Under the pieces are notes generated by a model. That model worked only from the letters and a program-made list of their open reading frames with translations. It was not told the origin of the DNA and did not search any database. The translations under genes and the position numbers were made by a program. This document shows positions 1 through 64,000 of a stretch of 64,000 bases of DNA, piece by piece. The DNA comes from Acidobacteriota bacterium. GTDB lineage: Bacteria > Acidobacteriota > Thermoanaerobaculia > Multivoradales > J023. Position 1 is the first letter of the stretch, and each line of letters starts with the position of its first letter. Location: contig JAJCXO010000156.1 of the NCBI GenBank assembly GCA_029263395.1, positions 62,001-126,000 on the forward strand. The letters are read 5' to 3'.

Positions 1-226
1 GGGAGTTGGTTGGGTCAGTGTCGTAAAAATCGCCGCCAGAAAGCTCGATCTGGTGGATTACGCCGCTGTGTTGAGCGACTTGGCATCGCCACCCGGCAAT
101 CGACTGGAACCCTTGAAAGGTGCCCTCGCTGGGTTCCACAGTATTCGGGTCAACGACCAGTGGCGAGTGGTCTTCTGTTGGACCGACCTAGGACCCGTCG
201 ACGTAGATATTCTCGATTACCACTAA
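1..226 (+). CDS. higB: HigB-type toxin (RelE superfamily mRNA interferase), 5' end missing
   Basis: The frame is open from base 2 to the TAA at 224-226 and has no start inside the window, so the N-terminus lies upstream. The visible 74 residues carry the HigB signature: an N-terminal 'ARKLDLVD' helix, then 'SPPGNRLEPLKG', 'SIRVNDQWRVVFCW' and the terminal 'VDILDYH'. HigB toxins of the RelE fold cleave translated mRNA at the ribosome and are about 92 residues long, so roughly 18-20 residues are missing. The stop lies 11 bases before the higA start, the usual toxin-first HigBA order. The family call is firm; whether the toxin is active cannot be judged from the fragment. Confidence 0.9.
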   Translation, partial: GVGWVSVVKIAARKLDLVDYAAVLSDLASPPGNRLEPLKGALAGFHSIRVNDQWRVVFCWTDLGPVDVDILDYH

Positions 227-237
227 GGAGCCACCCA

Positions 238-537
238 ATGCGCAAGACCCTCCGGAAGAGGCAACCCACTAGCCCTGGTGAGATTCTTAGAGAAGAATTT
301 CTGGTCCCGCTCGGTATGACACAGAAGCAGCTTGCTGACCATCTGGGACATGATCTCAAGGTCGTCAATCGGATCGTCAATGGCCGTACCTCTGTGAGTG
401 CTGAGATGGCCTTGAAGCTTGGAGCGACCTTCCGAACATCCCCTGAATTTTGGCTCAACGCGCAGAAGGCTATTGACCTCTATCGTGCCGCCAGCAGACT
501 GACCGAGCTACCGAAACCACTGCTCAAAGCCAGCTAG
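238..537 (+). CDS. higA: HigA-type antitoxin, XRE-family HTH
   Basis: This 99-residue protein has an XRE/Cro-type helix-turn-helix at about residues 10-65 ('SPGEILREEFLVPLGMTQKQLADHL', broken here as a motif description, with recognition helix around 'KVVNRIVNGRT'). The C-terminal 'FWLNAQKAIDLYRA' segment is typical of HigA antitoxins. The ATG at 238 has AAGGAG about 8 bases upstream, overlapping the end of higB. A longer frame exists upstream, but it reads through higB in the wrong frame and was not used. By family knowledge HigA neutralises HigB and represses the operon promoter. Confidence 0.92.
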   Translation: MRKTLRKRQPTSPGEILREEFLVPLGMTQKQLADHLGHDLKVVNRIVNGRTSVSAEMALKLGATFRTSPEFWLNAQKAIDLYRAASRLTELPKPLLKAS

Positions 538-603
538 GTTAGAGCCTAAAAGGTCGCACGCTTCAATCTAGCGGCGGGTGATCACTCCGGCACCGGAAGC
601 CCG

Positions 604-1683
604 CTACTTTTGTTCGCGGGTCGCCAGTAGCTGCTCCAACTCCGCCCGCCGCTCGCGGTCTTCGGCGGACGCGGCCAGAGCCTCGAGAGCTTTGGCGTAA
701 GCGACGCCAAACGCATCGTCCGCTGGCACCTCGATATCCGGCTCTACGCCAACACCTTCCCAATTGGTGCCGGTGATCGGATTGATGGCGCGGGCAAACG
801 GAATCGCGGCCGCCAGGCCGTGGCCAAGACTCACCACTCGCACCGGATGTGCGCCGCCCGCGCTACGTTCGCCGATCACCGTCGCTCGCTTCAGGTTTTG
901 GAGCATGTAGGTGAAGCCTTCGGCAGCGGAGAATGTCTCAATACTGGTCAGAATGAAAACGTCGATCTCCGGCAGTCGCTTGCCCGGCACCCACGTCAAC
1001 GAGTGAATCTGCCGGGTCGAATCGCTCGAGCGTACATATTGATCCACTAGGTGCTGCGGCGCCTCCTCCAACAGATAGCTGGCCAGCAGCTGCACCATGA
1101 ACGGTGAACCGCCGTGGTTCTGCCTCAGATCGATGATCAAGGCTTCGCTGTGGGCGAGCATCGCCATTGCAGCGGTTGCTGTGTCGCCGGCCACCGATGG
1201 ATCGGCGAACTTCTTCAACTCCAGGTAACCGATGTTGCCATCTAGGACCTGAACCAGGCGAAAGCCGTAATTCTCGCGCCAAGCCCTCTCTTCGTACTGG
1301 CGCCGGGCCCTGGCCAGGTCGTCTTCATGCTCGTGCGTCTCAGGTGGCAACTCGAACACTCGCAGGTGTTTGTCGTCCGTGACCGACCGAAGATCGTGGG
1401 TGAGCCGAGCTGCCAGCTGTTCGGGCGCCGTCTCCGCGGCATAGGACCCACCTTGCAATCGACTCTCGACGGCAGACGCCATCGCCTCCGCCTTGTCGGC
1501 GAATACATACACCTCGCGGAGCGACTCTGCCAACTCCCCGATCACCTCGCTGCGGGCTTCACGACCTAGCTGTGAGACAGACGGGTCAGCGGCCTCGACC
1601 GAGGAACCCAACACAAGCAGCGCGAGGCCCAACACGAGCTTGCGGTAGCTGTCGCCGAGACCGACGCTGATACGTATGGACAC
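604..1683 (-). CDS. Exported S41-family (C-terminal processing/IRBP-like) serine peptidase
   Basis: The protein has 359 residues and starts with a GTG at 1683, followed by a signal peptide ('LVLGLALLVLGSSVEA'). An IRBP-like N-terminal helical domain (about residues 35-110) precedes the S41 catalytic core. Visible S41 marks are 'IGYLELKKF', 'LIIDLRQNHGGS' and 'TSIETFSAAEGF', where Ser252 is the expected nucleophile, followed by 'GERSAGGAHP'. There is no PDZ domain, as in the tricorn/IRBP-like branch. It probably acts in the periplasm or outside the cell. It is the last gene of the minus-strand run, 18 bases after the dehydrogenase gene. The substrate is unknown. Confidence 0.9.
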   Translation of the reverse strand: MSIRISVGLGDSYRKLVLGLALLVLGSSVEAADPSVSQLGREARSEVIGELAESLREVYVFADKAEAMASAVESRLQGGSYAAETAPEQLAARLTHDLRSVTDDKHLRVFELPPETHEHEDDLARARRQYEERAWRENYGFRLVQVLDGNIGYLELKKFADPSVAGDTATAAMAMLAHSEALIIDLRQNHGGSPFMVQLLASYLLEEAPQHLVDQYVRSSDSTRQIHSLTWVPGKRLPEIDVFILTSIETFSAAEGFTYMLQNLKRATVIGERSAGGAHPVRVVSLGHGLAAAIPFARAINPITGTNWEGVGVEPDIEVPADDAFGVAYAKALEALAASAEDRERRAELEQLLATREQK

Positions 1684-1701
1684 CTCTACACCAGCAGAGA
1701 C

Positions 1702-2709
1702 TCAGGCAGCCTCGATCGCCCTGACCACCGCTTCGGTGAACTCGTGGGTACCCGCGGTGCCTCCAAGGTCCCGCGTCCGCACTTTCTGGTCGACCAAAAC
1801 ATGCAACAAGGCTGTCTCCAGGCGCTTGGCCTGATCGACATGGCCAAGGTGATGGAGCATCATGACCGCGGAGCGCATCAAGGCCAGGGGATTGGCGACG
1901 CCGCGACCGGCAATATCCGGCGCGCTGCCATGGACCGCTTCGAACACTGCGGCATCTTCTCCGAGGTTGGCGCCCGGGGAAACGCCGAGACCCCCCACCA
2001 GCCCGGCGCAGAGATCCGAGACGATGTCACCATAGAGGTTTTCGAGCAGCAACATGTCGTAGGTTTCGGGGCGAATCACCAGGTTCATGCACATGGCATC
2101 GATGATCCGATCATCCGCCTCGATATCCGGATACCGTTTGGACACCTGCCGGAAACACTCCAAGAACAGCCCGTCCGAGAGTTTCATGATGTTGGCTTTG
2201 TGGACCGCGGTGATCCGCTTTCTGCCGTTGGCCCGGGCGTACTTGAACGCGAACTCCGACACCCGCGTCGATGCTACCTCGGTGATGATCTTGAGACTCT
2301 CGACCACCCCCGGCACCACTTGATGCTCGATACCGCTGTACAGCCCTTCGGTATTCTCGCGCACCACCACCAGATCAACACCTTCGAACCGTGTCGCCAA
2401 ACCCGGGATCGAGAGCGTCGGGCGCAGATTGGCGTAGAGCACGAGCGCTTGACGCAACTGCACGTTGATCGACCGGAAGCCTTTGCCCACCGGGGTCGTG
2501 ACCGGTCCCTTGAGGCAAACCTTGTTGCGTTGGATCGAGTCGATCACTCGCTGCGGTAGGGGTTCGTCGCCGGCTTGGACGGCTTCTGCTCCCACCACAT
2601 GGCTCTCCCACTCGAACTCGGCACCTACCGCTTCGATAACCCGCACCGTAGCCGCCGTCACTTCGGGACCGATGCCATCGCCTGGCAACAACGTAATCGT
2701 TCTGGACAT
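1702..2709 (-). CDS. NAD-dependent isocitrate dehydrogenase (isocitrate/isopropylmalate dehydrogenase family)
   Basis: The protein has 335 residues, the length of the short monomeric-domain NAD-IDH type. Family marks in order are '[13 protein letters not shown]' at the N-terminus, '[13 protein letters not shown]' (substrate loop), '[13 protein letters not shown]', '[12 protein letters not shown]' (metal-binding Asp), '[14 protein letters not shown]' and '[13 protein letters not shown]'. The loop '[11 protein letters not shown]' and the absence of LeuB-specific motifs favour isocitrate over 3-isopropylmalate; homoisocitrate is a less likely alternative. The ATG at 2709 has GGAG upstream. It would convert isocitrate to 2-oxoglutarate in the TCA cycle in the cytoplasm. 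Confidence 0.88.
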
Positions 2710-2740
2710 ATTAATCTCCGCTCAGAAGAACATTATCGAG

Positions 2741-3817
2741 TCAAGAGGGTTGCAGCGAGGCCAATTCGACGGTGTTCCCGCTGCCGATGAAGATGTCGCT
2801 CAGGGCTCGAATCGAGGCCCCTTGAACAAAGTCGAAGCATAAATCATCGTAGTCGACAATGCCGGGAGCCCCGCGGTCATCGTAGAGCACAACCACCCGA
2901 TCGCCGACCCGCAGCAAATCGCCAGGGGCCACATGTTCGCCCCAACGTGCCTCACCGGCGAGCTCGACGGACGTCCACGAGAGCTCGTCCAGCTGCTTGC
3001 CAGTCGGTTGAATCTGGTCGCGCAATACGGTGAGTCGACTGAACGCAACATGATGATCGGCAAGTTCCCTGATGCCGTCGAGGATGTCTCGCTCGGCGCC
3101 CGGAAAAGGCTCGAGCAGGGTCAAGCCAAACGCCCGCGAGGCTGGCCCCAAAACTCCAGGCAGCGCCAGTCTCACCGTTGGGAAACCCGCGATCTGCTGC
3201 TTGAGATCAGACACTCCCCAGGACCGGATGACACGTTCTGGAATCAACGACTCTTCGCTGCTGTAGAGCTCGATCCGCACGTGATACCGCTGGGTGCCGA
3301 AGCGCTGAATCTTTTCGGCCGAGTCATTCTCGAGATGGTTGTTATGAGCGGCGTCGATGTGACCGGGAACCGTCCAGCTCATCGGCCAATCGTGGCGGAG
3401 AAACTCCAGAAACTTGAAACCATCCAGCTTAGTCTCGGCGTCGAGAACGATAAAGGGACGTTGGCCTTCGACAGTGAACCATCGCACCTTGACAGGCTGT
3501 GGACGATCCCAGACTTTGAGTCTGTCGATCGCGACCGGTTCGCCGCTGAAGCTCAACTGCGAGGCTTCGGTGTAGTAAACCGGCTCGCCCTTTCGATCCC
3601 GGCCCTCGAGCACTGCACGCAGCTGGAAGCTGTCCCCAACTTCGAGATCTACCGGCCCCACATCGGCGATACCACGCCCCGCCACTTCGACAGCAACCCA
3701 AGCAGCCACTAGCTCGGGAGCCAGCTGTTCCTCGACGACGGGACGAAACAGCACAACCGCCGCCCCGAGGGCGATAACCACCACCACAATGGTGAAGAGT
3801 CGAGATTGCTTATCCAT
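2741..3817 (-). CDS. Membrane-anchored protein of unknown function
   Basis: I do not recognise a named family for this 358-residue protein. Residues 7-25 form one transmembrane segment ('LFTIVVVVIALGAAVVLF') with a positively charged N-terminus, so the remainder should lie outside the cytoplasmic membrane. The exported part looks like mixed beta sheet and contains a histidine/asparagine cluster ('HIDAAHNNH') and a C-terminal region with 'LRVGDRVVVLYDDRG', reminiscent of a small beta barrel. It sits between the large TPR protein and the dehydrogenase in the same orientation, downstream of an array of short degenerate repeats. The start at 3817 is an ATG just before the hydrophobic segment. Confidence 0.75.
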   Translation of the reverse strand: MDKQSRLFTIVVVVIALGAAVVLFRPVVEEQLAPELVAAWVAVEVAGRGIADVGPVDLEVGDSFQLRAVLEGRDRKGEPVYYTEASQLSFSGEPVAIDRLKVWDRPQPVKVRWFTVEGQRPFIVLDAETKLDGFKFLEFLRHDWPMSWTVPGHIDAAHNNHLENDSAEKIQRFGTQRYHVRIELYSSEESLIPERVIRSWGVSDLKQQIAGFPTVRLALPGVLGPASRAFGLTLLEPFPGAERDILDGIRELADHHVAFSRLTVLRDQIQPTGKQLDELSWTSVELAGEARWGEHVAPGDLLRVGDRVVVLYDDRGAPGIVDYDDLCFDFVQGASIRALSDIFIGSGNTVELASLQPS

Positions 3818-3839
3818 AAGTTGTCTAAACCATCCTGTC

Positions 3840-3975
3840 TTCAGACTACAGGTCTCGCGGCTACGAAGCCCTTGGGCCTACGGTGTCTTTCGGGGCTACC
3901 GTCTCTCGAAACTACCGTGCCTCGAGACCACCGTGTCTCCAGACTGCACCCTCTTGGACCGTCAAGCTCGACTAA
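3840..3975. repeat. Degenerate 15-18 bp tandem repeat array
   Basis: The gap between the TPR gene and the membrane-anchored gene is filled by about seven imperfect copies of a unit near CTACCGTGTCTCGAGA on the plus strand. Successive units begin CTACAGG, CTACGAA, CTACGGT, CTACCGT, CTACCGT, CCACCGT and CTGCACC. Unit length varies from 15 to 18 bases, and the centre of many units can form a small TCTCGAGA-type palindrome. No open frame explains the array. On the minus strand it would lie in the untranslated leader of the downstream gene. Confidence 0.7.
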
Positions 3976-3995
3976 CGGTTCCGACGGTGGTCCCA

Positions 3996-6900
3996 TCAGG
4001 CCTCGGCTTTGAGCTCTTCGACCTTTTCCGCCACATCGCGGTAGTGGCTGTTGCGGCCGTAGACCTCGACGAAGGTCTTAAATGCAGCCTCGGTGTCGCC
4101 CAACAATTGATAGGCGGCGCCCATATCGTAGAGCAGACCGAGGGTCGCGTCTGGACTGATCGTCGGCGACTCCAAACCTTTCCGGTAGGAACGGACTGCC
4201 AGCTCGGGAAGCCCCTTCTCGAGGAAGCAGATGCCTAGCAGCGAGCAAGAGTCCACGACGTAACGTCCGTCTTTGGCCGCCAGCTGGAATTCACCGATCG
4301 CTTCATCGAGCAAACCCATCTCACGATAGGCAATGCCGAGATTGAAATGCGTGTCGTAGTCTTCCGGCGAGAGGTTTTCCGCCACACCTTGCTTGAAGCC
4401 TTCGATGATGTCTTCGAGACTTTGTTCCTGAGGGTGCAGGTTGACCCCACCAGCCTCGTCTTCCGACAGCTCACGCTCCAACTCCGCGGCGAGGTCAAAG
4501 AAGTCGTCTTCCTCTTCGAAGATCGTTTCTTCCTCAGCCGCGGCTGCAGGATCTTCTGAGTCGATCTCGTCGAGCCAGCTCATACCCGTCTCGTCGAGGG
4601 CATCGACCGAGTCTGCTGCGACGACGTCTGCTGGGCTGGCGGCGAGCTCATCATCCAAGTGCTCATCGAGCTCATCGAGCCCCAACTCGTCAACCAGGGA
4701 AACGAGCGCCTTGTCATCCGCTATCGGCGTAGACAATTCGATCACCGGCGGTTCCGACGCCGAAGCAACAACCGCATCTGCAGTGCCTGCTGGCTCAAGC
4801 GCTTCGCTGACCTCTTCGGGGGATCCGGTCTGCGGTGACACATCCTCCAGGGATGCCGCATCCGGGGATACGGCTTTGGGAGGCACGACTTCGGAGGCCA
4901 AGACTTCCGGGGGCACAACTTCGGAAGACGCAACTTCGGGACGTACGGCCTCGAGCCCGGCTGCCTCAATGACCGGGCTCGAATCTGCAGGTCCGGCAGC
5001 TTGGGCGCCCGGCACCGGGATCGCTCCCGAACCTGGGGCCACCGGCGCATCGAATGTTTCGAGGCTCAAGTCATCGAGCAATTGAGCGATCCGATCGTCC
5101 TCGACGATCTTGGCTCCCGGCTCACCGATTACGCGGTTACCGTCGAGTATGAAACCCGCGTCGGACAAAGTGCCGCGGAGCTCATTCCAGAGGTGGGGCT
5201 GTTCGGTCTCGCCAGCAATTCGCGAGACCAAATTGGCATTCGCCAGCACATCGGTAAATTCACCAGCCTCGAGATCGACCCGGGTCTGAAGCTCCAGCGC
5301 TTCGAGATGGTCAGGTCGGATCTGAAACAACTCACTCAACCGATCGCGCGCCTTTTCCTGCAGGCCATACTTGGCGAATACTCGCGCTTCTGCCAGCAGA
5401 TCCTCTTCACGGCGTTGGTCGAAGGCCGAGGATCCAGCCCCTGCTTCTTCTTCGGCACCACCTTCAAATTCAGCATCAGCTGACAACCCAAGTTCGTCGG
5501 CGATCTCGCTACTAACTGCGGGCTCGTCAGTTCCCAGGTCTATCGAGTCGAAGTCGAGTGACTCGAGCTCGAGCTCGAGCTCCTCATCGGTATCAACCGA
5601 TGCTGACGCATGCGCGTGTTCAACCGGTTCGAGACTCGGCTCGCCGAGCTCAAAATCCTCGAGATTCAACGGTTCGAGCGCACCTGCACCCGCCCGTTGG
5701 CCTGGAACCGTCTCGTCGAGGTCTATTTCGAGATCAATTTTGGAGCTGGCCTGGACCGGCTCACCGGATACCGGCAGATCAAGTTCCTCGATCTCATCCA
5801 TTGGCCAATCGATTTCGAGTGCCTGCGGATCAACCGCTGAACTCTCTTGAGGTGCCTCGGCTGGCGGCGGTACAACGCTCGTCGCTGCATCCAGTCCGTC
5901 AAAATCGAAGCTGTCCTCACCTTCGAAGGTGATCTCGCCGTCAAACTCTGCTGACGCGAGCTCGCCTGATCCAGCCCCTTCTCCCTCTACCATGTCGGCC
6001 GGTGGCGTCACCAGGCTGGACGGCACCTCGTCGTCGTCGAGATCGAAGGTAAAAACATCGTCATCATCATCACTGTCGGGTGCAACGGCATCGGCGGCCG
6101 CGGAGGCCGTTGCCCGCGTCTCTTCGAGAACATCTTCGATGTCATCGAAACCCGCGTCGGGCAGCGTAAATGCATCGTCACCACCGAAGGCATCATCGGT
6201 CGCGAAGGCATCGTCGCTAGCGAACGTTGCATCGGTAGCATCGAGATCTGCCTGAGTGCTCTCCTCCGGGATCTCGAAGCGAGCTCCATCGTGCCCTGCA
6301 GACGGCTCGTTTGAAATCTCCAGCTCAACAGCACCACTGGTACCGAGGCCTATTTGCTGCGTCAACGACGCAGCGGCGGGATTGAGCTCGACAGCCTTTG
6401 CTAACACTCTGGCGGCCTCACTCACATGCCCAGCACCGTGGAGCCCAGAAACTGCCTCACGCACGAATTCGAGATCCTCGCTATTGACCTCTAGCGCTTT
6501 CAAATAAACCTGGGCAGCCTCGTCGACCGAACCACCGACAATCAACAAATCGGCTAACAGCCGATACTCTCTCATCGCCTTGTCGATCAGACGCTGGCTT
6601 TCGTAGAGTTCGGCAAGCTTGAGGTGGAAGGTCGGATTGTCGGGCTCGAACTCCGCCATCCGCTGATAGATTGTGATCGCCGACGCTGCGTTGTCGTGCT
6701 TCTGGTAATAGTCGGCGAGAACCTGGTACTGAGTTCTAGCTTCGTTGAGCAGGCCTTGCTTGTGATAGAGCTCGGCGAGCCGCTCATAAACCGTCAACGA
6801 GGTCGGATCGAGCTTGATGATCTTTTTGTAGATCGCGATCGCTTTGACGAAAAAGCCATCCCGCGTATATTGCTCGGCAATCTGCGAGAACAGCTTCACC

Positions 6901-7073
6901 GCTTCGTCGAAACGCTCGATTCGGGCGTAGAGATCTCCCACTCGATTGAGCGTATTGGCATCGTTGGGGTTCTCGGCCAGAACCTTTCGATACTCCTTGA
7001 TCGCAGCTTCGAGCTTGCCTTTGGAGACGTACTTCTCCGCCGCACGAATGACGTTTTCGCGGTTCAGCGCCAT
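3996..7073 (-). CDS. Large TPR-repeat protein with acidic low-complexity middle
   Basis: About 1,025 residues. Residues 1-240 are consecutive TPR units ('AIKEYRKVLAENPNDANTL', 'AIAIYKKIIKLDPTSLTVY' and others). A long Asp/Glu/Ser-rich stretch follows, with short pentapeptide-like repeats (VVPPEVLASEVVPP..., at 4855-4950). TPRs return at about 560-620 and 890-1,020. No signal peptide is visible, so it is probably a cytoplasmic scaffold. The ATG at 7073-7071 overlaps the rnhB stop as TGATG, indicating translational coupling. A TTG one codon earlier is also possible. Similar proteins, with TPR ends joined by a disordered acidic linker, occur in Acidobacteriota and Myxococcota. No catalytic domain was seen. 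Confidence 0.85.
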   Translation of the reverse strand: MALNRENVIRAAEKYVSKGKLEAAIKEYRKVLAENPNDANTLNRVGDLYARIERFDEAVKLFSQIAEQYTRDGFFVKAIAIYKKIIKLDPTSLTVYERLAELYHKQGLLNEARTQYQVLADYYQKHDNAASAITIYQRMAEFEPDNPTFHLKLAELYESQRLIDKAMREYRLLADLLIVGGSVDEAAQVYLKALEVNSEDLEFVREAVSGLHGAGHVSEAARVLAKAVELNPAAASLTQQIGLGTSGAVELEISNEPSAGHDGARFEIPEESTQADLDATDATFASDDAFATDDAFGGDDAFTLPDAGFDDIEDVLEETRATASAAADAVAPDSDDDDDVFTFDLDDDEVPSSLVTPPADMVEGEGAGSGELASAEFDGEITFEGEDSFDFDGLDAATSVVPPPAEAPQESSAVDPQALEIDWPMDEIEELDLPVSGEPVQASSKIDLEIDLDETVPGQRAGAGALEPLNLEDFELGEPSLEPVEHAHASASVDTDEELELELESLDFDSIDLGTDEPAVSSEIADELGLSADAEFEGGAEEEAGAGSSAFDQRREEDLLAEARVFAKYGLQEKARDRLSELFQIRPDHLEALELQTRVDLEAGEFTDVLANANLVSRIAGETEQPHLWNELRGTLSDAGFILDGNRVIGEPGAKIVEDDRIAQLLDDLSLETFDAPVAPGSGAIPVPGAQAAGPADSSPVIEAAGLEAVRPEVASSEVVPPEVLASEVVPPKAVSPDAASLEDVSPQTGSPEEVSEALEPAGTADAVVASASEPPVIELSTPIADDKALVSLVDELGLDELDEHLDDELAASPADVVAADSVDALDETGMSWLDEIDSEDPAAAAEEETIFEEEDDFFDLAAELERELSEDEAGGVNLHPQEQSLEDIIEGFKQGVAENLSPEDYDTHFNLGIAYREMGLLDEAIGEFQLAAKDGRYVVDSCSLLGICFLEKGLPELAVRSYRKGLESPTISPDATLGLLYDMGAAYQLLGDTEAAFKTFVEVYGRNSHYRDVAEKVEELKAEA

Positions 7074-7723
7074 CAACGCACCTCCGCGGCAACTCTCGGC
7101 AGCACGGAGCGAAAGGTCAAGCGATGAACCTCGCTCGGGCCAAAGTCTGACAGAGCCTGACGGTGGGCCGCTGCGCCATACCCTTTGTTGGATGCGAAAC
7201 CGTAGTGCGGATAGACCCCGTCGAGCTCGACCATCGTCTGGTCGCGATCGACCTTGGCCAAAATTGAGGCGCAGGCAATCGCATAACTCACTTGATCACC
7301 GCGGATCACCGGCAAGCTGGGGTAGCTCAAACCTTCGAGCCGAACCGCATCGATCAGCGCCAGATCAGGCTGCGGATCGAGCGCACCGAGGGCCAACCTC
7401 ATGGCGCGGCGAGTAGCTCGAAGGATGTTCATGCGGTCGATGTCTCGAGGAGATACCGCAACGATCGCTGACTGGGGATGTGTCTTGCGGATCGCGGCCG
7501 CCAATCGTTCTCGCTGACTGTGGGACAGGTGTTTACTGTCGTCGACCCCTGGCACCATGGAGCCGGGCTCGACGACCACCGCAGCAGCCACCACCGGCCC
7601 CGCCAGCGAGCCACGCCCGACTTCATCAACTCCGGCGATCCGTCCATAACCGCAGCCACGTACCAGATCCTCGAGACCCCGCATCAGCCGCAAGCGATAA
7701 ACCTCGGCCAGCAGCTGAGCCAT
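7073..7723 (-). CDS. rnhB: Ribonuclease HII
   Basis: The 216-residue protein carries the RNase HII core: 'IAGVDEVGRGSLAGPVVAAA' with the first acidic pair, 'DSKHLSHSQRERL', 'LALIDAVRLEGL', 'YAIACASILAKVDRD' and 'YGFASNKGYGAAAH'. These supply the DEDD metal-binding residues. It removes ribonucleotides misincorporated in DNA and RNA from RNA-DNA hybrids. The ATG at 7723 was preferred to a TTG three codons upstream. It follows rplS by 27 bases and its stop overlaps the start of the TPR gene. The rplS-rnhB order is the common bacterial arrangement. Confidence 0.97.
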   Translation of the reverse strand: MAQLLAEVYRLRLMRGLEDLVRGCGYGRIAGVDEVGRGSLAGPVVAAAVVVEPGSMVPGVDDSKHLSHSQRERLAAAIRKTHPQSAIVAVSPRDIDRMNILRATRRAMRLALGALDPQPDLALIDAVRLEGLSYPSLPVIRGDQVSYAIACASILAKVDRDQTMVELDGVYPHYGFASNKGYGAAAHRQALSDFGPSEVHRLTFRSVLPRVAAEVR

Positions 7724-7750
7724 GGTCGCCAAACACTCTCTCCCTTGGGA

Positions 7751-8098
7751 TCAGACTAGACGCCGTTCCTCGATCCTAGCCGCCTTACCGCGCAGCTCGC
7801 GCAGGTAATAGAGCTTGGCTCGGCGGACCTTACCGTGTCGCGACACCTCGATCTTGTCGATCGTAGGCGAGTGTAGCGGGAAGACGCGCTCGACGCCGAT
7901 TCCGCCGGAGATCTTGCGCACTGTGAAGGACTCTCGGGTACCACCGCCACGACGGGCAATGACAACACCCTGGAACAGCTGGATTCGCTCCTTGCTGCCT
8001 TCGACAACACGCACGTGCACCTTGACGGTATCACCAGCTCGAAACTCTGGTAGGCCCGTCTTGAGATACGGACGCTCCACATTCAACAACTCGCTCAT
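7751..8098 (-). CDS. rplS: 50S ribosomal protein bL19
   Basis: The 115-residue protein matches bL19 over its whole length: '[20 protein letters not shown]', '[14 protein letters not shown]', '[20 protein letters not shown]', 'SPTIDKIEV' and '[18 protein letters not shown]'. It sits at the 30S-50S interface. The ATG at 8098 has a good AAGGAAGAG ribosome site. An in-frame extension to 8218 is not conserved and was rejected. The gene follows trmD with a gap of about 164 bases that may contain a regulatory leader; no clear structure was recognised there. Confidence 0.97.
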
Positions 8099-8262
8099 GG
8101 CTCTCTTCCTTCGTTTGTCTATCGAGCATCCCGCCTGACTGCGGGTGTCCGTCGCTGTTTCGTTGAGTCGGTCGACCGGAACGCAAGGCCGTCGGGTTCT
8201 GTTTAGGAGCCAGAACAACCCGTCCGTTTCACGGTATCGATCGAACTTACTATTATCGGCGC

Positions 8263-9084
8263 CTAGTTTCTCTGTTGCAACCCTGCGGGCAGGGATACTC
8301 CGTGCTCTTCGGCAATTGCGACCACCTGGAGCCTCTGCGAAGCCGTCAATTCGGCGCTTATCAAGAGATCTGGACGTTTGAGTACCGTAGCTTCCAAGGC
8401 CTGCCGCGCTCTCCAGGCTTCGATCTCGGCATGATGACCGCCGAGCAACACATCCGGCACATCCAAGCCTTCCCCCAGGCTACGCGGACGGGTGTAGTGG
8501 GGAGTATCCAACAGACCGTGCCGAAAGCTATCGTGCTCAACCGACTCGGCCAAGCCGACAACACCGCTGACCTGACGCGACATGGCTTCGATCAGAACCA
8601 TCGCGGGCAACTCGCCACCCGACAATACGTAGTCACCGATCGATACTTCCTCGTCGACCACGGTCTGGCGAACTCGCTCGTCGATGCCTTCGTAGCGACC
8701 ACACAACAAGATGAGCTCCGGTCGCTGAGCCAGTTCGCGAACTTTGGCTTCCGCCAACCGCTCGCCCTGAGGTGACAACAGCACAACCCAAGGGCGTTGG
8801 AGCGACGAATCGCTACCACCTTCTGCCACTGGACTTTCGGTCACCTGGATGTCAGCGGACGATAGCTGCTCGACAGCACTCAGAAAGGGTTGCGCTGTCA
8901 TCACCATGCCGCCGCCGCCACCGTAGGGCTCGTCATCAACACTGCGATGCCGGGCTGTCGTGAAGTCGCGGAGGTCGGCAACCTCTATCTGCAGCAGTCC
9001 GCGCTCGATCGCTCGCCCCACCAGGCTGGTAGCCAGGAAAGGCTCGAAGAGCTCGGGGAAAATCGTCAGGACTTGGACGCGCAT
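8263..9084 (-). CDS. trmD: tRNA (guanine37-N1)-methyltransferase
   Basis: The 273-residue SPOUT methyltransferase begins '[17 protein letters not shown]'. It contains '[12 protein letters not shown]', 'LLSPQGERL', '[13 protein letters not shown]', '[17 protein letters not shown]' and '[11 protein letters not shown]', which together form the knotted SAM site and catalytic region. It methylates G37 next to the anticodon and prevents frameshifting. The start overlaps the end of rimM by 19 bases, so translation is probably coupled. A GTG ten codons upstream adds non-conserved residues and was rejected. Between '[18 protein letters not shown]' and the SPOUT core there is a short insertion compared with typical sequences. 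Confidence 0.97.
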
Positions 9085-9638
9085 GTCTCGAGCAACCCAT
9101 CCGGTAGCCGGCACCGGATCCGCTGTCTATCGATGTCTACCTCTTCGAGGAACGCCTCGACAAACGGTATCAACAGAGTTTCCGCTTGGTTCTCTACCTC
9201 GAGCAACACCCCGCCGCCATCCTCTAAAATTCCTGTCACTCGGCCCAGGTCACCCAATTCGGTATCGACGCAGGCACAGCCGACAAGATCGAAGTGGTAG
9301 TAGAGGCCCTCCGGCGCCTGCGGTACGTCCTGGCGTGCAACTTCTAGGCGAGCCCCGCGCAAAGCCTCGGCTCGATCACGACCGAGCCAACCTTCGAAGC
9401 CGATCACTCCGCCACCACGCGACGGTCGAAAGCTCGCGATTCGAACGCTCTGTGGCGGCCGACCCGCAAACCTCAGCAACAGTTCAGCGCCGGGCTGAAA
9501 CCGATCGGAAACGTCGCTATAAACCTGAATCTTGACCTCGCCCCGCAACCCATGCGGTCGGATCACAGAGCCAACGAGGATCGTTTCCGACGAATCGTCG
9601 CCGACTGAAGCTTCAGGATTCGAGGATTTCGAGCCCAT
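9066..9638 (-). CDS. rimM: 16S rRNA processing protein RimM
   Basis: The 190-residue protein has the RimM N-terminal barrel ('ILVGSVIRPHGLRGEVKIQVYSD') and the C-terminal PRC-barrel ('YYHFDLVGCACVDTELGDLG', 'GVLLEVENQAETLLIPFVEAFL', 'DIDRQRI'). RimM binds uS19 and assists maturation of the 30S head. The ATG at 9638 overlaps the 3' end of the KH-protein gene by 26 bases, and its own 3' end overlaps trmD. The position between the KH gene and trmD is the conserved one. Confidence 0.95.
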   Translation of the reverse strand: MGSKSSNPEASVGDDSSETILVGSVIRPHGLRGEVKIQVYSDVSDRFQPGAELLLRFAGRPPQSVRIASFRPSRGGGVIGFEGWLGRDRAEALRGARLEVARQDVPQAPEGLYYHFDLVGCACVDTELGDLGRVTGILEDGGGVLLEVENQAETLLIPFVEAFLEEVDIDRQRIRCRLPDGLLETCASKS

Positions 9639-9921
9639 ATCTGCGGCCGTCCCGAGCACCACGGGCGTCCAGCAGCGTTCGCAACGCCCTTGCAGTGCTC
9701 CCTTGACGTCCGATCAGTTGACCGAGATCGCCAGAATCTACACGCACGCGGAACAACTCACCGGAGCGGTTCGGACGAGCATTGACCCGGACCGCCTTCG
9801 GATGGTCAACCAGCAGGGAGATCAGGCGAGTCAGCGACTGACCAACAGGCTCACCGTCTGCCCCGCTTTCCACTGACTCGCTAGCTGCTGAGGTACCTTC
9901 TACCGACTCGGTTTCGGCCAT
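9613..9921 (-). CDS. khpA: KhpA-type KH-domain RNA-binding protein
   Basis: The 102-residue product has a KH domain in its C-terminal two thirds: 'LTRLISLLVDHPKAVRVNA' and the GXXG loop 'LIGRQGSTARALRTLL'. It differs from the usual KhpA of about 75 residues by an acidic Ser/Glu-rich N-terminal tail of about 30 residues. The ATG at 9921 was preferred over a TTG at 9954 that overlaps the rpsP stop; the latter would lengthen the tail by 11 residues. The gene lies between rpsP and rimM, the standard place for khpA. It is an RNA chaperone by family; its RNA targets are not evident. Confidence 0.9.
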   Translation of the reverse strand: MAETESVEGTSAASESVESGADGEPVGQSLTRLISLLVDHPKAVRVNARPNRSGELFRVRVDSGDLGQLIGRQGSTARALRTLLDARGARDGRRYGLEILES

Positions 9922-9950
9922 TGGCTCACCGTAGTGTTCTTGCTCCGCGC

Positions 9951-10424
9951 TCAAGCAGAGTCCGCCTCTTTCTTGGCCTCGTCGTCAGAAGCCGCCTCGG
10001 GTTCTGCTTCAGTGGCTTCAGCTACCTCGGCGGCACTGGTTTCCGCCGAGTCGTCGGCACTGGTTTCCGCCGCCGCTTCAGCTTCGACCTCAGCAGCGGC
10101 CGCCTCAGGCGCTGACTTTTCGGACTTCGATGCCTCTTCTGCTGGTGCTGGTCCCGCGGCCTCGGCGACGGCTGGTGCCTCACTGGCGGACACTCGCGCC
10201 TGGTCAACCAGCTTCTTTACCACCTTCGACGGCTGTGCGCCATTGCTCATCCAGTGGTCCACACGGTCGATGTCGAGCTTCAGGGTGACGGGCTTTTTGC
10301 GCGGATCGTAATAGCCGACCACCTCGAGCGCCGCAGCGGTTGGAACTCGACGTGAGTCCGAAACCACGACACGGTAGAACGGCCGATGCCGGCTGCCCAT
10401 ACGGCGGAGCCGAATCTTCAACAT
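9951..10424 (-). CDS. rpsP: 30S ribosomal protein bS16 with long Ala/Glu-rich tail
   Basis: Residues 1-78 are a normal bS16 ('MLKIRLRRMGSRHRPFYRVV', 'VGYYDPRKKP', 'DRVDHWMSNGAQPSKVV'). They are followed by about 79 residues made almost only of Ala, Glu, Ser and Asp, which makes the product 157 residues against the usual 80-90. The tail is acidic and is predicted to be disordered. GGAGG lies nine bases before the ATG at 10424. Alanine/glutamate tails on bS16 are known in some phyla, but this one is long. Confidence 0.96.
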   Translation of the reverse strand: MLKIRLRRMGSRHRPFYRVVVSDSRRVPTAAALEVVGYYDPRKKPVTLKLDIDRVDHWMSNGAQPSKVVKKLVDQARVSASEAPAVAEAAGPAPAEEASKSEKSAPEAAAAEVEAEAAAETSADDSAETSAAEVAEATEAEPEAASDDEAKKEADSA

Positions 10425-10625
10425 GCTAGGGAACCTCCAGATCTGTTGCGTTTTGGGCGCGGCGAGAGAGGACGGGAACCACTAGATGGTTGAACCGATG
10501 CCGCACAAGGTCGCGCATCTTAGCAGGACTCGACGTTCGAAGCCAGCATTTTGTTGCCGACCACTTCCTCGTCTAGATCAAGACGGGTACCTCCCAGTCG
10601 CTTTGAACCAGATCCTCGGAGAAAA

Positions 10626-11942
10626 TCATACGCCCATTGAGCGCCGTAGGAATTTGCCGCTGGCACCCTTCATCATCTTACGCATTGCCTGATACTGCTT
10701 GAGCAATCGGTTGATATCCTGGACTCGGGTTCCGGAGCCGCGGGCGACCCGACGCTTACGGCGTGCGTTGAGTAGCCCAGGCTTGGATCGCTCCAGCGGA
10801 GTCATCGAATTGATGATGGCTTCGATCCGCTTGAGCTGCCCTTCGTCGACTGACGACGCATCAAGCCCCTTGAGCGGCCCCATCTTGGGCATCAATTTGA
10901 GGAGTTCGGACAGTGGCCCCATACGGCGCATCTGCCGCAATTGATCGCGCAAGTCTTCGAGCGTGAACTCCTGGCTGACGATACGTTTGGCCAGACGTTC
11001 GGTCTCGGCGGAATCGAGTCCCTCTTCAGCCTTTTCGATCAACGACAGAACATCGCCCATCCCGAGGATGCGCGAAGCGAGTCGATCGGGATGGAAAAGA
11101 TCGAGTTCGTCGAGCTTCTCTCCGGTACCGAGGAAACGGATCGGCACATCGGTGACTGTACGAATCGACAACGCGGCGCCACCACGACTATCACCATCGA
11201 GCTTGGTCAGGATAATGCCGGTCAGTGGCATCGCAGCGCCGAATTCCTGGGCGCTCTTGACTGCATCTTGGCCGGTCATGGCGTCCGCCACGAACAGCGT
11301 CTCGACCGGCTTGATGATGTCGGTGAGCTTGCGCAGTTCGGTCATCAGCTCTTCGTCGATATGCAGCCGGCCCGCGGAATCGAAAATCAAAGTGTCGTGG
11401 TTGCGCTCGCGGGCATAGGTCAAGGAACGACGTGCCAGAGCCAGGACGTCCTCCCCCGCTTCGGGACCGAGTACTGGCACACCCACTTGTCCACCGACTT
11501 GGGTCAGCTGCTCAACCGCCGCAGCCCGCTGAAGATCGCCCGCTACCAACAGTGGCTGGCGCCCCCGCTTGCGCAACCGCCCCGCCAATTTCCCAACCGT
11601 GGTGGTTTTACCCGAACCTTGCAAACCACACAGCAGGATTACCGCTGGCTTGCCCTCCAAACGAAGTTCTTTACCTTCCTCGCCAAGCAGTGCGGTCAAC
11701 TCATCGCGAACAATCTTGATGACTTGCTGCGCTGGCGTCAGGCTTTCGAGAACCTCCTTACCTTCCGCCCGTTCGCGAATTCGGGCAACAAAGGACTTGA
11801 CCACGCGAAAATTGACATCGGCTTCGAGCAACGCGAGTCGAATCTGCCGCAGAGCGGAGTCCAATACCTCGCGGGAGACAGTGCCTTCCCCTTTTAGTCG
11901 ACGGAAAACATCTTGTAGCTTGTTCTGCAGACCATCAAACAT
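10626..11942 (-). CDS. ffh: Signal recognition particle protein Ffh (SRP54)
   Basis: The 438-residue protein has an N domain ('MFDGLQNKLQDVFRRLKGEG'), a G domain with P-loop 'GLQGSGKTTTVGKLAG', G3 'DSAGRLHIDEELM' and G4 'TKLDGDSRGGAAL', and a methionine-rich M domain with 'RVARGSGTRVQDINRLL', which binds 4.5S RNA. The closing 'MKGASGKFLRRSMGV' is short. The G2-like loop reads 'GDLQRAAAVEQL' where a proline is usual after the arginine. Ffh targets nascent membrane proteins to FtsY. A 200-base gap without a recognisable element separates it from rpsP. Confidence 0.97.
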   Translation of the reverse strand: MFDGLQNKLQDVFRRLKGEGTVSREVLDSALRQIRLALLEADVNFRVVKSFVARIRERAEGKEVLESLTPAQQVIKIVRDELTALLGEEGKELRLEGKPAVILLCGLQGSGKTTTVGKLAGRLRKRGRQPLLVAGDLQRAAAVEQLTQVGGQVGVPVLGPEAGEDVLALARRSLTYARERNHDTLIFDSAGRLHIDEELMTELRKLTDIIKPVETLFVADAMTGQDAVKSAQEFGAAMPLTGIILTKLDGDSRGGAALSIRTVTDVPIRFLGTGEKLDELDLFHPDRLASRILGMGDVLSLIEKAEEGLDSAETERLAKRIVSQEFTLEDLRDQLRQMRRMGPLSELLKLMPKMGPLKGLDASSVDEGQLKRIEAIINSMTPLERSKPGLLNARRKRRVARGSGTRVQDINRLLKQYQAMRKMMKGASGKFLRRSMGV

Positions 11943-12220
11943 GAAACGCTATCTCCCTGCTGTCTTCTATCTCTTCGTGAGCCGACTTCGTCTCCCAGTG
12001 GCTTGGCTGTCAGCCTGTAAGCTTATCGCTTTCAAGACGCTTCTGCGATGCAGCAGCTCTTCTCGGCAGCGGTGAATCATACAGCCAGAGGCCAGTTTTT
12101 CATCAGCGCTCCGTGCCCCAAAGGCCACGAGGCTGAAGGCAACCACTAACACTACCAACACAAGTGGTTTTACGGGCGCAGGATAACCTCTGAGACGACC
12201 GCGATGGGTGGGCCAGCGAC

Positions 12221-12226
12221 TATACT
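12221..12226 (+). promoter_or_regulatory. Putative -10 element of a near-leaderless pyk transcript
   Basis: TATACT ends only nine bases before the pyk ATG at 12236, and no Shine-Dalgarno sequence is present. If this hexamer is a sigma-70-type -10 box, transcription would start within about three bases of the start codon, giving a leaderless or nearly leaderless mRNA. No convincing -35 hexamer is seen 16-18 bases upstream. This rests on the bases alone. Confidence 0.4.
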
Positions 12227-12235
12227 CACGCCATC

Positions 12236-13720
12236 ATGGATCGACGTGCCAAAATTGTCGCTACCCTCGGCCCCGCCAGCGCTAGCGAAGAGGTCCTCGA
12301 ACGCCTGCTACAAAGCGGCGTTGACGTCGTGCGGCTCAATATGTCGCACGGCAACCAGGCAGACCATCGCCGTTTAATGCAGCGTCTGCGTCGTCTTGCT
12401 CGCCAACAGCGCCGCTTCGTGCCAGTCATTGTCGACTTGATGGGTCCCAGGTACCGCCTCGGCGAGGTGGTGAAGGGGCCGCGCACGTTGACCGCGGGAC
12501 AAGAAGTTTTTCTTGGTACTCGCGGCCGGGAGACCGACTTACCGATCGGTGATCGGGAGCTGCTCGATCACCTCCGAGCCGGCGAACGCATGCTGATCGA
12601 CAACGGCATGGTCGAGCTCGAGATCCTCTCCTGCCAAGCGGACGGCGTCTCCACGAAAGTGGTTCATGGCGGCCTTGTCGCAACCCGCAAGGGCATCAAT
12701 TTGCCGGATACCGATCTGCCGTTCACCATCTCCGAGAAAGACCACAGCGACATCGAATTCGCCTTGCGGGAAGGCGCCGACTTTCTTGCCGTCAGCTTCG
12801 TCGGCGGCCCGGATGATCTTCAGGCTGTCCGTGCCGCGCTCCGCAAACATGGCGGCATGCTGCCGCTCATCGCCAAGCTCGAACGCGCCGCGGTGCTACC
12901 CGCCCTCGACGCCACCGTTGAAGCCTCAGATGGAGTGATGGTGGCGCGGGGCGACCTCGGCGTCGAGGTGCCAGTGCACAATGTACCGGTCCTTCAAAAG
13001 AAGATCATCGCTGCCGGCCGCCGGGTCGGTAAACCGGTCATCGTCGCCACTCAAATGCTGGAATCGATGATTGAGCAACCACGGCCGACCCGCGCCGAGG
13101 CTTCAGATTGTGCCAACGCAGTTTTTGATGGCGCCGATGCCTTGATGCTTTCGGGCGAAACCGCCGCCGGGATCGATCCGGTCAAAGTTGTCGTCACGAT
13201 GTCGAAAATCATTGTCGAGGCTGAGGCTTACCGACCACCAAGCCTCGAGGACTTCTCGGATCGCCAGCCGGAACCGCTGCTGCCCGGCACCTCGGAGCAG
13301 GTCAACATCAACCCGGACCTCGACAAACATCTCGAGATTCCGGACGTGGTCTCGGCTGCAGCCGTCTATGCGACCCACCGACTCGACGTCCGCCAGATCG
13401 TCGCCTTCAGCCAGGGCGGTTTCACCGCCCGTATGATCGCCCGCTATCGACCCCGGACGCCCATTACGGTCTTCACTCGCGAACCTGATGTCGCTCGTCG
13501 ACTGCAGTTGGTTTGGGGCGCACGCCCGTTGTTGTTGGAGGACGAACTCCAACACCACGACCAGGTGGTGAAATTGGTAGACCGCCAGCTGATCGAAGCA
13601 GAGTTGGCCCAGCCTGGAGATGTGATCATTATTCTGATGGGGGTACCGATCCCTGACCGCCCCTTGACCAATTTGATGCGTGTTCACCGGGTACGCGAGC
13701 TGGAAAAGACCGCCACCTAA
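12236..13720 (+). CDS. pyk: Pyruvate kinase
   Basis: The 494-residue protein covers all pyruvate kinase domains: 'RRAKIVATLGPAS', 'DVVRLNMSHGNQADH', the B-domain region after 'VDLMGPRYRLGEV', 'LPLIAKLERAAVLPALD', 'GVMVARGDLGVEVP', 'VIVATQMLESMIEQPRPTRA' and 'DALMLSGETAAGIDPV'. A C-terminal allosteric-type domain begins at about residue 370. The usual 'DLxGPKIR' motif reads 'DLMGPRYR', a conservative change. It makes ATP and pyruvate from PEP in glycolysis. It is transcribed away from ffh and is followed 62 bases later by the S9 peptidase. Confidence 0.96.
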   Translation: MDRRAKIVATLGPASASEEVLERLLQSGVDVVRLNMSHGNQADHRRLMQRLRRLARQQRRFVPVIVDLMGPRYRLGEVVKGPRTLTAGQEVFLGTRGRETDLPIGDRELLDHLRAGERMLIDNGMVELEILSCQADGVSTKVVHGGLVATRKGINLPDTDLPFTISEKDHSDIEFALREGADFLAVSFVGGPDDLQAVRAALRKHGGMLPLIAKLERAAVLPALDATVEASDGVMVARGDLGVEVPVHNVPVLQKKIIAAGRRVGKPVIVATQMLESMIEQPRPTRAEASDCANAVFDGADALMLSGETAAGIDPVKVVVTMSKIIVEAEAYRPPSLEDFSDRQPEPLLPGTSEQVNINPDLDKHLEIPDVVSAAAVYATHRLDVRQIVAFSQGGFTARMIARYRPRTPITVFTREPDVARRLQLVWGARPLLLEDELQHHDQVVKLVDRQLIEAELAQPGDVIIILMGVPIPDRPLTNLMRVHRVRELEKTAT

Positions 13721-13782
13721 AGGCCCGGAACGGTCCAAGGTCCAAGGCTCGGCGCGTCATATCCCGAACAGGAGATCCGATC

Positions 13783-15867
13783 ATGATCGACGCCCGCCCC
13801 ACGTTTCTGGCGCTCTGCGCAGCAGTCTTTGCCTGTCTAACACTGGTCGCGACAGTCGATATCGCGAAGGCCGACGATACGCTGGCTGCCAATTCAACTC
13901 ACTTTCAGTTGATGGACGTTTTCGAGTTGGAGTGGGCCTCCGACCCACAGATTTCACCGGACGGACAGCAGATCGTCTATGTGCGCAACTTCATGGACGT
14001 CATGTCCGATCGACGACGCTCGAATCTATGGACGATCAGTACCGATGGTCGTGATCATCGACCGTTGACCAGCGGTCTCGATAATGATGCGTCGCCGCGT
14101 TGGTCACCGGACGGCAAGCGTCTACTGTTCACATCCAATGACGGTGGCTCAACTCAACTCTTCGTACGCTGGATGGACAGCGGCCAGACTGCCAGACTAA
14201 CGCAACTGACGAACTCACCGAGCGGTCTTTCCTGGTCGCCGGATGGCCAGTGGATCGCCTTTTCGATGTTGGTCAGCGAAAGCTCATCAGCATTCGTTCA
14301 GTTGCCCAAGAAGCCGGCGGGAGCAACTTGGGCCGAAGATGCCATGGCGATCGACAAACTGATCTACCGCTCTGATGGGGCCGGTTATCTCGGCGATGGT
14401 TTCCATCAGATATTCGTACTTTCAACCGAGGGTAGCACCCCTCGCCAGATCACCTCAGGCTCTTTCAATCATCGCAGCCAAACGGTTTGGACACCCGATA
14501 GTGAGGCGCTGATCTTCTCCGCCAACCGCCACGAAAACTGGCAGTTCGACCCTGAGAACTCCGAGCTCTACGAAGTTCGTCTCAAAGACGGCAGAATCCA
14601 TCCCCTCACCGATCGCCAAGGGCCAGATCATTCTCCGGCGCTGTCACCGGACGGCCAACACATCGCCTACGTCGGGTACGACGATCGACTTCTGGGCTAC
14701 CAGGTGGAGATCCTCTACGTTATGCCCAGAGCGGGTGGCACTCCGGAAGCTTGGACTACCAAGCTCGATCGTAGTGTCGACTCCCCGGTCTGGAGCGTTG
14801 ACGGTGAGGGAGTATTTTTCAAGTTCTCAGACCATGGCAATACCAAGATCGGCTTCGTCACGGAAGCTGGCAAGGTCGAAACCGTGGCCGCGGATGTCGG
14901 AGGCACCTCGATTGGCCGGCCTTACGGCGGCGGTTCCTTCTCGGCTGCTGACAGCGGGCAGCTCGCGTTCACCCAGACCCGTCCCGACCATCCCGCTGAT
15001 GTGGCGACGGTGCGACGCGGCAGTCCGGGAGCTCGACGCCTGACCCATCTCAACGACGATCTGTTCACTCACAAGCAACTCGGCCAGATCGAAGAGCTGT
15101 GGTGGAAGTCGTCTCACGACGGCCGGCGAATCCAAGGCTGGCTCATCAAGCCTCCGACGTTCGACCCCACCAAGAAGTACCCGTTGATTCTAGAAATCCA
15201 CGGCGGCCCCTTCGCAGACTATGGTGATCGCTTCGCCGCCGAGCCACAACTCTTCGCAACCGCCGGTTACGTCGTGCTCTACGCCAATCCACGCGGGAGC
15301 AGCAGTTACGGCGGGGAGTTCGGCAACCTCATCCATCATGCCTACCCTGGTAACGACTACGATGACTTGATGTCCGGCGTCGACGCCGTGATCGCCAAAG
15401 GTTACGTCGACGAAGACAACCTGTTTGTGACCGGCGGCAGCGGTGGTGGCACCTTGACTACTTGGATCGTCGGTACCACTAACCGTTTTCGCGCTGCGGT
15501 CTCTGCCAAGCCGGTCATCAACTGGACCAGCTTCGCGCTGACCTCCGACAGTTACAACTTCTTCTACAAATATTGGTTCCCGGGATTCCCGTGGGACCAC
15601 CCCGAGCAATACCACCAGCGCTCCCCGCTTTCACGGGTCGGCAAGGTCCAGACACCAACCATGTTGCTGACCGGCGAGGCCGACTACCGAACCCCGATCT
15701 CCGAGTCAGAGCAGTATTACCAGGCTCTCAAGCTACGCCAAGTCGACACCATGCTGGTGCGCATTCCCGGCGCGTCTCATGGGATCGCTCGCCGACCCTC
15801 GAACTTGATGACCAAAGTCGCACATATTCTCGCTTGGTTCGAGAAGTACCGTGAGACCGACCTTTAG
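13783..15867 (+). CDS. Exported S9-family (prolyl oligopeptidase/DPP-like) serine peptidase
   Basis: The 694-residue protein starts at an ATG with AGGAGA upstream and has a signal peptide ('FLALCAAVFACLTLVATVDIAKA'). Residues about 45-400 form a TolB/WD40-like beta-propeller with repeated 'SPDG' blades. The catalytic alpha/beta-hydrolase domain follows: 'LILEIHGGPFADYG', 'GGSGGG' with nucleophile Ser553, 'TGEADYRTPI' with Asp634 and 'PGASHG' with His666. All three triad residues are present. It probably digests peptides in the periplasm or outside the cell. Confidence 0.95.
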   Translation: MIDARPTFLALCAAVFACLTLVATVDIAKADDTLAANSTHFQLMDVFELEWASDPQISPDGQQIVYVRNFMDVMSDRRRSNLWTISTDGRDHRPLTSGLDNDASPRWSPDGKRLLFTSNDGGSTQLFVRWMDSGQTARLTQLTNSPSGLSWSPDGQWIAFSMLVSESSSAFVQLPKKPAGATWAEDAMAIDKLIYRSDGAGYLGDGFHQIFVLSTEGSTPRQITSGSFNHRSQTVWTPDSEALIFSANRHENWQFDPENSELYEVRLKDGRIHPLTDRQGPDHSPALSPDGQHIAYVGYDDRLLGYQVEILYVMPRAGGTPEAWTTKLDRSVDSPVWSVDGEGVFFKFSDHGNTKIGFVTEAGKVETVAADVGGTSIGRPYGGGSFSAADSGQLAFTQTRPDHPADVATVRRGSPGARRLTHLNDDLFTHKQLGQIEELWWKSSHDGRRIQGWLIKPPTFDPTKKYPLILEIHGGPFADYGDRFAAEPQLFATAGYVVLYANPRGSSSYGGEFGNLIHHAYPGNDYDDLMSGVDAVIAKGYVDEDNLFVTGGSGGGTLTTWIVGTTNRFRAAVSAKPVINWTSFALTSDSYNFFYKYWFPGFPWDHPEQYHQRSPLSRVGKVQTPTMLLTGEADYRTPISESEQYYQALKLRQVDTMLVRIPGASHGIARRPSNLMTKVAHILAWFEKYRETDL

Positions 15868-15985
15868 TGATCTCTAGCCTATAGATCCCGTCCCTAAGCG
15901 CCCGTTACGCATGTAGGGTGCACGGAGCGTGATCGGTCATGATCTCGAGGCTACCAAACTATGGGACAACGAACCCAATTTAGTG

Positions 15986-16564
15986 CTATTCACCTGGGCC
16001 ATACAGTAGCGTCTTGGCGTATTTCACACCGTATTCGATCCCTGAGGTGACACTTAGGACCAATGCTCCCAACAGCGCAATATGCCCGAGCTCCTGCCAC
16101 GATCCCATCTGTTCATAGAAGATCAGTAGGGCAATAGCCAAGACCTGAGAAACTGTCTTCAACTTGCCGGACCAGGATGCAGAGATGACGATTCCCTGCG
16201 ACGCGGCAACACTGCGCAAAGTCGAAATAGCGAACTCGCGGGCGACAATCGTCACCACAATCCAGGCCGGGGCACGCCCGAGCTCAACCAGAGAGATAAA
16301 TGCTGCCGACGTAAGAATCTTGTCCGCGGCTGGATCGAGTAGCTTGCCCAAACGGGTCACCAGCCCCCAGCGACGGGCGATAAAACCATCCAGGAAATCG
16401 GTCAGCGCGGCCAGCAAGAACAGCCCAAGTCCAACAAACTCTTTACCGTCGAACTTGGTGAGCAGCACGACGACGAGAATCGGCACCAGGAGAATGCGCA
16501 GAAAAGTCAGCGTGTTCGGCACACTGAACACCTGCGACAAAGCGAGAGGAGTCTTCGAAGCCAC
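15986..16564 (-). CDS. pgsA: CDP-diacylglycerol-glycerol-3-phosphate 3-phosphatidyltransferase
   Basis: The 192-residue membrane protein carries the CDP-alcohol phosphatidyltransferase signature. It spans 'DFLDGFIARRWG', 'TRLGKLLDPAADK', giving the D-x2-DG-x2-AR-x8-G-x3-D-x3-D pattern. The N-terminal 'SVPNTLTFLRILLVPILV' is typical of PgsA. Several transmembrane segments follow. It makes phosphatidylglycerol phosphate in the inner membrane. The start is a GTG at 16564. Another enzyme of the same superfamily (such as PssA) is possible but the N-terminal motif fits PgsA best. Confidence 0.93.
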   Translation of the reverse strand: MASKTPLALSQVFSVPNTLTFLRILLVPILVVVLLTKFDGKEFVGLGLFLLAALTDFLDGFIARRWGLVTRLGKLLDPAADKILTSAAFISLVELGRAPAWIVVTIVAREFAISTLRSVAASQGIVISASWSGKLKTVSQVLAIALLIFYEQMGSWQELGHIALLGALVLSVTSGIEYGVKYAKTLLYGPGE

Positions 16565-16649
16565 TATGGAGATCGCAAGTGTTGGCGGACGCAGGAGTAG
16601 AGTAGGCTTTCGACGACCTGGCGTCGAGAAACGAAAATCCTAGGATGCC

Positions 16650-17390
16650 TCAGTTGGACTTGGGACGCTTGGTGGTGAATCGGATCCGATTGTTGCCACC
16701 GCGACTCATGAAGACATCTGCACCTCGTGGTTGGGGCTTCGCGATGGGAGTCGCGGCAGTTGGTGCCGACGCTTGCTGTGTCGGTTTGACGACCGGGCGG
16801 GCGGGCTGCTGAAAACTGGTAGGAGCCGAACCGCGATAGAGGCTCAGTACCTTGCGGACATAGTTGCGAGTCTCCCGATAGGGAGGGATGCCACCGTATT
16901 GGGTGACCGCTCCGGGCCCGGCGTTGTACGCTGCCAATGCCAGGCTGACATCACCCGAAAACCGATCGAGCTGACGACGCAGATAGAGCGTACCCCCACG
17001 GATATTTTGCCCTGGGTCATACGGATCCGTGACTCGTAGCGAACGTGCGGTGTCGGGCATCAGCTGCATCAAGCCCATGGCTCCTTTGCGCGATCGCGCC
17101 CGTGGATTGTAGGCCGACTCGACCTGAATCACGGCCTGCACCAGTTGCGGGCTCAACCCTCTGTCCCGCGCATAGTGGTCGATCAGGTCAGCCAAGCCCG
17201 CTCCTGGAACTGGGCGCAAGCTACCCGACGTATGCCGGACGTAGTAGGACTCGGAAGGATCGTAAACCACTTTGGTACCGTCGGCTTTGACCTTGACCTG
17301 CACCTTGGCCTCGGCAACCGAGGCAGCACCGAAAGCAGTAAGCAGCACGACACTCGCCAGTGTCGCAGCAGGGTGATGCCGAGGACTCAC
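16650..17390 (-). CDS. Exported lytic transglycosylase (SLT family) with DUF4124-like segment
   Basis: Catalytic SLT/GH23 domain: 'LVQAVIQVESAYNPRARSRK' (catalytic Glu in QVES), 'GAMGLMQLMPDTARSLRV', 'NIRGGTLYLRRQLDRF' and 'ALAAYNAGPGAVTQYGGIPP'. The mature N-terminus contains 'VKADGTKVVYDPSE', like the small DUF4124 domain often joined to these enzymes. The C-terminus is Pro/Ala/Thr-rich. The GTG at 17390 gives a regular signal peptide (HHPAATLASVVLLTAFGAASVAEA); upstream in-frame ATGs at 17462 and 17495 would put 24 or more polar residues before it. It cleaves peptidoglycan glycan strands in the periplasm. Confidence 0.9.
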   Translation of the reverse strand: MSPRHHPAATLASVVLLTAFGAASVAEAKVQVKVKADGTKVVYDPSESYYVRHTSGSLRPVPGAGLADLIDHYARDRGLSPQLVQAVIQVESAYNPRARSRKGAMGLMQLMPDTARSLRVTDPYDPGQNIRGGTLYLRRQLDRFSGDVSLALAAYNAGPGAVTQYGGIPPYRETRNYVRKVLSLYRGSAPTSFQQPARPVVKPTQQASAPTAATPIAKPQPRGADVFMSRGGNNRIRFTTKRPKSN

Positions 17391-17542
17391 CCTTGGACTG
17401 TCGTTCGGCAGTCGGCACACCTTCGATGGCCAGCGCAGACTCGAGAAACTATACGTCAGCATAGGACCAATGATTTTACATCGATCTGCAAGCATCTGCC
17501 AAACTATCGACGAGTTGTGCCTCCTCGAGTGGTCTGGCGCAC

Positions 17543-18385
17543 CTACGGATCTGCAGCCAACACGACGGCAGATCCGCGACCGATCTCAGGCTCGGCCCAA
17601 CAATAGCGCGAGGGATCCATCCTGAGCCAAGCAAATCGCATCCGGAGCCAGGCCCCCTGCCAGTAATCTCGGAATGTGAGGCCACCGGCCCGCAGAGCGC
17701 GGTAGTGCCCCAACCAAACCGCGATCACAATCCCGCTAAACAAGACTCGATGCAGTCCATAGGTCGCTTGCAACAACATCCGTGGGCGACACCGCAGAAG
17801 GATCGCCAGTCGCTCGTATTGGAAACGAATGTGATGCACCTCGTCATGCAGGATCTGGTTGCAAAGCGGACGCAGTCGCGGCGACCGAGTCGCATCGCGA
17901 ATCGCCTTGTAGAAGATCAAGGCGAGCGTCTCCACCATGATCACCACCGTCGCCCAGAGCTCCATACTCGGCAAACAATAACGAATCGCACGGAACATGG
18001 AGTCTCCCCAATTACGGCGGATTCTAGGGATACCCGCAACATCCAAGAACTTCCCGAGCTCGGTACCATGGCTCTGCTCTTCCCGAATGAATAGGCGCAC
18101 TACCTCGATAAAAAGTGGGTCCTGCTGACGATGGGCATACCGCTCAGCGGCTGCCAACAGGTGACGCCCATCCGACGTCTCACCCAATTGCCAGGCTTGC
18201 AGAGAGCCCGCTACCGCCTTCCTCTCCTTGTGAGACAACTCATCGGCCTGGGCGCCGAGCCCTTGGTCACCCTGCCCAACCTGCTCCCAGGGAACCTCGA
18301 GTCGCTGCGCGGCATTACGAAGGAAGTACTCGTGCCACTGACCCGAAGTGCGAACAGTCAACAAATCCATCGTCTTCTCGTTCAT
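17543..18385 (-). CDS. Ferritin-like di-iron protein
   Basis: The 280-residue helical protein has the spaced carboxylate/histidine ligands of the ferritin-like superfamily: 'LFIREEQSHGTELGKFL' (E and E..H), 'MVETLALIFYKAI' and 'LHDEVHHIRFQYERLA' (E..H). Hydrophobic helices near residues 135-165 and 210-230 may be buried or membrane-associated. GGAGG precedes the ATG at 18385. Family members include di-iron oxidases and unknown proteins found near DinB genes, and a DinB-family gene is next door here. The reaction cannot be assigned from sequence. Confidence 0.75.
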   Translation of the reverse strand: MNEKTMDLLTVRTSGQWHEYFLRNAAQRLEVPWEQVGQGDQGLGAQADELSHKERKAVAGSLQAWQLGETSDGRHLLAAAERYAHRQQDPLFIEVVRLFIREEQSHGTELGKFLDVAGIPRIRRNWGDSMFRAIRYCLPSMELWATVVIMVETLALIFYKAIRDATRSPRLRPLCNQILHDEVHHIRFQYERLAILLRCRPRMLLQATYGLHRVLFSGIVIAVWLGHYRALRAGGLTFRDYWQGAWLRMRFAWLRMDPSRYCWAEPEIGRGSAVVLAADP

Positions 18386-18498
18386 CGCTACCTCCTAGGC
18401 CCGATGAGAGCACCTTGCTGTGACGGTGCTCGCGGTGCGATGAGGCGACTTCGAGAAGAACTGTGGCGGTGATGTGGCGAAGACCTAACTCGTCGAAC

Positions 18499-19029
18499 TC
18501 AGGCGCCGCCTCTCTGGGGCTTCAGGTAACGCTCCTCGAGCACCTTCAAGTGATGGATCTCGTGTCCAACGATGATGAAGGGAAAGGCCCGCACACTGAA
18601 CTCGACGCCACTGGCTATGCCGCGCTGATCCCACATCACCTCGTCAAAGCCTTCGAAGAGAGCAATGCTGGAACGCCGCAACGATTCGAGCTCCCCGAGG
18701 AGGGTCGCCAGCGGACGCGAATTCGCGTTGGTGGTAGCGGTCCATTGGTCCTGATCCATACCCGGCAACGCCGCAGGATCCTGACGGGCAACGCTCAGGG
18801 CCCGGTAGCCAAAGACTCGTTCCGTGTCGATCATATGCCCAACGACTTCCCTGAGAGTCCACTTGCCGGACTCGTAAGCGAATGTCTCCCATTTCGAGGC
18901 GATACCGTCGAGGGCCTCGCGGGTCCGACACACGCCCTGATCCAACAACTCCAAGATGTCTCCATCCGGCACTTGGTTGACGTAAAGACCGTAATATTCC
19001 GCGTACTCCGAAGTCTCTGGGCGCCGCAT
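18499..19029 (-). CDS. DinB-family (four-helix bundle) protein
   Basis: The 176-residue protein matches the DinB_2 type: 'WTLREVVGHMIDTERVFGYR' with the first His, a central helix, and 'IIVGHEIHHLKVLEERYL' with the two C-terminal histidines that typically complete a metal-binding triad. Such proteins are metal-dependent thiol-handling enzymes or have unknown roles. The ATG at 19029 has TTGGAGGATCGAG directly upstream; a frame extension to 19137 lacks support and was not used. Confidence 0.85.
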   Translation of the reverse strand: MRRPETSEYAEYYGLYVNQVPDGDILELLDQGVCRTREALDGIASKWETFAYESGKWTLREVVGHMIDTERVFGYRALSVARQDPAALPGMDQDQWTATTNANSRPLATLLGELESLRRSSIALFEGFDEVMWDQRGIASGVEFSVRAFPFIIVGHEIHHLKVLEERYLKPQRGGA

Positions 19030-19166
19030 CTCGATCCTCCAAGTGGTTCCGTGTCTTCGATCCGTATTCGAGAGTACGAGGTTATACGGTCGACCGCGGA
19101 GTACAAGATCCATTGGCTCGGCCTCGTGGGGAGCCAATTATTGCATCTCGTTATAGACGTCCCGCT

Positions 19167-20420
19167 TCAGACGTCCCGCTTCAGAGTCACCTGCTTCTCG
19201 AGTCGACGGCCGTCCCGATCCAACGTCAACGGCATGACGTAGCCGTCGCGCAGACGCAATAGCTGCATTGCCTGTGCCAGGCTGACCCGTCGACCGTCGA
19301 GCGCCAAAAGGCGATCGCCGGCCTCGATACCGACCACCGCAGCTGGCGATCCCGCTCGCACTTGTTCGATGATCAATTGATCCAAAGTATCGCCTTCTGC
19401 TCGCAACAAAAGGCCGCTCATATCGATGTCGAAAGGCTCTTCGAGATTCGCTCCCGGTTCGAGGATCATGCGGCGCGACCCATAGTCGAAAACAACGCGA
19501 AAACGACGCAGGATCTCAGCGCCGAGATTGGCTTGGGCGCCCGGCGCGATACCCGTCTGGCGAGCGGCGAACGCGGTGACGACCTCGGTCACAGCCAGGT
19601 TACCCAGCTCGAGCCGTGGCGAGCGAGTGACCCAGCCTCGAATTTCTCCATTGAGCCCCCGACCTAAACGACGCGACTGGGCCCCCGACGGTACCAACAG
19701 GCCTTCGCCGCGATCTTCGATCACCGTCAATGCCAGGCCTGCGCCGCTGTCGATCACCAGATCCAGCGTATGACGATCACCATTGGGCAAAACCAGAACA
19801 CCGTCACAATGGGGATGTCCACCCACCAACCTCAGGTCCACAATCTCACCCTCGCCTCGGTAGGTGTAGCGTGCCGGTTCATAGAGCACAATCTGCTTTT
19901 GACCAAAGTTGATCTCGACGACGAAACGATCAAACAGGGCTCGCCCTACGATGCCGTAGGCCGGCACCCCCAGATAGGTCCCAAAGCCCGGATTCTCAGC
20001 CAGGACAAAAACCGATTGGTTGCTGAGCTCAACCGGCCCGTCCAAAGCTTCGATCCCGACGGTAGCCCCCGTCGCTCGCCAAGCTTCGGGAGACTACCAC
20101 TCACCAGCGCCTTCGAGAACCAGCCGCTCCCCGAACGCCAACCTCATTGCCGGGGCCAACTCCGGCGCTGCCAATAACATCACTGGCGAACCGGTATCCA
20201 AAACGAAGTCGTAGACCTCGGAGTCGTTGATCCTCACCGGCACCAGGATCTTGCTGTGGACCATCTTGAACGGGATCGTCGCCAGACTGATCGCTACCGA
20301 GTTGGGCAGGTCCGGAGTTCGTGCTGATGCGGGCACGGCGAGCAGCCACAACAGCAGGCTCAGAGACAGTACAGACCGCCCAATTCGCCTCGAGAATCCT
20401 TCGCAGCTTCGAAGTCCCAT
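19167..20420 (-). pseudogene. Exported retropepsin-like aspartyl protease with C-terminal PDZ, interrupted by in-frame TAG
   Basis: One continuous frame runs from the ATG at 20420 to the TGA at 19167-19169, broken only by a TAG at 20094-20096. Before it come a signal peptide ('SLSLLLWLLAVPASA') and the first aspartyl-protease half with the active 'FVLDTGSP' loop. After it come a second half with 'LDLVIDSGAGLALTV', 'LGAEILRRFRVVFDYGSRRM' and a PDZ domain at the C-terminus ('GSPAAVVGIEAGDRLLALDG'). Both D[TS]G loops are intact and the reading continues sensibly across the stop (GEW-stop-SPEAWRA). A point nonsense mutation, a sequencing error or programmed readthrough are the options. The true stop lies within a perfect 14-bp tandem duplication (19155-19182). 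Confidence 0.8.
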
Positions 20421-20543
20421 GCCATTGCTACGTGTCGGAATCGTGCCGGTTGCGTGTAAAGCCAAGAACATCGAATGGTGAGCAAAAATCTGCCAAAACC
20501 CACCTCCCGTTGACTGGGGAGGTGGATCGCTGGGAGTCACCGA

Positions 20544-21942
20544 TCAGAAGATCGAGCCGACGTCGGAAAGATCACATCGCGGATCCGACGCATCCAGCAC
20601 TGTGTGCTGTTGAGTCATGCCAATCACTAAAGTAGTGGCCTCGTCACCGGGGCATGAGAAGACCATTGCCTGAGGCCGTGGACGACCACCAAGATAAAAC
20701 GAGTCCGTTTGGCACGGGGTACTCGGGCAATTCCCTAAATACTGATTGTCGACAAAGAAAAGCTCCGTCGCTCGATCGGTTTGCACTCCATAACCACCGT
20801 TGCCGAGCAACGAGTTCCGGTAGAAAACGTGATGATTCGGAGCAAGCGTCTCGTCCGCGAAGAGTGGTGGGTTGCATTCGGCGTCAGGCTCTGTTGCACT
20901 GTGCTGATTGTTGATCTTCCAGCCCCACAGGTTGTTGTAGGCGACCAGATTATGGTGTATCCAAAGCTGACTCGCCGAATCGACAAACTTGCCGCCGTAT
21001 TGACTGTCGACCATGAGATTGCCAGCAATCTCTCCCAACGAATCGTTGATACTTACACCCATATTATTGCCATGGAGATCGTTGGAATAGATCAAAAATT
21101 TGCCGGCCCCGGAGGGTGGAAATCCCTCGGTGCACTCCGTCAGACTGATCTCCCCGTTGCCATCGAGATCATGTATTAGGCTTGCTAAGCAGACACCGTT
21201 GGAAATGCCGGTCTTGGGATTGTCGTGCGCTGTCACATAGCGAACCGTGACTCGTGCCGACCGCCAGATGCTGATACCCGATTTGTCGCCAGCTGAAACC
21301 TCGACCCGCTCGATCAGCACGTTGTCGGCGGTGTGAAATACCGATCTTATTGTTGTCGATGGTGCGGATACTGAGGTCCCGGATCACGATGTTGCTAGCC
21401 GAATACGGGGTCCTCTGCCGATATTCGCCAGCCACCAACAGATCATTGCCGACGTAATCTGCGCTCGCTTCGATGAGCGTTCTACCGACGCCAGCGCCTT
21501 CGACCGCAATGTTAGTAGGCAGCTGGACGGGTGCGTCGACAACAATTTGACAAGCTGGAGCCCTGATCGACCACTTCGATCTCAGCTTGCCCTGCTTGAC
21601 TGGCATAGAATGTCTGCGGGCAAGCACCACCAACCCATGGCGCGCCGCAGGTCTCGACAAGCTCGAAGGATGCGTTCGATGCCAGGTTGCTCACTACCCG
21701 TTCGACCACAACGTCGTCGAAGGTCACGGAGCCACAAGGCACCGCTTGATCTGTGACGACTCTGGAGGGGCCTGCCACCGTCGTCCGACCAAGCTGACCG
21801 GTGGCGCCGTTCCCTCGTTGGTCGTAGCAGGCCGTTTGCAGCACCCATGATCGAGGCGCGAACGTCGAACGTCGAAGCAACGCCGCATAAAGCGGGCATC
21901 GAACTCCGCTTCCACACGATCGAAGACGATCTCACCGTTCAA
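20544..21942 (-). pseudogene. Right-handed parallel beta-helix protein, broken by three frameshifts
   Basis: Consecutive pieces in different frames read as one protein: 'NGEIVFDRVEAEFDARF', then 'SWVLQTACYDQRGNG ... NLASNASFELVETCGAPWVGG', then 'IVVDAPVQLPTNIAVEGAGVG ... NIVIRDLSIRTIDNN', then 'FHTADNVLIERVEVSAGDKSG' to 'CDLSDVGSIF'. Shifts fall near 21,875, 21,550 and 21,340. The later part has repeated beta-helix rungs ('LIYSNDLHGNNMGVSINDS', 'LWIHHNLVAYNNLWGWKINN'). The N-terminus is also unclear because there is only a TTG at 21942 just after the TonB receptor stop. Three breaks in 1.4 kb next to the amber in the neighbouring gene suggest a decaying locus or poor local sequence. Confidence 0.75.
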
Positions 21943-21984
21943 GGCGTCTTCGCAGCTGCCGCAGACACCGAGCCTGAAGTGGCT

Positions 21985-24621
21985 TCAGAACCGACGACGC
22001 ACCGTGATTCCCCACTCTCGTGGGCGCCCCGAAACACCGACGGCAGTCCCGAAAGCTGCGGCGAAAAATCCGTGTTCGAGATACTGCTCGTCTGCCAGGT
22101 TGGTCCCGAATAACGCAACGTCCAGCTTGGTGGATTGGCTGGCCCACGCGATGCGGGCACCGACCAGCCCATAACCATCCTGAGCAATCAACGGAGTGTT
22201 GGTGATGTCGTTGAAGACTTCGCTGCGATAACGGTAGTCTGCCCGCAAACTCACGGTGCCACCGCCCTTGACCGGGAAGTCAACCTGTGGCGAAATGTTG
22301 AATGTCCACTCGGGAGTCTTGGGAATCACGCCATCCAGCGTCGCCCCGTCGACATTGTCGAGTTCGGTGTATTGCGTGTCGATATAGCCCAAACCAGCGG
22401 CCAGATCGAAGTCTCGCCATGGCCGAGCTGACAGTTCTAACTCGAACCCTTGAACCTCCGCTTTGCCGGCATTCTGGATGACGAAAAACGGTGTACCGTC
22501 AATGTTGAGCGATGCCGAGAACTGGATGTCACGGTAATCATTGTAGAAAGCTGCGCCATTGAGTCTGAGGCGATCGCTGGCAAAATCTGTCTTCCAGCCC
22601 AGCTCATAGGACCACACGGTTTCGGGATCAAACGGATCGAGGGCCAACCGTTCTTGTGGGCGACCATTAAAGCCACCGCTCTTGAAACCGCGGGCGGCAG
22701 ACGCATAAATCAACGCATCGTCGGTCAGTTGATATGCCAAGCTGAAGCGCGGCGACAGCGCGTCCCAATCATCTTGGTTGGCCAGCACAACATCGGAACC
22801 ACCGTTGCCTGGATCACGAAAGAAGTCGAACCGTTTCACTTCAAAGGTGTAGCGCAAACCGAAAGTGGCACTCAGCCTATCGCTCAGGGAGTAAGTTCCC
22901 TCACCGAAAAGAGCCCAGCTGTCTGTCTCCAAGACAATGCGTTCGAAGTCTCCAGCGCCGAAGAAAAAGCCAAAATTCGCAGGATTACCAGCTCCGCCGA
23001 AGCACGGCACATTAGGCGGCGGCGGCCCTGGAGAACACAAGAATCCAGGCGCACCAGGCGGTGCGTAAACCGGTCCAGGTGCTGCCTCTAATGCCTCGAA
23101 GAGGTTACCGAGGACCGAGAGCACACTATCTTCGTTCGACGATTCCGTGAAGTACAGGCCGCCGACCAACCAAGACAAACGATCTTCGAACGCTTGACCG
23201 CTGACATGGATCTCTTGGCTGAGTTGTTCTTGATTTTGCAGAAACGAACGCTCCGCCAAGGGCACGGGAGACCCATCACCATCTGAAGCAACATCGAATT
23301 CGATCTCACGGTAGGCCGATATCGACGTCAGATCGATTGCACCGGAGGTCCAGGTCATCGTTACGGTAGCGCCGCCCACGTTTCCGTTATTACGGCTCTC
23401 GGCGGTGGCATAGGACTGCCGAAAGTCGCCAGTGATGAACTCGTCACTGATCGGAGTAAAGCCATTCTCCCCGAGGACGGTATTGTAGAAATCGATCAAC
23501 GGCTCGCTAACGAGTGCCAATAACGTCTGATCGCCAGCCTTCTCACGCTCTCGAGAAACCTCAGCGCAAACATCAACCACCATGTTCTCGGTCGGCAGCC
23601 ACCGGAGCGAAGAACGAAATGCTTCACGATTATCGTCGTTCAAACGATCGCCGTTAGCCAAGGATTCGGAAAACCCATCGCGATCGGTCGAAGCTGCTGC
23701 AACCGTTAGAAATGCCCGATCGGTCAACGGCAAACTGGCAGACGCCCGCAGGTCGAGGCGGTTGTTCTCGCCAACGGTCAAATCGACATCGAATGTTCGA
23801 TCCGGCCCCGGTTTGCGGGTGATCAGGCTGATCGCCCCGCCCGTCGTATTCTTGCCAAAAAGGGTCCCTTGGGGTCCGCGCAGAATCTCGACTCGTTCTA
23901 GATCGAGCAGGTCTAGAACACTGCCTCCGGCCCGCGCCAGATAAACCCCATCGACATAGATGCCGACGCCGGGATCTGAGAACAGCGCGGTATCTATCTG
24001 GCCGATCCCGCGGATGTAAACCGTTGCTTCGGACGTTGCTCCGCCAAGACCATTGGAGATACTGAAATCAACATTGGGTGCCAAGTCGCCGACGTCACGC
24101 AAGCTACGCACCGCACGCGACTCCAGATTCTCACCAGTAAACGCAGCGATCGAGATCGGAATCGTTTGTAGATTTTCCTCTCGCTTGCGTGCCGTGACCT
24201 GAATCTCGTCGGTGGTGACCATCTGCCCGCTGTACGTGACCTCGACATCATCCCCTTGCGAGTAGACGAGTGTCACCTCACCACCGTCGAGTAGCGTTAC
24301 CGTTCGGGTAGCTTGATGTTCCCCAGCGGCGATCGTTATCTGATAATTGCCCGCCGGACCTTCCGGAACAACCGCGATCAAACTCTCGCCAGCCTCACCG
24401 TGTACGGTCTGTGTGCTGCCGTCGGGCGCCACCAATATGACCGTCATGTTGCCGGCCGCCAGGCTGCCACCAGTCAGCTGAACCTCGAGTTCTGTCCTTG
24501 CCACTGCCGGTGCGGGCAAACAGAGCACCCATAGAGCTAGCGCAGCCACCAATCGCCCGGCCAGGTATTGGACCTGCCTCCCAGCGAACAAGGACCTCGC
24601 GATTGTTTGAATTGCGCTCAT
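21985..24621 (-). CDS. TonB-dependent outer-membrane receptor
   Basis: The 878-residue protein has a signal peptide ending near 'LCLPAPAVA', then about 90 residues resembling a small beta-sandwich extension ('LEVQLTGGSLAAGNMTVILV'), then a TonB-box-like region and plug ('VTARKREENLQTIPISIAAF', 'VYIRGIGQIDTALFSDPGVG', 'ILRGPQGTLFGKNTTGGAI'). A 22-strand-type barrel ends in the terminal Phe of 'REWGITVRRRF'. It belongs to the IroN/FecA-like group common in heterotrophic marine and soil bacteria. The substrate is not evident. The downstream beta-helix gene is broken. Confidence 0.95.
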   Translation of the reverse strand: MSAIQTIARSLFAGRQVQYLAGRLVAALALWVLCLPAPAVARTELEVQLTGGSLAAGNMTVILVAPDGSTQTVHGEAGESLIAVVPEGPAGNYQITIAAGEHQATRTVTLLDGGEVTLVYSQGDDVEVTYSGQMVTTDEIQVTARKREENLQTIPISIAAFTGENLESRAVRSLRDVGDLAPNVDFSISNGLGGATSEATVYIRGIGQIDTALFSDPGVGIYVDGVYLARAGGSVLDLLDLERVEILRGPQGTLFGKNTTGGAISLITRKPGPDRTFDVDLTVGENNRLDLRASASLPLTDRAFLTVAAASTDRDGFSESLANGDRLNDDNREAFRSSLRWLPTENMVVDVCAEVSREREKAGDQTLLALVSEPLIDFYNTVLGENGFTPISDEFITGDFRQSYATAESRNNGNVGGATVTMTWTSGAIDLTSISAYREIEFDVASDGDGSPVPLAERSFLQNQEQLSQEIHVSGQAFEDRLSWLVGGLYFTESSNEDSVLSVLGNLFEALEAAPGPVYAPPGAPGFLCSPGPPPPNVPCFGGAGNPANFGFFFGAGDFERIVLETDSWALFGEGTYSLSDRLSATFGLRYTFEVKRFDFFRDPGNGGSDVVLANQDDWDALSPRFSLAYQLTDDALIYASAARGFKSGGFNGRPQERLALDPFDPETVWSYELGWKTDFASDRLRLNGAAFYNDYRDIQFSASLNIDGTPFFVIQNAGKAEVQGFELELSARPWRDFDLAAGLGYIDTQYTELDNVDGATLDGVIPKTPEWTFNISPQVDFPVKGGGTVSLRADYRYRSEVFNDITNTPLIAQDGYGLVGARIAWASQSTKLDVALFGTNLADEQYLEHGFFAAAFGTAVGVSGRPREWGITVRRRF

Positions 24622-24932
24622 GCGGCTCGCTGTTCACGCTGATCGTTCAACTGACGCTCTACAGGAAACGATCTAACAGAGAAATGTCGAGACATACAGA
24701 CCTACGTATTCGCCAACGTAAATATCTTTCTATATTGTATCTCCTCGATACGATTTCTCCAAGGTTTCTCTACCCGCCACCTGATCCTGAACTAGACGTG
24801 CCCTTGAATCTTCTCTTCCCCACATGGAGCGCTGTTCGGACGAAAGTCCACGTCGAAGAGAGGAGGCTTCCCTGCTCAGCGGCCAGAAGGCAGCCTCCTC
24901 TCGGTCGACGGCGCGTCCTAGAGAACGGCTCG
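24622..24932. other. Intergenic region with an 11-bp inverted repeat
   Basis: No gene is seen here. The segment next to the receptor start (24,640-24,770) is AT-rich and probably holds its promoter. At 24858-24868 and 24892-24902 lie GAGAGGAGGCT and its exact reverse complement, which form a hairpin 31 bases after the stop of the small secreted-protein gene. It may act as that gene's terminator, although the run of T expected after the hairpin on the minus strand is weak. Confidence 0.5.
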
Positions 24933-25400
24933 TCAGAGGTTGGCTTTGATACGCCTGCCGCGCGAACTGCCCAAGGTGGTCTGAATGACCGTACCATCCG
25001 GCAGCGTCAGATCTGACTCGAATTCCGCGGTGAAACGATTACCGTTACCACTGACTCGCAGAATCGTCCGGTTCACGATTCTGAAAGCAACGCCACCGCT
25101 CGGGTCATAAACAAAGCCAATGTTGGCCAACCGATACTTGCGAACTCCGATCTGCTTCCAGGCGCCATGAGCGCCGCTGAACGAAGCATCCGGCCCGGTG
25201 GCAACAAACGTCCCATCGCTGTTAAAAGTAAATAATGCGAGGGATTCATCACCGGTCGGCTCAAGAGTCGTCGTCGCTTGCCAACTACCTACGATCGCGG
25301 CATCGCTATCTGAATCATCAGTGGCAACGGCGGCACCCGCAAAGGCCATCATCAACAAGGTCGCAATAAACAAACTAATGCCATGTTTCTTTAAGAACAT
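24933..25400 (-). CDS. Small secreted lipocalin-like protein of unknown function
   Basis: The 155-residue product has a signal peptide ('LFIATLLMMAFAGAAVA') and a short Asp/Ser stretch. A compact beta-rich domain follows with a 'IVGSWQATTTLEPTG' opening, 'LFTFNSDGTFVATGPD' and 'HGAWKQIGVRKYRLANIGFV', resembling lipocalin-like domains that begin with a G-x-W motif. AAGGAGAG precedes the ATG at 25400. It has its own upstream region and is not clearly in an operon. The ligand or role is unknown. Confidence 0.8.
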   Translation of the reverse strand: MFLKKHGISLFIATLLMMAFAGAAVATDDSDSDAAIVGSWQATTTLEPTGDESLALFTFNSDGTFVATGPDASFSGAHGAWKQIGVRKYRLANIGFVYDPSGGVAFRIVNRTILRVSGNGNRFTAEFESDLTLPDGTVIQTTLGSSRGRRIKANL

Positions 25401-25687
25401 AAATACAGCTCTCCTTATTTCTGTTGAATAGCCGCTGAGCTACGAAGGGATTCAACAATACAAATTGTCTGTTACAAGCGACATTACGACAGCTCTACTC
25501 CTGTCATTTTTGTCTTCGCAACTACGATGTCTGCCGCCCGAGGTTGAGCAGGCAACGACCTCCTACACGTTCAGAATGCGTCCATGGGTAGCGAGTGCCA
25601 GAGGCCGTAATTACGCACCGCGACGATTGACGCCTAGCAGGAACACACGGGCCTCCGCGCAATACCAAGATCGGGTCACCGAACTGA

Positions 25688-26437
25688 CTATCTCAGCAGA
25701 TCCTCAACAACCGCACCGATCAACGAATCTCTTCCATCGTGCAGGTAGAAGTGATCGCCAGCGAACATACGGAGCTTGTACCCTCCGGTTGTCACATCTA
25801 CCCACGCGGTAAGGTCATCGCGTGAGACTTCGGCGTCTTCCAGACCACCATAAACAGTCACTGGACAATCCAATAACGGCTGTAGCAGCGGCTCATGCGT
25901 ATCGTTGAGCTCGAAATCAGCACGTAACAACGGCAATAAGAGCTGCATCAACTCAGGATTTTCTAGCACTTCACTAGGCGTGCCATTCATTTCTCGAAGA
26001 TGAGAGATGAACTCTTGATCTGGCAGAAGGTAATGTTTGTCTTCGCTCGAGAGATGCGGCGCTCGCCGCGCGGACACCAGGAGCTTTTCCGGGGCCAGGC
26101 CTTGTTCACGCTTCAGCAGCCGCGCCCATTCGTAACCAATCGCAGCCCCCATGCTATGACCAAATATTGCGAACGGCTTATCGAGATAGGGGGCCATTGC
26201 GGCGCTGAGCGCATCGATCAACGGGTCCATACGAGTGAAGGACGGTTCGCGGAGCCGGCGTTCTCGCCCTGGAAGCTGCACCGGTATCACCTCAATCTCT
26301 GCTGGCACTTCAGCCGGCCACTCACGGTAGCTGATAGCACCGCCCCCGGCGAAAGGTAGGCAGAACAGGCGCAGACGCGCCTCGGGCCGCGGTTTGTGAA
26401 AGGCGATCCAGGGGTCTTTGGTCAACGCTAACGACAT
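25688..26437 (-). CDS. Type II thioesterase (alpha/beta hydrolase)
   Basis: The 249-residue protein matches editing thioesterases of PKS/NRPS systems: 'LFCLPFAGGGAISYREWPAE', 'VIPVQLPGRERRLREPSF', nucleophile elbow 'IFGHSMGAAIGYEWAR', the Asp region 'CPVTVYGGLEDAEVS' and the C-terminal 'GDHFYLHDG' histidine. It would release misprimed acyl groups from carrier proteins. No PKS, NRPS or carrier-protein gene is visible in the window. The ATG at 26437 sits six bases after GAGGAG; the ATG at 26443 directly abuts that site. Confidence 0.9.
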   Translation of the reverse strand: MSLALTKDPWIAFHKPRPEARLRLFCLPFAGGGAISYREWPAEVPAEIEVIPVQLPGRERRLREPSFTRMDPLIDALSAAMAPYLDKPFAIFGHSMGAAIGYEWARLLKREQGLAPEKLLVSARRAPHLSSEDKHYLLPDQEFISHLREMNGTPSEVLENPELMQLLLPLLRADFELNDTHEPLLQPLLDCPVTVYGGLEDAEVSRDDLTAWVDVTTGGYKLRMFAGDHFYLHDGRDSLIGAVVEDLLR

Positions 26438-26531
26438 ATCCATCTCCTCGGTCGCGGGAAGCTATCAAAGGAGCGGAGACCAATCAAATTTTATCGCTAA
26501 AACGCTTCGCCAAAGTCACTCCGGCGCTTCG

Positions 26532-29063
26532 CTAAAAGCCACCTGAGAGCAGCTGAAAGTCCCCTACATCGAGGTTGCTACCAGCCCTCACGCTGACAAA
26601 TTTGACGTTGAGATCGCCGATAGCGACCACATAGACCCCAGCCGGCACATAAGGTATGTGAAAAGTACCGTCGGCACGGGTCTTGACTGACCCGCTGATC
26701 GAATTTTCCAGAGTCTTGAGTCGCACCCACTCGCCGACCAACGGTGCTTCTCCCGAGCTCGCACGCCCTGAGACGCTGGCGGAGCCTAGTGGCAGTTCAA
26801 CGCTGTCCGCGGCAAGATCCGCCTCTAGACGAGCTTGCCAGATCTCGACCTCGGAGTTCGTCTTGGCATCATATGACTGGAGAAAAAGCTCAACTGCCTT
26901 CCCCGGCGGCCGATCGACAACAAAACTTCCATCCATCTCGGCCCAATAACGTTCGACGTGACGTGGCGACCGTGCGGACAATGACCAACGACCGCTCGGA
27001 TCGAGTACCGCAGGTGCTGGCGTGAAACGAACCCTGAGTTCGCGCCTTAGCTCGCCGAAACGTACCGTCGTCGTTTTCCCACGCCGAACTCGTACCGAGC
27101 GGTACTCGGCATCTTCCTGCTCGATCACTGATGAGCCCAAGTGCGTTATGCGTGGCCGGTAGACTCTGTATTGTCCAGGTGCGAGAGGCTCCGACAAGAC
27201 CTCGCCATGGCCGTCGGTGGACAACTCCGTCGAGGTCGGATGCAGCAACAACCGGCAGCCTTGACACGGCAAACCCGAGCCATCGTCCCACACCAGCACC
27301 CGGAGCCAGCCAGCGCGCTCCATCTCCAGGATCAAAGGCTCATTCTGCGAGCGGCGATGGGCAGTGAGCTTGATCTCACGGCTGGCATACTCCGCCGCGG
27401 TCAACCGCAGCAATAGCATCTCACCCCCGGGATCGGCGAACCGAACCAATCCCTCGCCGTCACTCACCGCCGCCACGGCTCCCGGAGGCGAGGTGGCTGT
27501 GATTTCGACGCCTACCAATGGTCGACGGCTTGCGGCATCAACAACCATGGCTTCGACTTCGCGCCCGAAGAGCAGAATGATGGACTCCATCTCCAAGTGC
27601 TGCCCGGGTTCCAGAACCAGCTCCTGAATCACCGACTCGAAACCCGGCGCGGCGGCAGTCAACCTATAGGTTCCCGCTGTCAAGTTGCGATCAGCAAAGC
27701 CCCCATCACTATCGACCTCAATGGTCGCAGACGTCGCCTTGGCAGGTTGTAGGCCCTCGGGCGTCGTGCTATCAACCGATGGACCATCCGTAGATGCTGG
27801 GCGCACCGACACCACGGCGCCAGCGCTTGGCACGCCATCGATTCCTATCACTTCCCCGGAAATTGAAGCCAACGGCTCGAGGCTACAACTGACCAACACG
27901 GGTAGTAGCGGATCGTCTCTCTCGAGGGTCCGGTAGCCGGTCTTCCGGCAGCTGAGGTGGACTTCTTTCTCCGCTGAAAGTCCGCTCAGCCGAGCACGGC
28001 CGGAGCTATCGACCGTCGCTTCGAAGTTGATCAGGGTCGAAGGCGTGTCGCCCTGCCGCGCTGCCACCAAGGCTCCGGGAAGCGGATCCCCTTGCCAATC
28101 CGTTACTTCGAAGGCGACCACCAGGCCGTCGGCGACATCGATCTCCCCAAGGTCCCACACCACGGTTGACGTGTCTGAAGCGCCGCTTTCCCGCCGAGCC
28201 CTGACGCGATTAGGCAACTGGAACGGCGAGGAACGATGTACTCTCCCCGACGGCAGCAAGGTCTCGAGGAAATACTCTCCAGCTGCCAGACGAGGCAATT
28301 CGAAGCGGCCTTCATCGTCGCTTACCACCTCGCGTACGAGAGGACGATTTCGAATTTCGAGATCGCCTCCCCGGCTGTGTAACGTCTCCAATCCGAGTGA
28401 CACTTCAAAACCGAGCGGCATCGTAAACGTTCGTCCAGCCAAGATGTCGACGGGTACTGCCGCAACTCGGGCTCCAGCAACCGCCCAACCATCGAGCAGA
28501 TAACGCCCCGAAACCGCGAGACCCGACTCGAAGCGAACTCCGACCTCGGACGATTCTTCGGTTGCCACCCAAACCTCGCGGGTGACATACACCTGCTCGC
28601 AGAGCACAGCTGTTGACTGGCTGCCGCTGCACAACATCGCCACACCGTCCGGCACCATCGGCGGAATCCGCAGTTCGCCATCGGCGACGGTCCGATCACC
28701 GAGTCGTACTAGCGCTGCCGACTCGTCCGAAGCCAATGGGGTCAGCTCCAACCAGCCATCTTCGAGGTCGTTGGCAGTAACAACCAACTCGGTCAGGCGA
28801 CGAACCAACCCGGTTTCCGGATCTAGAGGCGCTTGCCAACCACCGATTGCGTTGACACCGAGAACCGATCGCAAGTCGATCACGGATTCCGGGTTGGTGG
28901 CCGAGGACTGCCCCCAGGCAACCGTGGCACTTAGGAGCCAGCACGACACCAATAACCAGCACGACACTAGCAGTCGAAACGGTACCAGCAGCCTAAGTCG
29001 CGGGAGCCATGCAGGTGAGCTAACCAAAGATCTGACTCCATTGAGCGAGAAAAAACATCTCAA
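26532..29063 (-). CDS. Exported protein with repeated carboxypeptidase-regulatory-like domains
   Basis: About 843 residues from a TTG at 29063; no better start was found. The N-terminal hydrophobic segment contains a tandem repeat of 'LLVSCW'. At least six CarboxypepD-reg-like beta-sandwich units follow, recognisable by 'VSDDEGRFELPRLAAGEYFL', 'VDSSGRARLSGLSAEKEVHL', 'VDSDGGFADRNLTAGTYRLT', 'VSDGEGLVRFADPGGEMLLL' and 'TRADGTFHIPYVPAGVYVV'. No catalytic domain is visible. It is probably a surface or periplasmic structural protein. Confidence 0.85.
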   Translation of the reverse strand: MRCFFSLNGVRSLVSSPAWLPRLRLLVPFRLLVSCWLLVSCWLLSATVAWGQSSATNPESVIDLRSVLGVNAIGGWQAPLDPETGLVRRLTELVVTANDLEDGWLELTPLASDESAALVRLGDRTVADGELRIPPMVPDGVAMLCSGSQSTAVLCEQVYVTREVWVATEESSEVGVRFESGLAVSGRYLLDGWAVAGARVAAVPVDILAGRTFTMPLGFEVSLGLETLHSRGGDLEIRNRPLVREVVSDDEGRFELPRLAAGEYFLETLLPSGRVHRSSPFQLPNRVRARRESGASDTSTVVWDLGEIDVADGLVVAFEVTDWQGDPLPGALVAARQGDTPSTLINFEATVDSSGRARLSGLSAEKEVHLSCRKTGYRTLERDDPLLPVLVSCSLEPLASISGEVIGIDGVPSAGAVVSVRPASTDGPSVDSTTPEGLQPAKATSATIEVDSDGGFADRNLTAGTYRLTAAAPGFESVIQELVLEPGQHLEMESIILLFGREVEAMVVDAASRRPLVGVEITATSPPGAVAAVSDGEGLVRFADPGGEMLLLRLTAAEYASREIKLTAHRRSQNEPLILEMERAGWLRVLVWDDGSGLPCQGCRLLLHPTSTELSTDGHGEVLSEPLAPGQYRVYRPRITHLGSSVIEQEDAEYRSVRVRRGKTTTVRFGELRRELRVRFTPAPAVLDPSGRWSLSARSPRHVERYWAEMDGSFVVDRPPGKAVELFLQSYDAKTNSEVEIWQARLEADLAADSVELPLGSASVSGRASSGEAPLVGEWVRLKTLENSISGSVKTRADGTFHIPYVPAGVYVVAIGDLNVKFVSVRAGSNLDVGDFQLLSGGF

Positions 29064-29189
29064 GACTAACCTCCAGGTTATACGAAACTCTGGCTTCGGG
29101 TGTCGCGAAGCGATCTGCTAATCTCGGACGAATTGGTGCAGTGGCGGTTGAAACTCACCACATTCCTTCCCAACCTCACGAGGACCAAC

Positions 29190-29474
29190 ATGGCCATCAA
29201 GAAGCTCCCCCAGGAAGAGATCGACCAACAACTCAGCCAGCTGACTGGCTGGACCCTCGAAGGCGGCAAACTCCACAAGGACTATACCTTCGACGACTTC
29301 GTCGCGGCTTTCGGTTTCATGACGAGCGTAGCGTTGGTGGCGGAAGGCATGAACCATCATCCCGAGTGGTTCAATGTCTACAATCGAGTGACCATCGAGC
29401 TCACGACCCACGACGCGGGCGGCCTGAGTCAGCTAGATTTCGCCTTTGCTGCCAAAGCCGACGCTCTGAGCTGA
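29190..29474 (+). CDS. phhB: Pterin-4a-carbinolamine dehydratase
   Basis: The 94-residue protein matches the family end to end: '[20 protein letters not shown]', '[19 protein letters not shown]', '[20 protein letters not shown]' with the active-site histidines, and '[16 protein letters not shown]'. It regenerates the quinonoid pterin after aromatic amino acid hydroxylation. No hydroxylase gene is nearby. The start ATG at 29190 is the conserved one; no strong Shine-Dalgarno precedes it. Confidence 0.95.
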
Positions 29475-29476
29475 GC

Positions 29477-30061
29477 TCAGCGGACACGGGCCACAAACAA
29501 TCGCATCACTCCACGAGCCCGACGCGAGTGCGGGTCGATGGTGAAACCAGCCTTGGTCACAGTGGCCTCAGTATCGCGATTCGGGTGACAACCACCAGTA
29601 AACCAGGTCCAGCCTGGCTGCACCCGATCTTGGATCTGGGCGAGTCGTGGCCGGTGATGTCGGACATGCTCCATCATCCTCAAACAGCCGTCTACTGCCA
29701 ACACTCGACCAACCTCTCGCAGGCCACGATGTGGATTCGGTACGCTACAGAATACCAATCCGGACACCACTGTCTCGAAACTCTCGCGGCGAAACGGCAG
29801 CGCTTCGGCGCTTGCAATCACCAACGGTACCGCCGGTGCGCGGCGGCGCGCCGTCCGCACCACTCCAAGATCGGGGTCGAGCGCCATCACCTGGGCTCTG
29901 CTTCCATAGAGTGGCAGGTTGCGCCCAGTGCCGCAACCAACTTCCAGCGTCCGCCCAGTCGCCCCACGGATCAAATTCTGGCGCCAACGCCCTAAACCAA
30001 AGGGCTCCATCAGCGCCATCAACCCATCGTACAGCCAGGGAATCTGCTCGCAGCCTCGCAT
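29477..30061 (-). CDS. Class I SAM-dependent methyltransferase
   Basis: The 194-residue protein has motif I 'TLEVGCGTGRNLPLYG', motif II 'MALDPDLGVVRTARRRA', 'SAEALPFRRESFETVVSGLV' and the post-motif 'GLREVGRVLAVDGCLRMMEH'. It resembles the Methyltransf_11 group near UbiE/phospholipid methyltransferases. It converges on phhB, leaving only two bases between the stop codons, and lies four codons downstream of the cupin gene. The ATG at 30061 was chosen over a TTG two codons earlier. The substrate is unknown. Confidence 0.88.
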   Translation of the reverse strand: MRGCEQIPWLYDGLMALMEPFGLGRWRQNLIRGATGRTLEVGCGTGRNLPLYGSRAQVMALDPDLGVVRTARRRAPAVPLVIASAEALPFRRESFETVVSGLVFCSVPNPHRGLREVGRVLAVDGCLRMMEHVRHHRPRLAQIQDRVQPGWTWFTGGCHPNRDTEATVTKAGFTIDPHSRRARGVMRLFVARVR

Positions 30062-30070
30062 CGGCAAGAG

Positions 30071-30430
30071 TTAGATCCACTCCGGCTGGTCCACCGTCAG
30101 GTCACCACCCGCGGTACCCGTATTCACAGTCGAGGCAGGTTCGAACATCATCAACCACACCTCCTTTTTCGCCACCGGTCGATGCTCGACGCCGCGCGGC
30201 ACGACCAGCATCTCGCCTTCCTCAAGCTCCACGTTACCGTCCCGTAACTCCATCGTCAGCTGGCCCCTGATCACCATGAAGAGCTCGTCTTCTTCGTCAT
30301 GTTGGTGCCACACGAACGGTCCTTCCAACTTGGCTAACTTTACGTGCTGGCCATTGAGCTCGGCGACGATCTTCGGCTGCCAATGTTCGGAAAACAGGCT
30401 GAATTTCTGATCGAGGTTGATCTTGTCCAT
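30071..30430 (-). CDS. Cupin-domain protein
   Basis: The 119-residue protein is a single cupin: motif 1 'FVWHQHDEEDELFMVIRGQL' with H-x-H and E, and motif 2 'EGEMLVVPRGVEHRPVAKKE' with the last His. All expected metal ligands are present. AGGAG lies 11 bases before the ATG at 30430. The methyltransferase starts nine bases downstream, so the two are probably co-transcribed. The enzymatic or binding role is unknown. Confidence 0.9.
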   Translation of the reverse strand: MDKINLDQKFSLFSEHWQPKIVAELNGQHVKLAKLEGPFVWHQHDEEDELFMVIRGQLTMELRDGNVELEEGEMLVVPRGVEHRPVAKKEVWLMMFEPASTVNTGTAGGDLTVDQPEWI

Positions 30431-30585
30431 CGTTGTCAATCTCCTGGGATTCTCATCTTCAACTCTTGGCCCAACGGATTGCGCATCCTACACCCGCCTA
30501 GCAATAAGCGCCGCGACAGCTGAAATCGAGTCGCGAGGAGAGCTGACCGGTGATGATGCGCCCGATCAGCCGACTCGGCCAGGGA

Positions 30586-32274
30586 TCAGAAACCCTTCGC
30601 CAAGCCGGTGCCTCGAGGGTCAGAGGCGCCGGCGAAACGAACCGGTAGGCCGTCGTCGTAGTCGATCGTCAGGCCGTGCGCGTTGCCGAGCTTGCGGAGT
30701 CGAATCTCGTGGCCCATGGCGATGAGTTGATCACGCAGCTCCTGGGGAATCGTCGCTTCGACATCGAGATGGTTCGGCACGTTGAAGGCGATGCGCGGCG
30801 CAGCGATCGCGTCGTAGATATTCATCTCGAAGTCGACCACGTTCATGATCATCTGGGCCACAGTTTGCGTGATGGTGTGACCGCCGGGGGTGCCGACGGC
30901 GACCCATGGTAGGCCATCACGCAGGACGAAGGACGGTGCATCGCTCGACAATTTACGCCGGCCGGGGTGGGCGTCCATCGGGTTACCCTTGGGCTCGAAG
31001 GTGCAGTAGGCGAGGGAGTTGTTAAGCCAGATGCCGGTGCCCTCGGGCATGATGCGGCTACCGAAGAGATTGCCCAAGGTGACCGTGGCGGAGACCACAT
31101 TGCCCCAGCGATCGGCCACTACGAAGTGAGTCGTGTTGGTGTGAGTCCTGACACCGGCGATATCCGAAGCGTCGAAAGGCCGTGCCGCGCTCGGATCGAT
31201 GGCCGAGACCTGCTCTCGCCAATAGTCCTCAGAAAACAATAGCTCGTAGGGTGGCGGCTGCACGTCCGGGTCTCCGGAGTAGGCGAGGCGCGTCCAATAC
31301 GCATGTTTGGTGACTTCGGCAAACCGGTGCAGGTAGGCAAGACTGTTATGCCCTTCAGCCTGCGGGTCGCCAGAGCTCATCATGCCGAGTCGGACCAACA
31401 TGGGGAACGCGCCCGCTGGCGCGGACGGCGTGACAACCTTGTAGCCCCGATAAACAATCGAGATCGGCTGCCACCACTCGGCCTGGTCAGCGACCAGATC
31501 CTGCAAGGCTAGAAAGCCGCCAGCATCTTGCATCGCGGCATCGATAGCCTGGCCCAGCTGGCCACCGTAGATCGCCGACGCTCCGTCTTCAGCAACCAGG
31601 CGTAGCGAGGTGGCCAGATCCGTCTGGATCAATCGATCTCCCGCCGCGAGTGGCGCGCCGTCTTGGCCGTAAAACGCCTTGGCATGTTCGGGAAACTCAG
31701 GATAGGCTCGTTCGATGAAGCCTGCCGCCCGCTCGTCGATGAGGAATCCTTCCTCCGCTACCCGGATCGCGGGCTGCAGCAGCTCGCTCCAGGTCAGTGT
31801 TCCGAAACGCTGCGACATCGCCTCCCAGGCATTGGCGGCACCCGGCGTCGAAATCGCTTTGGCATTGCGGCGGTTCTCTTCGTATCCCGGTGTTGGAGCG
31901 CGATAGGCGTCGGAATCCACGGCCAAAGGAATCTTGCCGCTGGCATCCAAATACAGCGCCTCACCTCTCAACCGATCAAAAACCAGAATTGTCCCGTAGC
32001 CGCCCATACCCGACATCATCGGCTCGACGACATTCAGCGTCGATGCGATAGCGACCGCGGCGTCGAATGCGTTGCCGCCCTTCTCCAGGATCGCTAGCCC
32101 GGCCTCGGTAGCGATCGGATGGGCGGTCGACACCATACCTTGAGTTCCGGTCGTCAACCCGGACGCTTCGCTCACCTCGATTGCCGATGGCTCGGCAACC
32201 GGCACTACCGGCGGCGCACCGTCGCAAGCGGCGAGCAGCCAACACAAGCCAACCATCGTAAGGATTTTTTGCAA
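30586..32274 (-). CDS. ggt: Gamma-glutamyltransferase, lipoprotein form
   Basis: The 562-residue precursor starts at a TTG with GGAGACC upstream and has a lipobox 'LCWLLAAC', so it should be lipid-anchored after export. GGT marks include 'GMVSTAHPIATEAGLAILEK', 'NVVEPMMSGMGGYGTILVF', the autocleavage region 'HTNTTHFVVADRWGNVVSAT' with nucleophile Thr381, and 'GNPMDAHPGRRKLSSDAPSF' plus 'VGTPGGHTITQTVAQ' in the small subunit. It cleaves glutathione and other gamma-glutamyl compounds. Typical GGTs have the same two-subunit layout. Confidence 0.95.
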   Translation of the reverse strand: MQKILTMVGLCWLLAACDGAPPVVPVAEPSAIEVSEASGLTTGTQGMVSTAHPIATEAGLAILEKGGNAFDAAVAIASTLNVVEPMMSGMGGYGTILVFDRLRGEALYLDASGKIPLAVDSDAYRAPTPGYEENRRNAKAISTPGAANAWEAMSQRFGTLTWSELLQPAIRVAEEGFLIDERAAGFIERAYPEFPEHAKAFYGQDGAPLAAGDRLIQTDLATSLRLVAEDGASAIYGGQLGQAIDAAMQDAGGFLALQDLVADQAEWWQPISIVYRGYKVVTPSAPAGAFPMLVRLGMMSSGDPQAEGHNSLAYLHRFAEVTKHAYWTRLAYSGDPDVQPPPYELLFSEDYWREQVSAIDPSAARPFDASDIAGVRTHTNTTHFVVADRWGNVVSATVTLGNLFGSRIMPEGTGIWLNNSLAYCTFEPKGNPMDAHPGRRKLSSDAPSFVLRDGLPWVAVGTPGGHTITQTVAQMIMNVVDFEMNIYDAIAAPRIAFNVPNHLDVEATIPQELRDQLIAMGHEIRLRKLGNAHGLTIDYDDGLPVRFAGASDPRGTGLAKGF

Positions 32275-32301
32275 GGTGGTCTCCTACTGTTGATTCGCCA
32301 T

Positions 32302-33177
32302 TCAAAGAACCCGGCTGAACGTCCCGGCATACAGCGCCCACAGAATCGTACCGTAGCCGGCCAGGTTCATCGCTATCCCAAAGAGACGCATTTCGGCAAC
32401 GGTGTAGACCCGATCCTTGAAGATCACCAACAAGTCTGCCAGCAACCACACCAGGCCGGCAGCCAGGATCGCTGCCAATACAAGGTCGCCAAAAACAAAC
32501 ACCAACAGCCCGCACTCGAAAGCTACCAAGGCGACGATCACGCCCTTGGTCCACCGACGACCCAGCACAGATGCCACAGTGCGACGCCCGCCCTTGCGGT
32601 CTGGTTCGATATCCATGACCTCACCGACCAAGTGCGCATGCACCGTAAAGGCGTAGAGATAAAGGTAAGTCTGCCAGGGCAGCTGTGCTACGCCGTTGAG
32701 TAAAACACTCAAATGGACTAGCAGAAGCACACCGAGCTCGTTTACCAACTCGAGGGGTGGCCGCCCCCGTAAACCCCAGCGCGGATGATTGTAGGCGGCG
32801 TTGACCGCCACGATACCGACCAGGATCCAGGCCATCTCGACCCCTGATTGTGCGATTAGCCAGACGAAGAACGGCAAGTTGACCGCAATAATGGCCCACG
32901 GCAAAGTCCGCCGTTCCCAGGCCTCACCCCGTGCGCCAAACAGAAAGCTGTCCTTGCGTGGATTGAGGCGATCGAGCTCGCTATCGGCGAGATCGTTCCA
33001 ACCGTAAACCAGCAGACTCAGCGGCAACGTAGCGAAGCACAGGCCAACCCAAAACGACTCAGAGGACCACACGTCGGTACCCGCCACTGGCAGCAAGTAG
33101 AGCCATATCCACTGAAAGAACAACCCGGGCCGGGAAGTCTTGAGCCAAAACACCAGCAGGCGCGTGATTCGCGTCAT
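32302..33177 (-). CDS. UbiA-family membrane prenyltransferase
   Basis: About 291 residues with seven to nine transmembrane segments. The two Asp-rich motifs are present: 'YGWNDLADSELDRLNPRKDS' (NDxxDxxxD) and 'VGEVMDIEPDRKGGRRTVAS' (DxxxD). Family members attach prenyl chains to quinone, heme or sugar acceptors. The sequence does not show which acceptor applies; decaprenylphosphoryl-ribose or menaquinone types are possible. An ATG at 33177 begins 'MTRITRLLVFWLKTSRPGLF', the usual N-terminal helix; an upstream ATG at 33231 is in a region of short direct repeats. Confidence 0.85.
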   Translation of the reverse strand: MTRITRLLVFWLKTSRPGLFFQWIWLYLLPVAGTDVWSSESFWVGLCFATLPLSLLVYGWNDLADSELDRLNPRKDSFLFGARGEAWERRTLPWAIIAVNLPFFVWLIAQSGVEMAWILVGIVAVNAAYNHPRWGLRGRPPLELVNELGVLLLVHLSVLLNGVAQLPWQTYLYLYAFTVHAHLVGEVMDIEPDRKGGRRTVASVLGRRWTKGVIVALVAFECGLLVFVFGDLVLAAILAAGLVWLLADLLVIFKDRVYTVAEMRLFGIAMNLAGYGTILWALYAGTFSRVL

Positions 33178-33313
33178 CTCCCTATCGTAAGACACATCGG
33201 ATCGTAAGGCAGATCTGATCACGAGACACATGCAAACCCTGGCTCACTATCAGGTATCCAAGGAAGGACACACGGCCGTCAGCGGCCACGTCCCAAACCC
33301 GAATCATGAGGAG

Positions 33314-34141
33314 ATGCCAGTGAACAGACTGCTTTTCGCGTCCGCTTGTGCCGCGTTCTTGTTATTGCCGGGCTCGGTCTCGGCCGATGTCACCAAGGAA
33401 GACACCTTTGAACGCACCGTTGACCTCGCGATGACCGGCGAAGTGGAGATCGAGACCACCAACGGCAGCATCGAGGTCAACACATGGGACCGCGCAGAAG
33501 TGCAGGTGGTAGCCCGCAAGAAAGCCCGGGCCAATAGCGCGTCGCGGGCGGAGAGCATGCTGAAGGACATCGAGATCCACGTCCGGGAGCTCGGCGGCAA
33601 GGTCCACATCGAAGCAGAGTTGCCACGCTCAGGTTGGTTCGACGACAGCTCGACCAGCGTTGCCTTCAAAATCACCATTCCCGCCGATGCTGAGCTCGAT
33701 GCCAAATCTCAGAACGGCGCGATCGAAGTCAGTGATCTCGGCGGCTCCGCCAAGCTCGACACCCAAAACGGTGCGATCAGCGTTCGCGGAGTTCACGGCG
33801 CGCTCAAAGTGAATAGCAGCAACGGTGCCATCAGCGCCCGCGACATCCATGGCGCTATCCAGGCTGAAACCACCAATGGCCGCATCAATGCGGACATCGC
33901 GACGGCAAACCTGGCCGAAGACGTGAGCTTGAAGACCAGCAACGGATCGGTCGAGCTGCGGGTCGACGCCGGGATCGCTGCCAGCGTCTATGCTCGTACC
34001 AACAATGGTTCAGTCTCGACGGACTTTGAAGGCGGGATCATGGGCGAGCGCCGACGCACCCTCGAAATTGATCTCAACGGCGGCGGACCCCGCGTCGAAC
34101 TACGCAGCTCCAACGGCAGCATTCGCCTGCGAGAACGGTAG
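33314..34141 (+). CDS. Exported DUF4097-type beta-helical protein
   Basis: The 275-residue protein has a signal peptide ('LLFASACAAFLLLPGSVSA') and then the DUF4097/adhesin-like repeats: 'GEVEIETTNGSIEVNTWDRA', 'LDAKSQNGAIEVSDLGGSAK', 'LDTQNGAISVRGVHGALKVN', 'SSNGAISARDIHGAIQAETT'. These NG-turn repeats build a short beta-solenoid. The frame begins earlier, but the ATG at 33314 has GAGGAG and gives the signal peptide. Proteins of this type are widespread, with no defined activity. Confidence 0.9.
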   Translation: MPVNRLLFASACAAFLLLPGSVSADVTKEDTFERTVDLAMTGEVEIETTNGSIEVNTWDRAEVQVVARKKARANSASRAESMLKDIEIHVRELGGKVHIEAELPRSGWFDDSSTSVAFKITIPADAELDAKSQNGAIEVSDLGGSAKLDTQNGAISVRGVHGALKVNSSNGAISARDIHGAIQAETTNGRINADIATANLAEDVSLKTSNGSVELRVDAGIAASVYARTNNGSVSTDFEGGIMGERRRTLEIDLNGGGPRVELRSSNGSIRLRER

Positions 34142-34191
34142 ACAACGGACGAAGAGTCGCGGGTCTGTCCAAAGCCTCGCGACCGCTGAAC

Positions 34192-35538
34192 TCACCGATC
34201 GCGACTTGCCTGCTGCCGCAGTCGTTTGATCTCCGCCAGCCGATCCCCGATCCGTTTCTCGATGCCACGGTCAGTCGGTTGATAAAACACTGTCCCCTGT
34301 AATGCTTCGGGCAGACAGTCGAGACCTCCGACGCCATCCTCGGTGTCGTGAGCATAAACGTAGCCGGCGCCGTAACCGATGTCCTTCATCAATCGCGTCG
34401 GCGCATTACGAATGGTCTTGGGTACCGAGTCGGCCGGTCGTTCGGCGATGGTCTTACGCACCGCGCCGAAGGCTTTGTAAATGGCATTGGACTTGGGCGC
34501 TACCGCCAAATAAACCGTCGCTTGAGCCAGTGCCAGGTCTCCTTCTGGAGAGCCGAGGCGCTGATATGCATCCCAGGCGTCGAGGGTCTGGCGCAGGGCC
34601 CGAGGGTCTGCCAAGCCGATATCCTCACTGGCAAAACGCACCAGACGTCGCGCCACGTAAAGCGGATCTTCGCCAGCTTCGAGCATGCGAGCCAACCAGT
34701 AGACGGCGGCATCGGCATCACTCTCCCGCAACGACTTGTGGAGCGCGGAGATGAGGTTGAAATGTTCTTCACCGGCGCGATCGTAAAGCAACACCTTACG
34801 CTGCGATACCCGCTGCACCGCAGCGGCGTCAACTTGCAAGACGCCTGAAGACACGGCATCCGCCACCACCAGCTCGAGCAAGTTGTACACCTTGCGGGCG
34901 TCACCTGAGGCCAACTGGGCCAAGGTATCCAAAGCCTCATCGTCGAACTCGACGCCATCGCCGCCAACCCCGCGTTCAGCATCAGCGAGAGCGCGTTGAA
35001 TCAGCTGCTTCAGATCCTCAGGGCCGAGAGATTCCAGAATCACAACTCGGCATCGCGATAACAACGCGGCGTTGACTTGGAACGACGGATTCTCGGTGGT
35101 TGCCCCCACCAACACGATGTCGCCACGCTCCACATAGGGCAGGAAGGCGTCCTGCTGGGCCTTGTTGAACCGATGGATTTCATCGACGAACACCAACGTG
35201 CCCCTTCCGTCGACTTGGCGAAGACGCTCGGCGTCGCCCATCACCTGCTTGACCTCTTTGATGCCAGAAGTCACCGCGCTGAACGGCACGAAACGACTGG
35301 CGGTGGCGCGGGCAACAATCCGCGCCAGCGTGGTTTTGCCGGTTCCGGGTGGACCCCACAGCACCATGGACGGCACCCGGTCTTCGGCAATTGCGCGGCG
35401 CAGAAACCCATTCGGACCGACGACCTCGCGTTGCCCCACCACATCGTCGATGGAGTCCGGGCGCAAGCGCTCCGGCAGTGGGGCACCGAGGCCTGACTCC
35501 GCGGGAGCGGAAGGAACCATCTGATCGTCGAACAGCAT
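34192..35538 (-). CDS. rarA: Replication-associated recombination protein RarA (MgsA), AAA+ ATPase
   Basis: The 448-residue protein shows the RarA/WRNIP1 signatures: 'PLPERLRPDSIDDVVGQREV', Walker A 'LWGPPGTGKTTLARIVA', Walker B 'LVFVDEIHRFNKAQQDAFLP', sensor 1 'GATTENPSFQVNAALLSRCR', and the C-terminal 'IGYGAGYVYAHDTEDGVGGL' tetramerisation region. It acts at stalled replication forks. The ATG at 35538 is conserved. It is transcribed convergently with the DUF4097 gene and divergently from the hydrolase at 35597. Confidence 0.96.
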   Translation of the reverse strand: MLFDDQMVPSAPAESGLGAPLPERLRPDSIDDVVGQREVVGPNGFLRRAIAEDRVPSMVLWGPPGTGKTTLARIVARATASRFVPFSAVTSGIKEVKQVMGDAERLRQVDGRGTLVFVDEIHRFNKAQQDAFLPYVERGDIVLVGATTENPSFQVNAALLSRCRVVILESLGPEDLKQLIQRALADAERGVGGDGVEFDDEALDTLAQLASGDARKVYNLLELVVADAVSSGVLQVDAAAVQRVSQRKVLLYDRAGEEHFNLISALHKSLRESDADAAVYWLARMLEAGEDPLYVARRLVRFASEDIGLADPRALRQTLDAWDAYQRLGSPEGDLALAQATVYLAVAPKSNAIYKAFGAVRKTIAERPADSVPKTIRNAPTRLMKDIGYGAGYVYAHDTEDGVGGLDCLPEALQGTVFYQPTDRGIEKRIGDRLAEIKRLRQQASRDR

Positions 35539-35596
35539 ACCGGAGATAGTTTGAACCTCCTAAATCAACCGGTGTTACCTTGCAGCGTCGCATTAT

Positions 35597-36589
35597 ATGG
35601 TCGACACAGCGCGCCAAGGTTCACCGGGTGTTACGATCACCCGCTTCGCGATGATTGCCAAGTCTCCATCCAACCATCCCAACGTCAGCTATGCCGACGT
35701 CAGGTCCACGGGCGTCAAGAACCTGCGCCTGGCTTATGAGACCTTCGGCGATCCCACCGAGCGCCCACTACTGTTGATCATGGGGCTGGCCTCCCAGATG
35801 TTGATCTGGGATGAGGAGTTCTGTGGACAGCTGTTGGACCGCGGGTTTTACGTGATCCGCTTCGACAACCGCGACGTCGGTCTCTCCAGCCGTTGCCGGG
35901 AGCTCGGCAGCCCCAACCTGGTCCGTGCCGCGTTCGACGCCCGCCGCGGCAAGCCCGTTGCGGCGCCCTATTCCCTCGACGACATGGCCGCCGATGTTAT
36001 GGGGTTACTTCACCATCTCGGGATAGAACAGGCTCATCTCGTCGGCGCGTCGATGGGCGGCATGATCGCCCAGACTGCCGCAATCAACTTTCCGCAACGC
36101 GTTCTGAGTCTCACCTCCGCGATGTCGAGCACCGGCAATCCACGGCTACCGCTGCCGACCTGGAAAGCAACCCGAATTTTGATGCGGCGCCCACCCTCCA
36201 CCCGTGACGCGTTCATCAACTACACCACCGAGATGTGGCGCACCATCGGCAGTCCAGGTTACCCGTTCGAGGAAGCGCGTATCCGCCGCCGCTCGGCCCG
36301 AGTCTTCGATCGAGGGCTGCCTGGATCGGGCTCCAAACGCCAACTCGCAGCCATCATCGCCGACGGCGACCGTCGAAAACGGCTGGCGCGCCTCACCCTC
36401 CCGTGCCTGGTTGTCCATGGCCGCGAAGATCCGCTGATCCCTGTCGCCGCTGGCCTCGATACCGCCAAGTCCATCCCTGGTGCAGAGTTGTTACTACTCG
36501 ATGGCGTAGGCCACAACCTACCGCGCCCGGTCTGGTCGCGGATGATTGATGCGGTTTGCTCAATGATTGAACAAGCCGAACAAAGCTAG
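35597..36589 (+). CDS. Alpha/beta hydrolase
   Basis: The 330-residue protein has the fold's landmarks: 'LLLIMGLASQMLIWDEEFC' (oxyanion loop), 'YVIRFDNRDVGLSSRCRELG', nucleophile elbow 'HLVGASMGGMIAQTAAI', acid region 'LVVHGREDPLIPVAAGLDT' and the terminal 'LLDGVGHNLPRPVWSR' His. It resembles epoxide-hydrolase/aclacinomycin-methylesterase-like proteins. An alternative start lies at the ATG at 35651. The stop codon is inside a 16-bp imperfect tandem duplication (36575-36590 and 36591-36606). Confidence 0.9.
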   Translation: MVDTARQGSPGVTITRFAMIAKSPSNHPNVSYADVRSTGVKNLRLAYETFGDPTERPLLLIMGLASQMLIWDEEFCGQLLDRGFYVIRFDNRDVGLSSRCRELGSPNLVRAAFDARRGKPVAAPYSLDDMAADVMGLLHHLGIEQAHLVGASMGGMIAQTAAINFPQRVLSLTSAMSSTGNPRLPLPTWKATRILMRRPPSTRDAFINYTTEMWRTIGSPGYPFEEARIRRRSARVFDRGLPGSGSKRQLAAIIADGDRRKRLARLTLPCLVVHGREDPLIPVAAGLDTAKSIPGAELLLLDGVGHNLPRPVWSRMIDAVCSMIEQAEQS

Positions 36590-36846
36590 AGCCGAACTAA
36601 GCTAGATCCCGCCCCGTTTTGCCATTATCGGCTCAGTGAGGGAGGTCTTGTGGAGCGAGCAAGCAGCGAGCGTGTTTGAGCGTCGCATTCGTTGGCATCT
36701 CGTATCCGTTAGCACCTAAATAACTTAGGCATGCCGCAAGAGATCCGGCGAGTTCCCGGAGCTGCGGCGCAGCCCACAAGGCCGATCGAGCTCTCGATGC
36801 GTTCCTAGAAGAAACCGGGCTAGAGCCTGTGGTACCGTCGTTGCGC

Positions 36847-38283
36847 ATGTCCTCACATCCCTTAGCCGACGGGCTTATCGCCATCGTCAAGAAGGCTTGC
36901 CCAACCTGTGAGCTGGTGGTCCCGGTACTGGAGCAACTTGCCCGCGCCGACATCCCTCTCGCCGTATGGTGTCAGGACGAACCCAACTTCCCTCCCGGAC
37001 TCGATGTCTACGATGACCGCGAGCTCGAAACCTCGTACCGTTTCGGCATTCAGACCGTACCGACCCTGTTGCGCATTGACCAGGAACGCGAGGTGGCACG
37101 CTTGGAAGGCTGGCTGCGCACCGACTGGCAACAGCTGAGCGGTATCGACGATTTGGGGCTGGGACTGCCGCCACAACGCCCGGGCTGCGGTTCATTGTCC
37201 GTGGAGCCAGGGCGCGCCGAACGTCTCGAAGCTCGTTATGGCGATCGCCTAAAGGCACGTCGTATCGAGTTCGGCACGCAAGAGGACGATCACGAGGCAC
37301 TATTCGAACGCGGCTGGACCGACGGCCTACCCGTGGTTCCACCGACCCCAGAGCGAGTGGTCCGCATGCTTGCCGGCACCGATCGACCGAGCGACGAGGT
37401 TGTCGCGCAGATACCTCCCAACCTGGCACCGGGCACCGTCGAGAAGATTGCCATCAACGCCGTCATGGCGGGCTGCAAGCCGGAGTATTTGCCAGTGGTG
37501 CTGGCTGCCGTCGAGGCCGCTTGCCAAGACGCCTTCGGGCTCCACGGTCTGCTGGCGACAACCTTGTCCCACGGTCCGGTGGTAGTGGTCAACGGCCCGA
37601 TTGCCGGCCGCATCGAAATGAATTCCGGACTCAACGCCCTCGGCCAAGGCAACCGCGCCAACGCCACCATCGGCCGTGCGCTACAGTTGGTGGTGCGCAA
37701 CGTCGGCGGTGGTCGTCCGGGTGAAGTCGACCGCGCTTGCCTCGGCAGTCCAGGCAAAATCTCGTTCTGCTTCGCCGAGAACGAAGCCGATTCACCGTGG
37801 GAATCGCTCGCCGTGGAGCGCGGTTTCGCGGCCGATGTTTCAACCGTCACGCTCTTCGGCGGTGAAGCACCACGGGTGATCGTCGACCAACTGTCGCGCA
37901 CTCCAGTATCGCTCGCCAACAGCTTCGCCGCTTGCCTGCGAACCGTCTGTCACCCAAAGTTGCCGATCGTCTTCGATACCATCCTGGTCGTCTCCCCCGA
38001 GCACGCACGTGTCTTCCGTGACGCCGAGTGGTCAAAGGCACACTTGCGAAAGGAGTTGATCGGCCGACTGATGTTGCCCTGGGAAGAACTCGAGCGCGGC
38101 GCAGGCGGCATTGCCGAGGGTGTGCCGGAATCGATGCGTCAGCCAGTTATCCCCAAGTTCCGGCCCAAAGGGCTCCTGATTGTGCATGCCGGAGGCCCAG
38201 CTGGACTGTTCTCAGCAATCATCGGCGGCTGGGTCAACGGTGACACCGGAACCCAACCCGTCACCGTGGAGGTCCGCTCATGA
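36847..38283 (+). CDS. Thioredoxin-fold protein with large uncharacterised C-terminal domain, partner of a UGSC selenoprotein
   Basis: About 478 residues. Residues 1-95 resemble thioredoxin: a redox pair 'KKACPTCELVVPVLEQLA' and a cis-proline loop 'FGIQTVPTLLRIDQEREVAR'. A linker with 'RPGCGSLS' follows. The remaining 330 residues form a conserved-looking domain starting 'WTDGLPVVPPTPERVVRML' and containing 'AINAVMAGCKPEYLPVVLAA', 'GLLATTLSHGPVVVVNGPIA', 'GNRANATIGRALQLVVRNVG' and several Cys residues. No signal peptide is seen. Its stop overlaps the selenoprotein start as ATGA, so translation is coupled. I recognise the domain as one found beside UGSC proteins but know of no assigned reaction. 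A GTG at 36829 is an alternative start. Confidence 0.85.
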   Translation: MSSHPLADGLIAIVKKACPTCELVVPVLEQLARADIPLAVWCQDEPNFPPGLDVYDDRELETSYRFGIQTVPTLLRIDQEREVARLEGWLRTDWQQLSGIDDLGLGLPPQRPGCGSLSVEPGRAERLEARYGDRLKARRIEFGTQEDDHEALFERGWTDGLPVVPPTPERVVRMLAGTDRPSDEVVAQIPPNLAPGTVEKIAINAVMAGCKPEYLPVVLAAVEAACQDAFGLHGLLATTLSHGPVVVVNGPIAGRIEMNSGLNALGQGNRANATIGRALQLVVRNVGGGRPGEVDRACLGSPGKISFCFAENEADSPWESLAVERGFAADVSTVTLFGGEAPRVIVDQLSRTPVSLANSFAACLRTVCHPKLPIVFDTILVVSPEHARVFRDAEWSKAHLRKELIGRLMLPWEELERGAGGIAEGVPESMRQPVIPKFRPKGLLIVHAGGPAGLFSAIIGGWVNGDTGTQPVTVEVRS

Positions 38284-38804
38284 GTCCATCAATGACCGTC
38301 CTCGATCCCACCGACGAGAGTCGGCCAACGGCGCGACAACGCGCCCCACGACTCGACGCACTGGCCGGCCGTCGTATCGGCTTGCTCGATATCTCCAAAG
38401 CCCGCGGCGACGTCTTTCTCGATCGTCTAGCCGAACATTTGGGTGAACGCGGTGCCCACATTGAACGCCTGCGAAAACCAACCTTCTCTCGACCCGCCCC
38501 GGCCGATCTGCGCCAAGAGATCGCCACCCGCTGCGACGCGGTGATCGAAGCCCTCGCCGACTGAGGGTCTTGCACGTCGTGCAGTGTGCACGACCTCACC
38601 GATCTCGAATCCCGCGGCATCCCCAGCGTCATGATCGCCTCCGACGAATTTGTCCGGGCGGCTCGTGTCCAAGCAGACGCTCTCGGCTTCGAGCCCGCCA
38701 GCGTTTTCGTCCACCATCCGATCCAAGACCGCACCAACGACGAAATGCGCCAGATCGCCGACGACGCCGTCGACGAGATCGTAGCGGCGCTGACCAAAGG
38801 CTAG
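38280..38804 (+). CDS. UGSC-family selenoprotein (TGA at codon 95 read as selenocysteine)
   Basis: The frame from ATG 38280 to TAG 38804 is uninterrupted except for a TGA at 38562-38564. Reading it as selenocysteine gives 'CDAVIEALADUGSCTSCSVH', the exact U-G-S-C motif that names the UGSC family, followed by 'LTDLESRGIPSVMIASDEF' and a normal end ('DEIVAALTKG'). The protein is then 174 residues. Other bacteria carry Cys homologues at this place. A further Cys lies three residues after the UGSC motif (UGSCTSC), so a redox centre is likely. The ATG overlaps the preceding stop. The two halves are 102 codons apart in one frame, and the second half has no ribosome site of its own. A hairpin follows the TGA (38576-38594). 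Confidence 0.92.
38576..38594 (+). promoter_or_regulatory. Predicted bacterial SECIS hairpin
   Basis: Eleven bases after the TGA, GTCGTGCA (38576-38583) and its exact reverse complement TGCACGAC (38587-38594) enclose a GTG loop. In bacteria SelB binds a stem-loop just downstream of UGA, usually with G and U in or near the apical loop, and a spacing of about 11 bases is the one found in E. coli fdhF. The hairpin is within the coding sequence. GAG at 38563-38565 and CTC at 38595-38597 could add a lower stem. A competing smaller hairpin TGCAC/GTGCA (38571-38583) is possible. Confidence 0.75.
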
Positions 38805-39036
38805 CCAGATCCCGTCCAAGAACGTGGGTTGTCCGGTCGCCCCCTGTGGACTGCGCGTGCGGCTGCGTAACCCACCTCGGCGCCTTAATGTCTACCAACC
38901 CTAATATTTACAATAATTTGGAGAGTTCTGACCTGCTCCTTTGCTCATACATACTCGCCGCGTGCTCGCTCCACAGGTGCCTACCTGGGAGGCGAAAAGC
39001 GGGTATCTGGACGGAAACTAGCAGGGCCCCCTACCC

Positions 39037-39993
39037 TCATTGATCGCCAGCCGCCGCGGCCGGCGCTGCCCAAGCAGGCGCCTGCCCGGGCTTGCCTTCA
39101 CCACGATTGTCGTAGAAACGCTGCGTTGGGTAGGCGAAGTCGATGTCACCACAGGTTGCGAACTGCTGGAGGATATCTTCCCAAATCGCTTCGGCCGAGC
39201 CCCGCCGACGACGGGCATTGCAAAGGTAACGGATGGTCAGCAAAACGCCGCTGTCTTTGACGCTGGTATAAACGATCGGCGTCAAATTCGAATAAAAAAT
39301 CATGAATTCTTCGGACGCCTTCCGCACTTGTTGTTTGGCGTCCTCCGAAAGATGATGGGTGTGTCGGTCGGCAATTTCCTGCAAGATTTTCTTGGCTTTC
39401 CGCCAATCGCTTTCGAACGTGACCAACACCGGCAGCTCGTTCCACACAAAGGCGAATCCTTTGGTGTAGTTGGCCAATCGCTCTAGAAAAACTTGACCGT
39501 TCGGCACATGAATGATCCGCCCGGTGCTCTGGTCTGCATCAACCCAATTACCGATTTCCAAAAGGGTAAATTGAAAGATGCGCAGATCGATCACATCGCC
39601 GGAGGTCTGACCGATCTGGATCCGATCACCGACACTGAACGGGCGCCGCCAAACGATAAACAACCAGCCCGCCAGATTGACCAGCGGATCCTTGAGCGCA
39701 ATCGCCACCCCTGCCGACAGTAAGCCGAGGTAGGTACCAGCCGCCGGCAGCGAACCCATCCAGATCGGCACGATGAGCAACGCGCCCAGAGCAACCGCCA
39801 GATAGCCGGTCCCTTTCTTCCAGCGATAGCGAACGCGTACGTCCTCGGTCTTGCGCGCCATCAACCTGAGGGCGACCACTCGGGTCAGCCAAAGAGCCAC
39901 AATGACTGCAAACGACAACGCCAAGTCCTGCTGACGGACAGGATCCAGGTTGAGGGCGGCATGCAGCCATGCACTGATATCTTGCGAGTTCAA
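39037..39993 (-). CDS. MscS-family mechanosensitive channel protein
   Basis: The 318-residue protein has three or four transmembrane segments, the last being the pore helix ('LGLLSAGVAIALKDPLVNLA'). The MscS motif 'RRPFSVGDRIQIGQTSGDVI' follows, with 'GRIIHVPNGQVFLERLANYT' in the beta domain. A C-terminal alpha/beta portion is followed by a Pro/Ala-rich end. It would open under membrane tension to release solutes. The start is a TTG at 39993; no ATG fits. A 232-base gap before it shows no gene. Confidence 0.92.
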   Translation of the reverse strand: MNSQDISAWLHAALNLDPVRQQDLALSFAVIVALWLTRVVALRLMARKTEDVRVRYRWKKGTGYLAVALGALLIVPIWMGSLPAAGTYLGLLSAGVAIALKDPLVNLAGWLFIVWRRPFSVGDRIQIGQTSGDVIDLRIFQFTLLEIGNWVDADQSTGRIIHVPNGQVFLERLANYTKGFAFVWNELPVLVTFESDWRKAKKILQEIADRHTHHLSEDAKQQVRKASEEFMIFYSNLTPIVYTSVKDSGVLLTIRYLCNARRRRGSAEAIWEDILQQFATCGDIDFAYPTQRFYDNRGEGKPGQAPAWAAPAAAAGDQ

Positions 39994-40106
39994 GTCAGGG
40001 GTTCCGTAACGAACAAAATGGCATCAATCGACTCCGGCACTAACCAGACTTCTGCAATAGGTTCATCTTGACACGCATCGCAGGACTTGCGAGCTCAGAG
40101 CCGCTC

Positions 40107-41243
40107 TCAGCGGTCCGCTCTGTAACGCTGCTCGACGAAGGCACGGAGCTCCGAGATCCCCCGGGTGATGCCGCTGCGTCCGAAGCCTATCCGGAAGTGA
40201 TCCGATGGCGAGCTCATCAACTCGGATCGATAGACGGAAGCTGGCAACAACAGGACCCCGCGTTGATCAACCAACTCCCGACAGAAGACTTCGACGCCGC
40301 CTGGGCCGGTAAATCGTGGGTACGCGATACACCCACCGTCCGGGGGTGACCAATCGAACAGGTCTGGGAAGTCGGCAAAAAAAGCATCAAGCTCAGAGAG
40401 ATTGCCCCGCATCAAGGCTCTATTCCGTTCAAGGATCGACGTTCGATTGTGTATCGCAATCAATGCCAACCGTTCGCTGGGGCCAGAGTTGCAAATCGAC
40501 AGATAGTGCTTGTAATGCTCGAGCCTGGTCAGAATCTCCCGATCTCGGCAGGCGATCCAGCCGATTCGCAGTCCGGGCAAACCATACGCCTTGGACATGA
40601 CGTTCAAGGACAGGCCCTTCTCATAGATATCGGCAACTTGAGGCAGTCGTTTCTCTTCGTCCAGTTCGAGCAGACGGAACACCTCGTCACAGAACAAGTA
40701 AATCCCGCGCTGGCGACACAAGGCCACAATCGCCTCGAGGGTCTCGTGCGGGAGCAGCGCTCCGGTAGGATTGTTCGGCAGGTTCAGCGAAATCAAGCGG
40801 GTATTGGGGCGCAAGGCTGCGGTCAGTTCTTCGAGATCGAGGCGCCAGCCGTCATCAGGTTGCAGAGCAACACCACTGACTTCGCATCGATCGAGCGGGA
40901 TCGTCTCCGCTGCCTGGTAGTTGGGAACCACGACAATGGCATGATCGTCGACCGTCAACAACACCCGCATAGCAGCGTAGATACCTTCTTCCGCGCCGGC
41001 AAAACACAGCACATCGGAGGCCGTGATGTGCTCATAAGTCGACGCCACCGCCTCCCGCAAATCTGGTGCTCCCCAGGTCTCGGTGTAGCCGAGCCACAGC
41101 TCGTTAAAGGCGGTTCGCTGCTCGGGCGAAGCCATCGCGAGCAATTCGCCAAGGGGCATACTCTCCACATCCGAAGCGGTCATGTGGATCTTGGCCTTGA
41201 ACTCCCATTTGGAGAAGTAAACCTCTAGCGCAAAGTCACGCAT
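40107..41243 (-). CDS. PLP-dependent class I/II aminotransferase
   Basis: The 378-residue protein shows the fold-type I landmarks: 'GYTETWGAPDLREAVASTYE', 'CFAGAEEGIYAAMRVLL', 'LNLPNNPTGALLPHETLEAI', 'LFCDEVFRLLELDEEKR' and the PLP lysine in 'NVMSKAYGLPGLRIGWIAC', ending with 'FRIGFGRS'. It resembles aspartate-aminotransferase-like and capreomycidine-synthase-like enzymes. The substrate cannot be named. AGGAGCAAAGGT precedes the ATG at 41243. Confidence 0.93.
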   Translation of the reverse strand: MRDFALEVYFSKWEFKAKIHMTASDVESMPLGELLAMASPEQRTAFNELWLGYTETWGAPDLREAVASTYEHITASDVLCFAGAEEGIYAAMRVLLTVDDHAIVVVPNYQAAETIPLDRCEVSGVALQPDDGWRLDLEELTAALRPNTRLISLNLPNNPTGALLPHETLEAIVALCRQRGIYLFCDEVFRLLELDEEKRLPQVADIYEKGLSLNVMSKAYGLPGLRIGWIACRDREILTRLEHYKHYLSICNSGPSERLALIAIHNRTSILERNRALMRGNLSELDAFFADFPDLFDWSPPDGGCIAYPRFTGPGGVEVFCRELVDQRGVLLLPASVYRSELMSSPSDHFRIGFGRSGITRGISELRAFVEQRYRADR

Positions 41244-41345
41244 ACCTTTGCTCCTTGACCGATCAGGTCATCACTGCGAAGCTTGGGCGGAAAATGAACG
41301 GCCAGATGGTAGCTTGGTCAACACGGCTGCGCTACTGTGCCTGAG

Positions 41346-41843
41346 CTACTGCGCCTGAGCCGCAAGATCGTCGAGCAAAGCCTCAACATGATGCAGCAGA
41401 ACTGCCTTAGAGGCTTCATAGTCGACACTCGCGGGTGGGACATCATCCCACTCCAGGATTGTCGAAGCTGTCTCGCTCTGGAATTCAGACAAGTCCGCGC
41501 CGATCGTAACCACCCGCGCTGACATTGCCACTTCTTGCATCGACAGCTTTTGAGGATCGAACCCTGCGATGTCGAAGCCATCTTCTTCGAGGGCAGTGGC
41601 GATCTTCGCAGGAACCGTTTCATAGGGATCGACCCCACGAGAGATGGCCCGAAACGGCAAATCCCGGGCCACTGCCTCTCGGTCGAAAAGCAACGATGCA
41701 ATCAGGCTCTTGACTGCCCCGTGCTCGCAAACCATCACCACCGAAGGGGGTGTCGGGGCGGAATGATCGGCTGGACTTGAGCCGGCAAACAGGGTGAGAA
41801 GGATGGCCCCACAGAACACCTCAACGTTGCGCTGGAAAGACAT
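41346..41843 (-). CDS. Exported LMW-protein-phosphatase/arsenate-reductase-like protein
   Basis: The 165-residue protein has an N-terminal hydrophobic segment consistent with export ('CGAILLTLFAGSSPA') and a low-molecular-weight phosphatase-like domain. The P-loop reads 'VVMVCEHGAVKSLIASLLF', that is C-x5-K-S instead of the classical C-x5-R-S. The later 'VVTIGADLSEF' is the region that usually holds the catalytic Asp. The lysine variant occurs in a known but poorly described subgroup with 'CEHG..KS'. The stop codon lies inside a 14-bp tandem duplication (41331-41344 and 41345-41358). GGGAGAAG precedes the ATG. Confidence 0.8.
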   Translation of the reverse strand: MSFQRNVEVFCGAILLTLFAGSSPADHSAPTPPSVVMVCEHGAVKSLIASLLFDREAVARDLPFRAISRGVDPYETVPAKIATALEEDGFDIAGFDPQKLSMQEVAMSARVVTIGADLSEFQSETASTILEWDDVPPASVDYEASKAVLLHHVEALLDDLAAQAQ

Positions 41844-41854
41844 CTGCTTCTCCC

Positions 41855-42058
41855 TTATCTGGCCAAGATGTTTCGACAGACGGTTTTGAAGGATCCCTCA
41901 GAGACATATTCCATCAAAGCGTAGTCCAGTCTGTCAGAAAGCAGAAGCGTTGGCGCCAACATAGCGAAAACCTCGTCCATGTCGATAGGACAACCTGGTT
42001 GTAGACACCCGTGGGTCAGTTGGTTAACCTCGCTACAGCCTCCACCATAAAACGACAT
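41855..42058 (-). CDS. Possible small cysteine-containing protein
   Basis: A 67-codon frame ends 11 bases before the phosphatase-like gene and begins with an ATG at 42058 ('MSFYGGGCSEVNQLTHGCLQ'). The composition looks protein-like ('DMDEVFAMLAPTLLLSDRLD'), with four cysteines, and the frame lies in an otherwise empty gap, but no family is recognised and no clear ribosome site is seen. It may be a real short gene or chance. Confidence 0.3.
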   Translation of the reverse strand: MSFYGGGCSEVNQLTHGCLQPGCPIDMDEVFAMLAPTLLLSDRLDYALMEYVSEGSFKTVCRNILAR

Positions 42059-42141
42059 CGACTCGGGCAGCCTCGATGTGTACTCCGTGAACGATCGATA
42101 CGGCTCGGAGGCAACAACCCCGCACAGGAAAGGGACAGCTC

Positions 42142-43032
42142 TTGAAGACCGTCTACACAGTAGCCTATTGCCTCGCAGTCTCACTCCTGATGACGGCCTG
42201 CGCTTCGAAGGGTCCGATGCCTCGAGCTCAGGGGCACGGACTTGTGGGGGTCGCTGGCAACACATTCGTCACCGTGGACGCGACAACCGGTGCCGCAACC
42301 GAGATCGCGACCTCACCCGAACTGACCGACGTCGGCGCCATGACCTACGATCCCGCCACGGAGACTCTCTACGCGATTGCCGTCTCAACCACACGGCCGA
42401 AGCTGCTCACGATCGATGTCGAAACTGGTCAGGTCACGACCATCGGACAGATCGCATTGGGACGCTTCTACCCAACCCGCATCGAGGGCTTGGCTTTCGA
42501 TCCCCGTGACGGCACGCTGTATGCGGCCGGTGGACGTTCCGCGTTCGCCAGCGACCGGCTGTTGAAGATAGATCCAACAACCGGCCGAGCCACCGAAATC
42601 GCCCGTATCAAGGGAACGTTGCAAAACGAGATCGACGCCATGGCGTTTGTCGACGGTGAATTATGGGCTACCGACTCGGTCGCAAACTCTACCGGGCTCT
42701 ACCAAATCGATCTCGAAACCGGCAAGGCAACCGTGATCGGTGAGGAGTTCTCGCACAAGTTGACCGACATGGATCTCGATCCCAACTCGCACCGCCTGCT
42801 CGGCACCATCGACTCTCAGCGGTCGCTAGCCGCCCTATCGTTGGGAGGTGGCCATGTGACCGAGGTCGGCCCAACCCACAGTGAGTTCGAGTTTGGTGGG
42901 ACACCATTGACCGCATTGACTTTTGCCGGGCCCCGCGGGACCTCGATGACAGTGTTCAGAGACGACTTCGAAACCGGCAACCTGTCTCGCTGGAGCACAA
43001 AAAACAAACGCAGGCACAAACAAGACGGATAG
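42142..43032 (+). CDS. Lipoprotein with beta-propeller-like repeats and FETG..WS tail
   Basis: The 296-residue protein starts at a TTG with AGGAAAGG upstream. The N-terminus is a lipoprotein signal with lipobox 'VSLLMTAC'. The body repeats blades such as 'TVDATTGAATEIATSPELTD', 'TIDVETGQVTTIGQIAL', 'KIDPTTGRATEIARIKGT' and 'QIDLETGKATVIGEEF', like DUF4394-type propellers. The C-terminus has 'VFRDDFETGNLSRWSTKN', the same tail type as in the exported protein at 60028-61533. It is followed 17 bases later by the sigma-54 activator. The role is unknown. Confidence 0.85.
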   Translation: MKTVYTVAYCLAVSLLMTACASKGPMPRAQGHGLVGVAGNTFVTVDATTGAATEIATSPELTDVGAMTYDPATETLYAIAVSTTRPKLLTIDVETGQVTTIGQIALGRFYPTRIEGLAFDPRDGTLYAAGGRSAFASDRLLKIDPTTGRATEIARIKGTLQNEIDAMAFVDGELWATDSVANSTGLYQIDLETGKATVIGEEFSHKLTDMDLDPNSHRLLGTIDSQRSLAALSLGGGHVTEVGPTHSEFEFGGTPLTALTFAGPRGTSMTVFRDDFETGNLSRWSTKNKRRHKQDG

Positions 43033-43049
43033 CATCGCTTGGGTTCCCA

Positions 43050-44717
43050 ATGAAGCAGCTTCCGCAGGAAGATCAGCAATCCACTCTGACGGATCAACCT
43101 CGCCACGACGACGAGGCCCTGCGTCTGTTGGTTCCTGGCCTGGTCATCCTCAGGCATCCTGAAGCGCAGCGGGTGGGTGAAATAGTTGCCCTTCCCCGCC
43201 TGTCTTCAGGAGTAGGGCTTTCAAGAGTAGGGTCTTCACAGATACACGTCAAGTTGTCCAGGCACGAACCCTTGTTCGCCACCCCTCGCCAAGAGACGCT
43301 ACGCCCGCTGGCCGATCCCTATCTAAGCCGCCGCCCGATGCTTCTCTTACCGGGCCCTAGAACCGGCAGCATCGTGCTCGAGCTCAGTGAAAGCCGTGCC
43401 AAGGTTACCGCTGCCGGGGTTTCCATCGAATCGAATCGACTCTTCTCTGCCGAAGAGATTGAGCGGGGCGTTACCCTCGTCCTCCATCGACGGGTCGTTC
43501 TCTTGCTTTGCTTAGTCGACCCGATCCCTCTGGTTGTCCCCCGTTTCGGCCTGGTTGGCGAAGCTGCTGCCACCCAAAGCCTGCGGCAAGAAATTCGGTC
43601 GGCCGCCACCCTCGACGTGCCGGTGCTGTTGCGCGGTGAAACAGGAACCGGCAAAGAGTTGGTGGCCCGGGCGCTTCACCAAACAAGTCGCCGTAGCCAC
43701 CGACCGTACATCACCGTCAATATGGGGGCATTGTCTCCAGCCTTGGCAGCATCGGAGCTATTCGGCGCCGTCCGCGGCGCCTACACGGGTGCTGACCGCA
43801 ACAAGCCTGGCTTCTTTCGAAGCGCGAACGGAGGCACGATCTTTCTCGACGAGATCGGCGAAGCCTCAGTCGAGGTCCAGGTCATGCTCTTGCGGGTACT
43901 CGAAAGTCGGGAGATCCAACCCGTCGGCGGCGTCGATGCTTTGACAGTGGATGTGCGTGTGATCGCCGCCACGGATGCGGAGCTCGAATCGGCCATCTCA
44001 GCAGGGCGATTCCGCGCCCCCTTGCTGCACCGTCTAGCGGGCTTTGAGATCGAATTGCCACCGTTGCGCACCCGTCGGGACGACATTGCTCGTTTGCTGT
44101 TTCATTTCCTCGCAGAGGAGTCCAACAACTTGGTTGGTGGCGGGTCAGCTACTGAACTCTCGCCGGAGGCCCAACTCTCCGCCGAGTTGGTGGCTCGCCT
44201 GGTAGCTCACGATTGGCCAGGCAACGTCCGCCAGTTGCGTAACGTGGCTCGGCGGCTGGCTATCGCCCAGCACAACGGTTCGCGGCCGGCGGAGCTTGAA
44301 CGGCTAGTGGATCAACTGATCGATCGCCTACCTCGTACCGAGGCCGCTTCCGCAACAAGTCGCACAAACGCGACGAGGCCTTCTGAAACACTCCCGGACA
44401 GCGCCCAGGTGGCGCCAGAAGGCTTTTACAAGCGTTACCGACGATCTTCCGACGTCAACGAACGTGAGCTGCTGATGGCGCTTGAAAAGCATCATTGGCA
44501 ACCGCAGTTGGCGGCAGCCGAGTTGGGCGTATCACGCCCGACCATCTACCGGCTGATGCAAAACAATTCAAAGATTCGCAAGGCGGTGGATCTGGAACGG
44601 ACAGAGATCGAGGCTACCCTGGAACAGTGCGAAGGCGCTGTCCAAGACGCCGCCAACCAGCTCAGGGTGTCGCTTCAGGGACTCAAGCGGCGCATGACCC
44701 AACTTGGACTCGACTGA
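43050..44717 (+). CDS. Sigma-54-dependent activator with N-terminal FHA-like domain
   Basis: About 555 residues. Residues 25-165 look like an FHA domain ('KLSRHEPLFATP', 'PLADPYLSRRPMLLLPGPRT'), which binds phosphothreonine. The AAA+ domain has Walker A 'LLRGETGTGKELVARAL', the sigma-54 contact loop 'GAYTGADRNKPGFFRSANGG' (GAFTGA variant), Walker B 'GGTIFLDEIGEASVEVQVM' and 'DWPGNVRQLRNVARRLA'. A Fis-type helix-turn-helix lies at about residues 475-510 ('LAAAELGVSRPTIYRLM'), with an extra C-terminal segment. The Ser/Thr kinase 0.9 kb away is a natural source of FHA ligand. It ends just before a probable enhancer and -24/-12 promoter. Confidence 0.95.
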   Translation: MKQLPQEDQQSTLTDQPRHDDEALRLLVPGLVILRHPEAQRVGEIVALPRLSSGVGLSRVGSSQIHVKLSRHEPLFATPRQETLRPLADPYLSRRPMLLLPGPRTGSIVLELSESRAKVTAAGVSIESNRLFSAEEIERGVTLVLHRRVVLLLCLVDPIPLVVPRFGLVGEAAATQSLRQEIRSAATLDVPVLLRGETGTGKELVARALHQTSRRSHRPYITVNMGALSPALAASELFGAVRGAYTGADRNKPGFFRSANGGTIFLDEIGEASVEVQVMLLRVLESREIQPVGGVDALTVDVRVIAATDAELESAISAGRFRAPLLHRLAGFEIELPPLRTRRDDIARLLFHFLAEESNNLVGGGSATELSPEAQLSAELVARLVAHDWPGNVRQLRNVARRLAIAQHNGSRPAELERLVDQLIDRLPRTEAASATSRTNATRPSETLPDSAQVAPEGFYKRYRRSSDVNERELLMALEKHHWQPQLAAAELGVSRPTIYRLMQNNSKIRKAVDLERTEIEATLEQCEGAVQDAANQLRVSLQGLKRRMTQLGLD

Positions 44718-44772
44718 TCGCCGCCATAGGCAAACCGGTTGTTCCTGATACTTGCTGTTGACGTCGACCAGC

Positions 44773-44827
44773 GATGAACGAGTACATCCCGATGTTCATG
44801 GACATCGTTGTGCCGTCTATGAACATC
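44773..44827. promoter_or_regulatory. Probable enhancer sites for the adjacent sigma-54 activator
   Basis: Two 16-base imperfect palindromes lie 18 bases apart: GATGAACGAGTACATC (44773-44788) and GATGTTCATGGACATC (44791-44806). Each matches GATGNNC-N2-GNACATC with one mismatch between arms. A half-site GAACATC follows at 44821-44827, which also makes a 9-bp inverted repeat with GATGTTCAT. They lie about 120 bases upstream of the -24 element, the usual distance for bacterial enhancer-binding proteins. Assignment to the FHA activator is inferred from adjacency. Confidence 0.65.
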
Positions 44828-44924
44828 AAGATCTCGTTTCGAGTGTCGCCGCACCGTTAATAGGGCGTGCGCCTTCACGCAGAAATTCAGCATCCTGAGC
44901 CAAAACAGAACCATTTTCTTAACC

Positions 44925-44940
44925 TGGCACACCGCTTGCA
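44925..44940 (+). promoter_or_regulatory. Sigma-54 (-24/-12) promoter
   Basis: TGGCAC at 44925-44930, five bases, then TTGCA at 44936-44940: an exact match to the RpoN consensus TGGCAC-N5-TTGC[AT]. Transcription would begin at about 44,952, leaving a leader of about 88 bases before the gene at 45040. Confidence 0.85.
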
Positions 44941-45039
44941 TCTAAGATCTTCATCTTCTAAACAGCCGAGGTACTCGGCATCCATACGCAAGGCTCATCA
45001 CAAGTGTCGAAGTTCGAACTTACTACGAGGAGTTAAACA

Positions 45040-45498
45040 ATGATAGAAGTCAACAGCGGGACCTGTATCGGCTACGACAACAAAAGCGAGCTGGCTCTAC
45101 TCGCTTCACCGACTAGTACAGAACCACTCAGCCCTCCCGAGGTCACTGCACCTTACAATACGCTGACGCATATTCGATTCTTTGTAAAAGACGGACTTTC
45201 GGTAACGTTTTCAGATCCCCCCATCACATGGTATGACCCAACCACTGAACAACCTGTGAGCCGCCCCTCAAATATCACGGCGCCAGTCATAGAGACAGAC
45301 CAACGAGCGGTGACATTCGACGACAACAACACTGCGGTGCACCACGAGCAGATCGAGCATCACTTCTGGCTGGACATGGTGCATGATGGCACTCCGATCC
45401 GCATCGGAGGGCCACCACCATCCGGCCCAATGAGCCTGAGGGTTGAACGGGTTGATCCCACGATCGTCGAAGTGGGTGATCAGGGCCAAGACATCTAA
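45040..45498 (+). CDS. Unknown 152-residue protein, likely target of the sigma-54 promoter
   Basis: No family is recognised. GAGGAG lies nine bases before the ATG. The protein has no signal peptide or membrane segment, is rich in Pro, Thr, Asp and beta-forming residues, and carries a His-rich stretch 'AVHHEQIEHHFWLDMVHDGT'. The end 'GPMSLRVERVDPTIVEVGDQ' is also beta-like. Base composition seems slightly more AT-rich than its neighbours. Position just after the enhancer and -24/-12 promoter makes it the probable regulated gene. A role in envelope, motility or social behaviour would be guesswork. Confidence 0.75.
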   Translation: MIEVNSGTCIGYDNKSELALLASPTSTEPLSPPEVTAPYNTLTHIRFFVKDGLSVTFSDPPITWYDPTTEQPVSRPSNITAPVIETDQRAVTFDDNNTAVHHEQIEHHFWLDMVHDGTPIRIGGPPPSGPMSLRVERVDPTIVEVGDQGQDI

Positions 45499-45593
45499 TA
45501 ATCTAGGCCGAGAATGACCGTTGGTCAGTCGTGTCGGTGGGCTGCGCTCAAGTTCAGTAATGCATCGCCGGGCTTGAGACGAGATCTGATGCG

Positions 45594-48329
45594 TCAAGAC
45601 TCCGGTTGGGAATCCTGTGGCTCGAGGCCGGCACGCACTTCATCAAACCAAGGGAAGCTGAACCAACGAGAGTGGACGCCTTTGTCCAAGGCACGCTGAG
45701 CATTCCACCGCGCCGAGGCACCGTCGCCGACTAGCACAAAAACCAACGAGGCTTCATAGGCGGTCATCGGATTCTCGGGTGCCAGTCGCAACGCCTCTTG
45801 AATCGCCGCCACCGCTTCCGGAGACCGTTCGAGATGGGCCAACGCCTGAGCTCGGACGGTCAGCAGTTTCTCGGGGTTGGGATCGCGCGCGCTGTGCTCC
45901 AGCACTTGTTCGTAGTACGACGCCGCCTCCGGCAGCCGGCCGGCTAACAACTCGGCATCAGCAAGGTTGAGCAGGGTAAACGGTGACCCCGGCGCCAGCT
46001 CCAAGGCCTGCCGAAAGCGATGAGCCGCTTCAGCGTAACGCCGAATCAACATGTAGGCAGTACCGAGGTTGGTCAACTCCGCAGTTTCAGGCGATCGCTC
46101 GACCAACCCTTCGTAAAGCTCCGCTGCACGCTGTGCACTGCCATTCATCAATTCGAGCTGGGCCAGCCGGGACAGCGCCGCGTAGTGGTTTGGCACTCGT
46201 TCGAGGGCTGCTTCGAGGGCCTGTCGCGCTCCCTCGACATCCCCACTGCGAGACAACATCCCACTGTAGTCGATGTGATAGCCGAACGAGGGTAGCCGCT
46301 TCAGCAACTCATCCATCAAGGCGAGAGCCTGCTCGGTTCGTCCCGCCCTTTCGAGCAATCGGGCTCGTTGATACATGGCGTGGGTGTTGCCCGGCTGAAG
46401 CCGTTGTAGGCTCTCGAGAGCCTGTTCCGCAGCATCGATCCTGCCAGCGATGCGAGCCAGGTGCGCTTGATTGTTCAGGACGCGAGGATCCTCCTCAGGA
46501 GCGATCCTCCGAGCTCGCTCCAAAGACTCTTCGGCACGCTGGAGCAGAGCCGAGTCGCGGGTTTCCTGGAATGCCGTCAACAGAATCCTCATCTCGAGTA
46601 GCGGCAAGGGTGGGTAACGTGGAGAGCTGCGCTGCAAGCGGTCCAGCTCGGTGACAAGCTCATCGACAGAAAATCCCCCTTTGCGCTGGCGGAACTTCCG
46701 TTTCAGCTGGATGTATGCGGCGTAGTCTTCAGGCCGAACCTCCAAGCGAGATATACCGGGTCTCAGGCGGCGATCCGGATAAGCGGTCGGCAGGTGCTCG
46801 ATGACCGCCCTGCTGACCTCGAGCAGTTGACCGGCGTCGATACTCAGCCCTTGGGTCCACAACAAATGCCCATCGAGGCCGGCGAAGCGCTGCAATACCA
46901 GCTGACACAGATAGGCTCCACAATCCAGCCGCGAGACCAGCACTTCATCGGCTCCTGCTGCCCGGGCCAAGGCTGCCGGCTCTTGCGGAAAGTCAGTACC
47001 TGGTGTGAGGGTAGTGAGAGCCTGAAAGCCCAGCAGACCTTGTTGCAGAGCGGTGTGTACCGCACTCGCGGTCAACTCGAGATCTTGTTTGCGGTCCTCA
47101 GGAGGGATTGTGGACGAAATTACCGTCTCGGGTACAACCACGTATAGCGGCTCGACCGGACGGACAAGCCACCACCAAGCAGCCAGGAGTGCCACGGCCA
47201 CTACAACCGCCAGCAGCGTCAACCAACGCCGCCGGGTCGAGGTAAAGGCACGTTTATTCTCGTCAGAATCACCAACCCCCGGCTCGATCGCGTCAGAACG
47301 TGCCACATCAGGACCGGCCACCTCAGACTCTGCCACCTCAGACTCTGCCACCTCAGACCGTGCCACACCTCTCCCCAGGGTGCGATCCGGCGGCTCCTCG
47401 AGAAGGGTGATGTCGCCTTCGGCCTCCAAATCTTCACTAGCAGTCCACGGCTCCGGCCCGGGCTCCGGGAACTCAGCGAGAACCGCCTCGAGCTCGAGCA
47501 ACGTCTGTTCGGCGCTCTGCGGACGATAGCGAGGATCCTTCTCCAGCAAGCGCCCGATCAGGCCTGAAAAGGCTTCGGATACAGCAGGATTCGCGTCGCT
47601 AGCCGACGGTGGCTGCCAGGTGCAGATCCGCTGAATGGTCTCGATCTGGGTGTTGCCGCGAAAAGCGATATCCCCGGTGACCATCTCGTAGAGCAAGCTA
47701 CCCAGAGAAAAGAGGTCGGAGCGCGGCCCAATCTCACCGCCTTGGACTTGTTCCGGCGACATGGCGGTGAGCGTGCCAATCAACGCACCCTCGGCCGAGA
47801 CCTGGGTTTCTGGCGCTTGCAGGTTGAAGCGCTTCGCCAGCCCAAAATCAAGAATCTTGGCCTGCTCTTTCCTGCCGGTCGAGCTACCGGCCGTCACCAT
47901 TACGTTCTCAGCTTTGAGATCGCGATGCACCAGTCCCGCAGCATGCGCGGCGGCCAAGCCACTGAGAATGTCCCAGGCAAGACGCGCTGCCCGCTGCGAT
48001 GCCAGCGGGCCGGCCCGCAGTAGCGCACGCAGCGAAGCGCCCGGTACCAGCTCCATGACGATCCAATCACTGTCCTCGGTCTCGACCCAATCAAAAACTT
48101 GCACGATAGCCGGATGATGCAGCCGCGCCGCCGCCCGGGCTTCCCGCCGAAATCGTTTGCGAACCTTGGCGGGTTCCTGCCTTCCAAGCCAGAAACGCTT
48201 CAAGGCCACTGGACGATCGAGGCGTTCGTCGAAACCAACATACACTTCACCCATGCCGCCTCGACCCAACAGGCGTTCGAGGCGATAGGGACCGACGTTT
48301 TCGAGATCGACAGTTCCCGACACAGGCAT
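45594..48329 (-). CDS. Ser/Thr protein kinase with transmembrane segment and TPR receptor domain
   Basis: About 911 residues. Residues 12-290 form a Hanks kinase with 'LLGRGGMGEVYVGFDERLDR', 'ALKRFWLG', 'VHRDLKAENVMV' and 'ILDFGLAKRF'. A juxtamembrane segment includes a repeated 'SEVAE' pentapeptide encoded by a 15-bp tandem (47,290-47,360). One transmembrane helix ('LLAVVVAVALLAAWWWLV', near residue 370) follows. The exported portion has at least eight TPR-like units. It is the PknB-TPR arrangement common in Acidobacteriota and Myxococcota. The ATG at 48329 was preferred to a GTG one codon earlier. It probably phosphorylates cytoplasmic proteins; the neighbouring FHA regulator is a candidate partner. 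Confidence 0.95.
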   Translation of the reverse strand: MPVSGTVDLENVGPYRLERLLGRGGMGEVYVGFDERLDRPVALKRFWLGRQEPAKVRKRFRREARAAARLHHPAIVQVFDWVETEDSDWIVMELVPGASLRALLRAGPLASQRAARLAWDILSGLAAAHAAGLVHRDLKAENVMVTAGSSTGRKEQAKILDFGLAKRFNLQAPETQVSAEGALIGTLTAMSPEQVQGGEIGPRSDLFSLGSLLYEMVTGDIAFRGNTQIETIQRICTWQPPSASDANPAVSEAFSGLIGRLLEKDPRYRPQSAEQTLLELEAVLAEFPEPGPEPWTASEDLEAEGDITLLEEPPDRTLGRGVARSEVAESEVAESEVAGPDVARSDAIEPGVGDSDENKRAFTSTRRRWLTLLAVVVAVALLAAWWWLVRPVEPLYVVVPETVISSTIPPEDRKQDLELTASAVHTALQQGLLGFQALTTLTPGTDFPQEPAALARAAGADEVLVSRLDCGAYLCQLVLQRFAGLDGHLLWTQGLSIDAGQLLEVSRAVIEHLPTAYPDRRLRPGISRLEVRPEDYAAYIQLKRKFRQRKGGFSVDELVTELDRLQRSSPRYPPLPLLEMRILLTAFQETRDSALLQRAEESLERARRIAPEEDPRVLNNQAHLARIAGRIDAAEQALESLQRLQPGNTHAMYQRARLLERAGRTEQALALMDELLKRLPSFGYHIDYSGMLSRSGDVEGARQALEAALERVPNHYAALSRLAQLELMNGSAQRAAELYEGLVERSPETAELTNLGTAYMLIRRYAEAAHRFRQALELAPGSPFTLLNLADAELLAGRLPEAASYYEQVLEHSARDPNPEKLLTVRAQALAHLERSPEAVAAIQEALRLAPENPMTAYEASLVFVLVGDGASARWNAQRALDKGVHSRWFSFPWFDEVRAGLEPQDSQPES

Positions 48330-48496
48330 CACCGCGTGGGCTGATCAAGTTGGTGTGGAGATTGAGCGGTTCTGTCTCGAGACCTCTATCTCGCAGCACA
48401 CGCTCTCTGCCCTAGAAGATATCTCAGCTGCCCTTTTAGACGCTGGTTCTATTCATTCCACGACTTGATTACTCATCGCCTACTGTAGGCCGCAAT

Positions 48497-48528
48497 AAAA
48501 AAGGCCGGGCAGTGCCCGGCCTTTTTTT
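48497..48528 (-). terminator. Rho-independent terminator of the giant gene, possibly bidirectional
   Basis: GGCCGGGC (48503-48510), loop AGT, and GCCCGGCC (48514-48521) form a perfect 8-bp GC stem. It is bordered by six A on the left and seven T on the right. On the minus strand the stem is followed by a T run, right after the stop at 48545. The A/T tracts on both sides would let it act from either direction. Confidence 0.93.
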
Positions 48529-48544
48529 CAACAGACGATCGGAC

Positions 48545-51500
48545 CTACGGTTGGTAGGTGATCACCAACTGCGGATGCCTGGAGCTGTTCGAGTTGTCAC
48601 CCGAGTAGTAGCCCATATAGTCATTGCCGCTATCGTCGTTGTCATCGAGGTCAAAGTAGATTCGGAGCTGTGTCCGACCGCCCGCGTTGACCGCAGCCAA
48701 CCCTGCCGCATTGAGACTACCTTCCGACCAATCACCGTTGGACGGCGGGTTGGAGAGCGACGCCACTTGGGTTGCGGTTGCGGCTGCCTGAAAGTCACTG
48801 GTCTCGACCGCCGTTGAACCCGAGAAGCTGCCGCTCTGGATATCGACCCAGCAGGTGCCGTGGGTGGTGAAGGGGTTGGTTCCGGTCAATTTGCCACGCT
48901 GGAGGCGCAGATCAGCCGACAGAATGGTGGCTCCAGCTGGGATCGACGAGGTGTCGAAGGAGACGATCGCCTTGTATTGGCTATCCTTCTTATGGTCACC
49001 AGGCCGCAGGGCACTAGCTCCGCTACCGGTATTATTTCGGCTGCCGCCAACATCGGAGTTCTCGCTGGACTCACGGACCCAACCATCTTCACTGCCGATC
49101 GACGTGAGGGTCACCTGGACCGGTGGCAACTTGACGGTCAAGCTGATCGCGGCAACAGCGGTCAGTCCACCAGAGTCGGTCACCGAGGCGGTGATGGTGT
49201 GAGGTCCGAGCGACAGGGTCGAGGTACTGAACCCACCGCCGCTACCGATGACGCCATCGAGATCGGAGGACCAGGTCAGACCAGCGGTCAAATCTCCATC
49301 TTCCAGATCGATGGCAGACCCTACAAAGCTGATCGCATCCCCTTGATCAAAGGTCGATCCATCAGACGGCGAAGTGATGCTCGCACTCGGTGCAGCGTTC
49401 ACCGTCAACGTAATCGTGTCGCTCGATGACAACCCGCCAGCATCGGTCACCGAGGCGGTGATCACGTGGGTGCCACTCGAAAGTGACGATGTCGTGAACG
49501 AACCACCCGTGCCGATCGCACCGTCAAGATCCGACGTCCAACTCAAGCTCGACGTCAAATCACCGTCCTCCGTGTCGCTCGCCGTACCGACGAAACTCAC
49601 CGAGGCACCCACGTTAACGCTTGAACCGTCAGCCGGCGACGTGATGCTCGCGCTCGGGCCACCATTCACCGTCAGAGTGATCGTGTCGCTGGAGGACAAC
49701 CCGCCAACATCCGTCACCGAGGCGGTGATCACGTGCGTACCGCTCGACAACGAAGACGTCGTGAACGAGCCACCGTTGCCGATCGCACCGTCCAGACTCG
49801 ACGTCCAACTCAAGCTCGATGTCAAATCGCCGTCCTCCGTGTCGCTCGCCGTACCGACGAAACTCACCGAGGCACCCGTGTTAACGCTTGAACCGTCAAC
49901 CGGCGACGTGATGCTCGCACTTGGACCACCGTTCACCGTCAACGTGATCGTGTCACTCGACGACAACCCGCCAGCGTCCGTCACCGAAGCCGTGATCACG
50001 TGTGTGCCGCTCGACAACGAAGACATCGTGAACGAACCACCCGTGCCGATCGCGCCGTCGAGATCCGATGTCCAGCTCAAGCTAGACGTCAGGTCGCCGT
50101 CCTCCGAGTCGCTCGCCGTGCCGACAAAACTCACTGAGTCACCCGCGTTGAATCCGGTACCGTCGGCCGGTGACGTGATGCTCGCGCTCGGACCGGCGTT
50201 CACGGTCACCGTGATCGTGTCGCTGGAGGACAACCCGCCAGCATCCGTCACCGAAGCGGTGATCACATGCGTGCCACTCGACAGCGAAGACGTCGTGAAC
50301 GAACCACCCGTGCCGATCGCACCGTCGAGATCCGATGTCCAGGAAAGGTTGGCGGTGAGATCTCCGTCGTCGTAGTCGGTTGCCGAACCTGTGAAGGTGA
50401 CGTCGACGCCGGCGTTGACCATCGAGCCGTTGATCGGAGCGGTGATCGACGCCGATGGTGCGCTGTTGTCGATCTGGATGTTGACCGTATAGCTACCACT
50501 GAGACCACCCGAGTCGGTCACCGACGCGGTGATGACATGGGCACCCTGCGACAGATTGGCCGAGAACGTTGCCCCGCTGCCAATGACACCGTCGAGATCG
50601 GACGTCCAACTGAGGCTGGCACCAAGATCACCATCTTCGATATCACTGGCCACGCCGGCGAAGGCGATGGCATCAGCGGTGACGAAGCTCGAGCCGCTAG
50701 CCGGCGTCGAGATTGTGACGGAAGGCTCAGTGTTGGCTGGATCGATGGTGATGTTCACCGAGGCATAACCGGTCAAACCACCACTATCGTTCACCATGGC
50801 GGTAATCAGGTGGTCGCCCTCCGTCAAGATCCTGAAGATCGAACCGCCGCTGCCGAGCGCGCCGTCGCGGTCGGAGAACCACTGGATGCTGGCGGTGAGA
50901 TCCCCGTCGTCATAGTCCGTCGCCGACCCCGCAAATTCGACTGCGACAGCGGCTCCGTAATGTGTGCCTTCAACCGGCGACGTGATCGTCGGCACCGGTG
51001 GCGTGTTGTCCACCTGGAGGACGATCGACGCTTCGCCACTACGCCCGCCAGCATCGATCACCGAGGCGATGACATAGTGACTACCGATCGACAGGTTGGC
51101 GGTCACGGCAGCCCCAGTGCCGATCACACCATCGAGATCCGATGTCCACACCAAGCTGGCCGACACGTCTCCCTCTTCCGGGTCACTCGCCGTACCGGTG
51201 AAGGTAATGGTGTCCGCTGTGACGAAAACCGAGGCATCAGCCGGCGACGCGATGTTCACGCTCGGCGGCAGATTGGTCGGAGCGATGACGGTGACGTCGA
51301 CGTAGGAACTGAATGACCCGTAGGCATCGGTGTGTGAGGCGGAGACGTTATCTCCGAGCTGCGTCTGGAGGAGACCATCGAAGGTATCCGCTACCGGGTT
51401 GTCCTGGAGCGTCACCAAGCCCTCAAAGACCCCGGTGTCGAGACCCGTTTCGCTGAGATACACATCCACTAGATCACCAGTGCTGGAGGCGTAGGCCGTC

Positions 51501-54500
51501 GCCATCACTGAATCGATCAGAGCTGAATCGTTTGCAGCGTGGTCTTCGACTCGCAACCACGCGTCAAGACCGTTTTCGATCACCTGGACTTCAACGCCGA
51601 AGCCATCAATAAACGCGATGCGCGAGCCCAGCGTCGATGCCGTAGCTTGCGACTCACTGTAGGCGTCGCTGTAGGTGGCGTTCACCGTGTCGTAGGGGAT
51701 GGCGCCTCCTGACACCTCTGTACTCAACAGCCCGTCCCCAACGGATCCGGGACCTACCCCCAGATCGATCGAGCCGGTGAACACGCCAGTGTCCACTCCG
51801 GTCTCGGTCAGGGTCAAGGATTCGCTGTCCCCGGTGAGTTCCGCAGTCAACTGGACCGACGTCGTGTCAGCCGCCGAAGGGTTCTGATTGGCGGTGTGAT
51901 CCGTGACCCGCACGAAGGCATCGGAGGCTTGCAGGTACTCCGCCGTCAGCTGACCCGCAGCATCGACGAAAAATGTTGTACTGCCAACAACGGCGGCGCT
52001 GTCGGAGGCCGCCGAGCCTGTGCCGGTGAACGGGGCGCGCGTGGCTTCAATCTGCTCTCCGGCGGCGGCGTCGAGCAGGAAGTCAGGCTCGGAACCACTC
52101 GAACCGAGGCCGATCGAGCCCTCGTAGATCGCTGTGTTGAGCCCGGTCTCGGTCAACAACACCTGCTCAACATCGCCGCTGTCGAGCGCGGTGACCGTGA
52201 CGTCGACTACGTCGAGTAATCCGGGATCGTTCACCGTGTGATTGATCACTCGCAGCGTGATCTGATCGCCGGCGGCATAGGTCTCGGTCTCCTGGCCGAA
52301 GAGGTTGATGAAATTCAGCCGCATCGACACCGTGGTAGCGGTCGCGCTGCTGCCACCATAACTTGCGGTCACTTGTTCGGCCAAGAATTCCGGCTGGTCG
52401 CTGTTCGAGGTTTCCAACACGCCGTTCGACGGCGTCCCGGTGGTGAACGATGGATCCACAAACGCGATCGGGATCTGGCCTTCGAAGATGCCGCTATCGG
52501 CCTCGGTCTCGGTCAACAGCAGTGACTCACTGTCACTGGCGTAGAGCGAACCCAGGCTAACCGCCAGGCTGTCGATCAACACCGGATCGGTGTTGTCCGC
52601 AACGCTGAACACCCGCACCCTGGCGATGTGGTCTTCCAGTAGCTGGGTGGCTGGTAATCCAGCCTCATCAAAGAACTCGACTCCGACACCGGTAATCTCT
52701 GCCGAGGTCCAATTGATCGACCCGGCGACCTGGCTGTAGGACGCCGAGATCTGTCCCCCGGACTGAGCCTCCAAGACGCCGTTGAACGAGTCTGGCGATG
52801 TGCTGTCAGCGAGGTAAATCGTGCCCTCGTAAACGCCCGTCGTTTTGCCGGTCTCTTCGAGGAAGATGTCAACACTGTCGCCGAGGCTCGACGACAGATG
52901 CACCTGGACCCCTTCCAAGATCGCCGGATCGTTGACGTTCTGGTCGACGATCCGCAAATAAGCGGTTGAACCGGTAGCGTACGACGCCGTCGGCTGGCCG
53001 GCGGCATCAACAAACTCCATCCGCGAGCCGACCGTCCGGGCCACGGCACTCGATTGATTGAACGCGTCGCTGTAAGTGGCGATCACCGTATCGCGACGAT
53101 CGGCTACAAACGGATCTTCGTTGGTATCGAGCACACCGTTGCCAATCTGTGAAGAGCCGAGGCGGGTGGCAAACGAACCTTCGAAGACGCCGGTATCGAA
53201 CCCGGTTTCGGTCAGGGTCAGGGTTTCGCTGTCGCCGGTCACCTCCGATGCCAACTGTACCGACGTCTCCTCGATCGTGGAGAGATCCTGATTGGCGCTG
53301 TGGTCGATCACCCGCACGTAAACCGGGGCACCTTGCAGATACTCCGCGGTCAGCTGCCCAGCTTCATCGATGAAGAAGGTTTCGCTACCAGCGATGGTCG
53401 CCGTATCAAAACCCGCCGCACCGGTGCCGGTGAAGGGGGCACGAGTCGCTTCGATCTGCTCACCGGCGGCGGCATCGAGTTCTTCGTTGGGACCGGTGCC
53501 GAGAGCAATCGAGCCCTCGTAGATCGCGGTATCGAACCCAGTCTCGGTCAACAGTACCTGCTCGGAATCGCCAGTGCTGAGCGCGGTGACCGTGACGTCG
53601 ACCACGTCGAGCAGGCCAGGATCGTTCACCGTGTGGTTGATCACTCGAACATAAACCTGGTCACCCGCAGCGTAGGCCTCAACCTCTTGGCCGAAACCAT
53701 CGATGAAACTGAGCTGCATCGACACGGTGGTCACCGTGGCACTGCCGCCACCGAAGCTCGCCGTCACTTGTTCAGCCAGGAATGCCGGTTGGGAACTGTT
53801 GGAGGTTTCCAACACACCGTTCGACGGTGTGCCAGTAGTCGACGATGGATCTACAAACGCGGTGGTGACCTCACCTTCGAAGATGCCGCTATCGGCCTCG
53901 GTCTCGATCAGCAGCAGCAACTCACTGTCGCTGGCATAAAGTGTCGCCAAGCTCACCGTCAGGCTGTCGACCGCACCCGGATCAGAGTTATCCGCCACGC
54001 TGAACACCCGCACTCGGGCGACGTGGTCTTCCAAAAGCTGTGTGGCCGGTAACCCGGTTTCATCGAAGAACTCGACCGCGGTAGCGGTAATGTCAGCCGA
54101 GGCCCAATTGATCGATCCTGCCGCCTGGCTGTACGACGCCGAAATTTGACCGCCGGGCAGAGTCTCTAAAGTGCCGTTGAACGAGTCGGACGACGTGGCG
54201 TCGGCGAGATAAAGCAAACCTTCGTAGATGCCGGTCGTCTTGCCGGTCTCTTCGAGAAAGATGTCCAGGCTGTCGCCGAGGCTCGACGACAGGCTCACTT
54301 GGACCCCTTCGAAGATCGCCGGATCGTTGACGTTCTGGTCGACAACCCGCAGGTATGCGGTCGAACCGGTGGCGTAGGACAAAGCCGGCTGACCGGCCGC
54401 ATCGACGAAAGTGATCTGTGAGCCGACGGTCCGAGCGACTGCAGTCGACTGACTAAAGGCGTCACTGTAGGTGGCGATCAAGGTGTCGCGACGATCGGCC

Positions 54501-57500
54501 GCAAACTGATTCTCGTTGGTATCGAGCACCCCGCTGCCGACCTGGGCGATGCCGAGTCGGGTGTCGATCGCACCTTCGAACATGCCACTGTCAGCTTCGG
54601 TTTCCACCAAGGTCAACAACTCGCTATCGCCAGTCACCTCTGACATCAGCTGGACCGATGTCGACTCGACGAAAGACGGATTCTGGTTGGCGCTGTGATC
54701 GATCACCCGCACGGTCACTGGCGCACCTTGCAGGTACTCCGCCGTCAGCTGACCGTCGGCATCGATGAAGAAGGTCTCGCTGCCGAAAATCGTCGCCGCA
54801 TCAAAACCTTCGGCCCCGGTGCCGGTGAAGGGTGCGCGGGTGGCTTCGATCGCTTCGCCAGCCGCCGCGTCAAGCATTGAATCCGGCTCGGAGCCATTCG
54901 AGCCCAGGGCGATCGAGCCCTCATAAACCGCAGTGTCGAATCCGGTCTCACTCAGCAACACCTGCTCGGAATCCCCAGTGGCGAGGGCAGTCACCGTGAC
55001 GTCGACCACGTCGATTAGCCCAGGATCGTTCACCGTGTGGTTGACGACCCGTACATAAACCTGGTCGCCCGCAGCGTAGGCTTCAACCTCTTGACCGAAG
55101 CCATCGATGAAGTCGAGCAGCATCGACACCGTTGTGACCGTTGCGCTGCCGCCAGCGAAGCTCGCCGTTACCTGTTCAGCCAGGAATGCCGGTTGGTAAC
55201 TGTTCGAGGTCTCCAACACACCGTTGGGGGTCGCCGTCATCGTCGGCGGACTGACGAACGCGGTTGTCATCTCACCTTCAAAAATGCCACTGTCGGGATC
55301 GGTCTCGGTCAGCAGCAGCAACTCACCGTCGCTGGCATAAAGCGTCGCCAGGTTCACGGTCAGACTGTCGACCGCTCCCGGATCAAAATTGTCCGCGTAG
55401 CTGAACACCCGCACCCGAGCGACGTGGTCCTCGAGCAGTTGCACCGTCGGTAGACCGGCTTGGTCAAAAAACTCGACCGCGGTGGCGGTAATGTCCGCCG
55501 AGGCCCAGTTGATCGAGCCTGCCGCCTGGTTGTACGACGCTGAGACTTGCCCGCCAGCTTGGGTCTCCAAGGTCCCGTTGAAGCTATCCGGCGTCTGACC
55601 GGCGGCGAGGTCAATCGCACCCTCGTAGATGCCGGTCGTTTTGCCGGTCTCTTCGAGGAAGTAGTCCAGACTATCGCCGATGCTCGACGACAGGCTCACC
55701 TGGACTCCTTCCAAGATCGCCGGATCGTTGACGTTCTGGTCGACGACCCGGAGGTACGCCGTCGAGCCGGTGGCGTAGGCTGTGGTGGGTTGGCCAGCCG
55801 CATCGACAAATATGATCTGCGAGCCGACGGTGCGGGCGGTTGCGCTCGACTGACTGAAGGCGTCGCTGTAGGTAGCGATCAACGTATCGCGACGATCCGC
55901 TGCAAACTGATTCTCGTCAGTGTCGAGCACGCCGTCACCTAAGATGGCGGCACCCAACCGAGTGTCGATCGAGCCCTCGAAACGTCCGCTGTCCGTTCCG
56001 GTCTCGACCAACGTCAGTGACTCGCTGTCACCGGTGACCTCGGACACCAACTGCACCGAGGTCGACTCGACCAACGATGGATTCTGGTTGGCGCTGTGAT
56101 CGATCACCCGCACCGTCGCCGGAGCGCCTTGCAGGTATTCCGCGGCCAGCTGACCGGCGGCATCGACGAAATACGTCTCGCTGCCGACAATCAGCGCCAG
56201 ATCGCTAGCGTGTGGCAAGGTGCTGGTATTCGCGTAGGCTTCAACCCTGATCTGCTCACCCGCTACGGCGTCCAACAAACCTGCAGATTGTCCAAGCATG
56301 ATCGAGCCCTCGAATACCCCGGAATCGAAGTCGGTCTCGGTCAGACTGATACCCTCGAGATGAATGTCGCCAAGGGCCGATACCAGGGCACTGTTTTGAT
56401 CGATCAAGCCAGAATCGAAGTTCCACGCAAAATTGATCACCCGCACGAACACCTGCCCGCCGGCAGCATAAACCTCCGTATCCTGGCCAAAGCCGTCGAC
56501 GAAAGAGAGGCGCATCGAGAACACGGTTGCAGTGGCACTCTCTCCGCTGAAGGTCGCCGTGACCTGGTCTGGAAGGAACGAACCGTAGTAGCTGTTGGAA
56601 GTTTCGAGAATCCCGTTTGCCAGAATGCCGATCTCGGTCGGCGGATACACAAAGTCCATCTCGATCGTGGCTTCGAATAGACCGCTGTCTGGCTCGGTCT
56701 CGGCTAACACCACATCTTCCTCGTCCGCTGCATAAAGACTGGTGAGGGTTACCGTGACCTGGTCGATCGATCCAGGATCGGTATTATCTCCGTGACTAGT
56801 CACCCGCACCCGCGCCAAACCGTTCTCAAAAAGTTCGAGGGTTGGCAGCCCCGCGTCGTCAAAGAATTCAATCTGGGCACCGGTGATGCTCGCTGATGTG
56901 GCTTTGTTACCGCCCGACCCGTCGTAGTACGACGCGGAGATGTCACCGCCAGCCTGAGTCTCGAGGGTTCCGTTGAACGAGTCCGGCGCGAAACTGTCGG
57001 CCAGATCGATCGACCCTTCGTAGATACCGGCTGTTTTGTCGGTCTCCTCCAGGTAGACATCGATGGTGTCGCCGATGCTCGACGACACTGTCACCATGGC
57101 CGACTCGAGCACCGCAGGATCGTTCAGGTGCTGATCTTCGACACGCAGAAACGCGGTCGCGCCGGTCGCGAACGATGGCGTGACCTGACCTGCACCGTCG
57201 ATGAATTCGATCCTCCCCGCAAAGCTGCGGGTGATAGCGATGGACTGGCCAAAGCTATCGCTGTAGGTCGCTGTCAAGGTGTCCCATCGATCCGCCGAAT
57301 AAAAGTTTTCGACGGTGTGGAGCACCCCATCATTCGGGTATCCGTAGCCGAGCTGAGTGGCGAGCGAGCCTTCGAACACTCCGGTGTCCGGCCCGGTTTC
57401 GACCAGCGTCGCAGTTTCGAAGTCTGCCGTTACTCCCGACCGGACTTCGATCGAGGTCGAGTCGGCAAACGATGGATTCTGATTGGCTGGATGGTCGATC

Positions 57501-59704
57501 ACCCGCAGGTAGAGCGGAGCCCCGTGCAAATGCTCCGACGTCAACTGTCCATTGGCGTCGATGAAAAGCACCTGCGAACCGCTGAGGATGGCCTGATCCA
57601 TCGACAGTCCAGGGGTTGAGGCATGGTTGTGCATCGCCTCGATGGTTTCACCGAAGGTCGCATCGAGCAGACCATCATCGGCGGGGCTACCCGGTCCCAA
57701 AGCGACCGAACCCTCGAAGATACCGGTATCCAAACCGGTCTCGGCCAGATCGATCACCTCGGAATCGCCCGAGGTGAGACTCACCAACCCGACCTGCGCT
57801 ATATCGGTGACTGCCGGATCGTTGAGATTCTGATCGGTCACCCGCACATACGCTCGATCACCGACTGGAAAGCTCGTCGCATCACGACCCTCCGCATCGA
57901 TGAACACCGTGCGAGAGCCCACGGTGCTGGCGGTGGCGACCGCGGCGTTGTAGCTTGCGGTCAAGGTATCAAAAGTGTAGTCCGGCGGGCCGCTGTTGCC
58001 GGTCTCGAAGATACCGTTTTCGACGCCCAGGCTCGAGGATTCGAGCCCAATCGAGCCCTCGAATATACCACTGTCGGCGCCGGTCTCCGTGAGCACGAGG
58101 CTTTCACTATCGCCAGCAAAGGCAGAAGACAACGCTACCGTGACCGACTCAATACTGGCGGGATTCAGATTGTCACCAACCGAAAATAGGCGGAGCCGCG
58201 CCGTTCCACTCTCGAGGACTTCGGTGGTCGGTATGCCGTCAGCCTCGACAAACTCGAGCTGCGACGCCGTGACGGTGGCCGTGTCGGTGACGACGGAGAA
58301 ACCAAAAACATCGGTGTACGACACCGTGAGCTGGTCGCCGATCTGGGTCTGAACCAAGCTATCGAAACTTTGTACCGTCCCCGACTGCAGGGTAACAGCC
58401 CCTTCGAAGACTCCCGCACTGGAAATCGACAGGAATTCATTCTCGTTATCTCCGCCCGAGGTCAAAATCTCGACCACCGCGTAGTCGAGGGCATCGTGAT
58501 CCTCGACTCGGATGTAGACCGTACCGCCGGCCGGATAGCTGCTGGCAGGAGCCCCGGAGGCATCGAGAAACTCGAGAGTCGCACCAACCATCGACACACT
58601 GTCGGACGACGAGCCCGACGGATCGACATGGGTGGCCAGAATACCGTCGAGGGACACCGGCGGGCCGAAGAACTGGGTGGTCTCCAAGAAGCCGTTGCCG
58701 GGAACCACGAGGCTCGAGTCGATGGCAAGAGAGGCCTCAAAAACCCCGGTGTCGATGCCGGTCTCCGCAAGACTGATCAACTCCGTGTCACCACTCAGGA
58801 AAGCACTGAGCTGCCCCGATGTCGTGTCGACGTTGAGGACATCTAGGTTGGCGCCGTGGTCGATGACTTGGACATGAGCTGTCGTGCCCTCGAAGTACTC
58901 GTCCACCGGCTGGCCTGCTGAGTCGACCAGCGTAGTCTGGCTACCGACCACCGTGGCCTGGGCAAACGTGTCATCGGGAGCATTGAGATGCGGGTGGCGC
59001 ACCTCGAGGCTCTCGCCGAGCGCCGCGTCGAGGGCGCCGTCGTTGGCTGACGCACTTGGCCCCAGGGCGACCGAGCCTTCGAAGGTGCCGGTGGCGAGGC
59101 CGGTCTCGTCGAGGAAAAACTGTTCGGAGTCGCCGCTGCCGAGAGCGGTGACGGTGACCTCAGCGGTATCAAAAACGGTGGGATCGTCGGCATCCGGGTC
59201 GATGACCTGGACATAGGTGCGATCGCCGACCGGGACTTCCGATGTCAGCTGACCGTAAACATCGACGAAGCGGGTGGCCGATCCTTCAATAGTCACGGAT
59301 GCGGTCGTGGGTCCGCCAGCGTAGTCGGCCTGCACCGTATCGCGCTGAAACGGTGGGCCGATTTCGTTGCGGGTCTCGAGTACTCCGGGCTGACTGGGGG
59401 TTGCGTTGACCTCGAGATCGATCGAACCCTCGAAGATGCCCGAATCGGCACGGGTTTCGATCAGCGTCACCGTTTCGAGATCGCCAGTCAAGAGCGATGA
59501 AACATCAACCTGGGCGGATTCAACCGCGAACCAATCGAGATTCACCGAAGGATCGTTCAGACGCAGCCGGGCGTCCGAACCTTCGACATAGCTCGAGGTG
59601 ACCTCACCCGCGCTATCGATAAACACAAGCGGTTGACCGACAACCGGCGCAGCAAAACCAACAAGCAACAGAGTGACGTACGTCACGTAGCGTGATCTCA
59701 ACAA
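48545..59704 (-). CDS. Giant exported repeat protein (about 3,719 residues), putative adhesin or surface filament
   Basis: The start is a TTG at 59704, eight bases after GGGGG, with a signal peptide 'YVTYVTLLLVGFAAPVVG'. Three zones follow. First, about 24 repeats of roughly 116 residues ('FIDAAGQLTAEYLQGAPVYV', 'RVIDHSANQNPS', 'SLTLVETGTDSGRFEGSI'). Second, eight Ig/cadherin-like repeats of about 89 residues ('SITSPADGSSVN', 'TEDGDLTSSLSWTSDLDGAI'). Third, a C-terminal domain of about 190 residues like DNRLRE/CBM96 ('ALRPGDHKKDSQYKAIVSFD', 'SADLRLQRGKL'). There are no cysteines in most repeats. No sortase, autotransporter or type I signal was recognised. Acidic DGD loops suggest calcium binding. 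It occupies 11 kb and is flanked by a strong terminator. Confidence 0.9.
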   Translation of the reverse strand: MLRSRYVTYVTLLLVGFAAPVVGQPLVFIDSAGEVTSSYVEGSDARLRLNDPSVNLDWFAVESAQVDVSSLLTGDLETVTLIETRADSGIFEGSIDLEVNATPSQPGVLETRNEIGPPFQRDTVQADYAGGPTTASVTIEGSATRFVDVYGQLTSEVPVGDRTYVQVIDPDADDPTVFDTAEVTVTALGSGDSEQFFLDETGLATGTFEGSVALGPSASANDGALDAALGESLEVRHPHLNAPDDTFAQATVVGSQTTLVDSAGQPVDEYFEGTTAHVQVIDHGANLDVLNVDTTSGQLSAFLSGDTELISLAETGIDTGVFEASLAIDSSLVVPGNGFLETTQFFGPPVSLDGILATHVDPSGSSSDSVSMVGATLEFLDASGAPASSYPAGGTVYIRVEDHDALDYAVVEILTSGGDNENEFLSISSAGVFEGAVTLQSGTVQSFDSLVQTQIGDQLTVSYTDVFGFSVVTDTATVTASQLEFVEADGIPTTEVLESGTARLRLFSVGDNLNPASIESVTVALSSAFAGDSESLVLTETGADSGIFEGSIGLESSSLGVENGIFETGNSGPPDYTFDTLTASYNAAVATASTVGSRTVFIDAEGRDATSFPVGDRAYVRVTDQNLNDPAVTDIAQVGLVSLTSGDSEVIDLAETGLDTGIFEGSVALGPGSPADDGLLDATFGETIEAMHNHASTPGLSMDQAILSGSQVLFIDANGQLTSEHLHGAPLYLRVIDHPANQNPSFADSTSIEVRSGVTADFETATLVETGPDTGVFEGSLATQLGYGYPNDGVLHTVENFYSADRWDTLTATYSDSFGQSIAITRSFAGRIEFIDGAGQVTPSFATGATAFLRVEDQHLNDPAVLESAMVTVSSSIGDTIDVYLEETDKTAGIYEGSIDLADSFAPDSFNGTLETQAGGDISASYYDGSGGNKATSASITGAQIEFFDDAGLPTLELFENGLARVRVTSHGDNTDPGSIDQVTVTLTSLYAADEEDVVLAETEPDSGLFEATIEMDFVYPPTEIGILANGILETSNSYYGSFLPDQVTATFSGESATATVFSMRLSFVDGFGQDTEVYAAGGQVFVRVINFAWNFDSGLIDQNSALVSALGDIHLEGISLTETDFDSGVFEGSIMLGQSAGLLDAVAGEQIRVEAYANTSTLPHASDLALIVGSETYFVDAAGQLAAEYLQGAPATVRVIDHSANQNPSLVESTSVQLVSEVTGDSESLTLVETGTDSGRFEGSIDTRLGAAILGDGVLDTDENQFAADRRDTLIATYSDAFSQSSATARTVGSQIIFVDAAGQPTTAYATGSTAYLRVVDQNVNDPAILEGVQVSLSSSIGDSLDYFLEETGKTTGIYEGAIDLAAGQTPDSFNGTLETQAGGQVSASYNQAAGSINWASADITATAVEFFDQAGLPTVQLLEDHVARVRVFSYADNFDPGAVDSLTVNLATLYASDGELLLLTETDPDSGIFEGEMTTAFVSPPTMTATPNGVLETSNSYQPAFLAEQVTASFAGGSATVTTVSMLLDFIDGFGQEVEAYAAGDQVYVRVVNHTVNDPGLIDVVDVTVTALATGDSEQVLLSETGFDTAVYEGSIALGSNGSEPDSMLDAAAGEAIEATRAPFTGTGAEGFDAATIFGSETFFIDADGQLTAEYLQGAPVTVRVIDHSANQNPSFVESTSVQLMSEVTGDSELLTLVETEADSGMFEGAIDTRLGIAQVGSGVLDTNENQFAADRRDTLIATYSDAFSQSTAVARTVGSQITFVDAAGQPALSYATGSTAYLRVVDQNVNDPAIFEGVQVSLSSSLGDSLDIFLEETGKTTGIYEGLLYLADATSSDSFNGTLETLPGGQISASYSQAAGSINWASADITATAVEFFDETGLPATQLLEDHVARVRVFSVADNSDPGAVDSLTVSLATLYASDSELLLLIETEADSGIFEGEVTTAFVDPSSTTGTPSNGVLETSNSSQPAFLAEQVTASFGGGSATVTTVSMQLSFIDGFGQEVEAYAAGDQVYVRVINHTVNDPGLLDVVDVTVTALSTGDSEQVLLTETGFDTAIYEGSIALGTGPNEELDAAAGEQIEATRAPFTGTGAAGFDTATIAGSETFFIDEAGQLTAEYLQGAPVYVRVIDHSANQDLSTIEETSVQLASEVTGDSETLTLTETGFDTGVFEGSFATRLGSSQIGNGVLDTNEDPFVADRRDTVIATYSDAFNQSSAVARTVGSRMEFVDAAGQPTASYATGSTAYLRIVDQNVNDPAILEGVQVHLSSSLGDSVDIFLEETGKTTGVYEGTIYLADSTSPDSFNGVLEAQSGGQISASYSQVAGSINWTSAEITGVGVEFFDEAGLPATQLLEDHIARVRVFSVADNTDPVLIDSLAVSLGSLYASDSESLLLTETEADSGIFEGQIPIAFVDPSFTTGTPSNGVLETSNSDQPEFLAEQVTASYGGSSATATTVSMRLNFINLFGQETETYAAGDQITLRVINHTVNDPGLLDVVDVTVTALDSGDVEQVLLTETGLNTAIYEGSIGLGSSGSEPDFLLDAAAGEQIEATRAPFTGTGSAASDSAAVVGSTTFFVDAAGQLTAEYLQASDAFVRVTDHTANQNPSAADTTSVQLTAELTGDSESLTLTETGVDTGVFTGSIDLGVGPGSVGDGLLSTEVSGGAIPYDTVNATYSDAYSESQATASTLGSRIAFIDGFGVEVQVIENGLDAWLRVEDHAANDSALIDSVMATAYASSTGDLVDVYLSETGLDTGVFEGLVTLQDNPVADTFDGLLQTQLGDNVSASHTDAYGSFSSYVDVTVIAPTNLPPSVNIASPADASVFVTADTITFTGTASDPEEGDVSASLVWTSDLDGVIGTGAAVTANLSIGSHYVIASVIDAGGRSGEASIVLQVDNTPPVPTITSPVEGTHYGAAVAVEFAGSATDYDDGDLTASIQWFSDRDGALGSGGSIFRILTEGDHLITAMVNDSGGLTGYASVNITIDPANTEPSVTISTPASGSSFVTADAIAFAGVASDIEDGDLGASLSWTSDLDGVIGSGATFSANLSQGAHVITASVTDSGGLSGSYTVNIQIDNSAPSASITAPINGSMVNAGVDVTFTGSATDYDDGDLTANLSWTSDLDGAIGTGGSFTTSSLSSGTHVITASVTDAGGLSSSDTITVTVNAGPSASITSPADGTGFNAGDSVSFVGTASDSEDGDLTSSLSWTSDLDGAIGTGGSFTMSSLSSGTHVITASVTDAGGLSSSDTITLTVNGGPSASITSPVDGSSVNTGASVSFVGTASDTEDGDLTSSLSWTSSLDGAIGNGGSFTTSSLSSGTHVITASVTDVGGLSSSDTITLTVNGGPSASITSPADGSSVNVGASVSFVGTASDTEDGDLTSSLSWTSDLDGAIGTGGSFTTSSLSSGTHVITASVTDAGGLSSSDTITLTVNAAPSASITSPSDGSTFDQGDAISFVGSAIDLEDGDLTAGLTWSSDLDGVIGSGGGFSTSTLSLGPHTITASVTDSGGLTAVAAISLTVKLPPVQVTLTSIGSEDGWVRESSENSDVGGSRNNTGSGASALRPGDHKKDSQYKAIVSFDTSSIPAGATILSADLRLQRGKLTGTNPFTTHGTCWVDIQSGSFSGSTAVETSDFQAAATATQVASLSNPPSNGDWSEGSLNAAGLAAVNAGGRTQLRIYFDLDDNDDSGNDYMGYYSGDNSNSSRHPQLVITYQP
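49118..51275 (-). repeat. Eight Ig-like repeats, four nearly identical at 267-bp period
   Basis: Successive 'SITSP-DG' units are spaced 267 bases apart (89 residues); the same landmark occurs at about 49401, 49668, 49935 and 50202. These four copies are almost identical in DNA and share 'GTHVITASVTDAGGLSSSDT'. The other four have diverged. The low divergence of the central copies implies recent duplication or gene conversion. Assembly collapse or copy-number error is possible here. Confidence 0.9.
51290..59640 (-). repeat. About 24 beta-sandwich repeats with four-repeat superunits of about 1.4 kb
   Basis: Each repeat opens with '[FL].[DE].G' followed by 'Y..G...Y.RV.D...N' and a 'LxETGxDTGxFEG' segment. 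I count 24 openings. Later repeats cycle through four types (DGFGQ, D.AGQLTAEY, DAAGQP, D.AGLP). The DGFGQ-type landmark recurs at about 52275, 53670, 55074 and 56466, spacings of 1395, 1404 and 1392 bases. The superunits therefore arose by duplication of four-repeat blocks. Confidence 0.85.
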
Positions 59705-60027
59705 TGGTCAAGCCCCCAAAGGTGTGCAGCTGCCGCTGCAAATCTGGTTTGATGCGTGGGCACGAGACCCGTCCCATAGGATCCCGCACAGCCAGAGATT
59801 TCCAAGTCCTCACAACTAGTGGCGAGAACGACCGACAAAGTTGATCAATAGAAGAACAACTTTTTCAAAAGCTATTTATCTGACATGCTGCCCGTTGCCA
59901 AGAAGGCGGCGCATCGACACCGCGCTTTTGAACAGCGGTAGAAAGACATCTCCGCATAGGTAGGTCGGGCTTTCGGGGGTCGAGACCCAAGTAGAATCGA
60001 ACGAGCGATTACCAAGGAGACTTCGAC
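59705..60027. other. Divergent intergenic region upstream of the giant gene and the BNR protein
   Basis: No gene is seen. It must hold the promoters of both neighbours. An AT-rich stretch lies at 59,840-59,885. Next to the giant gene's ribosome site, TGCAGC (59725-59730) and GCTGCA (59735-59740) form a small hairpin in its leader. Confidence 0.5.
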
Positions 60028-61533
60028 ATGTCATCGAGACCGCTCCCCCTTCTGTTCGTAGCCAGGACAGCTGTGATCTGTTTCGTCGCGACCGTCTGTT
60101 TAGCTAAGACAGTCACCGCCGACGAGCCCGTGTTGCAACCTATGACGCATGAAGACGCGCTCAAGTTCCACAACGAGCAGCCGGACGACCCTTACATCGA
60201 GGCTCCCTTGGCCGATCGGGTCATCCATCCGGCGCGCCGTTGGCGCCGTGGTGCCAGCCTCAGTGTCCAAGTCAACGTCGATGGTGCGGGCAACAACATC
60301 GTCGGAGACGCCGCCAACGAACCGTCGATTGCGGTAGACCTCACCGACTCGAGCAACGTTGCCATCGGTTGGCGACAGTTCGACACCATCATGAGTAATT
60401 TTCGCCAGGCAGGTTGGAGCTCCACCAGCGATTCCGGCGCAACCTGGAACGCCAGCGTGATCGAGCCCGGAGTCTTTCGCTCGGATCCGGTACTCGACTC
60501 CGATTCGGACGGTAACTTCTACTACAACAGCCTGTCGGTACCCGGTGGCAACTTCAGCTGTGAAGTCTTCCGCTCCTTCAATGGCGGCGCCACCTGGGAC
60601 GCTGGTGTCTTTGCCGCTGGTGGTGACAAGCAGTGGATGGCCATCGATCGCAGCGGCGGCCTCAGCGATGGCCACATCTACAGCAATTGGAACGAGACCT
60701 TCAGTTGCTGCGGCCCAACCAGCTTCGTACGCTCGACCGACGGTGGTGACTCCTACGAAAGCCCAATTTCGATCCCCCGCCAGCCATTCTGGGGTACCAC
60801 CGCAGTGGGACCGAACGGCGACACCTACGTCACGGGCAGAGACGGTGGCGGAATCACAGTGGTGAAGTCGACTACTCTCAAAGACCCCGGCATGCCGCCG
60901 GCCTTCGATTCCGATGTCTCAGTTGACCTCGGTGGCATTCCACGAGCCTCTGCTGGTCCCAATCCCGGCGGTTTACTCGGCCAAGTCTGGGTAGCGGTAG
61001 ATCAATCCTTGGGAGCCCGTTCCGGCTGGGTTTATGTGCTGGCATCGGTCAATCCGCCGGGCGCCGACCCGCTCGACGTCCACCTGGTGCGCTCCGAAGA
61101 CGGCGGCGCCACTTGGAGCGCTCCGGTGCGAGTGAATGACGATCCATCCGACAGCAACACGTGGCAATGGTTCGGCACCTTGTCGGTTGCCCCCAACGGT
61201 CGCCTCGACGCCATTTGGGTCGACACCCGCGCCGACCCGGGCGGTTTCGACTCCGAACTCTACTACGCCTCGTCGGACGATGGCGGCATCACCTGGTCCA
61301 CCAACCAGGCGATATCCCCCGCTTTTGATCCCTTTCTCGGGTACCCGGGCCAAAACAAAATTGGCGACTACTACGACATGGTGTCGGAAGACGCCTTCGT
61401 CCACATCGCCTACTCCGCCACCTTCAACGGCGAGCAGGACGTCTACTACCTACGATTGCCGACCAACGGCACGCTGTTTGAAGATGGCTTCGAGTCGGGC
61501 ACAACGGCGGAGTGGTCGACAACCGTGCCTTGA
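60028..61533 (+). CDS. Exported BNR/sialidase-like beta-propeller protein with FESG..WS tail
   Basis: The 501-residue protein has AAGGAG seven bases before the ATG and a signal peptide ('FVARTAVICFVATVCLAKTV'). Five or more Asp-box motifs mark a propeller: 'STSDSGATWNAS', 'RSFNGGATWDAG', 'RSTDGGDSYESP', 'RSEDGGATWSAP' and 'ASSDDGGITWSTN'. Sialidase-type arginines are not obvious, so an enzymatic role is unproven. The C-terminus 'LFEDGFESGTTAEWSTTVP' is a tail also seen on the lipoprotein at 42142-43032. It is transcribed away from the giant gene. Confidence 0.88.
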   Translation: MSSRPLPLLFVARTAVICFVATVCLAKTVTADEPVLQPMTHEDALKFHNEQPDDPYIEAPLADRVIHPARRWRRGASLSVQVNVDGAGNNIVGDAANEPSIAVDLTDSSNVAIGWRQFDTIMSNFRQAGWSSTSDSGATWNASVIEPGVFRSDPVLDSDSDGNFYYNSLSVPGGNFSCEVFRSFNGGATWDAGVFAAGGDKQWMAIDRSGGLSDGHIYSNWNETFSCCGPTSFVRSTDGGDSYESPISIPRQPFWGTTAVGPNGDTYVTGRDGGGITVVKSTTLKDPGMPPAFDSDVSVDLGGIPRASAGPNPGGLLGQVWVAVDQSLGARSGWVYVLASVNPPGADPLDVHLVRSEDGGATWSAPVRVNDDPSDSNTWQWFGTLSVAPNGRLDAIWVDTRADPGGFDSELYYASSDDGGITWSTNQAISPAFDPFLGYPGQNKIGDYYDMVSEDAFVHIAYSATFNGEQDVYYLRLPTNGTLFEDGFESGTTAEWSTTVP

Positions 61534-61550
61534 GCGGTGTGACCAGCTTG

Positions 61551-61855
61551 AGGTGACACATGTTTCGAGAAGCGGGCGAGCGACCTGCTGTGAGGTGACA
61601 CACGTTTCGAGAAGCGAGCGAGCGACCGACCGCCAAGCAGACCAGCCACACGTTTCGACACGCTAGAGGTGTGGTGACACACGTTTCGAGAAACGGGCGA
61701 GCGACCGACTAGAGGTGTGGTGACACACGTTTCGAGAAGCGAGCGAGCGACCGACTAGAGGTGTGGTGACACACGTTTCGAGAAACGGGCGAGCGAGCCG
61801 GACGGTGACAGGTAGAGGTGAGGTGGCACACGTTTCGAGAAACGGTGAGCGAGCC
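61551..61855 (+). repeat. REP-like array, seven copies, left side of the RAYT gene
   Basis: Seven copies of a unit with the core GGTGACACACGTTTCGAGAA (the next bases are ACGGGCGAGCGA or GCGAGCGAGCGA) begin near 61551, 61592, 61644 (partial), 61666, 61712, 61758 and 61815. The middle three are spaced exactly 46 bases. CGTTT and AAACG flank a CGAG tetraloop, forming a short stem; copies with AAGCG keep it as a G-T pair. This resembles repetitive extragenic palindromes. Confidence 0.88.
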
Positions 61856-61936
61856 TTGATTCTTGGTTTATTTACCTGAAAACCAACAACATTTAGTCAT
61901 TTCCACCGTTAACTCAAGATCGGTGACCCATTTTCC

Positions 61937-61960
61937 GTCTCATCTCTTATGAGATGAGAC
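61937..61960 (+). other. Perfect 10-bp stem-loop upstream of the RAYT gene
   Basis: GTCTCATCTC and its exact reverse complement GAGATGAGAC enclose TTAT. It lies 55 bases before the transposase start in an AT-rich stretch. It could be a terminator-like attenuator, a transposase-recognised hairpin or a DNA structural element. There is no T tract. Confidence 0.6.
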
Positions 61961-62015
61961 GCAACCTCCAGAGCCAAACCCTCCATCAAGCACCATCACC
62001 TGGGAGACGGTCAAG

Positions 62016-62963
62016 GTGAGTTGGTCCTTGCGCAGTCTCCCCGAGGGCGGTGCCCTAGTGGAGATTACCTCGCGGGTTATCCAAGGGCGCTATCTTCTGC
62101 GACCTGACGCCCGCGGACGGGTCAATGAATTGGTGCTGGGAGTCATCGGCCGAGCCCAAGAGCTCACCGCAATGCCGATCGTCGCCATTTCGGTGCTGAG
62201 CACCCACTTTCACATCCTCGCGGTCCCCGAAGATGCCCAGCAGATGGCCAAATTCATGAAACATGTGGCGGGCAACATCTCCGATGAGATCGGTCGCCTC
62301 CACGATTGGCCAGGGAGCCTGTTCGTTCGACGGTATACATCGATCGAAGTAAGTCCCGAAGAGGAAGATCAGGTCAACCGGTTACGCTACATTTTGGCGG
62401 CTGGCGTCAAAGAAGGGTTGGTCGAACGAGCCATCGATTGGCCAGGTGTCCATAGCGCCCGGGCATTGACCTGCGATCAGCCGCTACGAGGCTGGTGGTT
62501 TGACCGTAGCCAAGAGTACGCTGCGAGGCGACGTCGAGAAGACTTCGGGCGCTTCGACTACGCTACGGAATACACGATAAAGCTGACTCCCTTACCGTGT
62601 TGGGCTCACATGCGAGCGAAAGAGCATCAACGACGAGTCAAAGATCTGATTCGCGAGATCGAACGTGAGTCTGCGGCCGAACGTCAGGCGAGCGGAGCTA
62701 CGGTGCTCGGCGCCGAGTCTGTAATGGCGATGGACCCGCACTATCGCCCAGCAAAGCTCGCTCGCTCTCCCGCGCCGAAGTTTCATGCTCGCCGCAAACG
62801 CGTCCGCCAAGCAATGTGGGAGGCTTACGCCTGGATCGTCATGGAGTACCGCAAGGCAGCAGAGCGGCTGCTTGCTGGCGATCAAGAGGTTCGATTCCCT
62901 GAAGGGACCTTCCCACCCGGCTTACCGTTCGTCCCCTATCCACCTAGAGCACAGCCACCTTGA
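62016..62963 (+). CDS. REP-associated tyrosine transposase (RAYT, Y1/HUH family)
   Basis: The 315-residue protein starts at a GTG and has the Y1_Tnp features: a HUH-type motif 'VLSTHFHILAVPEDAQQM', 'FMKHVAGNISDEIGRLH' and the region after it with 'RYTSIEVSPEEEDQVNRLRY', where the nucleophile tyrosine is expected, plus 'ILAAGVKEGLVERAIDWPGV'. The C-terminal half is basic and RAYT-like. Such enzymes bind and process REP hairpins rather than mobilise themselves as full insertion sequences. REP-like repeats flank the gene on both sides. Confidence 0.9.
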   Translation: MSWSLRSLPEGGALVEITSRVIQGRYLLRPDARGRVNELVLGVIGRAQELTAMPIVAISVLSTHFHILAVPEDAQQMAKFMKHVAGNISDEIGRLHDWPGSLFVRRYTSIEVSPEEEDQVNRLRYILAAGVKEGLVERAIDWPGVHSARALTCDQPLRGWWFDRSQEYAARRRREDFGRFDYATEYTIKLTPLPCWAHMRAKEHQRRVKDLIREIERESAAERQASGATVLGAESVMAMDPHYRPAKLARSPAPKFHARRKRVRQAMWEAYAWIVMEYRKAAERLLAGDQEVRFPEGTFPPGLPFVPYPPRAQPP

Positions 62964-63183
62964 CACAACCTTGGTTGGAGCTGCAACGAAATCATGAGGT
63001 TGTTGCGTCGGCTGCAGCGTGCCGTTGGCAGAAGTGTGTGGCCTGGGCAGCCAATCTTAAAGGCCACTTGTCGATCCTTGGGCTCGGAGAGGAGAGTCTC
63101 GACTCCCTGGCGGCAACATGAGTCATCAAGACCTCGCTCAGTCTCCAAGACAACATGCTTCTAGATGTTTGCCTCGCTCCACT

Positions 63184-63295
63184 GTTTCGAACGTGTGTCG
63201 TCTCCGTGGTGGCTCACGAAACGTGTGTCATCTCCTCCTTGCCTCCTCCTTGCCATCTCCTCCTTGCTGACCGCTCACGAAACGTGTGTCATCTC
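63184..63295 (-). repeat. REP-like repeats, right side of the RAYT gene, inverted
   Basis: Three copies of the same core on the minus strand: GGAGACGACACACGTTCGAA (63184-63205), GGAGATGACACACGTTTCGT (63211-63235) and the same again (63272-63295). They share GACACACGTTTCG with the left-hand array but face the opposite way. Between the last two, a CTCCTCCTTGC block is repeated three times. The 62,964-63,183 stretch before them has no gene. Confidence 0.85.
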
Positions 63296-63362
63296 CTTAC
63301 TGACCGAATAATCGACGACTAGAGTCCGTACGGCAGAGATCGATCCCAACCTAGGAGCTGCT

Positions 63363-64000
63363 ATGACCACAGAAGTCCGAAGTGTCCTCGCTCCCCTCGT
63401 TCTCTGTTTGGGGCTGGCCTTACCTCTCGCAGCAGAGTCGACTGACGCAGTCGTTGGCGACTGGCGAGGTGTCTTGACGGTGCAAGGTACCGAGCTACCA
63501 ATCGTCTTTATGATCACGAACACGGACTCCGTGCTCGGCGCCTCAATGGTCAGTCCCGCCCAAAGTACAGCGGAGATCCCAGCAGACTCTGTGATCTTTG
63601 AAGCGGGACGCATCGAGATAAAAATCGCTGCGATTGGCGGTGGTTACTCGGGTGCTCTCGGCGAGGACGGCACGCTCTCGGGGACATTGTCGCAGGGTGG
63701 CCAGAGTTGGCCCTTGAACTTCGAACGCGCCGACGAACAGATCGCTCTAGGACGCCCTCAAGTACCCTCCAAACCGTATCCGTACGAAGAAGAGGAGGTT
63801 CGAGTGGCGACGCCTGACCCAGAGGTCACTCTCGCTGGCACTCTCACCCGCCTACCGGGCGACGAGCCGGTCACAAGCGTTGTGCTGATCACCGGCTCGG
63901 GTCCCCAGGACCGCGACGAGTCAATAATGGGACATCAGCCGTTCCTAGTTCTTGCAGACCACCTAACTCGCCAGGGACTCGCGGTCTTGAGACTCGACGA
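63363..64000 (+). CDS. Exported alpha/beta hydrolase, 3' end beyond the window
   Basis: The frame is open from the ATG at 63363 (AGGAG upstream) to the window edge. The first 22 or so residues are a signal peptide ('VLAPLVLCLGLALPLAAEST'). An N-terminal beta domain ('VVGDWRGVLTVQGTELPIVF') is followed from about residue 155 by an alpha/beta-hydrolase opening ('TLAGTLTRLPGD', 'VVLITGSGPQDRDESIMGHQ', 'LVLADHLTRQGLAVLRLDD'). This matches a family of exported hydrolases or S9-like esterases with an N-terminal beta domain. The catalytic Ser lies outside the window. Confidence 0.88.
   Translation, partial: MTTEVRSVLAPLVLCLGLALPLAAESTDAVVGDWRGVLTVQGTELPIVFMITNTDSVLGASMVSPAQSTAEIPADSVIFEAGRIEIKIAAIGGGYSGALGEDGTLSGTLSQGGQSWPLNFERADEQIALGRPQVPSKPYPYEEEEVRVATPDPEVTLAGTLTRLPGDEPVTSVVLITGSGPQDRDESIMGHQPFLVLADHLTRQGLAVLRLD

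Follow-up and report, generated by a model that had tools for sequence, protein, structure and literature searches.

A gene that appears to be split in two at positions 38280–38804 very probably encodes a single selenium-containing protein of the UGSC family, and the best overall explanation, which we regard as very likely, is that this selenoprotein acts together with the product of the preceding gene (36829–38283) as a redox enzyme; that its selenocysteine chemistry resembles that of GrdB is a more tentative proposal. Positions refer to the window, the whole stretch of 64,000 nucleotides analyzed here, and both genes of the pair, with their parts, lie on its plus strand. The UGSC gene itself differs in nothing from known members of its family. 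The interest lies in the partner gene and the link to GrdB, which turn a "function unknown" into a two-component enzyme that can be tested; both of these, together with an expansion of the family in a related genus, go beyond the initial annotation.

The TGA at 38562–38564 is the sole stop between two open reading frames that share one frame (38280–38564 and 38586–38804), as the ORF list and sequence confirmed. Reading through it gives a product of 174 residues that ends at a TAG and carries U as codon 95 within EALAD-UGSCTSC-SVHD, so that the exact U-G-S-C-T-S-C motif described earlier, an instance of the U/C-G-S-C family motif, is indeed present. A likely ribosome-binding site, GGAGG (38268–38272), lies seven bases before the ATG. 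The whole read-through product matches NCBIfam NF041046 with 160.7 bits (cut-off 125) and Pfam PF24696 with 166 bits (cut-off 25), and both matches span the TGA. When taken alone, the halves score 56 and 66 bits, each against its own half of the family model, and the read-through product in turn matches the whole model, which is more than chance would give. The initial annotation was also right that the family is already known; passages of earlier papers name it and report how abundant it is. The only PF24696 match in the organism's own genome (10.7 Mb, 291 contigs) is this gene, with one TGA inside. A form with cysteine at the selenocysteine position, proposed as a point of comparison, was absent from the UGSC members examined here; a passage of the GOS survey (PMC2398784) lists 21 such homologues. 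A PDB sequence search with UGSC returned only chance-level rows, and a scan of viral contigs, which reaches close relatives only, confirmed no relatives. The promoter and terminator scan gave no promoter-like sites and one terminator-like site on the other strand, which is fewer than the shuffle mean.

Comparison at the sequence level indicates that the TGA at 38562 is almost certainly decoded as selenocysteine by the genome's own SelA, SelB, SelC, and SelD, with a hairpin at 38576–38594 as the putative SECIS element. The suggested search for selA, selB, selC, and selD found all four in the genome: selA with 534.5 bits, selB with 346.4 bits, selD with 365.4 bits and an in-frame TGA of its own, and a tRNA-Sec with 68 bits that ARAGORN labels tRNA-SeC, with anticodon TCA (a UCA tRNA). 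An ordinary stop, which would leave a pseudogene or two short peptides, agrees with plain ORF calling, where two short ORFs result, and with the normal role of TGA in this code. It is, however, contradicted by this full selenocysteine machinery, by conservation of the protein past the TGA, by a hairpin loop that is held at the codon level (see below), and by the recurrence of TGA at this motif in relatives from several phyla (73 of 80 loci); these 80 are the best of at least 584 loci, chosen by similarity to the partner gene of the window, and their frequencies are therefore not a census. In the remaining loci the codon is TAG once (L073), and L083 is cut off before it. A sequencing or assembly error that turned a cysteine codon (TGC or TGT) into TGA could be suspected in a draft assembly of 291 contigs, yet TGA recurs at this site in tens of independent genomes. 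Because of this recurrence in relatives both explanations are rejected, the ordinary stop as very improbable and the assembly error as more improbable still.

The initial annotation had counted TAG or TAA at this codon in a close relative as evidence against selenocysteine. A TAG does occur once, at L073:6662–6664 in Candidatus Blastococcus massiliensis, and yet it supports selenocysteine, because that genome contains a 64.2-bit match to the tRNA-Sec model with anticodon CTA (labeled tRNA-Pyl by ARAGORN) and because a passage of PMC5330540 reports a CUA tRNA-Sec, together with UGSC selenoproteins that use Sec-TAG, in Geodermatophilaceae. The one other tRNA-Sec match over the cut-off in the L073 genome, with 48.2 bits, is a tRNA-Ser. 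The TAG thus appears to be an instance of the known recoding that follows the tRNA. Among the 80 loci, a SelB-cluster gene lies nearby in nine, six of which also have a SelA-cluster gene, where each cluster was identified by Pfam through one representative. In a separate case, the UGSC match G250:C44:6327–6794 contains one TGA and one TAA.

The SECIS-like hairpin that had been placed 11 bases after the TGA was borne out, with arms at 38576–38583 and 38587–38594 and the loop GTG at 38584–38586. Its folding energy alone is unremarkable and proves little. The 45 bases that start at the TGA prefer another, longer hairpin in which the TGA itself is paired (z −1.18; 24 of 200 shuffles as low), and the 81 bases at 38550–38630 fold into exactly the conserved hairpin with z −0.23. 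The case for the hairpin therefore rests on comparison, and it was judged by pair counts and codon bias across relatives that span Acidimicrobiia, Alpha-, Beta-, and Gammaproteobacteria, Chloroflexi, and Acidobacteria and whose kinship makes all of these counts dependent. Within the phylum, 22 sequences (21 distinct) were aligned after 16 of 38 selenocysteine-bearing rows had been left out (nine as near-duplicates, seven as divergent or fused), and 94.6% of 168 cells were paired. The outer G–C pair becomes A–U in three rows, and in L027 a C–G pair near the loop becomes G–C at the cost of a change from cysteine to tryptophan in the protein; a slide of +1 equals the structure in its pairs and cells with changes on both sides. 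Among the seven divergent or fused rows is L048, whose genome belongs to the same family as the window; it keeps the TGA and folds differently. RNAalifold, applied to 38 rows of which four are chance matches, recovered a weak part of the hairpin.

Across 95 sequences (88 distinct), 94.0% of 704 cells were paired, compared with 92.2% in shuffles and 5–55% in slides. Ten cells were changed on both sides, where the shuffle mean was 2.3 and none of 500 shuffles reached ten; the three pairs changed on both sides were equaled in number by 24 of 500 shuffles, and the further pair types by 10 of 500. A slide of −1 gave 15 cells changed on both sides versus 10 for the structure, and a slide of +2 gave a covariation score of 0.118 versus 0.105. 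The strongest sign for the hairpin, as far as the aligned sequences indicate, is codon use at Sec+7, whose bases make up the loop and the last pair. This codon is NGT in all 75 rows counted (62 AGT-Ser and 13 TGT-Cys), domain hits below 100 bits or without U being excluded, whereas in the partner domains that these loci encode AGT makes up 7.6% of 1330 serine codons and TGT 27.3% of 461 cysteine codons. Serine at Sec+2 uses all six codons. One sequence in the wider set, L024, has GTT at Sec+7. NGT at this position could serve as an annotation test for stand-alone UGSC members. The Rfam model SECIS_1 (RF00031) had no match in the organism's own genome, a result that shows nothing because the model matched none of the 14 control genomes either. 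No Rfam family matches at 38400–38800; a narK match on the other strand was dismissed as chance. Taken together, the family match across the TGA, the full selenocysteine machinery, and the conserved hairpin support the initial annotation of a UGSC-family selenoprotein.

The partner gene (36829–38283) ends in an overlap with the UGSC start at 38280, as ATGA, and its product consists of a thioredoxin-like N-terminal domain, a linker in which a Gly-Cys is invariant, and an unnamed core of about 334 residues. The domain and linker (36844–37278) make up the first 145 residues or so, with CPTC at 36898–36909 and a cis-Pro-type VPT at 37057–37065. In the alignment A8, which holds 20 of 81 available sequences, C19, T21, C22, V72-P73-T74, and the Gly-Cys of the linker are invariant. 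Pfam Thioredoxin_2 narrowly misses its cut-off of 27 with 26.6 bits, and thioredoxins are the best PDB sequence matches of the N-terminal domain (E 9.5e-6). The core (37279–38280) has 15 invariant columns in the 25-row alignment A3 and one match in the organism's own genome; D165, N278, R283, N291, and E317 are among the invariant residues of the partner. Searches with the core against Pfam (up to E 0.001) and against PDB sequences (up to E 1) gave no match, and a profile comparison with UGSC found no similarity (0.1%). The single PHROGs row for the partner (E 0.6) is at chance level and was discarded.

The pairing of the two genes is close to constant in the 80 loci. In 72 of them UGSC lies directly downstream of the partner, on the same strand and no more than 300 bases away; in three it is elsewhere in the locus, and in five it is not seen. 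Among the five, L091 and L125 stop shortly behind the partner gene, where L091 shows an apparent UGSC start, and the other three (L084, L131, and L146) continue for 1.3 to 5 kb past it. In L096 and L103 UGSC precedes the partner gene and is encoded on the other strand, and L076 has two UGSC hits about 3 kb apart (5673–6170 and 9098–9400). It is highly probable that the UGSC protein and the 36829–38283 product are the two halves of one redox enzyme encoded by this gene pair. A constant partner with a thioredoxin-like domain gives a hint at the function of the uncharacterized UGSC family. No link between such a gene and UGSC was met in the literature passages covered.

GrdB is the selenocysteine subunit of glycine reductase, and GrdE is its pyruvoyl-type subunit. 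A comparison of the UGSC alignment A1, from which 11 near-duplicates among 42 rows had been left out, with 15 GrdB-related sequences (A6, which holds 15 of 16 references, L186 being left out) by hhalign gave 92.8% with a score of 48.9 over 78 columns, and placed selenocysteine on selenocysteine. The more homogeneous UGSC alignment A4 gave 51.8%. L073, with its TAG, was left out of A4 and of A7, and L085 (the same as locus L044) and the fused members were left out of A7. When the seven motif columns were masked, A1 still scored 39.1 (78.3%) and A4 30.7 (32.5%), compared with maxima of 18.6 (A1) and 19.1 (A4) in 60 column permutations and 20.6 for a reversed profile. The best of 37 control families, a periplasmic binding protein, reached 30.8 (21.2%) and the next 18.6. 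Compared separately, the two GrdB sequences gave 92.7% and the 13 short relatives 65.3%. The two full-length GrdB relatives carry the motif SNUATCSRC, and the UxxC active-site motif of the GrdB/PrdB-like region is present in UGSC. We read the similarity as probable distant kinship on the strength of these profiles, and not as proven membership.

Pfam PF07355, which matches in 94 of 396 genomes of the phylum, gave no HMMER match to the window protein up to E 10. It cannot see the UGSC-like part, because the model ends before the selenocysteine codon in the five matches checked (L179, L180, and three short loci), where it stops one to three residues short of the in-frame TGA. A side observation concerns the short proteins of L181–L187 and L193–L205 (13 loci in A6), which match only the C-terminal part of PF07355 and carry, immediately after that part, a UPxC motif with an in-frame TGA; judged by these sequences, they apparently form a further group of selenoproteins related to GrdB and PrdB. 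The partner core showed no similarity to four GrdE-like ORFs (0.6%, from a small alignment), so that the architecture of glycine reductase, in which GrdE-like proteins stand beside GrdB, appears not to be copied here. In the passages of the 2026 review that were covered, PrdB is described as homologous to GrdB and no link of UGSC to either is mentioned; such a link may nonetheless be published.

An AlphaFold2 model of UGSC (pLDDT 92.9, pTM 0.86) consists of five beta-alpha units and puts Sec95 immediately in front of the helix 96–111, so the fold is predicted to be alpha/beta and Rossmann-like. Foldseek and VIA-align searches with this model returned many Rossmann-like folds, such as flavodoxin and receiver domains. 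The top VIA-align match, from which no functional conclusion is drawn, is 8s7v_H (Z 11.7, rmsd 3.2, 132 residues), a chain of the methyl-coenzyme M reductase activation complex. The search with the model of a fused protein effectively covers residues 42–203, which are the UGSC part. When compared with the usual order of strands and helices in the thioredoxin fold, the predicted model argues against a thioredoxin-like fold, and absence from the fold-search lists excludes nothing. A thioredoxin-like fold had been suggested for UGSC in a passage of the 2008 paper (PMC2398784).

UGSC matches were found in 41 of 396 genomes of the phylum when at most eight candidates were scored per genome. In the genus g61 all candidates of eight genomes (G113, G258, G274, G122, G196, G037, G085, and G180) were scored, which gave 137 matches, 110 of them with TGA and three under the Pfam cut-off; many of these genomes are drafts in many pieces, the position of the TGA was checked in those ORFs that were read, and some of the weakest matches may not belong to the family. 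The highest counts for single genomes were 28 matches (20 with TGA) and 27 (17 with TGA), and SelA was above the cut-off in all eight. According to a passage of the 2026 review, the largest selenoproteomes known in bacteria number 57 and 63. The g61 expansion is large for one family, and no record is claimed. Most of the g61 matches that were read are fused to the partner domain. Thirty ORFs in which UGSC and the partner are fused, UGSC first, were read, 29 of them in g61 and the remaining one in a different genus of the same family. U stands at the motif in 25 (12 UGSC, 12 USSC, and one USTC), and the five without selenocysteine have serine (four) or leucine (one) at that position. A six-pair hairpin with the loop GGTC forms in nine of the 12 USSC rows, and the USTC row has one with the loop GGCC, at unexceptional energies (z between −1.3 and −0.2). 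Nine fused rows with UGSC-T-K-(F/Y), namely L069:14668–16296 and eight similar ones, have the TGA at the motif and no convincing hairpin after it. The fused paralogues are ready single-chain constructs.

From the coding evidence, the gene pair, the motifs, and the profile similarity we infer a complex, an electron flow, a chemistry, and a kind of substrate as follows. UGSC and the partner product would form one enzyme complex, with a small substrate held by the partner core domain. Sec95, which opens the helix that follows the third strand of the Rossmann-like domain, would act on this substrate as the attacking nucleophile, as in GrdB. Cys98 could then resolve the selenium adduct to give a Se–S bond with Sec95, as the UxxC motif would allow, and the thioredoxin-like CPTC domain of the partner would reduce this bond and so recycle the selenocysteine reductase. 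By analogy with GrdB, UGSC may cleave a carbon–heteroatom bond, which we advance tentatively and at less than even odds. The chemistry could instead be that of a general thiol, disulfide, or peroxide reductase, in which Sec95 and Cys98 would reduce a protein disulfide or a peroxide, the partner would be a dedicated thioredoxin-type reductant, and no GrdB-like carbon chemistry would take place. Such an enzyme would suit the UxxC(xxC) motif, the linked thioredoxin-like domain, and the grouping of UGSC with thiol redox families in a passage of PMC2398784, but it fits poorly with a predicted UGSC fold that lacks the usual thioredoxin arrangement, with a large partner domain whose invariant Asp, Asn, Arg, and Glu exceed the needs of a simple reductant, and with a copy number in one genus that suits different substrates; on balance we give it slightly lower odds than the GrdB-like chemistry. 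If the GrdB-like reading is followed, UGSC and its partner could possibly, though we would not yet call it probable, represent an undescribed class of selenocysteine-dependent reductase with a minimal GrdB-type domain and a new substrate subunit, found in several phyla and with up to about 20 TGA-containing paralogues per genome, mostly fused, in one genus. The g61 paralogues would then act on different substrates.

Three known systems invite comparison. The N-terminal domain of the partner resembles thioredoxin in its CxTC and VPT motifs and in its match to a thioredoxin chain, but differs in being fused to an unnamed domain and in a Pfam score just short of the cut-off. The fused ORFs recall a passage of the GOS survey (PMC2398784) that describes the fusion of a UGSC domain with a conserved unknown domain named Unknown_1; the likeness is that of UGSC joined to a conserved domain, as in the 30 ORFs here, and the core partner domain is perhaps Unknown_1 itself. 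With GrdB (PF07355) and PrdB, UGSC shares U-x-x-C-x-x-C at the same place (UGSCTSC and UATCSRC), followed by E..GIP and a later HP motif, whereas it is much shorter before the selenocysteine and, unlike GrdB, is paired with a partner that is not visibly like GrdE.
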